This document shows, piece by piece, positions 1 through 35,448 of a stretch of DNA of 35,448 nucleotides. The stretch lies in assembly GCA_903847325.1 (NCBI GenBank), contig CAINDJ010000407.1, positions 1-35,448 of the forward strand, in the 5' to 3' direction. Position 1 is the first letter of the stretch. Each line of letters opens with the position of its first letter. A program made the translations under genes and the position numbers. Under the pieces are notes generated by a model that ran no database searches, was not told the DNA's origin, and saw only the letters and a list, made by a program, of their open reading frames with translations. The stretch comes from an uncultured beta proteobacterium (lineage in GTDB: Bacteria > Pseudomonadota > Gammaproteobacteria > Burkholderiales > Burkholderiaceae_B).

Positions 1-686
1 ATGAATTCGCTAAGCGCGATGAGGGGAGTCTGGTGATTGCCTGCACCCACACTCAGGCGCGTTATGTATTGCCTAAAGTCATCCCCGCCTTTCGTCAGAA
101 ATTTCCACGCGTGCATCTTGCCCTGGCAGAGGGTAGCCCTCCCCAGTTAGCCGAAATGGTTTTGCATGAGCATGCTGATCTGGCCATTGCCACTGAGTCA
201 CTTTCGCTGACGCCTGGGCTGGAAACGTTGCCTTGTTACACCTGGGAGCACACGGTAGTGGTCCGTCCTGATCATCCTCTGGCAGAATTGTCCAAGAAAA
301 AAGGCTTTGCCCTAACACTTGAACACCTCGCCAACTATCCCATCGTGACCTATGATCGTGCATTTTCAGGACGCCGTTCGGTCAATGAGGCGTTCGAAAA
401 AGTTAATTTACACCCTGATATCGTGCTTGAGGCCATCGATGCCGATGTGATTAAAACCTACGTGGATGTAGGGCTTGGCATTGGCATCATTGCTGGCGTA
501 GCCTACGAGCCGGCGCGTGATACGAATCTTGTTAGCTTGCCAGCCGGGCATCTTTTCGGTAATCAGACTACCCACATCGCGATCAAGTCGGGCGTCTTTC
601 TGCGCGATTACGTGTACACATTTATTTCCATGCTGACTCCCGAACTGACAGAGGATGCTGTGAGGGAACTCATAGAAACTAAATGA
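1..686 (+). CDS. CysB-like LysR-family transcriptional regulator, C-terminal part (5' end outside window)
   Basis: The frame is open to the window edge (EFAKRDEGSL upstream of the listed start) and reads EGSLVIACTHTQARYVLPKVIPAFRQKFP, typical of the CysB/Cbl effector domain; stop TGA at 684-686. Confidence 0.88.
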   Translation, partial: EFAKRDEGSLVIACTHTQARYVLPKVIPAFRQKFPRVHLALAEGSPPQLAEMVLHEHADLAIATESLSLTPGLETLPCYTWEHTVVVRPDHPLAELSKKKGFALTLEHLANYPIVTYDRAFSGRRSVNEAFEKVNLHPDIVLEAIDADVIKTYVDVGLGIGIIAGVAYEPARDTNLVSLPAGHLFGNQTTHIAIKSGVFLRDYVYTFISMLTPELTEDAVRELIETK

Positions 687-716
687 GAATAGGTATTATT
701 ACGCTTGCATTTTAAA

Positions 717-731
717 TGGGAATCATTATCA
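717..731. promoter_or_regulatory. Fur-box-like palindrome upstream of the DUF2325-type gene
   Basis: TGGGAATCATTATCA matches the classical 7-1-7 Fur core TGATAATCATTATCA at 13 of 15 positions and lies 30 bp upstream of the ATG at 762. Confidence 0.6.
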
Positions 732-761
732 TTAAGGCTGTTCGTTTATGGAGCAGACTTA

Positions 762-1121
762 ATGTCGATATCTTGTATTCCAATGCCTACCCCGTCCGGG
801 GGCGTTCAGCGCGCGATCCGGCATGCCGTCATCGTCGGCGCAGATCGCCTGGGAAATATTCCCGACTTACTGCGTGATCACAATATTTCCATCACCCATC
901 ACATCAGCGGTCGCGACCCCGCGCATCAGAAAAAGACACTTCATCTGCCCACAGGGACACAAATTGTTATTCTGCTGACTGATTTTTTAGGTCACAACGT
1001 GATGAAAACTTTTCGCCAGGCAGCCCAGCGCGGGGGGATTCAGGTTGTTGCGTGCAGGCGCTCTGTGTGCGCCATGCAGCAGGCTTTGAACCAATGTGGG
1101 CTGTGCGCGAAATCTGCTTGA
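762..1121 (+). CDS. DUF2325-type small protein
   Basis: The ATG at 762 has GGAG at 750-753 as RBS, which fits better than the longer ORF start at 705. The core VIVGADRLGNIPDLLRDHNISITHHISGRD...VILLTDFLGHNVMKTFRQAAQRGGIQVVACRRS has DUF2325 character. Confidence 0.7.
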   Translation: MSISCIPMPTPSGGVQRAIRHAVIVGADRLGNIPDLLRDHNISITHHISGRDPAHQKKTLHLPTGTQIVILLTDFLGHNVMKTFRQAAQRGGIQVVACRRSVCAMQQALNQCGLCAKSA

Positions 1122-1147
1122 TGAGTTTAAGCGTTTACCAAGAATGA

Positions 1148-1789
1148 CTACTTGGCGGCGACTGTTTTCAGATCGAGACGGCGGGCGCCTGTGTAGCGCT
1201 TTGCCCAGTAACGGTCATTCATGTTTTCTACGCGAACCACACCACCCGAGGCGGGGGAGTGTACAAACTGATCCTGACCGATATAAACACCAACGTGCGA
1301 ATACTTACGACCCATCGTGTTAAAAAATACCAGGTCACCCACGGCAAGATCAGTGCGTGCAACGTTATCGCCTTGTCTGGCCATATCATCCGCACGTGGA
1401 GGTAATTTCAATCCAAGCGACTGATTCGCCGAGTAGCCAACTAAACCGCTGCAATCAAAGCCGGTATCGGGTGTTTTACCACCCGATCGATAGCGCACGC
1501 CCAGCTGCGTCATCATGTGCGCGGCGAGCGGGTGATCGATGTCTGCGAAGTACAGGCCATTACCACTTTTAGAGCGGGCCAGAAAAGCACCGATCGGATC
1601 GTTTGAATTGCGCCAGTCGGCGCTCGCAGCCGAATAACCACCCAAACCAAAACCAGCATTTTTTTGCGTTTCCATCCCCGTGCAACCACTTAATATAGTG
1701 AGGGCTGACACGGCGCTCAACCATGACGCACGCTTGAGCGCGCTGGCATGGTGGGAGAGGCGTACAAAGGATGGAAAAAATGAAATCAT
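1148..1789 (-). CDS. NlpC/P60 (C40) family peptidase, probable lipoprotein
   Basis: Lipobox-like LSGC after a hydrophobic N-terminus; FDCSGLVGYSA...GDLVFFNTMGRKYSHVGVYIGQDQFVHSP is the NlpC/P60 Cys/His signature. Confidence 0.88.
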   Translation of the reverse strand: MISFFPSFVRLSHHASALKRASWLSAVSALTILSGCTGMETQKNAGFGLGGYSAASADWRNSNDPIGAFLARSKSGNGLYFADIDHPLAAHMMTQLGVRYRSGGKTPDTGFDCSGLVGYSANQSLGLKLPPRADDMARQGDNVARTDLAVGDLVFFNTMGRKYSHVGVYIGQDQFVHSPASGGVVRVENMNDRYWAKRYTGARRLDLKTVAAK

Positions 1790-1937
1790 TCGGTCCGGTT
1801 TAAATTGAGTGCCTTATTGCATTGCGTCAATTCTGAGCTTTTTTTTGATAAATGGCAAGCCTCGTGAAAGCTTTACCTGCCACAATCATAGTACAAAAAG
1901 TGATTCCCCCCCAAAAACTAATTCTCGGAGACTATCC

Positions 1938-3824
1938 ATGAATGCTGTCCAAGCTTTCCACCGCCGCTCGATTCAGGATCGTGATCAATTCTGGCGAGAT
2001 GAGGCTGCAGCGATTCACTGGCAAGTCCCCTTTACGCAGGTTCTAGATGATTCTAAGTTACCCTTTGCCAAGTGGTTTGTAGGCGGCCAGACTAACCTTT
2101 GTTTTAACGCGGTCGACAGGTGGCTGGACAGCCGTGCAGATCAGCCGGCGCTGATCTGGGTGTCGACCGAGGTCGATCAGGAGCAAACCTATACTTACCG
2201 TCAGCTGTATCAAGAGGTCAATGCGGTCGCCGCAATGCTCAAAGCGCAGGGCGTCGGGCAGGGCGATCGTGTACTCATCTATATGCCAATGGTGCCTGAG
2301 GCTGTTTTTGCGATGCTGGCCTGTGCGCGTCTGGGAGCGATCCACTCGGTCGTGTTTGGTGGATTTGCGTCAGTCAATCTGGCGCAGCGTATCGACGATG
2401 CCAAACCTAAAGTTATCGTCTGTGCGGATGCGGGCGCGCGCGCTGGCAAAGTCACTCCCTACAAGCCTTTGTTGGACAAAGCCGTTTCGCTTTGTACGGC
2501 CCCACCCGAAAAAGTAATCGTCGTGGATCGTGGCTTATTTGCTTTTGAGCCCGTCGCAGGACGTGATCTTGACTATGCTAGCTTGCGCAAACAATTTGAC
2601 GGGGTGGAGATCCCTGCTGTCTGGCTCGAGTCATCCGCACCAAGCTATGTGCTCTACACCTCAGGTACAACGGGCAAGCCCAAAGGCGTTCAGCGCGATG
2701 TCGGCGGTTATGCGGTTGCGCTGGCGTCCTCGATCAAGCATATTTTTAATGGAAAACCAGGCGACACTTTTCTTTGTACCAGTGATATTGGCTGGGTCGT
2801 GGGTCATTCCTATATTGTGTATGGCCCCCTCATTGGCGGTCAGACCACCATTCTTTACGAAGGTACACCTGTCAGGCCGGATGGCGGGATTCTCTGGAGC
2901 CTGGTTGAGCGCTTCAAGGTCGACACAATGTTTTCTGCACCCACGGCTATTCGTGTACTCAAAAAGCAGGATCCGGGTCTGCTCAAAAAATACGACCTGT
3001 CCTCTTTGCGCGCTTTATATATGGCAGGTGAGCCGCTGGACGAACCTACCGCTCAGTGGATCTCTGAAGGCCTGGGTAAACCGATTATCGATAATTACTG
3101 GCAGACTGAAACAGGCTGGCCGATCCTGGCTGGTCAGCCCGGCATTGAAAATGTTCCGACTAAATTCGGCAGCCCCTCCTTTCCCGTCTATGGTTTTGAT
3201 GTCCGCGTGATCGATGAGCAGACAGGTCAGGATCTTGGCGCCAATCAGAAAGGGGTAGTCGCGATTGTGCCTCCTTTGCCGCCAGGTGCGATGACCACCA
3301 TCTGGGGAGATGATGCGCGCTTTGTCGAAACGTATTTTTCGTCGATTCCCGGGCGGCAGGTGTATTCAACCTTTGACTGGGGCCTGGTCGATGAGGATGA
3401 CTACTGGTTCATTCTGGGACGTACCGATGACGTGATTAACGTTGCCGGCCATCGCTTAGGCACCCGGGAAATCGAAGAATCCATTAATAGCCACTCAGCC
3501 GTGGCAGAGTCGGCGGTGGTCGGCATCGCCGACCAGCTTAAAGGTCAGGTTGCCGTGGGTTTTGCTGTACTCAAAGACCCAAGCTTGCTCGATGTCGCAG
3601 GTGCAACACAAAAACTCGAAGCAGAGATTATGAAAGTTGTGGATGAGCAGCTGGGGCCGGTTGCACGCCCAGCTCGGGTACGTTTTGTCACGACCCTGCC
3701 TAAGACGCGGTCTGGTAAAGTACTCCGTCGCGCGATTGTCGCGGTTTGCGAAGGACGCGACCCCGGTGATCTCACCACAATCGAAGACCCCACTGCACTT
3801 GAACAAATTAAGGATTCATTATGA
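1938..3824 (+). CDS. prpE: Propionate--CoA ligase (acyl-CoA synthetase)
   Basis: ATG at 1938 with GGAG upstream. [23 protein letters not shown] and [15 protein letters not shown] are adenylate-forming motifs; the RDVGGYAVAL segment and overall length fit PrpE. Confidence 0.85.
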   Translation: MNAVQAFHRRSIQDRDQFWRDEAAAIHWQVPFTQVLDDSKLPFAKWFVGGQTNLCFNAVDRWLDSRADQPALIWVSTEVDQEQTYTYRQLYQEVNAVAAMLKAQGVGQGDRVLIYMPMVPEAVFAMLACARLGAIHSVVFGGFASVNLAQRIDDAKPKVIVCADAGARAGKVTPYKPLLDKAVSLCTAPPEKVIVVDRGLFAFEPVAGRDLDYASLRKQFDGVEIPAVWLESSAPSYVLYTSGTTGKPKGVQRDVGGYAVALASSIKHIFNGKPGDTFLCTSDIGWVVGHSYIVYGPLIGGQTTILYEGTPVRPDGGILWSLVERFKVDTMFSAPTAIRVLKKQDPGLLKKYDLSSLRALYMAGEPLDEPTAQWISEGLGKPIIDNYWQTETGWPILAGQPGIENVPTKFGSPSFPVYGFDVRVIDEQTGQDLGANQKGVVAIVPPLPPGAMTTIWGDDARFVETYFSSIPGRQVYSTFDWGLVDEDDYWFILGRTDDVINVAGHRLGTREIEESINSHSAVAESAVVGIADQLKGQVAVGFAVLKDPSLLDVAGATQKLEAEIMKVVDEQLGPVARPARVRFVTTLPKTRSGKVLRRAIVAVCEGRDPGDLTTIEDPTALEQIKDSL

Positions 3825-4228
3825 AAACCAAAGCCGTATTGACCGACGCTGATGTTTCAAAAATGTTGGCCGCCTCAAAGGACTGTGCCAATAAAAATAA
3901 CTGGGCAGTGACAATCGCGATCGTTGACGACGGTGGCCATCTGCTCGGTTTGCAGCGTCTGGATGGTGCGGCGCCTGTTTCCGCGCATATCGCTCCCGCT
4001 AAAGCGCACACCGCTGCGCTGGGTCGCCGCGAAACCAAAGTCTACGAAGACATCATCAATAATGGTCGTACCGCATTTCTGTCCGCGCCCTTAGTCGCTG
4101 GCATGCTCGAAGGCGGTGTGCCAATCGTGATTGATGGCGAAGTCATTGGTGCTGTCGGTGTCTCCGGCGTGAAATCTTCCGAGGACGCAGAAGTCGCTCA
4201 AGCCGGGATCGCTGCGCTGACTGCATGA
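3821..4228 (+). CDS. GlcG/HbpS-like heme-binding-domain family protein
   Basis: WAVTIAIVDDGGHLLGLQRLDGA...GGVPIVIDGEVIGAVGVSG is the GlcG/HbpS (DUF336) pattern. ATGA 4-bp overlap with prpE. Confidence 0.82.
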   Translation: MKTKAVLTDADVSKMLAASKDCANKNNWAVTIAIVDDGGHLLGLQRLDGAAPVSAHIAPAKAHTAALGRRETKVYEDIINNGRTAFLSAPLVAGMLEGGVPIVIDGEVIGAVGVSGVKSSEDAEVAQAGIAALTA

Positions 4229-5568
4229 TGCAGCGCGATTCACGCATACTCAATCCGGGTGTGCGTGCCCGCGAAATGTGGGCCTGGGCGTTGCTTGATT
4301 TTGCAAACTCGGGCTACACCACGGTGGTGCTCACTGCCGTTTACAGCGCCTACTTCGTAGGCGTGGTTGCATCCAGCGCCCCGTGGGCGACATTTGCCTG
4401 GACTGCGACACTCTCTGTTTCTTATCTCCTTGTGATGTGTAGTCTGCCGTGGCTCACCGGATACGCCGATGCGCATGCGGGCCGCAAACGAATGCTTTTT
4501 AGCAGTGTCTTGGGGTGTGTGGTGTTCACCGCGTTGCTTGCGCGCACGGGCCCTGGGGATCTCTGGATCGCCGTACTGTTCGTCGTCTGCTCAAACTACT
4601 GCTTCAGTCTGAGTGAGTCAGCCATTGCATCTTTTCTTCCCTCTCTCGCCAGGCAAGACTCACTTGGCAGGGTGAGTGGCATAGGCTGGGGGGTGGGGTA
4701 TATCGGAGGATTGCTCGCCTTGGGCGTCGCCTTGTGGCTTGTTACACGGGGTCAGGCGCAAGGGCTGGGGGCTCAGGTGACCGTTCCCTGGGTGCTGCTG
4801 TCGACCGCTGCCATTTTTTCTTTGGCGACAATCCCTGCCTGGTTTCTGCTGAAAGAACGTGGCGTTGCGCAACCGAACGCACTGAGCCGTGATTTAAGCG
4901 GAATCTGTCAGATGCTGGCCAGGATGTTTTCTGAGCTGAGTCGTGATTTTTCTGAGTTTAGACGCCTGTTGATTTGTATCGTCTGTTATCAGGCGGGCAT
5001 CTCCGTTGTTATTACGCTGGCAGCCGTCTACGCCGAGCAGGTGATGGGCTTTAGCATGACGCAAACCATCATGCTGATTGTTGCCGTGAATATCGCAGCC
5101 GCATTAGGCGCCTTATCATTTGGCCCTATTCAGGATTGGCTGGGCCACCGTCGGGCGCTCGCACTTGCTTTGATGGGTTGGCTGATCACTAGTTTGACTG
5201 CCTACGCCGCGGTGAGCGCAGCTGTTTTTTGGTTTGCGGCCTGTCTGGCTGGCCTTTGTATGGGGACCACCCAGAGCGCCGGACGGGCGATGGTCGGTGC
5301 CTTTGCGCCTGCAGACAGGTTATCGCGGTTTTTTGGTTTATGGAGTTTTGCCACGCAGTTGGCCGCGGCAATCGGCCCCTTAGCCTATGGTGGCGTGACC
5401 TGGGCGACGGGGGGTAATCAGCGCTTGGCGATGCTCAGCACGAGCTTGTTTTTTCTTGTTGCGCTTATTATTCTTAAAAATATCTCTTGGGAGCGTGGTC
5501 AAAAGCAGAGGGAAATGTCGTACGGTCTATACGGCGTATGTAAGCAAGAAGTAAGAGCGCAAGATTAA
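4225..5568 (+). CDS. MFS transporter, UMF1/Atg22-like
   Basis: Multiple hydrophobic helices; N-terminal MWAWALLDFANSGYTTVVLTAVYSAYFV is typical of the UMF1 family. Overlaps the upstream gene by 4 bp. Confidence 0.82.
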   Translation: MMQRDSRILNPGVRAREMWAWALLDFANSGYTTVVLTAVYSAYFVGVVASSAPWATFAWTATLSVSYLLVMCSLPWLTGYADAHAGRKRMLFSSVLGCVVFTALLARTGPGDLWIAVLFVVCSNYCFSLSESAIASFLPSLARQDSLGRVSGIGWGVGYIGGLLALGVALWLVTRGQAQGLGAQVTVPWVLLSTAAIFSLATIPAWFLLKERGVAQPNALSRDLSGICQMLARMFSELSRDFSEFRRLLICIVCYQAGISVVITLAAVYAEQVMGFSMTQTIMLIVAVNIAAALGALSFGPIQDWLGHRRALALALMGWLITSLTAYAAVSAAVFWFAACLAGLCMGTTQSAGRAMVGAFAPADRLSRFFGLWSFATQLAAAIGPLAYGGVTWATGGNQRLAMLSTSLFFLVALIILKNISWERGQKQREMSYGLYGVCKQEVRAQD

Positions 5569-5643
5569 CCTTACGAATGATACAGGTATAAATTATGTAT
5601 AAAAATATTCCGAATTCCCTGGTCAACGAGGAGACCCCAGTCC

Positions 5644-7623
5644 ATGTCTAATTCAATCGAATCCGTTCTGGTCGAGACGCGTGTTTTTCCGCCTCCACAG
5701 GAATTTGTTAAACAAGCAAACGTATCTGGTCAGGCAGCTTATCAGGCGCTGCTTGATGAGTCCGATCGCGATCCAGATGGTTTTTGGGGGCGCCATGCGC
5801 GTGAAAATCTGACCTGGAGCAAGCCGTTTACGCAAGTGCTGGACGAGTCTAAAGCGCCTTTCTATAAATGGTTTGGCGATGGTGAACTCAATGTCAGTGA
5901 AAATTGCCTTGATGTGAACTTAAAAAATGGCAACGCTAATAAAGTCGCGATTATTTTTGAAGCCGATGGTGGCGAAGTCAAAAAAGTCACATACCAGCAG
6001 CTCTATGAATTGGTGTGTAAATTTGCCAATGGTTTGAAATCACTCGGTTATAAAACCGGTGATCGTTCAGTCATATATTTGCCGATGTCGATCGAAGCAG
6101 TCGTCGCGATGCAGGCCTGCGCCCGTCTGGGTATTACGCACTCTGTCGTGTTTGGCGGATTTTCAGCCAAGAGTTTGCATGAGCGTATTACTGACGTGGG
6201 TGCGAGTCTGGTCATTACCGCCGACGAACAAATGCGTGGCGGCAAGGCGATTGCGCTTAAGCCTGCGGTAGACGAGGCATTTGCCATGGGCGGCTGCGAG
6301 GCCGTTCGTCATTGCGTGGTTTACAAACGTACAGGTGGCAAAGTCGCCTGGGATGCCAAACGTGATATCTGGATGCATGAGCTTGCAGATCATCAATCCG
6401 CTGAATGCGCACCGGTTCCGGTCAATGCGGAGCATCCGCTTTTCATTCTCTATACCTCGGGCTCGACCGGTAAACCCAAGGGCGTGCAACACTCCTCAGG
6501 CGGTTATTTGCTGTGGGCCAAGCTCACCATGCAGTGGGTGTTCGACGCCAAGGCGAGCGATGTATTCTGGTGTACGGCTGATGTGGGCTGGGTGACGGGC
6601 CATACGTACATTACCTATGGCCCACTGGCTGCTGGTCTGACACAAATCGTATTTGAAGGCGTGCCGACATATCCTGACGCGGGCCGTTTCTGGAAAATGA
6701 TTCAGGATCACAAGGCCACGATTTTTTATACCGCTCCCACAGCGATTCGTTCTCTGATCAAAGCCTCGGATGCTAACGAAGCGCATCATCCAAAATCTTA
6801 TGATCTGACCAGTCTCAGACTGTTGGGATCGGTGGGTGAGCCAATCAATCCGGATGCATGGATGTGGTATCACAACAATGTCGGTGGCGGTCGCTGCCCG
6901 ATTGTCGATACCTGGTGGCAAACCGAGACGGGTGGCCACATGATTACCCCGTTGCCGGGTGCGACCCCTCTGAAACCAGGCTCATGCACCACGCGTCTGC
7001 CAGGCATTACCGCAGCCATTGTGGACGAGGCGGGTGGTGATGTTGAGGCCGGTCATGGTGGATTCCTTGTCATCAAGCGGCCCTGGCCCTCCATGATTCG
7101 TAACATCTGGGGTGATCCGGATCGTTATATCTCGAGTTATTTTCCTTCGGAGCTTGGTGGCTATTACCTTGCGGGTGATGGCGCGCAGTGCGACAAAGAC
7201 GGCTGCTTCTGGATCATGGGGCGCATTGATGATGTGCTTAACGTCTCTGGTCATCGCCTGGGCACCATGGAAGTCGAATCCGCTCTGGTCTCCCATGAGC
7301 TTGTCGCCGAGGCTGCCGTAGTGGGGCGTCCCGATGCAACGACTGGCGAGGCGGTGGTTGCGTTCGTCGTGCTCAAACGAACATGCCCAGAGGGCGCTGA
7401 GGCGATTGCAATTGGCAAACAACTGCGCGACTGGGTAGCCAAGGAAATCGGTCCAATTGCCAAGCCTAAAGAGATTCGCTTTGGCGATAATTTACCTAAG
7501 ACGCGTTCAGGCAAGATCATGCGCCGGTTATTGCGTGTAGTCGCCAAGGGCGAAAAAATCACGCAGGATGTATCGACGCTTGAAAATCCTGCGATTCTGG
7601 ATCAGCTTTCCTCACCCGTGTGA
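5644..7623 (+). CDS. acs: Acetate--CoA ligase
   Basis: Full-length (659 aa); [41 protein letters not shown] and [24 protein letters not shown] upstream of the ATG. Confidence 0.93.
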
Positions 7624-7662
7624 TTGGACAGCATTCACGTTTTACCGATGAGTGAGTATTTC

Positions 7663-7692
7663 GGGGATCTGGATTCAGATCCCCGTTTTTTT
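7663..7692 (+). terminator. Rho-independent terminator after acs
   Basis: GGGGATCTG-GATT-CAGATCCCC is a perfect 9-bp stem with a tetraloop, followed by G and an 8-T tract. Confidence 0.93.
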
Positions 7693-7703
7693 TGGTATGC
7701 CAG

Positions 7704-8219
7704 TCAATCAGCGATCGGCTGAAGATCCAGTGCAGGAACCGTAATGATCTGAGGTATGTGGCCGGTCAGTGCTAAAAACTTGTTTAAATTTGAATGTGAA
7801 ACGATCATCGTTGCGGTGTTTTTAAGTGGATGTGCATGTATCGCATCCGCAGCCCATAGCGATTGATCAATGACGCACCGCACTGATTGGGTTCGGTCGT
7901 TGACGAGTCCGAACACGCTCACCGAACCTGGCTTGACGCCCAGATAATCCATGAGGCGTTGTGCGGAGGCGAATCCTAATCTATTTACGCCGAGCAGATC
8001 GCTCAGTTTCGCAAGATCTACAGACAGGTGGGCGGGGACGACCACCAAAAAATGCTGAAGTCCTTTTTTATCACGTAAAAAAAGATTTTTTGTATTTGCG
8101 CCGGGCAGCTTTGATGCCAATAACGTTGAGTCAGCAACCGTCATGAACGCTTCGTGTTCATAGCGTGCCAATTCAATATTATTCAGAGACAGGAATTCCC
8201 GGAAATTGTTTTCGCCCAT
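7704..8219 (-). CDS. YbaK/ProX-type prolyl-tRNA synthetase-associated domain protein (probable trans-editing aminoacyl-tRNA deacylase)
   Basis: GANTKNLFLRDKKGLQHFLVVVPA...RLGFASAQRLMDYLGVKPGSVSVFGLVND is characteristic of PrdX/ProX-like editing domains. Confidence 0.85.
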   Translation of the reverse strand: MGENNFREFLSLNNIELARYEHEAFMTVADSTLLASKLPGANTKNLFLRDKKGLQHFLVVVPAHLSVDLAKLSDLLGVNRLGFASAQRLMDYLGVKPGSVSVFGLVNDRTQSVRCVIDQSLWAADAIHAHPLKNTATMIVSHSNLNKFLALTGHIPQIITVPALDLQPIAD

Positions 8220-8336
8220 TTCGCTGAGTGTCAGACGTTGTATTGTGGTGACAAAGAAAGCGTATTTAAGCTTAATGTATGTGGGCGTTCCTTGCTGAAG
8301 CTTACATTGCAGTTTTGTTAACTGTAAGAGTTAGTT

Positions 8337-9770
8337 TCAGAGAATTCTGATGGCAACCTGTTTGGTGACAAAACTAAAACTCAGGATTTCGTATTGCCAG
8401 CCATAGGTCCGGGAGGCTTCGATGAACGCTTTATGTTCGTCTTCCCGCCAGGAAATATTGCCGATGTACTCGTCGAAAACCATCACGGTACCTGACACCA
8501 CCTGGTGGGCCAGCGCATCAAGTACAGTTTTTGTTGAGCTATATAAATCGCAATCGATATTCATGAAACGGATCGCACCTGTTTCATTCTGAATAAATTT
8601 CGGGATGGCGTATTCAAACCAGCCTGCGTGTAGCGTAACGTTGGCGGGGACTTCCGGAATAATTCCTTCTGTTGAATAGCTGCCAGAGGTCTCGTGGTTC
8701 CAGTCCTCAGGTATGCCTTCAAAGCTGTCAAAACCGTGCACACGTCCTTTTGTAAGCGCTGCGATCTGTCGAATGGACTTGCCGTTGAAGACACCAAATT
8801 CCATCACGAGTCCCTCAGGATTTGTATGATCCATTGCGAATTTGAAAGTCTTGGCTGCAATGCCCAGCATCTTTGGTACGGATGTAGCCGATGAGTAATT
8901 TTTAGCAGACTTTATATAGTTCCATGCGTCGAGATCTGCTTTAAATAAAGCATCTCCCTCTGTTTGCGTAAATAGCGTATTAGCAATTTCAGTATGACCG
9001 CAGTAATCGTGGAGCATGCCTAAAAAGAATCGATAGCTGTGATTTTGTGGCTGAATCTTGCAGGCTTTTTCTAAGCAGCTGATGGCGTCGTTGAGGTTTT
9101 CTGTGTTCAGGACTAAGGCATGCAGGTTGTAGAAAGCCTCGGCAAAATCAGGGTCAAGCTTTTGTGCCTTTTTGTAGCAGGAGATGGCTTCGCCTGCCAT
9201 TCCTGCTTCACTTAATGAAACACCCAGATTGTTATAGGCGGCTGCATAAGCAGGGTTCAGACGCACCGCCTGACGAAAATACGCGATCGCGCGCTCGGGC
9301 TGAAAGTAATCCTGATGACAGACGCCCAGGTTGTAATGGATCTGTTCTGCCTGGGGGGCGAGTTTGAGCGCACGCTCATAACAAGCGATTGCACCAGCTT
9401 TGTCCCCCGCGCGTTTAAGCAGGTTTCCCAGGTTGCAGTGTGCTTCGACGTAATTGGGATTAAGCGCGAGTGCTTGCTGGTAGCTTTCGGCCGCTGAATC
9501 TTTAAGCCCTGCCTGATTCAGTGATACGGCCTTTTGAAAGGGGATCACGGGTTCGTTAGGGCTGAGTGTGCTCGCACGCTCGAATAGTTCAATGGCATGT
9601 GTGTGGTTGGACTGATCCTGGGCGATTAAGCCCTGCAGGTATAGTGCGTGTGCAAAGCTCGGGGAGGATTGCGGGATCGCAGCGTAGATCGCGGCGGCTT
9701 CGTTCAGGCGACCGGCCTGATGGTGTGCCATGCCGGCTTGGATAGAGGGAGTCGTGTTTTTTTCTGACAT
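8337..9770 (-). CDS. TPR-repeat protein fused to a TylF/macrocin-O-methyltransferase-like SAM-dependent domain
   Basis: Repeated 34-aa TPR units in the N-terminal half (for example YVEAHCNLGNLLKRAGDKAGAIACYERALKLAP). C-terminal half has LVMEFGVFNGKSIRQIA...VHGFDSFEGIPEDW...FMNIDCDLYSST...GTVMVFDEY. Confidence 0.88.
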   Translation of the reverse strand: MSEKNTTPSIQAGMAHHQAGRLNEAAAIYAAIPQSSPSFAHALYLQGLIAQDQSNHTHAIELFERASTLSPNEPVIPFQKAVSLNQAGLKDSAAESYQQALALNPNYVEAHCNLGNLLKRAGDKAGAIACYERALKLAPQAEQIHYNLGVCHQDYFQPERAIAYFRQAVRLNPAYAAAYNNLGVSLSEAGMAGEAISCYKKAQKLDPDFAEAFYNLHALVLNTENLNDAISCLEKACKIQPQNHSYRFFLGMLHDYCGHTEIANTLFTQTEGDALFKADLDAWNYIKSAKNYSSATSVPKMLGIAAKTFKFAMDHTNPEGLVMEFGVFNGKSIRQIAALTKGRVHGFDSFEGIPEDWNHETSGSYSTEGIIPEVPANVTLHAGWFEYAIPKFIQNETGAIRFMNIDCDLYSSTKTVLDALAHQVVSGTVMVFDEYIGNISWREDEHKAFIEASRTYGWQYEILSFSFVTKQVAIRIL

Positions 9771-9827
9771 GACTGAATTCTAGCGTGCGATGGTACTCTT
9801 GCAAGCCTGAATGACTCAATTAAAGAG

Positions 9828-10298
9828 ATGACGATGTTAATGGCAACACTTTATTCGCTGCATATCTTTGCGGTAATGGTCTGGATTGGTGGAATGTTCT
9901 TCGCGCACATGGCGTTACGCCCGACCGCAGCCACGGTTTTGCAGCCGCCCGAGCGTTTGCAGTTATTAGCGGGCGTATTCACCCGTTTCTTTATCTGGGT
10001 CAAAGTCTCGATTGTGCTGCTGTTCGTGTCAGGACTGTGGCTGATTCATATACATGGCAGTTTTGCTAAAGCCGGCTGGCACGTGCATCTGATGCTCCTG
10101 ATCGCAGTCATCATGACGATTATTTTTGGGGTGATCTATGCGGTACCTTTCAAGGCGCTCAAGGCTGCCGTCGCGGCCAAACAGTGGCCCGCAGGCGGTG
10201 CCGCGATGGCGCAGGTGCGAAAGCTGGTCGGAATCAATCTGATCCTCGGACTTTTTGTCATGGTAATCGGTGTGAGCGGTCGGTTTTTAGTGCTCTGA
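9828..10298 (+). CDS. CopD-like small integral membrane protein
   Basis: Several hydrophobic helices; LHIFAVMVWIGGMFFAHMALRP resembles CopD/DUF2214-type membrane proteins. Confidence 0.65.
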   Translation: MTMLMATLYSLHIFAVMVWIGGMFFAHMALRPTAATVLQPPERLQLLAGVFTRFFIWVKVSIVLLFVSGLWLIHIHGSFAKAGWHVHLMLLIAVIMTIIFGVIYAVPFKALKAAVAAKQWPAGGAAMAQVRKLVGINLILGLFVMVIGVSGRFLVL

Positions 10299-10321
10299 GT
10301 GATTTTAGAAAGATTATTTTT

Positions 10322-11857
10322 TTACATCACCGCGCCAATCTGCCACGGCACGAATTCATTCTGTCCGTAGCCGTGGTTTTCGCTCTTGGTGCGCTCGCCC
10401 GAGGCGACTTTGATGATGAGTTCAAAGATCTGTGCACCTTTTTCCTGAATCGACATGCCATTGTCTACGATCTCGCCGCAGTTAATGTCGATGTCTTCGC
10501 TTTGACGCTGCCATAACGCGTTATTGGTCGAGAGCTTGATGGAAGGCGAGGGCGCGCAGCCATAGGCCGAGCCACGCCCTGTCGTAAAGCATATCAGGTT
10601 GGCTCCGCCTGCAACTTGCCCTGTGGCCGATACCGGGTCATAGCCCGGTGTATCCATGTAGACAAACCCCTTTGCTGTCACGGGTTCTGAGTATTCGTAG
10701 ACGGCCTCCAGGCGCATCGTTCCGCCTTTAGCGACCGCGCCCAGGGATTTTTCAAGAATCGTCGTCAATCCGCCAGCCTTATTGCCTGCCGAAGGATTGT
10801 TGTTCATCTCCCCCTGATTGCGTGCGCAATAGTCTTCCCACCAGTGAATGCGTTTGATGAGTTTTTCCGCGATAGCCGCGTTTGCAGCTCTTCTTGTCAG
10901 TAAGTGCTCGGCACCGTAAATCTCTGGCGTCTCCGATAGAATTGCCGTGCCGCCATTTTGTACCAGCATGTCTACCGCGACACCCAGTGCTGGATTGGCA
11001 GAAATGCCCGAATAACCGTCAGAACCCCCGCATTGCAGGCCGAGTGTCAGATGACTGACGGGGACGTCCGTACGTGTCACTTTATTTGCGTGGGGCAGCA
11101 TGTCTTTGATGAGCGCGATACCTTTTTGTACGGTTTTTTTCGTGCCGCCGGTTTCCTGGATATTAAACGTCTGAAAGAGTGGATTTTCAGACAGTTTTTC
11201 TGCGGTCAGTAAATCGGTGATCTGGTTCGTTTCACAACCGAGACCGACCATCAGTACGCCACAGAAATTGACATGACGTGCGTAGCCTGAGAGCGTGCGG
11301 CGCAAGACGTCCATGCCCTCGCCGGTTGAACCCATCCCACAGCCGCTCCCCATCGTGAGTGCGACCACGCCGTCGACGTTTGGAAAAGCGGCGAGGGCTT
11401 CCGGGTGTGTTTCGCGGTCAAAGTGACTGGCGATGGCGCGTGCCGCGGTAGCGGAGCAATTCACGCTGGTCAGGATACCGAGATAGTTACGGGTAGCTAC
11501 TCGACCATCGGCACGAACGATGCCTTTAAACGTGCGGGGATTTTTTGCGTACTCTGTTGGTTTCGCATCAACGCCAATCGCATAGTCACGCGTAAACGCG
11601 CCTGCTTCTGCCCCCATACCCAGGTTGTGGACATGGACGTGCGCGCCTTGTTCGATGTCAGCGGTTGCGAAACCAATGATCTGGTTATAGCGTCGAACAG
11701 GTTCGCCTTTGGTTATTTTTCGTGTGGCGACCTTGTGGCCAGGTGGGATCAGGCCGCGTGTGGTCAGATTTTCTGATGCGATCTTTGTACCTGAAATAAG
11801 TTGCTGACGCGCGATGACCACATCATCCTGAGGATGCAGACGAATAATCGGTTCCAT
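10322..11857 (-). CDS. UxaA-family (altronate/galactarate dehydratase-like) hydro-lyase with N-terminal SAF domain
   Basis: The start at MEPIIRLHPQDDVVIA is preferred over the 11917 extension. GIVRADGRVATRNYLGILTSVNCSATAARAI, LGLQCGGSDGYSGISANPALG and YMDTPGYDPVSATGQVAGGANLICFTTGRGSAYG are UxaA/GarD motifs. Confidence 0.88.
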   Translation of the reverse strand: MEPIIRLHPQDDVVIARQQLISGTKIASENLTTRGLIPPGHKVATRKITKGEPVRRYNQIIGFATADIEQGAHVHVHNLGMGAEAGAFTRDYAIGVDAKPTEYAKNPRTFKGIVRADGRVATRNYLGILTSVNCSATAARAIASHFDRETHPEALAAFPNVDGVVALTMGSGCGMGSTGEGMDVLRRTLSGYARHVNFCGVLMVGLGCETNQITDLLTAEKLSENPLFQTFNIQETGGTKKTVQKGIALIKDMLPHANKVTRTDVPVSHLTLGLQCGGSDGYSGISANPALGVAVDMLVQNGGTAILSETPEIYGAEHLLTRRAANAAIAEKLIKRIHWWEDYCARNQGEMNNNPSAGNKAGGLTTILEKSLGAVAKGGTMRLEAVYEYSEPVTAKGFVYMDTPGYDPVSATGQVAGGANLICFTTGRGSAYGCAPSPSIKLSTNNALWQRQSEDIDINCGEIVDNGMSIQEKGAQIFELIIKVASGERTKSENHGYGQNEFVPWQIGAVM

Positions 11858-11927
11858 TGTGATTCCTGTAATTGATTCTGTAGTTATTTTGTGTTTGTTT
11901 TGTGTATGCTCTGTCACTGCGCTGTGT

Positions 11928-12794
11928 TTATTCTTTCACTGATCCGGTCATGCCGGATACGTAATACTCAACGAAAAACGAGTATACAAAGGCGACTGGT
12001 AATGAGCCCAGCAGGGCTCCTGCCATCAGCGCGCCCCAGTGATAGACATCGCCTTCGACCAATTCAGTAATGACGCCCACAGGAACTGTTTTGATCTCCG
12101 AGGACGAGACAAAAGTCAGTGCGTAGATGAATTCATTCCATGACAGCGTAAAGGCAAAGATACCGGCTGAGATCAGACCGGGCACGGCGAGCGGCAAAAT
12201 GATCCGTGTGAGGATCTGCCAGCGGCTCGCACCGTCGATCATCGCGCACTCTTCGAGCTCGAAAGGAATGGTTCTGAAATAGCCCATGAGCAGCCAGGTA
12301 CAAAATGGAACGAGAAAAGTAGGGTAGGTGAGAATCAGCGCCATGCGCGTATCGAATAATCCATACTGATACACGATGCTGGCCAGAGGGATAAAGATAA
12401 TCGAGGGTGGAACCAGATAGGCAAAGAAAATTACCATCCCTGCGACTTTCGCACCCTTAAAACGCAGACGCTCGATCGCGTAGGCGGCCAGCACAGAGGT
12501 GAATAGCGAAACAAAGGTTGAGCACACCGATACGATCACGGTGTTGAGCAGCCATGCCGGATACGAGGTGTGAAACAACAGCTTTTTAAAGTGTGCGAGT
12601 GTCGGGTTGATCAGCCAGAAAGGGTTGCCCGCTTTTGACAGCAGTTCCTCATTTGGCTTGAAAGCAGTCATTCCCATCCAGTAAAAAGGGAATAACAAAA
12701 TAACGAGCATCAGGATCAGTGGAATATAAATCGTCACCCAGCGACGCGGCAGCGAGGTTAAAAATTCCATACCGTTATTGTTTTGTTTGGACAT
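11928..12794 (-). CDS. Carbohydrate ABC transporter permease (MalG/UgpE-like)
   Basis: EECAMIDGASRWQILTRIILPLAVPGLISAGIFAFTLSWNEF is the EAA-loop permease signature of CUT1 systems. Confidence 0.92.
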   Translation of the reverse strand: MSKQNNNGMEFLTSLPRRWVTIYIPLILMLVILLFPFYWMGMTAFKPNEELLSKAGNPFWLINPTLAHFKKLLFHTSYPAWLLNTVIVSVCSTFVSLFTSVLAAYAIERLRFKGAKVAGMVIFFAYLVPPSIIFIPLASIVYQYGLFDTRMALILTYPTFLVPFCTWLLMGYFRTIPFELEECAMIDGASRWQILTRIILPLAVPGLISAGIFAFTLSWNEFIYALTFVSSSEIKTVPVGVITELVEGDVYHWGALMAGALLGSLPVAFVYSFFVEYYVSGMTGSVKE

Positions 12795-12812
12795 TGCGTA
12801 GAGTTCCTGAAA

Positions 12813-13727
12813 TTATTTGTCGGCGCCTTGCTGCCACGCGCGACGTTGCAAGCCAAAGTAACTAAACATAATTGCTGCCAGCAGTAGCGGCACCATCATA
12901 GTTGCGATCGCGGCACCTTCGCCCATGGATCCGCCAGGGATCGCACGTTGAAAGGCCAGTGTCGCCATCAGGTGGGTCGCGTTGAGTGGACCTCCGCGTG
13001 TCAAGACATAGATCAACTGGAAATCGGTAAACGTGAACAACACGGAAAAGGTCATCACAACCGCGATGATCGGTGTGAGCAACGGCATCGTGATGTAACG
13101 AAACTGTTGCCAGGGTGTCGCACCGTCAATGGAGGCTGCTTCGTAGTAGGACGGCGAAATTGTCTGCAGGCCTGCGAGTAACGAAATCGCCACGAAGGGA
13201 ATGCCGCGCCAGACGTTGGCGATAATGACAGACATGCGCGCGAGCCAGGGCTCGCCCAGGAAATCGATATACGTATCGATCAAACCCATTTTGACAAGGA
13301 GCCAGCTCAGGACAGAAAATTGTGAATCATAGAGCCACCAGAACGCGATAGCGGAGAGTGCGGTCGGCACAATCCAGGGCAACAACACAACAGCCCTGAA
13401 AAATGACTGGAAGGGCAGGTTTTTATTTAATAAAAGCGCCAGCCAAAGGCCTAGCAGGAATTTGAAAATACTCGCCACGATCGTATAAAAAAGCGTATTG
13501 AAAACAGAGAGCAAAAACACACTGTCGGTCAACAGATAGGTAAAGTTTTCCAGACCAATCCATTCTCCTGGCCGACCAATTTTCGCATCGGTAAAACCAA
13601 GCCATGTTCCCAGGCCAAGTGGGTACGCGAGCAATCCAATCAGCAGCAACGCAGCGGGCACCATGAAGGCATAGCCGAGTGCGTGGCGGTTGGACTGAAA
13701 TCTTTCCAGTAGTGACAGGTTGCTCAT
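12813..13727 (-). CDS. Sugar ABC transporter permease (UgpA/MalF-like)
   Basis: Start MSNLSLLERFQSNRHALG preferred; YYEAASIDGATPWQQFRYITMPLLTPII is the EAA loop. Confidence 0.9.
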   Translation of the reverse strand: MSNLSLLERFQSNRHALGYAFMVPAALLLIGLLAYPLGLGTWLGFTDAKIGRPGEWIGLENFTYLLTDSVFLLSVFNTLFYTIVASIFKFLLGLWLALLLNKNLPFQSFFRAVVLLPWIVPTALSAIAFWWLYDSQFSVLSWLLVKMGLIDTYIDFLGEPWLARMSVIIANVWRGIPFVAISLLAGLQTISPSYYEAASIDGATPWQQFRYITMPLLTPIIAVVMTFSVLFTFTDFQLIYVLTRGGPLNATHLMATLAFQRAIPGGSMGEGAAIATMMVPLLLAAIMFSYFGLQRRAWQQGADK

Positions 13728-13845
13728 GTGTAGATGCTTTGGTTGTAGTGTTGACAAAAAACGTTCGCCTGTCTGGTGGTGCATGCTGAGTGGTGCATGT
13801 TTAGCCGTGCCTGCATCCAGCATGCGAACGTTGTTCTAGTCTTTA

Positions 13846-15168
13846 TTAGCTCTTGTAATAACGCTTGGCGCGCTCGGCAGCGCGTGCGGCCGCTTCTTTT
13901 GGTGTTTTGTTACCACTTGAAGCTTCAGCCACCATGTCGAGCACGATATAGTCGGCCAGACATGCAGCCGAGGCGGCACCCAGGGGGCCTGAATTGCCGT
14001 GATACGTCATCATGGCTGGACCTTCGCCGTAGACTTTCGCCTTTGGATCTGTTGTCCAGATAGGATTCTTGTCGTAGGCTTTGAGTGTTTGCGCACCATA
14101 ACCAATCGACTTTTCCAACCAGGGGTTGTATTGCTCGGCTTCCATTAACCAGCGCGCGAGTTCTTTGGTGGCGTTAGGATATTTGGTGTGCGAGAACAGC
14201 ATCATTTGCGTGATCTGCATCAACTCCATGGGTTTGCCAACCGGGCCGACCGGGAAGTGCGCATGCTGGATGTCTTTGGCCATTTCCTGCATTTTTGGAT
14301 CAGGCGAAGTTTTGGCCGCGTAATACACAGAGATGCCGTTAGCGGTCAGACTGATCTGGCCGTCAAGGAATGCCTTGTTATTGTTAGGATCTTGCCAGGA
14401 AAGTGTGCCGGGGACAAAGGTCTTGTAGAGCTGAGCGGCGTATTCAAGGGCTGCGATGGTCTCGGGTGAGTTCACCACCACATTGCCTTTGTCATCCACC
14501 AGCTTGCCGCCATGGGACCAGAGCAGCCAGTGGACCCAGTTGTTGCCATCACCGACTGCTTTGCCCAGCGCGAAACCTGCTGGTGTGCCTTTTGCTTTCA
14601 TCGCCTGGCACAGCTTGAGAAAACCTGCCGTGTCGGTTGGCATCGCGTCAAAGCCTGCTGCTTTCATATGGCTTTCGCGATACACCATGGCATTGGCGAT
14701 AATGGCCCATGGTACTGAAATCCATTTGTTGTTCAGGGTGCCGTATTGCTTGGATACGTCGTACCAGCCACCATACTTGTTACCCAGATAGGTGCAGAGC
14801 TCTGTGACATCAAGCAATTTTGTCGGGTACTGGAATGGATCATCGAACCAACCCATGATCATGTCTGGGCCGCTGCCTACGTTGGCGGTGACCGCTGCTT
14901 TAGGGCGAACATCTTCCCAGCCCTCGTTGTCAACACGCACTTCAACGCCCGTCGCTTTGCTAAAGGCCGCGACGTTGGCCATGAACTGATCCTCATCGCC
15001 CTGAACGAAACGTTTCCAGCGCAGCACGCGCAGTTTCGCACCAGCTTCTGGCTTGTATGAAAGGGTTGGCGTTTGCGCCATGGTGAGCGGGCTATAGCTA
15101 CCTACCGCCGAGGCACCTGCGACAGCTGCGCCTGTTCCGATAAATTCACGACGTGATACGTTTTTCAT
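13846..15168 (-). CDS. Extracellular solute-binding protein of the ABC importer, probable Tat substrate
   Basis: SRREFIGTGAAVAGASAVG signal sequence; the body resembles family 1 sugar-binding proteins and sits between the permease and ATPase genes. Confidence 0.9.
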   Translation of the reverse strand: MKNVSRREFIGTGAAVAGASAVGSYSPLTMAQTPTLSYKPEAGAKLRVLRWKRFVQGDEDQFMANVAAFSKATGVEVRVDNEGWEDVRPKAAVTANVGSGPDMIMGWFDDPFQYPTKLLDVTELCTYLGNKYGGWYDVSKQYGTLNNKWISVPWAIIANAMVYRESHMKAAGFDAMPTDTAGFLKLCQAMKAKGTPAGFALGKAVGDGNNWVHWLLWSHGGKLVDDKGNVVVNSPETIAALEYAAQLYKTFVPGTLSWQDPNNNKAFLDGQISLTANGISVYYAAKTSPDPKMQEMAKDIQHAHFPVGPVGKPMELMQITQMMLFSHTKYPNATKELARWLMEAEQYNPWLEKSIGYGAQTLKAYDKNPIWTTDPKAKVYGEGPAMMTYHGNSGPLGAASAACLADYIVLDMVAEASSGNKTPKEAAARAAERAKRYYKS

Positions 15169-15253
15169 GCTTGATCTCCTTGGGTACAGCAGTGGACTGC
15201 TTTGTTATTAAAAAGACTGCAATCGAATCATTCATTAAGAGCTACACAACAAA

Positions 15254-16321
15254 CTAAAGAACGGTGCCACTCGCCGCATCAAATAAGTGGCATTTGGTCA
15301 CGTCAGGCCTGAGTTTCAATGTCTGGCCTGGGACGATATCCATGCGCTCGTGGAACACGATCGTCATGGGCGTTGCAGCGAGTTCACAACTTACAAAAGT
15401 ATCTGCACCGGTGGGTTCGATCACATTTGCGGTGACGGTAATCTGACCCGCGGGGTCAATGATGAGGTGCTCTGGACGAGTGCCGAACAATGCTTCTTGT
15501 CCTTCGTTGCCGACCAGATAGTTCTTGACGGTAATGATGATGCCATCGCGTAACTCGATCGCGGTGGAGCCGTTCTGGTGACGCAACTTGCCAGGCAACA
15601 TATTCATGGCGGGTGAGCCGATGAATCCCGCAACAAAGGTATTGGTGGGATGTTCGTATAGCTCGAGCGGACCGCCGACTTGTTCGACGATGCCGTCGCG
15701 CATGACGACGATCTGATCGCCCATTGTCATGGCTTCGATCTGATCGTGTGTCACATAGACAGAAGTGGTTTTCAATCGTTGATGCAAAGCCTTGATCTCG
15801 GTGCGCATCTGCACGCGCAGTTTTGCGTCCAGGTTTGATAGTGGCTCGTCAAAAAGAAATACTTGCGGATCACGCACAATCGCACGTCCCATTGCGACGC
15901 GCTGGCGTTGCCCGCCTGAGAGCTGGCGCGGGAAACGCTCAAGCAGCTCGGTCAAGCCCAGGATTTCAGCCGCGCGTTTGACCCGCGCGTCGCTGTCGGC
16001 TTTATCTGCCTTGGCCAGCATGAGCGAAAACGCCATGTTGTCCCGAACGGACATGTGAGGGTAGAGCGCGTAATTCTGAAACACCATTGCGATGTCGCGC
16101 TCTTTGGGTTGCATATTGTTGACGCATCTGTCGCCAATGAATATTTCACCGCCCGTGACTTCTTCTAGACCTGCCAGCATGCGTAACAGCGTTGATTTTC
16201 CACAACCAGATGGACCAACCAGGACCGTAAAGGAGCCCTCAGGTATTGTGATATCCACACCATGAAGAATCTCAGTGTCTTGAAAAGATTTCTTGACGCC
16301 GCGTAGGGTGACACTAGCCAT
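15254..16321 (-). CDS. ABC transporter ATP-binding protein (UgpC/MsmK-like)
   Basis: Walker [10 protein letters not shown], signature [14 protein letters not shown], Walker [13 protein letters not shown], and a C-terminal TOBE-like region. Confidence 0.94.
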
Positions 16322-17274
16322 TATCGCGATCCTTGAATGACAACGTAATCAGGTTTGCCTGTTTTGGCAAAGGTAATAATGTTTTGTGCTGCCTTGCTGC
16401 GCAACTCGATTTCGGCTTCTTTCGAAAAGAACGCTGCGTGAGGCGTGAGAATCGTGCGTGGGTGGCGAACCAGAGGATGGTCGCCGGGAGGCTCGGTTGG
16501 CAATACGTCAAGAGCCAGTCCGCCCAGAATGCCGGAGTCGAGGGCCGCGAGCGCGTCGTCTACGTTAACCAGACCGCCACGTGCGGTATTGACGATAAAG
16601 CTTGCGGGCTTCATCAGCTTGAGCATATCGCGATTGATGATGTTGCGGGTTTCATCGTTGAGCGGTGTGTGGACCGAAATAATATCTGCGGTGGAAAAAA
16701 GTTTTTCCATTTCTACACGTTCGACGTAGGGTGGAAAGTCATACGCCATGATATGAGGGTCGCAAGCGATCACTTTGCCGTACGTCTCGCGAGCGATATG
16801 CGCAAAGCGTTTGCCAATGCGACCCAGACCCAGTACCCCAACCGTCATGTTGAGTGGTCGCTTGAGTACGCCCGGGCTCAGATAGTGCCATGTGCCGGCG
16901 CGCACATCGCGATCATAAAAAGATAAGTGACGGGTGAGATTCAGCGCCATCGCAAAGGCGTGGCTGGCGACTTCGTGCACACCGTAGTCGGGTGAGTTGC
17001 CCACCCAGACGCCGCACGCTTGCGCATCATTGGTATTGATCGTGTCAAACCCTGCGCCAAAACGACTGACAATTTTCAGCTTAGGCAGTGCCTCAAATAC
17101 TTTACGGTTGGCTGGAGCGTATTGCAATAAAAATGCATCAGCATTTTTACCGGCTTCGATAAGATCATCCTCTGTCTTGCACTGGGCTGTGGTCACCGAT
17201 AATCCAGCTTTCTTAAACAGGTCGAGCTCAAGTTCGACATTTGGAAAGTCGAAGTCCGTAATTAAAACGTTCAT
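16321..17274 (-). CDS. NAD-dependent D-2-hydroxyacid dehydrogenase family protein (CtBP-like)
   Basis: GVLGLGRIGKRFAHIA dinucleotide fold; NTARGGLVN, LDVLPTEPP and LTPHAAFFS supply the Arg/Glu/His catalytic positions. Overlaps the ATPase start by 1 bp. Confidence 0.92.
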   Translation of the reverse strand: MNVLITDFDFPNVELELDLFKKAGLSVTTAQCKTEDDLIEAGKNADAFLLQYAPANRKVFEALPKLKIVSRFGAGFDTINTNDAQACGVWVGNSPDYGVHEVASHAFAMALNLTRHLSFYDRDVRAGTWHYLSPGVLKRPLNMTVGVLGLGRIGKRFAHIARETYGKVIACDPHIMAYDFPPYVERVEMEKLFSTADIISVHTPLNDETRNIINRDMLKLMKPASFIVNTARGGLVNVDDALAALDSGILGGLALDVLPTEPPGDHPLVRHPRTILTPHAAFFSKEAEIELRSKAAQNIITFAKTGKPDYVVIQGSR

Positions 17275-17341
17275 GAAAGCGTATGTCTCCAGCGAATTGA
17301 TTTGGCAATTGTGTTTGACTTGGTGACTGAAGGATATTATG

Positions 17342-17374
17342 GTTGTGCCAACAGAGCAATTGGCCTGACCAATT
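17342..17374. promoter_or_regulatory. Candidate operator for the FadR-type GntR regulator in the divergent promoter region
   Basis: AATTGG-CCTGA-CCAATT perfect inverted repeat at 17358-17374, preceded by the smaller palindrome GTTG-TGC-CAAC at 17342-17352. The same TTGG-N5-CCAA core occurs at 20054-20072. Confidence 0.65.
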
Positions 17375-17420
17375 TTTAGCTAAACAGCGGGAAAACCCCT
17401 AAACTTTTGAGGCAAATACG

Positions 17421-18188
17421 ATGGCTGCAGCAGCGATTTATGATTTTTCAGGTAAACACGCCGTGGTGACAGGCGGCGCCGCAGGCATTGGTGAGGCCTG
17501 TGCACGACGTTTATTGAATGGTGGAGCAAAAGTATCAATCTGGGATCGTGATGAGAAAGCGCTGGCTGCGGTGCGGGAAAAATTCGGTGCGCACGCGCAG
17601 GGCGTGCAGGTGGATGTCTCCGATGAGCAATCTGTGATGGCTGCGGTCAAGGCTACGCTGGCCTTTGCAAACCATATCGATATTCTTGTGAATAGCGCGG
17701 GTATCACGGGACCGAACACGACCGTCATCGAGTACCCGGTCGAGGAGTGGAATCGGGTGTTTGATATCAACGTGCGCGGTACGTTTCTGACATGTAAAAA
17801 CATCGCGCCGATCATGAAACTGGCCAACGGCGGCAAGGGTTATGGTCGCATTGTGAATATCGCCTCGGTTGCGGGCAAAGAAGGTAATCCAAACGCGTCT
17901 GCCTATAGTGCTTCGAAAGCAGCCGTGATAGGACTGACCAAGTCCTTGGGTAAGGAACTGTCCTTGACAGAAATCAAGGTCAACTGCATCACCCCGGCAG
18001 CAGTCAAGACGGGCATGTTTGATCAGATGACGCAGCAGCATATTGATTTCATGCTCTCTAAAATCCCGATGAATCGCTTTGGCGAAATTACCGAAATCGC
18101 TAACCTGGTCGCCTGGTTATCTTCGGATGAGTGCAGCTTCTCGACTGGCGCGGTCTTTGATATCTCCGGTGGTCGTGCGACATATTGA
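17421..18188 (+). CDS. SDR-family oxidoreductase (FabG-like)
   Basis: VTGGAAGIGEACARRL, DILVNSAGITG and YSASKAAVIGLTKSLGKEL are classical SDR motifs. Confidence 0.92.
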   Translation: MAAAAIYDFSGKHAVVTGGAAGIGEACARRLLNGGAKVSIWDRDEKALAAVREKFGAHAQGVQVDVSDEQSVMAAVKATLAFANHIDILVNSAGITGPNTTVIEYPVEEWNRVFDINVRGTFLTCKNIAPIMKLANGGKGYGRIVNIASVAGKEGNPNASAYSASKAAVIGLTKSLGKELSLTEIKVNCITPAAVKTGMFDQMTQQHIDFMLSKIPMNRFGEITEIANLVAWLSSDECSFSTGAVFDISGGRATY

Positions 18189-18200
18189 TTCAAGAGATTA

Positions 18201-19265
18201 ATGATGACTGAGACACTACCGATATATCGCAGCGAAGATCTGCTCGCGTTCGCAACCAGTTTGCTCGTTCACGCAGGGCTCGATGCCGACAAGTCGCAAA
18301 TCGTTGCCCGCACGCTTGTCGAGGGCGACTTGCTTGGCCATACTACGCACGGTCTGGCCCTGCTGCCTGGCTACCTGAAAGATCTTCTTGCCGCAGGCAT
18401 GACTGCGCATGGCAGCTATCGCGTGTTGCGCGATAAGCCCGCGGTGCAGCTTTGGGATGGCGAGCGCCTGCCTGGTCCGTGGCTGATCGAACAAGGTCTG
18501 GATATGCTGATTCCCCGGGCGCGCGAGCTAGGTGTCGCGACCCTTGCGATCAAGCGTAGCCATCACATTGCTTGCCTGGCTGTCTATCTGATGCGTGCGG
18601 CTAAGGAGGGCATGTTGATGGTACTCGCGAGCTCTGACCCGGCTGCTGCGAGTGTTGCTCCCTTTGGGGGTACGCAGCCCGTTATGACGCCTAATCCGAT
18701 CGCGATGGGTTTCCCGTGTTCGCGTGGTGATGTGTTGATTGATATTTCAGCATCGATTACGACTAATGGCATGTGCAATCGTCGTGCCGCTGCCGGAGAA
18801 ACTTTCGCCGAAGATTGGCTGATGGACGCGCAAGGCAATCCGACCAATGATCCTGCTGTGTTTGCCCAGAATCCTCCTGGTACCATTCTGCCGATTGGCG
18901 GACTGAGCTACGGACATAAAGGCTACGGCTTAGGTCTCATGGTCGAAGCGTTGACAGGGGGGCTGACCGGTTGGGGACGCGCGGATCCCAAAGAAGGTTG
19001 GGGCGCGACAGTGCACATTACTTTGTATGATCCCGAGGCTTTTGGCGGGCGAGCTGATTTTCTTCGGCAGATGGATCACCTGGCCGGATCCTGCATCCAT
19101 AATGTGCCGCGCGTGCCAGGTACAAAAGTACGTCTGCCGGGTCAGGCAGGTTTGGCATTGCGCGCGGAGCAATTAAAGAGCGGGGTCAAGCTTCACCCGG
19201 GTATTTTGCCCGGCTTAACGGCTTTTGCGGATAAGTTCAATGTCGCCTTGCCAGCGAGTTTGTGA
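18201..19265 (+). CDS. Ldh2/MDH2-family (malate/L-lactate-type) NAD(P)-dependent oxidoreductase
   Basis: GHTTHGLALLPGYL, IKRSHHIACLAVYL, GGTQPVMTPNPIAMGFP and LPIGGLSYGHKGYGLGLMVEALTGGLTG are family motifs. Confidence 0.92.
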   Translation: MMTETLPIYRSEDLLAFATSLLVHAGLDADKSQIVARTLVEGDLLGHTTHGLALLPGYLKDLLAAGMTAHGSYRVLRDKPAVQLWDGERLPGPWLIEQGLDMLIPRARELGVATLAIKRSHHIACLAVYLMRAAKEGMLMVLASSDPAAASVAPFGGTQPVMTPNPIAMGFPCSRGDVLIDISASITTNGMCNRRAAAGETFAEDWLMDAQGNPTNDPAVFAQNPPGTILPIGGLSYGHKGYGLGLMVEALTGGLTGWGRADPKEGWGATVHITLYDPEAFGGRADFLRQMDHLAGSCIHNVPRVPGTKVRLPGQAGLALRAEQLKSGVKLHPGILPGLTAFADKFNVALPASL

Positions 19266-19984
19266 TCACTGTTTGATTTGACCCAGCTCGCCGAGAATCG
19301 CTTGTAGGCGCGTTCCATGTGATGTCGCATGGCTAAGCGCGCCTTCTCCGCGTCGCGGGCTTTAATGGCGCGAACAATCGCACGGTGCTCCTTGATCGCC
19401 TGATTCCAGGTGATGCTGGTATCGAAATAATTAGATAGTCTGGAGAACAGCACGCCCATTCGCGCGTCGAACATTTGTTCGACCATGATTGCCAGGACTT
19501 GATTGCCTGAGGCGCGTGCAAGCACCGTGTGAAACTCGCGGTCTGCCGCAAGCGGGCTCTGATTTTTTTCAGACCGCTCAATCATCTGGTTGAGCAGGGA
19601 TTCGAGTTGTTCAACATCCTTGTCCGTGCGGCACAGTGCTGCTTGGGAGGCGATTTCAGACTCAATCAGTAGTCTGGCCTGGATGAGTTCAAAGGGGGCG
19701 AATTCTTTGGCTACGATCTTGCTCTCGCGCCGTCCTTTCTGTTTTGCCTGTTCGGGTTTGCACACATAAACCCCCGAGCCCATCTTGATCTGGACCACAC
19801 CAATCACCTCAAGCGCAATCAGCGCTTCGCGAACTGAAGGGCGCGAGACTTTGAATTTTTCAGCTAGGTCACGTTCGGAGGGCAGACGACTTTCCACCGG
19901 GAATTCGCCCGCATCGATCAGGTGCAAAAGTTGATCTGCGATCTGCTGGTAAACCCGACGTGTATCGATGGATTGGATAGGCAT
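19193..19984 (-). CDS. FadR-subfamily GntR transcriptional regulator (FCD domain)
   Basis: VYQQIADQLLHLIDAGEFPVESRLPSERDLAEKFKVSRPSVREALIALEVIGVVQIKMGSGVYV is a GntR wHTH; the C-terminal part fits FCD. Start MPIQSIDTRR preferred over the 20077 extension. Confidence 0.92.
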   Translation of the reverse strand: MPIQSIDTRRVYQQIADQLLHLIDAGEFPVESRLPSERDLAEKFKVSRPSVREALIALEVIGVVQIKMGSGVYVCKPEQAKQKGRRESKIVAKEFAPFELIQARLLIESEIASQAALCRTDKDVEQLESLLNQMIERSEKNQSPLAADREFHTVLARASGNQVLAIMVEQMFDARMGVLFSRLSNYFDTSITWNQAIKEHRAIVRAIKARDAEKARLAMRHHMERAYKRFSASWVKSNSDHKLAGKATLNLSAKAVKPGKIPG

Positions 19985-20053
19985 GGAAATATGTGTTGCG
20001 TGGAGAGGCAAAAAGTACGAAGCTGTGGATTGGATTTTGGCATAATAACTGGT

Positions 20054-20072
20054 AAATTGGTAAAGCCAATTT
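20054..20072. promoter_or_regulatory. Candidate operator for the FadR-type GntR regulator
   Basis: AAATTGG-TAAAG-CCAATTT perfect 7-bp inverted repeat between the divergent regulator (start 19984) and SDR (start 20092). Confidence 0.7.
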
Positions 20073-20091
20073 AACAACGGAGAATTCCAGC

Positions 20092-20841
20092 ATGCGTCTG
20101 CAAGGAAAAAAAATAGTTGTCACAGCTGCGGGTCAGGGCATCGGTCGGGCTACTGTACTGGCAATGGCGAAAGAGGGGGCGACTATTTGGGCTACGGATA
20201 TCAACCCCGAGTTGCTCAAGTCTTATGCGGGTGTGCCTAATATTCATACCGCAGTGCTCAATGTCTTGAAAACCGCTGAGGTCGAGGCCTTTGCCAAGCA
20301 GGTTGGCAATATCGATGTGTTGTTTAACTGCGCGGGTTTTGTGCATCAGGGCGATATTCTGAACCTGAGCGAAGCCGACTGGGATTTCAGCATGGATTTG
20401 AATGTTAAGTCCATGTATCGCACGATTCGTGCCTTTGTTCCGGGTATGTTGGCGCAAGGCCATGGCAGTGTGATCAATATGGCGTCTGCTGCATCCAATA
20501 TCAAAGGCGCGCCCAATCGCGTGATTTACAGCGCGTCCAAAGCGGCGGTCATTGGTTTGACCCGCGCCTTGGCGGCCGATTACGTGTCCCGTGGTGTGCG
20601 TTTTAATGCCATTTGCCCCGGTACGATTGAGTCGCCTTCGCTGGGCGATCGTATTCAGGCCGTTTCACAACAAAGTGGCAAAACAGTTGCGCAGGCGCGT
20701 GAGCAGTTCGTCGCACGCCAGCCGATCGGTCGCATTGGCAAAGCCGAAGAAATCGCTTATCTCGCGATTTATCTCGCCTCAGACGAGTCGGCATTTACAA
20801 CAGGTACTTCACAAATTATTGATGGCGGATGGTCGCTGTAA
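20092..20841 (+). CDS. SDR-family dehydrogenase, resembling 2-keto-3-deoxy-L-fuconate/rhamnonate dehydrogenases
   Basis: VTAAGQGIGRATVLAMAKEGATIWATDIN, NCAGFVHQGDIL and YSASKAAVIGLTRALAADYVSRGVRFNAICPGTIESPSL; next gene is an FAH-family hydrolase. Confidence 0.87.
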   Translation: MRLQGKKIVVTAAGQGIGRATVLAMAKEGATIWATDINPELLKSYAGVPNIHTAVLNVLKTAEVEAFAKQVGNIDVLFNCAGFVHQGDILNLSEADWDFSMDLNVKSMYRTIRAFVPGMLAQGHGSVINMASAASNIKGAPNRVIYSASKAAVIGLTRALAADYVSRGVRFNAICPGTIESPSLGDRIQAVSQQSGKTVAQAREQFVARQPIGRIGKAEEIAYLAIYLASDESAFTTGTSQIIDGGWSL

Positions 20842-20865
20842 TTTTTATTCACTCTAGGAGCATGC

Positions 20866-21717
20866 ATGAAACTCGTTCGCTATGGCGCTAAAGGCAAAGA
20901 AAAGCCCGGTCTGATTGATAAAGAAGGCAAACTGCGCGATCTATCGAAAGTCGTCAAAGACATTACCCCGGAGCAGTTCACCACTGCGGGAATGGCTGCA
21001 TTGAAAAAGCTCGATACCAACAAATTGCCCTTGGTCAAAGGCAAGCCACGCTTTGGCGTGCCTTTCTCAGGTGTGGGTAAGTTCCTGGCGATCGGTTTGA
21101 ACTATTCAGATCACGCAGAAGAAGCCGGCATGGCGATCCCCAAAGAACCTATCATGTTCTTTAAGGCCGATACCAGCCTGACAGGCCCTAACGATAAAGT
21201 CATGCTGCCACAAGGCTCGAAAAAATCCGACTGGGAAGTCGAACTCGGAATCGTGATTGGCAAAAAAGCCCGTTATGTCACCAAGAAAGACGCACTCAAA
21301 CACGTAGCAGGTTATTGCGTCGTCAATGACGTATCCGAGCGCGAGTATCAGCTTGAGCGTGGCGGTACCTGGGATAAGGGCAAGGGCTGTGACACGTTTG
21401 GTCCGGTTGGCCCATGGCTTGTGACGAGCGACGAAATCAAGGACCCACAAAATCTCGATATGTGGCTGGACGTAAACGGTAAACGTTTTCAGACAGGCAA
21501 TACAAAGACCATGATTTTTGATGCGGCAACCATCATCAGCTACGTCAGTGAATTCATGACCTTGATGCCTGGCGATATCATCACGACCGGCACACCACCT
21601 GGCGTGGGCATGGGTGTTAAGCCTAAGCCAAGATTCCTGAAAGCAGGCGACGTGATGACACTCGGTATCGAGGGACTGGGTGCGCAGCGCCAGGAAGTTG
21701 TCGCATTTAAAAAATAA
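20866..21717 (+). CDS. Fumarylacetoacetate hydrolase (FAH) family protein, possible 2,4-diketo-3-deoxy-aldonate hydrolase
   Basis: FLAIGLNYSDHAEEAGMAIPKEPIMFFK, DWEVELGIVIGKKA and LMPGDIITTGTPPGVGMG are FAH-family metal and active-site motifs. Confidence 0.92.
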   Translation: MKLVRYGAKGKEKPGLIDKEGKLRDLSKVVKDITPEQFTTAGMAALKKLDTNKLPLVKGKPRFGVPFSGVGKFLAIGLNYSDHAEEAGMAIPKEPIMFFKADTSLTGPNDKVMLPQGSKKSDWEVELGIVIGKKARYVTKKDALKHVAGYCVVNDVSEREYQLERGGTWDKGKGCDTFGPVGPWLVTSDEIKDPQNLDMWLDVNGKRFQTGNTKTMIFDAATIISYVSEFMTLMPGDIITTGTPPGVGMGVKPKPRFLKAGDVMTLGIEGLGAQRQEVVAFKK

Positions 21718-21790
21718 GTTGTCATGAAAATTCACCGGGTAGGGCGAGGAGCCCACCGGTGATTGCTATTTAAAAAATACGGAGGCTCAA

Positions 21791-23533
21791 GTGGCCAAGT
21801 CGAACAAAAAAACTGCTCCGGCTAGTCGCTCGAGTCAATGGTTTGCGCGTAACGATATTTATGGTTTTATCTATCGCAGCTGGACCAAAAACCGCGGCAT
21901 TCCTCATGATCAGTTTGATGGTCGTCCTGTGATCGGTATTTGCAATACCTGGTCGGAGCTGACGCCTTGTAATACTCATCTGAGAGTCTTGGCCGATCAG
22001 GTTAAACAGGGCGTGCTGGAGGCCGGTGGTTTTCCGCTTGAGTTCCCGGTGACCTCGCTGGGCGAAACCTTAGTGCGTCCAACAGCGATGTTGTTACGTA
22101 ATCTCGCCAGTATGGATGTTGAGGAAACGATTCGCGCAAATCCTCTGGATGGTGTGGTGCTGCTGTTTGGTTGCGACAAGACAACTCCTTCACTATTGAT
22201 GGGTGCTTCGAGTGTCAATATCCCGACCATCGGCGTGTCAGGTGGTCCGATGCTCAATGGTAAATATCGTGGCCAGGATATTGGCTCAGGCACCAATACT
22301 TGGTCGATGTCGGAGGATGTACGTGCCGGCAAGATGACAGTCGAAGAATTCCACGAGGCAGAGTCCTGCATGCACCGCTCGCATGGTAGCTGTATGGTGA
22401 TGGGGACAGCCTCAACGATGGCGAGTATGGTCGAGGCGCTCGGTGTCGCCTTGCCTGGTAACGCTGCCTTTCCCGCTGTGGATGCGCGGCGCAACGTGTT
22501 GGCGCGTGAGTCGGGTCGTCGCATCGTGCAGATGGTTAAAGACAACATCACACTCGATAAGATTCTGACACGCCAGGCATTTGAGAATGCGATTCGCACC
22601 AATGCTGCGATTGGTGGTTCGACCAATGCTGTGATTCATTTGATCGCGATTGCGCGTCGTATTGGCGTAGATCTTGGGATTGATGACTGGGATAAATTTG
22701 GGCGTGATGTGCATACATTGCTCAACCTGATGCCAAGTGGCAAATATCTGATGGAAGACTTCTGCTATGCAGGAGGCTTGCCGGTGATCTTGCGCACGCT
22801 TGGTGAGCAGGGTTTGTTGAATAAAAAGGCCTTGACCGTCACGGGCAAAAGCATCTGGGATAACAACAAAAAAGCCGAGTGCTGGAATCGTGATGTCATC
22901 ACGACCTGGGAAAAACCATTCAAGAAAAACACGGGTATCGCTGTACTGCGTGGCAATCTTTGCCCGGATGGCGCGATTATCAAACCATCGGCGGCGACCC
23001 CTAAATTGCTCAAGCATCGGGGTCGTGCAGTGGTGTTCGAGGATATCGAGGATTTCCACAAACGCATCGACAGTCCTCGGCTCGATATCGATGAAAACTG
23101 CATCATGGTGCTTAAGAACTGCGGCCCTAAAGGTTATCCAGGCATGGCAGAGGTGGGCAATATGCCATTGCCACCCAAGATCCTGAAAAAAGGTATCACC
23201 GATATGATCCGTATTTCAGATGCGCGCATGAGTGGTACTGCATACGGCACCGTGGTGTTGCACGTGGCGCCCGAGGCAGCGGCAGGTGGCACGCTCGCCC
23301 TGGTAGAAAATGGCGATATGATCGAACTCGATGTAGCCAAGCGTCGCCTGCATCTGGATGTGAGTGATGAAGTCCTGGCAACGCGTAAGCTCAAATGGAA
23401 AGCGCCCAAGCCACCCCTTGACCGCGGCTATTACAAACTCTATGTCGAGCATGTCAATCAAGCCAACGAAGGTGTTGACTTTGATTTCCTGGTCGGCTGC
23501 AGCGGCAGCGCTGTGCCGCGTGACAATCACTAA
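21791..23533 (+). CDS. IlvD/Edd-family dehydratase (aldonate/pentonate dehydratase-like)
   Basis: GCDKTTPSLLMGASSVNIPTIGVSGGPM, CMHRSHGSCMVMGTASTM and DARMSGTAYGTVVLHVAPEAAAGG are IlvD/Edd Fe-S and active-site motifs. Confidence 0.93.
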   Translation: MAKSNKKTAPASRSSQWFARNDIYGFIYRSWTKNRGIPHDQFDGRPVIGICNTWSELTPCNTHLRVLADQVKQGVLEAGGFPLEFPVTSLGETLVRPTAMLLRNLASMDVEETIRANPLDGVVLLFGCDKTTPSLLMGASSVNIPTIGVSGGPMLNGKYRGQDIGSGTNTWSMSEDVRAGKMTVEEFHEAESCMHRSHGSCMVMGTASTMASMVEALGVALPGNAAFPAVDARRNVLARESGRRIVQMVKDNITLDKILTRQAFENAIRTNAAIGGSTNAVIHLIAIARRIGVDLGIDDWDKFGRDVHTLLNLMPSGKYLMEDFCYAGGLPVILRTLGEQGLLNKKALTVTGKSIWDNNKKAECWNRDVITTWEKPFKKNTGIAVLRGNLCPDGAIIKPSAATPKLLKHRGRAVVFEDIEDFHKRIDSPRLDIDENCIMVLKNCGPKGYPGMAEVGNMPLPPKILKKGITDMIRISDARMSGTAYGTVVLHVAPEAAAGGTLALVENGDMIELDVAKRRLHLDVSDEVLATRKLKWKAPKPPLDRGYYKLYVEHVNQANEGVDFDFLVGCSGSAVPRDNH

Positions 23534-24465
23534 AAAGCGTCGCGTAATACCTCTGCGCAGAGTTTGACCGCTGTGTTCGCCTCTCGCAGAATCCTGCCCA
23601 TCGGCACAAAGCCATGGATCTGCCGTTCAAAGCAGATGTATTGAGTCGGCACACCCGAGGCAGACAGCTTGTCTGCATAGGCACGACCTTCGTCTCGCAG
23701 AGGGTCGTAGCCTGCAGTGATCACCAGGGCGGCAGGCAGATCTGTGTGATCTGTTGCCAGCATGGGTGAGCCGCGCCAGTCTTCGCGCATCCAGGTCTCT
23801 GGCATGTAGTGCCCGTAAAAATAATCCATCGAATCACGTGTCAGCAGATAGCCTTGCGCATTGCTGATCATTGATGCGCTGACTTCGGCTGCATTGGCAA
23901 CAGGGTAGATCAGCAGTTGCAGCACTGGCTTAAAACTTTTGTCTTGTTTGAGTGTCAGCGAGACGACTGCAGCGAGATGTCCTCCTGCGCTATCACCACC
24001 AACGGCGATACGTTTGGGATCAATTTTTAAAGATGCTGCATTGTCATGCACCCATTTAGTCGCAGCGACGCAATCATCCGAAGCCGCAGGGAAAATATGT
24101 TCGGGTGCCAGGCGATAGTGCACGGCAAAAACTGCGCACTGCGCAAGGTTGGCGAGTGTGCGGCAAAGTGTGTCGTGGGTGTCGAGATCGCCAATCACAT
24201 GACCACCACCGTGGTAGTAGACCAGTGCAGGCAATACATCTCCTGTCTTGCTGCCAATCGGACGATAGCAGCGCAGCGGTATGTCCCCCCCTGGCCCCGG
24301 GATCTGTACATCCTTTGACTCTGCGACCTCTGGAGCATCTGGCTGGCTGAAAAAACGCCGCTGTACATAATAGTCGCGCGCGTCTTTTGGTGACAACGTG
24401 TGAGTGGGAGGAATCCCTTTTTCTGCAATCAGATCAATCAGGGCTTTTGCTTGTGGATCGAGCAT
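23530..24465 (-). CDS. Alpha/beta hydrolase, HSL-type esterase
   Basis: YYHGGGHVIGDLDTHD oxyanion motif, VGGDSAGGHLAAV nucleophile elbow, HGFV near the C-terminus. Confidence 0.92.
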   Translation of the reverse strand: MLDPQAKALIDLIAEKGIPPTHTLSPKDARDYYVQRRFFSQPDAPEVAESKDVQIPGPGGDIPLRCYRPIGSKTGDVLPALVYYHGGGHVIGDLDTHDTLCRTLANLAQCAVFAVHYRLAPEHIFPAASDDCVAATKWVHDNAASLKIDPKRIAVGGDSAGGHLAAVVSLTLKQDKSFKPVLQLLIYPVANAAEVSASMISNAQGYLLTRDSMDYFYGHYMPETWMREDWRGSPMLATDHTDLPAALVITAGYDPLRDEGRAYADKLSASGVPTQYICFERQIHGFVPMGRILREANTAVKLCAEVLRDAF

Positions 24466-24633
24466 GGTTTTTTTACCGTGAGAAGTGGATGGTTTGAGGG
24501 TCAGAAAATGTATGTGTTTTGTATACGGGTTATTACTGAGTTTAGATAACTGCTTAACAGCCTATATTCATAGGAGAATACTAGATTAATGATTTAGATA
24601 AAACTATAAAAAATTAACTTGGGGACACAGCAC

Positions 24634-25611
24634 TTGAAGAACAAAATTGCACTCGAAGAACATTTCGCAATCGATCTGACGATTGGGGATTCACAGGTCT
24701 ATGCCAGACCTGAAGTCTGGACGGGATTAAAGTCAAATTTGCTGGATTTTGAACAGCAGCGACTCGACCAGATGGATGAGTGGGGGACAGAATTTTCAAT
24801 CCTTTCTCTAAACTCTCCCGCAGTCCAGGCGATCCCAGAGCCCAGGCGTGCGATCGAGGTGGCACGTCGTGCCAATGACATTCTGGCTGAACAGATCGCA
24901 CGCCACCCTAAACGGTTTGGTGGTTTTGCCGCGGTGCCGTTGCAGGATCCCGAGGCCGCGGCACGCGAACTCGAGCGTTGCGTCAAAGAGCTCGGTTTTC
25001 ATGGATTTCTCGTCAATGGTTTCTCGCAAGTCGAGGGTGCACTCGATGCAGTGGTCTATTACGATGCGCCGCAGTTTGCGGATTTTTGGGCTGCTGCAGC
25101 CAAGCTCGAAAAGCCCTTTTATATGCATCCTCGCGACCCGTTATTGAGTCGTGAGCCGATTTATGAAGGTACGCCATGGTTGACGGGGCCGACGTGGGCG
25201 TTTGCTGCTGAGACGAGCATGCATGCCTTGCGCTTGATGTCCTCGGGGCTGTTCGATAAGCATCCTGCGCTGCAGATGATCCTGGGTCACTTTGGAGAAG
25301 GTATCCCTTTTAATATCTGGCGTATCGATCATATTTTGCGTAAAGGCCGGCGCGGTATGCCTTGTGAAAAAGAGGTAGGCGAATACTTGCGCAGCAATGT
25401 GCACATCACGACCAGTGGTAATTTCCGGACACCGACGCTGCTGTCGACCATGCTTGAGGTCGGTAGCGATCGCATCATGTATTCGGTTGATTATCCTTTT
25501 GAAAAACATGAGCATGCCGCGAGCTGGTTTGATCGCTGCGAAATCAGTGAAAACGATCGTCAGAAAATCGGTCGCGACAACGCATGCAAACTGTTCGGTT
25601 TGTCACTATGA
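24634..25611 (+). CDS. Amidohydrolase-2 (ACMSD) family decarboxylase, gamma-resorcylate-decarboxylase-like
   Basis: TTG start at 24634 with GGGGA at 24621-24625 proposed. KIALEEHFAI, LSLNSPAVQAIPEPRRAIEVARRANDILAE, YMHPRDPL, GPTWAFAAETSMHALRLMSSGLFDKHP, LGHFGEGIPF and SVDYPFE match the gamma-resorcylate decarboxylase pattern and the ACMSD metal ligands. Confidence 0.85.
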   Translation: MKNKIALEEHFAIDLTIGDSQVYARPEVWTGLKSNLLDFEQQRLDQMDEWGTEFSILSLNSPAVQAIPEPRRAIEVARRANDILAEQIARHPKRFGGFAAVPLQDPEAAARELERCVKELGFHGFLVNGFSQVEGALDAVVYYDAPQFADFWAAAAKLEKPFYMHPRDPLLSREPIYEGTPWLTGPTWAFAAETSMHALRLMSSGLFDKHPALQMILGHFGEGIPFNIWRIDHILRKGRRGMPCEKEVGEYLRSNVHITTSGNFRTPTLLSTMLEVGSDRIMYSVDYPFEKHEHAASWFDRCEISENDRQKIGRDNACKLFGLSL

Positions 25612-26960
25612 CACCCGGTGTTGGCGTTAATCAAGTGAATCAGAATGTCGATCAGATTAATGTTGCCGCCATTATTGATAACACCCCATTAAGCGGATTT
25701 CAGACATGGTTGATGGTGTTGATTGGATGTTCGGTCGTCATCGATGGTTTCGATGTGCAGGCGATGGGGTTTGTGGCACCTGCCATCGTTCGTGACTGGG
25801 GGATTAACAAGGCTGCATTAGGTCCGGTGTTTGGTGCGGGGTTGCTCGGTATGCTGATCGGATCTTTGCTCCTCAGTATGCTGGCGGATCGCATCGGTCG
25901 AAGGCCTGTACTTATCGGCGCCACTGTATTTTTTGGTGTTTGCATGTTGCTGACGACCTTGACCACAAATTTGTCCCAGCTCCTGACGATGCGATTGATT
26001 ACCGGCGTGGGGCTCGGTGGCATTATGGCCAACGGTGTCGCGCTGGTCAGCGAGTACAGTCCCAAGCGGCGCCGCGTCTCGCTCATGATGTGGGTGTCCT
26101 GCGGTTTCACCGGAGGGGCAGTGTTAGGCGGTCTGGTCTCAGCGTTACTGATCCCTCTTGGAGGTTGGAAAGCTGTTTTTATTTTTGGTGGCGTCGTGCC
26201 ATTATTGATCGCGGCGCTGATGCTGAGATATTTGCCCGAGTCGATTCAGTTTCTTGTGCTGAAACAAGCAGATCTTTCACGTGCGCACGCATGGCTCAAA
26301 AGCATCGCTCCCCATCTAACGATCAACCGGGACGCGCAGTTCGTCATCAGCGAAACCAAGCAGCAAGGCGCACCGGTGGCCGAGCTTTTTCGCAATGGCA
26401 GGGCGGCCTACACGCTGTTGTTGTGGGGTATCAATTTCACTAACTTACTGAATTTATTTTTCCTCGCAAACTGGCTGCCAACGCTTGCGATTTCCTCTGG
26501 CTACAGTGAATCAACGGCTGTGCTGATTGGGACTTCATTGCAGGTCGGTGGTGTGATGGGTACGGTTGCGATGGGCCCGTTGATTGATCGCTTCGGTTTT
26601 TACAAGATCCTTGTTCCCAGCTTTTTATTAGCTGTCTTTGTGATTGTATTAATGGGGCACACCGGGCTGGCTTTATCCTTTTTATTCGTGGCGGTCGTGA
26701 TCGGTGGATTTTGCATTGTCGGCGGACAGCCTGCTGTCAACGCATTGGCAGCTACCCTTTATCCGACATCATTGCGGGCGACAGGCGTGGGCTGGAGTCT
26801 TGGTGTCGGGCGTGCGGGCTCTATTGTTGGTCCTGTCCTTGCAGGACATCTGATCGGCTTGAAATGGTCAACCGATGCCTTATTCATGGCTGCCGCTGTC
26901 CCCGCATTACTGTCTTGCCTGATGTTGTTCTGGATGAGCAGACTGAATAAGTTGAAATGA
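25608..26960 (+). CDS. MFS transporter, aromatic acid:H+ symporter (AAHS)-like
   Basis: ATGA overlap with the upstream gene; SVVIDGFDVQAMGFVAPAIVRDWG and LLSMLADRIGRRPVLIGA are AAHS-type motifs. Confidence 0.87.
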   Translation: MTPGVGVNQVNQNVDQINVAAIIDNTPLSGFQTWLMVLIGCSVVIDGFDVQAMGFVAPAIVRDWGINKAALGPVFGAGLLGMLIGSLLLSMLADRIGRRPVLIGATVFFGVCMLLTTLTTNLSQLLTMRLITGVGLGGIMANGVALVSEYSPKRRRVSLMMWVSCGFTGGAVLGGLVSALLIPLGGWKAVFIFGGVVPLLIAALMLRYLPESIQFLVLKQADLSRAHAWLKSIAPHLTINRDAQFVISETKQQGAPVAELFRNGRAAYTLLLWGINFTNLLNLFFLANWLPTLAISSGYSESTAVLIGTSLQVGGVMGTVAMGPLIDRFGFYKILVPSFLLAVFVIVLMGHTGLALSFLFVAVVIGGFCIVGGQPAVNALAATLYPTSLRATGVGWSLGVGRAGSIVGPVLAGHLIGLKWSTDALFMAAAVPALLSCLMLFWMSRLNKLK

Positions 26961-27030
26961 GTTGATAGCGTTTAGAAAGTGCATTGTGCAGGTTTGTAGG
27001 TATAAAAATTAAACTTCATCAAAAAGGAAA

Positions 27031-27420
27031 ATGACAATGAATAATCGTAATGTGTATGTGTTGGCCAAAGCATTAATCGGTCTGATTTTCTTGGTCGCCG
27101 GTATTCGTAAAATTATGTATTTTGCCGCGACCGCTGGCTATTTTGCCAAGCTTGGCATGCCTATGCCAGAAATCGTATTGAGCTTAACAATCGCCCTGGA
27201 AATCGGTGGTGCGATATTGTTGGTGATAGGCTGGCAAACCAGATTGGTTGCTATGGTGCTGGGTGTGTTTACATTGGCTGCTGCGGTATTGGGCCATCCG
27301 TTTTGGGCTGCGGATGCAGCTAACTACCAAAATCAGCTGAACCACTTCCTGAAAAACATTGCGATGGTCGGTGGTTTTCTGTTGCTTGCGATTGAGTCGG
27401 GATCACAGTCACGCAAGTAA
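27031..27420 (+). CDS. DoxX-family membrane protein
   Basis: LIGLIFLVAGIRKIMYFAATAGYFAKLGMP...LEIGGAILLVIGWQTR is DoxX-like. Confidence 0.88.
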   Translation: MTMNNRNVYVLAKALIGLIFLVAGIRKIMYFAATAGYFAKLGMPMPEIVLSLTIALEIGGAILLVIGWQTRLVAMVLGVFTLAAAVLGHPFWAADAANYQNQLNHFLKNIAMVGGFLLLAIESGSQSRK

Positions 27421-27466
27421 TTTTCAATACGCGCTATACGTTTAATCGTGCGATACGTCTAAAGTA

Positions 27467-27508
27467 AATCGCCCGCGTGGGGTCAGCGCTTCACGCGGGC
27501 GATTTTCA
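27467..27508. terminator. GC-rich hairpin between convergent genes, probable terminator
   Basis: AATCGCCCGCGTG...CACGCGGGCGATT, a perfect 13-bp stem with a 12-nt loop, ending in a short T run (ATTTTCATT). Confidence 0.75.
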
Positions 27509-27561
27509 TTTGGCCAAAGCGTGATGCGTCACGCGATGAGTGATGCATGAATAAGTTTGAA

Positions 27562-28434
27562 TTATGCTTTCCTGTTAATGCCGAAGGCGCGTCCTGTCGC
27601 CACAACAGCAAACACTGCTAGAGCAAATCCTATCGTCATCATATCGATGGTTTCACCCAGCAACCAGGCTGAGAAGAGGATTGTGATGAATGGCTGTATA
27701 AGCTGAGTCTGACCGACACGTGCAATACCGCCCAGAGCCAGTCCGCGGAACCAGGGTAAAAACCCGAGAAACTGACTCACGAGTGCTGCATATAAAAAAC
27801 CGGTCCACGCAGTCGCTGAGACAGTTGCAAAGACTGGTGAGAACCAGATAACTGGCGCAATATAGAGTGGCAGAGCCATCACTAATGCCCAGGAGATGAC
27901 TTGCAGGCCACCCAATGATTTAGAAAGATAGCCACCCACGGCGTAAGAGGTCGAGCCTGTCACGACCGCGACCAGTAAAGCGAGATCCGCCCAGTGCAGG
28001 GTGCCACTGCCCCTGATGAGCGAGAAAGCGATGACGAGTGCGCTGCCGATCAATGCCATCACCCAAAATCCTACAGAGGGTCGCTCCTTGAATAACAGGG
28101 CGCCAACCGCAGCGGTGGTGAGTGGCATGATGCCAAGCATGACTCCGCCGTGTGATGCATCGACGTGTCCCATGGCTAAGGCGGTAAAAATTGGGAACCC
28201 CAGTCCTACGCCCATTACAACTAACAGCAGGTACCTGAATTCTAGCCAGGTTGGACGGCGGGATTTCGACACGCACAGATAAACACTTGCGAGTGACGCA
28301 GCTAGCAACCCGCGGCCAGTGCCGATAAACAAAGGATGAAAGGACTCCAGTGCCATGCGCGTTGCAGGCAAGGTCAAACTAAACAGCGTGACTGCAGAGA
28401 GGCCTAAGAGCATGCCTTTTGTTTCTGGTTTCAT
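27562..28434 (-). CDS. EamA/DMT-family transporter
   Basis: Ten-helix-type hydrophobic protein; VDASHGGVMLGIMPLTTAAVGALLFKERPSVGFWVMALIGSALV is EamA-like. Start MKPETK preferred. Confidence 0.85.
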   Translation of the reverse strand: MKPETKGMLLGLSAVTLFSLTLPATRMALESFHPLFIGTGRGLLAASLASVYLCVSKSRRPTWLEFRYLLLVVMGVGLGFPIFTALAMGHVDASHGGVMLGIMPLTTAAVGALLFKERPSVGFWVMALIGSALVIAFSLIRGSGTLHWADLALLVAVVTGSTSYAVGGYLSKSLGGLQVISWALVMALPLYIAPVIWFSPVFATVSATAWTGFLYAALVSQFLGFLPWFRGLALGGIARVGQTQLIQPFITILFSAWLLGETIDMMTIGFALAVFAVVATGRAFGINRKA

Positions 28435-28449
28435 TCGCGAAGGCAAGGT

Positions 28450-30099
28450 TTACATGCTGCTGTAGACCGGACCTTCGCCACCTTGTGGTGTGACCCATAC
28501 GATGTTCTGGGTCGGATCTTTGATGTCGCAGGTCTTGCAGTGCACGCAGTTCTGAGCATTAATCTGCAGACGGTCTGCACCACTGGTGTCATCTTTGACA
28601 AACTCATAGACACCGGCTGGGCAGTACCGTGCTTCTGGACCACCATACACAGCAAGGTTTACCGACACAGGCACTGATGCGTCTTTCAATGTCAGGTGCA
28701 CGGGCTGGTTTTCTTCGTGGTTGGTGTTGGAGATAAACACCGAGCTCAAACGATCAAACGTCAGCACGCCATCGGGTTTTGGGTAGTCGATCTTGGCGCA
28801 CAGGTTGGCGGGTTGCAGACAGGCATGATCAGGTTTGGTGCGATGGATGGTCCAGGGCATGTTGCCCTTAAGTAGCCATTGCTCAATACCGGTCATGAGT
28901 GTGCCGACTGAGCGGCCTTTCTTGAACCACTGCTTGAAATTACGTGCCTTGTTGAGCTCGGTATGCAGCCACGAGCCTTCAAACGCTGCAGGGTAGGCGG
29001 GCAATTCGTCGTGGCTGCGCTCAGCGACGAGTGCGTCAAACGCTGCTTCGGCTGCCATCATGCCTGACTTGATTGCAGCGTGGCTGCCCTTGATGCGTGA
29101 CGCGTTGAGCAAACCTGCTTCACAACCAACCAGTGCGCCACCCGGGAACACCAGCTTTGGCAATGAGAGCAAACCGCCAGCGGTGATTGCACGGGCGCCA
29201 TAGGCAATACGCTTGCCGCCTTGGAAATAACCGCGAATCGCTGGATGCGTCTTGTAACGCTGGAATTCTTCGAAAGGTGAAATCCAAGGGTTTGCATAAT
29301 CGAGACCGACTACCATTCCCACTGCGACCTGATTGTTATCCAGGTGATACAGGAAAGAACCACCATAGGTATCCGAGTCCAGCGGCCAGCCGGCGGTATG
29401 CACCACCAGACCTGGACGGGATTTTGCGGGGTCGATTTCCCACAGCTCTTTGATGCCGATGCCATAGCTTTGTGGATCGCGTCCCTGATCAAGTTTGAAA
29501 TGTTCGATCAGCTGTTTGCCGAGTTGACCACGAGCGCCTTCGGCAAAAATTGTGTATTTGGCGAGCAGCTCCATGCCTTGCTGATAATGCTCGGTGGGTT
29601 GGCCATCCCGACCCACACCCATATCGCCCGTCGCAACACCACGCACAGCGCCTTTTTCGTCGTAGAGCACCTCAGCGGCTGCGAAGCCTGGGAAAATCTC
29701 AACGCCCAATGCCTCGGCCTGCTCGCCCATCCAGCGTGCTACGTTGCCCAGGCTAATGACGTAATTGCCTTTGTTGTGAAAGCACTCAGGCAAGAGCCAC
29801 TCGGGTGTTTTGCTCGAACCCGTTTCTGTCAAAAACAGGAATTCGTCTTCAGTTACGGGTGTATCGAGTGGCGCACCGGTGGTTTTCCAGTCCGGCAACA
29901 ACTCTGTGAGTGCCTGAGGATCCATCACCGCGCCTGAGAGGATATGCGCGCCAATCTCGCTGCCTTTTTCGAGGACACAGACCGAAATTTCGTGATTGCG
30001 CTCTGCTGCGAGTTGCTTGAGGCGGATGGCAGTCGCCAGACCACCAGGGCCACCACCGACGACGACGACGTCATATTCCATCGATTCACGTTGCGACAT
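28450..30099 (-). CDS. Electron transfer flavoprotein-ubiquinone oxidoreductase (ETF-QO)
   Basis: VVVVGGGPGGLATAIRLKQL FAD motif; C-terminal QINAQNCVHCKTCDIKDPTQNIVWVTPQGGEGPVYSSM 4Fe-4S motif. Confidence 0.96.
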   Translation of the reverse strand: MSQRESMEYDVVVVGGGPGGLATAIRLKQLAAERNHEISVCVLEKGSEIGAHILSGAVMDPQALTELLPDWKTTGAPLDTPVTEDEFLFLTETGSSKTPEWLLPECFHNKGNYVISLGNVARWMGEQAEALGVEIFPGFAAAEVLYDEKGAVRGVATGDMGVGRDGQPTEHYQQGMELLAKYTIFAEGARGQLGKQLIEHFKLDQGRDPQSYGIGIKELWEIDPAKSRPGLVVHTAGWPLDSDTYGGSFLYHLDNNQVAVGMVVGLDYANPWISPFEEFQRYKTHPAIRGYFQGGKRIAYGARAITAGGLLSLPKLVFPGGALVGCEAGLLNASRIKGSHAAIKSGMMAAEAAFDALVAERSHDELPAYPAAFEGSWLHTELNKARNFKQWFKKGRSVGTLMTGIEQWLLKGNMPWTIHRTKPDHACLQPANLCAKIDYPKPDGVLTFDRLSSVFISNTNHEENQPVHLTLKDASVPVSVNLAVYGGPEARYCPAGVYEFVKDDTSGADRLQINAQNCVHCKTCDIKDPTQNIVWVTPQGGEGPVYSSM

Positions 30100-30223
30100 G
30101 AGATTCTCCCAGCTTCAAAGTATGATTGTTGGCATGGATTGTATTGCACTGCGGCCCTTTTCATAGGGCAAATGCCTTGCAAATCAATGAACTGTCCCTT
30201 TTGCAATTCTTTCGGAGAAATAT

Positions 30224-30703
30224 GTGTCAGAGCTTGAGCAAGCGTTTGAATCAGCGTCGATCGTCCCTGAGGGTGACACTCTGCACATAGGTGATACCTA
30301 CGATATCGACGTCAACATGCGCTGGGCTGATGCCGATAGCCTGCAGCATCTCAATAACGCTGTCTATTTCCGCTTTATGGAGGAAGGCCGCATCAGCATG
30401 TTCTACGCAGCGCGCATTACAGATTCATCGCGGTTCGGACCGGTGGTCGTGCATTGTTCCTGCGACTTTAAAAAGCAAATTACTTATCCGGCTACGATAA
30501 AGGTGCGAATGAGGCTGGTCAAGCTTGGCCGCTCAAGCATGGAGCACGAGGTTGATCTCCTCGTTGTCGAAAAGGACGGCACGCTGGACCTGCGGGCGCA
30601 GGGTCGTTCGGTGATGGTCTGGATGGACTTTGAGGCAGAGAAATCACATCCTTGGCCCCCAGAAGTACTCAAAGCACTAGCAACCGCCGTAAATCGTTCA
30701 TAA
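30224..30703 (+). CDS. Hotdog-fold acyl-CoA thioesterase family protein
   Basis: DVNMRWADADSLQHLNNAVYFRFMEEGRISMF is a 4-hydroxybenzoyl-CoA-thioesterase-like motif; GTG start. Confidence 0.85.
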   Translation: MSELEQAFESASIVPEGDTLHIGDTYDIDVNMRWADADSLQHLNNAVYFRFMEEGRISMFYAARITDSSRFGPVVVHCSCDFKKQITYPATIKVRMRLVKLGRSSMEHEVDLLVVEKDGTLDLRAQGRSVMVWMDFEAEKSHPWPPEVLKALATAVNRS

Positions 30704-30739
30704 TCACATTTGAATTCAATATAGACAGGAGCTGGACGA

Positions 30740-31441
30740 ATGGACAAGCTTTATCCAGGCGCCAAAGAAGCGCTTACAGGAATTTTGAAAGACGGACAGA
30801 CCATCGCAGTAGGCGGGTTTGGCCTGTGCGGTATCCCTGAGGCACTGATCGCTGCGGTACGCGACCTGGGCGTCAAAGATCTGACCTGCATCAGCAATAA
30901 CGCAGGGGTGGACGATTTTGGACTGGGTATTTTGTTGAAAACCCGTCAGGTGCGCAAAATGATTGCCTCCTACGTAGGTGAAAACAAAGAGTTCGAACGC
31001 CAGTATCTTTCCGGTGAACTTGAGCTCGAATTCACTCCTCAGGGCACACTCGCCGAGCGGCTGCGTGCGGGCGGTGCAGGGATCCCTGCATTCTTTACGC
31101 GTACCGGTGTGGGCACCATCGTGGCCGATGGTAAAGAAATCCGCGAATTCGATGGCAAGCAATATGTCATGGAGCGTGCACTGGTGCCTGAGGTATCTCT
31201 GGTCAAGGCGTACATCGCTGATCACAGCGGTAATCTGATTTTCCATAAGACCGCACGCAACTTTAATCCTCCTGTTGCACAGGCTGGCAAAATCACGGTG
31301 GTCGAAGTTGAAAAAATCGTTGAGACGGGCGCGCTCGATCCTGATCAGATTCACTTGCCGGGCATTTATGTGCACCGCATCGTGATCAACGCAAATCCAG
31401 AAAAACGCATTGAACAGCGCACTGTTCGTGCAGCGAGCTAA
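30740..31441 (+). CDS. scoA: 3-oxoacid CoA-transferase subunit A
   Basis: IAVGGFGLCGIPEALIAAVRDLGVKDLTCISNNAG and QYLSGELELEFTPQGTLAERLRAGGAGIPAFFT. Confidence 0.92.
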   Translation: MDKLYPGAKEALTGILKDGQTIAVGGFGLCGIPEALIAAVRDLGVKDLTCISNNAGVDDFGLGILLKTRQVRKMIASYVGENKEFERQYLSGELELEFTPQGTLAERLRAGGAGIPAFFTRTGVGTIVADGKEIREFDGKQYVMERALVPEVSLVKAYIADHSGNLIFHKTARNFNPPVAQAGKITVVEVEKIVETGALDPDQIHLPGIYVHRIVINANPEKRIEQRTVRAAS

Positions 31442-31453
31442 GGAGACATCGAC

Positions 31454-32113
31454 ATGGCATGGACTCGTGACGAAATGGCTGCACGTGCAGCCCGTGAATT
31501 AAAAGACGGCTTTTATGTGAATCTGGGTATTGGTTTGCCCACACTGGTTGCCAACCATGTGCCGGCAGGCATGGAAGTCTGGTTGCAATCTGAAAACGGT
31601 TTGCTCGGAATCGGCCAGTTTCCGTTGGATAGCGAAGTCGATCCGGACTTGATCAATGCGGGTAAGCAAACCGTTACAACGCTGCCAGGTTCGTCGATAT
31701 TTTCTTCGGCAGATTCGTTTGCGATGATTCGCGGCGGCAAGATCAATCTGGCTATTCTGGGTGCAATGCAGGTCTCAGAAACCGGCGATCTGGCCAACTG
31801 GATGATCCCGGGAAAAATGGTCAAAGGCATGGGCGGCGCGATGGATCTGGTCGCAGGCGTTGGTCGTGTGATCGTCTTGATGGAACATGTTGCGCGTAAA
31901 AAAGACGGCTCGATTGATAAAAAATTATTGCCCAAGTGCACACTGCCTTTAACTGGCGTGGGTGTCATCGATATGGTGATTACTGACATGGGTGTCATGG
32001 AAGTCACGCCCAATGGCTTAAAGCTTATTGAGCTGGCGCCAGGCATCACGGTCGAAGAAATCCAGGCCAATACGGATGCCAAACTGGACGTGTCCTCAGT
32101 CAAAAAAGGATAA
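31454..32113 (+). CDS. scoB: 3-oxoacid CoA-transferase subunit B
   Basis: [36 protein letters not shown] contains the catalytic SENG motif. Confidence 0.93.
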
Positions 32114-32117
32114 ATCC

Positions 32118-33095
32118 ATGCACCCCGTCATTGTGATTCACGGCGGGGCAGGCGCGATGACCCGCAGCGCCATGTCCGCAGAGAAAGAGCGTGAATATCA
32201 CGCCGCGTTGCGGCTCGTGTTGCAAGCGGGTCTTGCAGTCCTTGAAGCAGGTGGGAGTGCGGTCGATGCTGTCACTGCGGCGGTTGTCGAACTAGAGGAC
32301 TGTCCTCTGTTTAATGCGGGCCGCGGTGCGGTCTTTACCAGCGATGCGACACACGAGCTCGATGCGGCCATCATGGATGGCGCGTCCTTGCGCACGGGAG
32401 CGATTGCTAATGTTCATCACATCCGCAATCCTATTCTTGCCGCGCGCAGCGTGATGCAAAATAGTCGTCACGTGTTTTTTGTGGGTGAGGGCGCGGAGCG
32501 CTTTGCGCGCACACAAGGCCTCGAGATGGTGGAGGAGTCCTATTTTTCGACTCCCGAGCGTCATGCGCAATTACTGCGTGTGCAGCGCGATACGCCAGAC
32601 GCGGCTGTGCTGGATCATGACGGTCAGGCCATTGTTGAGAGTCAGCCTGCAGCACCCGCGCACCCACTCGATATCGATAAAAAGTTTGGTACGGTTGGCG
32701 CGGTCGCGCTCGACGCGCACGGCAATCTTGCTGCGGCAACGTCAACGGGTGGCATAACCAATAAACAAGTCGGACGCGTGGGCGATGCCCCGATCATCGG
32801 TGCGGGGACCTATGCGAGTAATGAGACTTGCGCGGTGTCAGCTACAGGTACGGGTGAAATGTATATCCGTAAAGTAGCTGCCTACGATATTGCCGCAAGA
32901 ATGCGCTATACCGGCGCGACCCTTGAGCAAGCTGCTCACGCAGTGATGTTCGAAGAGTTACCGTCGATAGGCGGCAAGGGCGGGTTGATCGCCGTCGATG
33001 CTCAGGGCAATATCACGCTGCCTTTCAATACGGAGGGCATGTACAGGGGTTACGCCAGAGTCGGCTCAGATCCTGTCACGGAAATCTATCGCTAA
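32118..33095 (+). CDS. iaaA: Isoaspartyl peptidase/L-asparaginase (Ntn hydrolase)
   Basis: [43 protein letters not shown] and [29 protein letters not shown] contains the autoprocessing Thr. Confidence 0.93.
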
Positions 33096-35005
33096 TGATT
33101 CAGACGGCACCCTCCAATGACTTTGCTCAGATGACCGAACAGGGTGTGGTGCGTGTGGATAATCTCAGTGTGCGGTTTTCCAGCTCAGAGCGCACGGTCG
33201 ATGCCGTACGTCATCTTTCTTTTCATGTTGATCGGGGCGAGACGCTCGCCATCGTGGGAGAGTCGGGCTCCGGCAAATCCGTGACATCGCTTGCGCTCAT
33301 GCGTCTCGTAGAACACGGTGGCGGTAAGATCCTCAATGGTGCGATGACACTGCGCAGACGCGATGGTGCGCTGGTTGATCTGGCGCATGCCGATCCCAGG
33401 CTGATGCGGTCAGTGCGTGGTGCCGACATGGCCATGATTTTCCAGGAGCCCATGACCTCGCTTAATCCCGTGTTTACGGCGGGGGAGCAAATCGCAGAGT
33501 CGATTCGCTTGCATCAGCACGTCGGGCATGCGGCCGCACGCGCTGAAACCCTTCGATTACTTGAGCAAGTGCGCATCCCGCAGGCACGCGCGATGTTGGA
33601 TCGCTTTCCACACCAGTTGTCGGGTGGGATGCGTCAGCGCGTCATGATCGCCATGGCGCTTGCTTGTAAACCCGCATTACTGATTGCCGACGAGCCCACG
33701 ACAGCGCTGGATGTGACGATCCAGGCGCAGATTTTGCAGTTGATCCGTCAGTTGCAACAAGACATGCAGATGGGTGTCATTTTTATTACGCATGATATGG
33801 GAGTAGTGGCTGAGGTTGCCGATCGTGTGTTGGTGATGTATCAGGGCGAGCAGGTCGAGCAGGCCGTATCGACTGAGCTCTTTCACGCACCCAGACATCG
33901 CTATACCAAGGCATTGCTTTCGGCTGTCCCGCAATTGGGGTCGATGAAAGATACCGATTTTCCAGAGCGCTTTACGCTCACATTGATGGCGCAGACGCCT
34001 AAGGATGAGCATGCGCCAGACGAGACCGCGCCCGCTCCGACGTCAGCCCCACGGTTGCCTGACCGGGACAAAAAACCAATCCTCAGTGTGCGTAAGCTGA
34101 TTGCACGCTTTGACTTGCGCAGCGGACTGCTGAACCGTGTGAAACAGCGTGTCCACGCGGTTGAGCAAGTCAGTTTTGATCTGTACCCGGGCGAGACTCT
34201 GGCGCTGGTGGGCGAATCAGGTTGCGGTAAATCGACGACGGGTCGCGCACTATTGAGACTGGTGGATACGCAGGGTGGTGAAATCGAGTTTGACGGACAA
34301 AACGTCATTACTCTCGCACATCGTCAACTGCAATCCCTGCGCCGCAACATTCAGTTTGTATTTCAGGATCCTTTCGCCTCGCTCGATCCGCGTGTGACGG
34401 TCGGGTTTTCAATTATGGAGCCCTTGCTGATCCATAGCGTGGGTACGCAACAGACCGCGCGCGAACGTGTGGCCTATTTACTTGAGCGTGTCGGGCTTAC
34501 TCCGGAAATGGCAGAGCGTTACCCGCATGAGTTCTCTGGTGGACAACGTCAACGGATCTGCATCGCGCGCGCGCTTGCGCTCAATCCCAAGGTAGTGATT
34601 GCAGACGAGTCAGTCTCCGCACTTGATGTATCCATTCAGGCGCAAATCGTGAATTTGATGATCGATTTGCAGCAAGAGCTTGGCGTGTCGTTTTTATTTA
34701 TCTCGCATGATATGGCGGTGGTCGAACGCATCAGTCATCGGGTTGCCGTGATGTATCTCGGGCAAATCGTCGAGATTGGTCCGCGACGCGAGATTTTTCA
34801 AAACCCCCAGCATCCTTACACGCGCAAGTTAATGTCGGCCGTACCGATTGCTGACCCAGCCAGGCGTCATCTCAAAACCGAGATTGCAGCCGATGAATTA
34901 CCCAGCTCGATTCGCGCACTGGACGACCTGCCCGTGGTTGAGCCGCTGGTAAAAGTTGGCCCGGATCATTATGTCGCGCGTCATCGCGTGGGCGGGCAGT
35001 ATTGA
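33095..35005 (+). CDS. gsiA: Dual-ATPase-domain peptide/glutathione ABC transporter ATP-binding protein
   Basis: Two ABC cassettes: [35 protein letters not shown] and [40 protein letters not shown] 1-bp overlap with iaaA. Confidence 0.9.
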
Positions 35006-35083
35006 ACCAAAGCAGTTTGAACTGAGTAAAGGATAGTTGTCTTAATCGTGGATGTTGAATCCGAATTCTCTGGAGAAATACAC

Positions 35084-35448
35084 ATGGCCGTCAGACTCTT
35101 TAAAAATCGTGCGCTTGCCTCCGTGGCGCTGGCAACTACACTCGCCACGAGCTTGTTGGGCAGCGTATTGTTCGCACCGGCAGCCTTGGCTGCAAAAGAT
35201 GTGACCTTTGCTGTTGCTATCGCACTCGAAACACTCGATCCATACAACACCAACAGCACCATCAATCAAGCTGCCGGAAAAGCCTATTACGAAGGCTTGT
35301 ATGAATTTGATAAAGATCTGAAAATCCAGCCCAAACTAGCGACCGAATACAGCGTATCGCCGGATGGTCTGGTCTATACAGTGAAGCTGCGTTCAGGAGT
35401 GAAGTTCCATGATGGTTCGGATTTCAACGCCGAGGCCGTCAAGGCAAC
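35084..35448 (+). CDS. gsiB: ABC transporter peptide/glutathione-binding protein, N-terminal part (3' end outside window)
   Basis: ATG at 35084 with GGAG upstream. Translates to a signal sequence plus AKDVTFAVAIALETLDPYNTNSTINQAAGKAYYEGLYEFDKDLKIQPKLATEYSVSPDGLVYTVKLRSGVKFHDG, an SBP family 5 pattern; open to the window end. Confidence 0.85.
   Translation, partial: MAVRLFKNRALASVALATTLATSLLGSVLFAPAALAAKDVTFAVAIALETLDPYNTNSTINQAAGKAYYEGLYEFDKDLKIQPKLATEYSVSPDGLVYTVKLRSGVKFHDGSDFNAEAVKA

Follow-up and report, generated by a model that had tools for sequence, protein, structure and literature searches.

FadR-subfamily regulators typically recognise sites of the form GT-N3-AC, whereas in UxuR sites GT and AC are spaced by 2 nt (PMC4494728). 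The E. coli PdhR box reads AATTGGTnnnACCAATT (PMC7660256) and the E. coli LldR box AAnTGGTCnGACCAnTT, with AATTGGccctACCAATT as the lldP operator (PMC10272880). Our literature searches found no description of the exact box reported here or of such a regulator in Burkholderiales, and the orthologue group and its regulon appear to be undescribed in the literature searched. We propose, with a probability of roughly 0.9, that two palindromes in a locus of an uncultured beta proteobacterium are operators of the GntR/FCD regulator encoded between them, which would act as a sugar-acid-released repressor of the flanking operons and of a distant ADH/TRAP operon.

Gene content and the two palindromes

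The window (the whole stretch of 35,448 nucleotides that was analysed) contains the following genes and predicted operators; positions are those of the window, and the palindromes are given without strand.

10322..11917, minus strand: galactarate/altronate dehydratase family protein (UxaA/GarD type; Pfam GD_AH_C, E=1e-103)
11928..16321, minus strand: sugar-type ABC transporter (UgpC/MalK-like ATPase, solute-binding protein, two permeases)
16321..17274, minus strand: D-2-hydroxyacid dehydrogenase, first gene of the leftward operon (Pfam 2-Hacid_dh_C, E=6e-50)
17358..17374, no strand: operator 1, AATTGGCCTGACCAATT, exact match, between the leftward D-2-hydroxyacid dehydrogenase/ABC/UxaA-type operon and the rightward SDR1-Ldh2 operon
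17421..18188, plus strand: SDR1, short-chain dehydrogenase
18201..19265, plus strand: Ldh2-family dehydrogenase (Pfam Ldh_2, E=4.6e-83)
19193..19984, minus strand: GntR/FCD (FadR-subfamily) regulator, 263 aa (Pfam GntR, E=4.9e-21; FCD, E=2.2e-28)
20055..20071, no strand: operator 2, AATTGGTAAAGCCAATT, exact match, between the GntR gene and the SDR2-FAH-IlvD operon
20092..20841, plus strand: SDR2, close to L-2-keto-3-deoxyfuconate 4-dehydrogenase (PDB 8y4j, E=3.5e-88)
20866..21717, plus strand: FAH-family 2,4-diketo-3-deoxy-sugar-acid hydrolase (NCBIfam NF053535, 492.5 bits, cut-off 500)
21791..23533, plus strand: IlvD/Edd-family sugar-acid dehydratase (NCBIfam PRK06131 subfamily, 929.9 bits)

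The regulator has the architecture of the GntR/FadR (FCD) group, with an N-terminal GntR winged helix (74.6 bits) and a C-terminal FCD domain (99.6 bits), both above the Pfam cut-offs. The best NCBIfam models were ExuR, NanR, UxuR and LldR, and all scores stayed below the curated cut-offs (bits/cut-off: ExuR 145.9/396, NanR 141.8/260, UxuR 121.1/442, LldR 118.2/311, PdhR 80.7/330), which places the protein outside these five orthologue groups. The 3' ends of its gene and of the Ldh2 gene share about 73 bp (19193-19265), the two genes lying tail to tail.

An SDR, an FAH-family hydrolase and an IlvD-family dehydratase, the set of a diketo-hydrolase pathway, are combined in one operon. SDR2 retains the arginines in the aligned substrate-binding segments of 8y4j as well as the Trp of the C-terminal GGWS, and the FAH protein is close to L-2,4-diketo-3-deoxyrhamnonate hydrolase (PDB 8gsr, E=6e-111). 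Judging from these similarities, the gene cluster most likely degrades a sugar acid by a diketo-hydrolase route. The IlvD/Edd-family protein remained below the cut-off of the L-arabinonate dehydratase model (858.9, cut-off 882), as did the UxaA/GarD-type protein for the galactarate dehydratase model.

Both AATTGG-N5-CCAATT palindromes named in the preliminary description were found exactly where it had placed them, with all 12 specified bases, and operator 2 extends to AAATTGG...CCAATTT (20054-20072). The window (35 kb) holds no further exact copy, and the whole genome has three. A first-order Markov model predicts 0.0044 exact copies for 35 kb and 0.46 for a genome of 3.7 Mb; for the two intergenic stretches combined, the expectation is about 7e-5. 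The looser core TTGG-N5-CCAA, with one mismatch allowed, gave 21 matches in the window versus 17.6 expected, which is not significant alone, so that it is the full 17-mer that confers specificity. At genome scale, too, this core was rejected as a regulon signal, being too frequent (91 exact copies versus 59 for the backwards control). A one-mismatch genomic match inside an IscR-like gene (C3:7266) was regarded as noise.

Conservation of the sites and their tie to the regulator

Orthologous loci were fetched with the regulator as query. This yielded 19 orthologues (58-94% identical) from Sheuella/Jezberella-type Alcaligenaceae and 'Candidatus Protistobacter'. Phylogenetic footprinting, fixed beforehand as the refutation test, found both palindromes conserved in orthologous loci. 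At the operator 2 position, AATTGG-N5-CCAATT was present in 19/19 loci (20 aligned sequences with the window), and operator 1 was intact in every locus in which the region was present and undecayed (17 aligned sequences including the window and the second half of the split locus L056); since many of the genomes compared in this study are metagenome-assembled and related, the counts are not fully independent. Each operator set has 15 of 17 columns invariant, including all 12 specified bases, as compared with an average majority identity of 54-85% in the nearest 25 bases outside. On one flank of each operator the neighbouring bases also show fair conservation, and the promoter therefore accounts for part of the conserved block. 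In L048 (Candidatus Protistobacter heckmanni), operator 1 is absent, and the regulator and operator 2 are kept. The IlvD, SDR1 and SDR2 genes of this locus give split matches, suggesting broken genes.

The centre of operator 1 in the orthologues is TCAGA/TCTGA. In relatives the site is a perfect AATTGGT-CAG-ACCAATT, with one changed base in the spacer of the window. This orthologue form, TTGGT-CAG-ACCAA, agrees with the FadR-type palindrome TKGT-N3-ACMA, as does the order-wide consensus described below; in the window operators themselves, one half site each has C for T (or G for A).

Within the genus, the site follows the regulator. Among 25 same-genus genomes, all 15 with a regulator orthologue have at least one exact site, and eight of the ten lacking the orthologue have none (Fisher p = 4e-5, with the sites of the two exceptions, G006 and G010, both counted). 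The G010 site has a different centre and lies in an unrelated place. In G006 the locus is a relic (L095, G006:C5, 5967-8135) in which the regulator gene is lost but for a remnant (QAIKEHR-like); operator 2 is retained, with a single mismatch in operator 1 and changes in the SDR1 promoter block. The regulator may have been lost naturally here, or the draft assembly may be in error. Across the 19 orthologues, the recognition-helix segment SRPSVREALIALE does not vary, save for one residue in L048.

A protein search in 399 genomes of the order revealed 18 further Burkholderiales homologues (41-50% identity) with different neighbours. Of the 18, 17 have the motif, with 0-2 mismatches, in the 200 bp preceding the regulator gene, while eight control patterns (altered spacings, the backwards motif and three scrambled palindromes) were found in 0-1/18. 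The one exception is L121, where the regulator lies behind Ldh2 in the same direction. Like operator 2, these 17 sites show the layout of autoregulation, lying between divergent operons or upstream of the regulator's own gene. The resulting order-wide consensus is AA[T/G]TGG[T/C]C[A/T]G[A/G]CCA[A/C]TT. Hence, a Burkholderiales-wide orthologous group keeps a PdhR/LldR-type box, with the target genes rearranged between loci. Brucellaceae homologues (~41% identity; L050-L055) have a TTTGGTCAAGCC[A/G]CTT-like site about 95 bp upstream of the regulator, and several of them a further motif-like site, TTTGGTCTTACCAAA, near the regulator start.

The third genomic copy of the palindrome is on another contig. 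It stands about 24 bp ahead of a gene resembling L-idonate-5-dehydrogenase, behind which a TRAP transporter is encoded. Six genomes carry this third operator undamaged in front of ADH-DctP. ADH and DctP are moreover immediate neighbours of the regulator gene in several other genera of the Burkholderiales, an independent link that makes the third target credible. The preliminary description had assigned to the embedded regulator the flanking transcription units and the regulator gene itself; this part is supported, and the extent proposed was too small, given the third operator at the ADH/TRAP operon. Taken together, the sequence comparisons give a well-supported predicted regulon of one regulator, three operators and five transcription units. 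Exact sites with different centres in relatives (G003:C6, G005:C13, G010:C111, G018:C31, G024:C44 and others) were not counted as regulon; their scanned flanks held no regulon genes, save for weak (33-35%) IlvD/DctP similarity in four.

Promoter geometry and a second conserved element

The promoter elements around the two operators, in part putative, are as follows.

17315..17320, plus strand: -35 TTGACT of the rightward SDR1 promoter, 17/17 conserved
17330..17344, no strand: AT-rich block AAGGATATTATGGTT, nearly invariant in 17 sequences
17338..17343, plus strand: -10 TATGGT of the rightward SDR1 promoter, spacer 17 or 18
20034..20042, minus strand: probable -10 of the regulator promoter, TGCCAAAAT, of the extended -10 type, with operator 2 covering the region upstream
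20037..20042, plus strand: likely -35 TTGGCA of the SDR2-FAH-IlvD promoter, put forward by inference; TTGACA in many orthologues

Of the promoters suggested previously, TTGACT-17-TATGGT upstream of SDR1 held up: it is present in the window and conserved in 17/17 sequences, with a spacer of 17 or 18. The distance from its -10 to operator 1 is 14 bp in all 17, and operator 1 would lie at about +8 to +24 relative to the inferred SDR1 start. The AT-rich block probably also holds a leftward -10 (CATAAT, complement of 17336-17341), which would put operator 1 over the leftward -35 region. On the other side of the regulator gene, the -10 of the SDR2-FAH-IlvD operon would fall inside operator 2.

For the regulator gene, the promoter TTGGCT-16-TATTAT had been put forward. 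It can be read in the window, but recurs in 0/19 orthologues, and we rejected it, since TATTAT occurs in 1/20 sequences while a TGnCAAAAT-like element or TGCAAAAAT occurs in 20/20 (TGnCA[N]A[ACT]T in 16/20, TGCAAAAAT in the other 4/20). An extra palindrome near operator 1, GTTG-TGC-CAAC, was likewise abandoned as a regulatory element: apart from the window it is found only in the near relative L031 and is chance or lineage-specific.

The region between operator 1 and SDR1 contains a second conserved element that the preliminary description had not listed.

17388..17401, plus strand: second element CGGGAAAACCCCTA, between operator 1 and the SDR1 start codon

In the form CGGGAAAACCC[C/T]TA, i.e. 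CGGG[AT]AAACCC[CT]TA, it is present in 17/17 orthologous regions (duplicated in L033), with one exact copy in the genome of the window. A similar element, GGG-N4-CCC-Y-A-A, is also found ahead of the third operator, in six of six genomes. A second regulator may bind at this element. It is a tentative suggestion, at clearly less than even odds, that the SDR1/ABC divergon and the ADH/TRAP operon share a site GGG-N4-CCC-Y-[AT]-A for a partner regulator; if so, the sugar-acid regulon would combine a repressor using a PdhR/LldR box with a second, undescribed input. As a genome-wide motif, CGGGAAAACCCYTA was discarded (one exact copy; copies elsewhere without common theme); its looser form gave 6 copies versus 1 for the control. 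In three same-genus genomes (L111, L112, L113), CGGGAAAACCCCTA also adjoins a low-molecular-weight phosphatase/iscR operon, near 3700-3780.

Mechanism, rival readings and comparison with known systems

The sequence comparisons establish the sites themselves, how invariant they are, that they go with the regulator, and how they are placed relative to the promoter elements; from this we infer binding, repression as opposed to activation, and the class of effector. The regulator is most likely an autoregulated, sugar-acid-induced repressor. Without inducer, a dimer would occupy each operator. On operator 2 (20055-20071) it would cover the SDR2-FAH-IlvD promoter together with the upstream part of the regulator gene's promoter. 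On operator 1 (17358-17374) its place would be just downstream of the SDR1-Ldh2 start and across the -35 region that serves the D-2-hydroxyacid dehydrogenase/ABC/UxaA operon. It would also bind the third operator, before the distant operon for a Zn-dependent sugar-acid dehydrogenase and the TRAP transporter. Binding of the pathway sugar acid or a 2-keto-3-deoxy sugar acid to the FCD domain would release the regulator, and uptake and catabolism would be induced together. Induction by a sugar acid is suggested by the FCD family and the gene content.

The operators could instead belong to a paralogous FadR-type regulator (LldR- or PdhR-like) encoded elsewhere in the genome, with the embedded GntR protein using another box. 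The box is indeed of a generic PdhR/LldR type, and the genome encodes eight other FCD proteins that could in principle share it. Nevertheless, we regard this as very improbable: within the genus the sites come and go with the embedded regulator, the motif has stayed in front of its homologues even where loci are rearranged across the order, and the recognition helices of those paralogues that were recovered from the same genome (all but three) differ from SRPSVREAL. Conservation of the palindromes as promoter or transcript structure with no regulator bound would fit their overlapping or adjoining promoter elements, but has a negligible probability in view of an identical 17-mer at three promoters of otherwise unrelated sequence, its occurrence in distant rearranged loci at varying distances and its dependence on the presence of the regulator. 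The earlier proposal that one embedded GntR protein acts at both divergent promoters and on itself has thus withstood all available sequence tests; operator invariance, co-occurrence of site and regulator, the motif upstream of distant homologues and its FadR-type form all support this single-regulator reading.

The mode of action leaves somewhat more latitude. Operator positions at the SDR1, SDR2 and regulator promoters favour repression and autorepression, whereas that of operator 1 at the leftward promoter gives room for a dual role. Activation or dual regulation at some promoters is unlikely, but far less so than the readings just discussed. Operator 1 is near the leftward -35 region, where the -35 hexamer is poor, and this position would suit activation too; a further member of the subfamily, GlcC, is classed in E. 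coli among the dual regulators. On the other hand, SDR1 has a good -35, a fixed -10 and an operator downstream of the start, and operator 2 overlaps the expected SDR2 -10, both of which suit repression.

The regulon reveals no new mechanism. What began as a by-eye guess has become a well-supported predicted regulon in freshwater Alcaligenaceae, giving a binding site and an inducer class to follow. On the pathway side, the closest parallel is the non-phosphorylating diketo-hydrolase route for L-fucose and L-rhamnose (FucC-FucF-FucG; LRA5-LRA6), whose last three steps correspond in kind to SDR2, the FAH hydrolase and the dehydratase. The cluster of the window differs in that its dehydratase is of the IlvD type, and it adds an ABC transporter, a UxaA-type dehydratase and the ADH/TRAP operon.

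Among regulators, the hexuronate repressors ExuR and UxuR are among the closest curated models and act on similar substrates (compare the UxaA-type dehydratase in the predicted regulon), but the protein scores far below both cut-offs, and the GT/AC spacing of UxuR is 2 nt versus 3 in our motif. PdhR has the same or a closely matching box and likewise a site that separates its gene from a divergently oriented one; it senses pyruvate and controls pyruvate dehydrogenase, and the protein of the window reaches 80.7 bits against the PdhR cut-off of 330. LldR shares the GntR/FCD architecture and the 17-bp, odd-spaced palindrome, its box being practically identical to the order-wide consensus, yet it controls lactate genes, whereas the targets predicted here serve sugar-acid catabolism and uptake. 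The regulon is predicted to be of the textbook, autoregulated FadR-subfamily type with a PdhR/LldR-type box.
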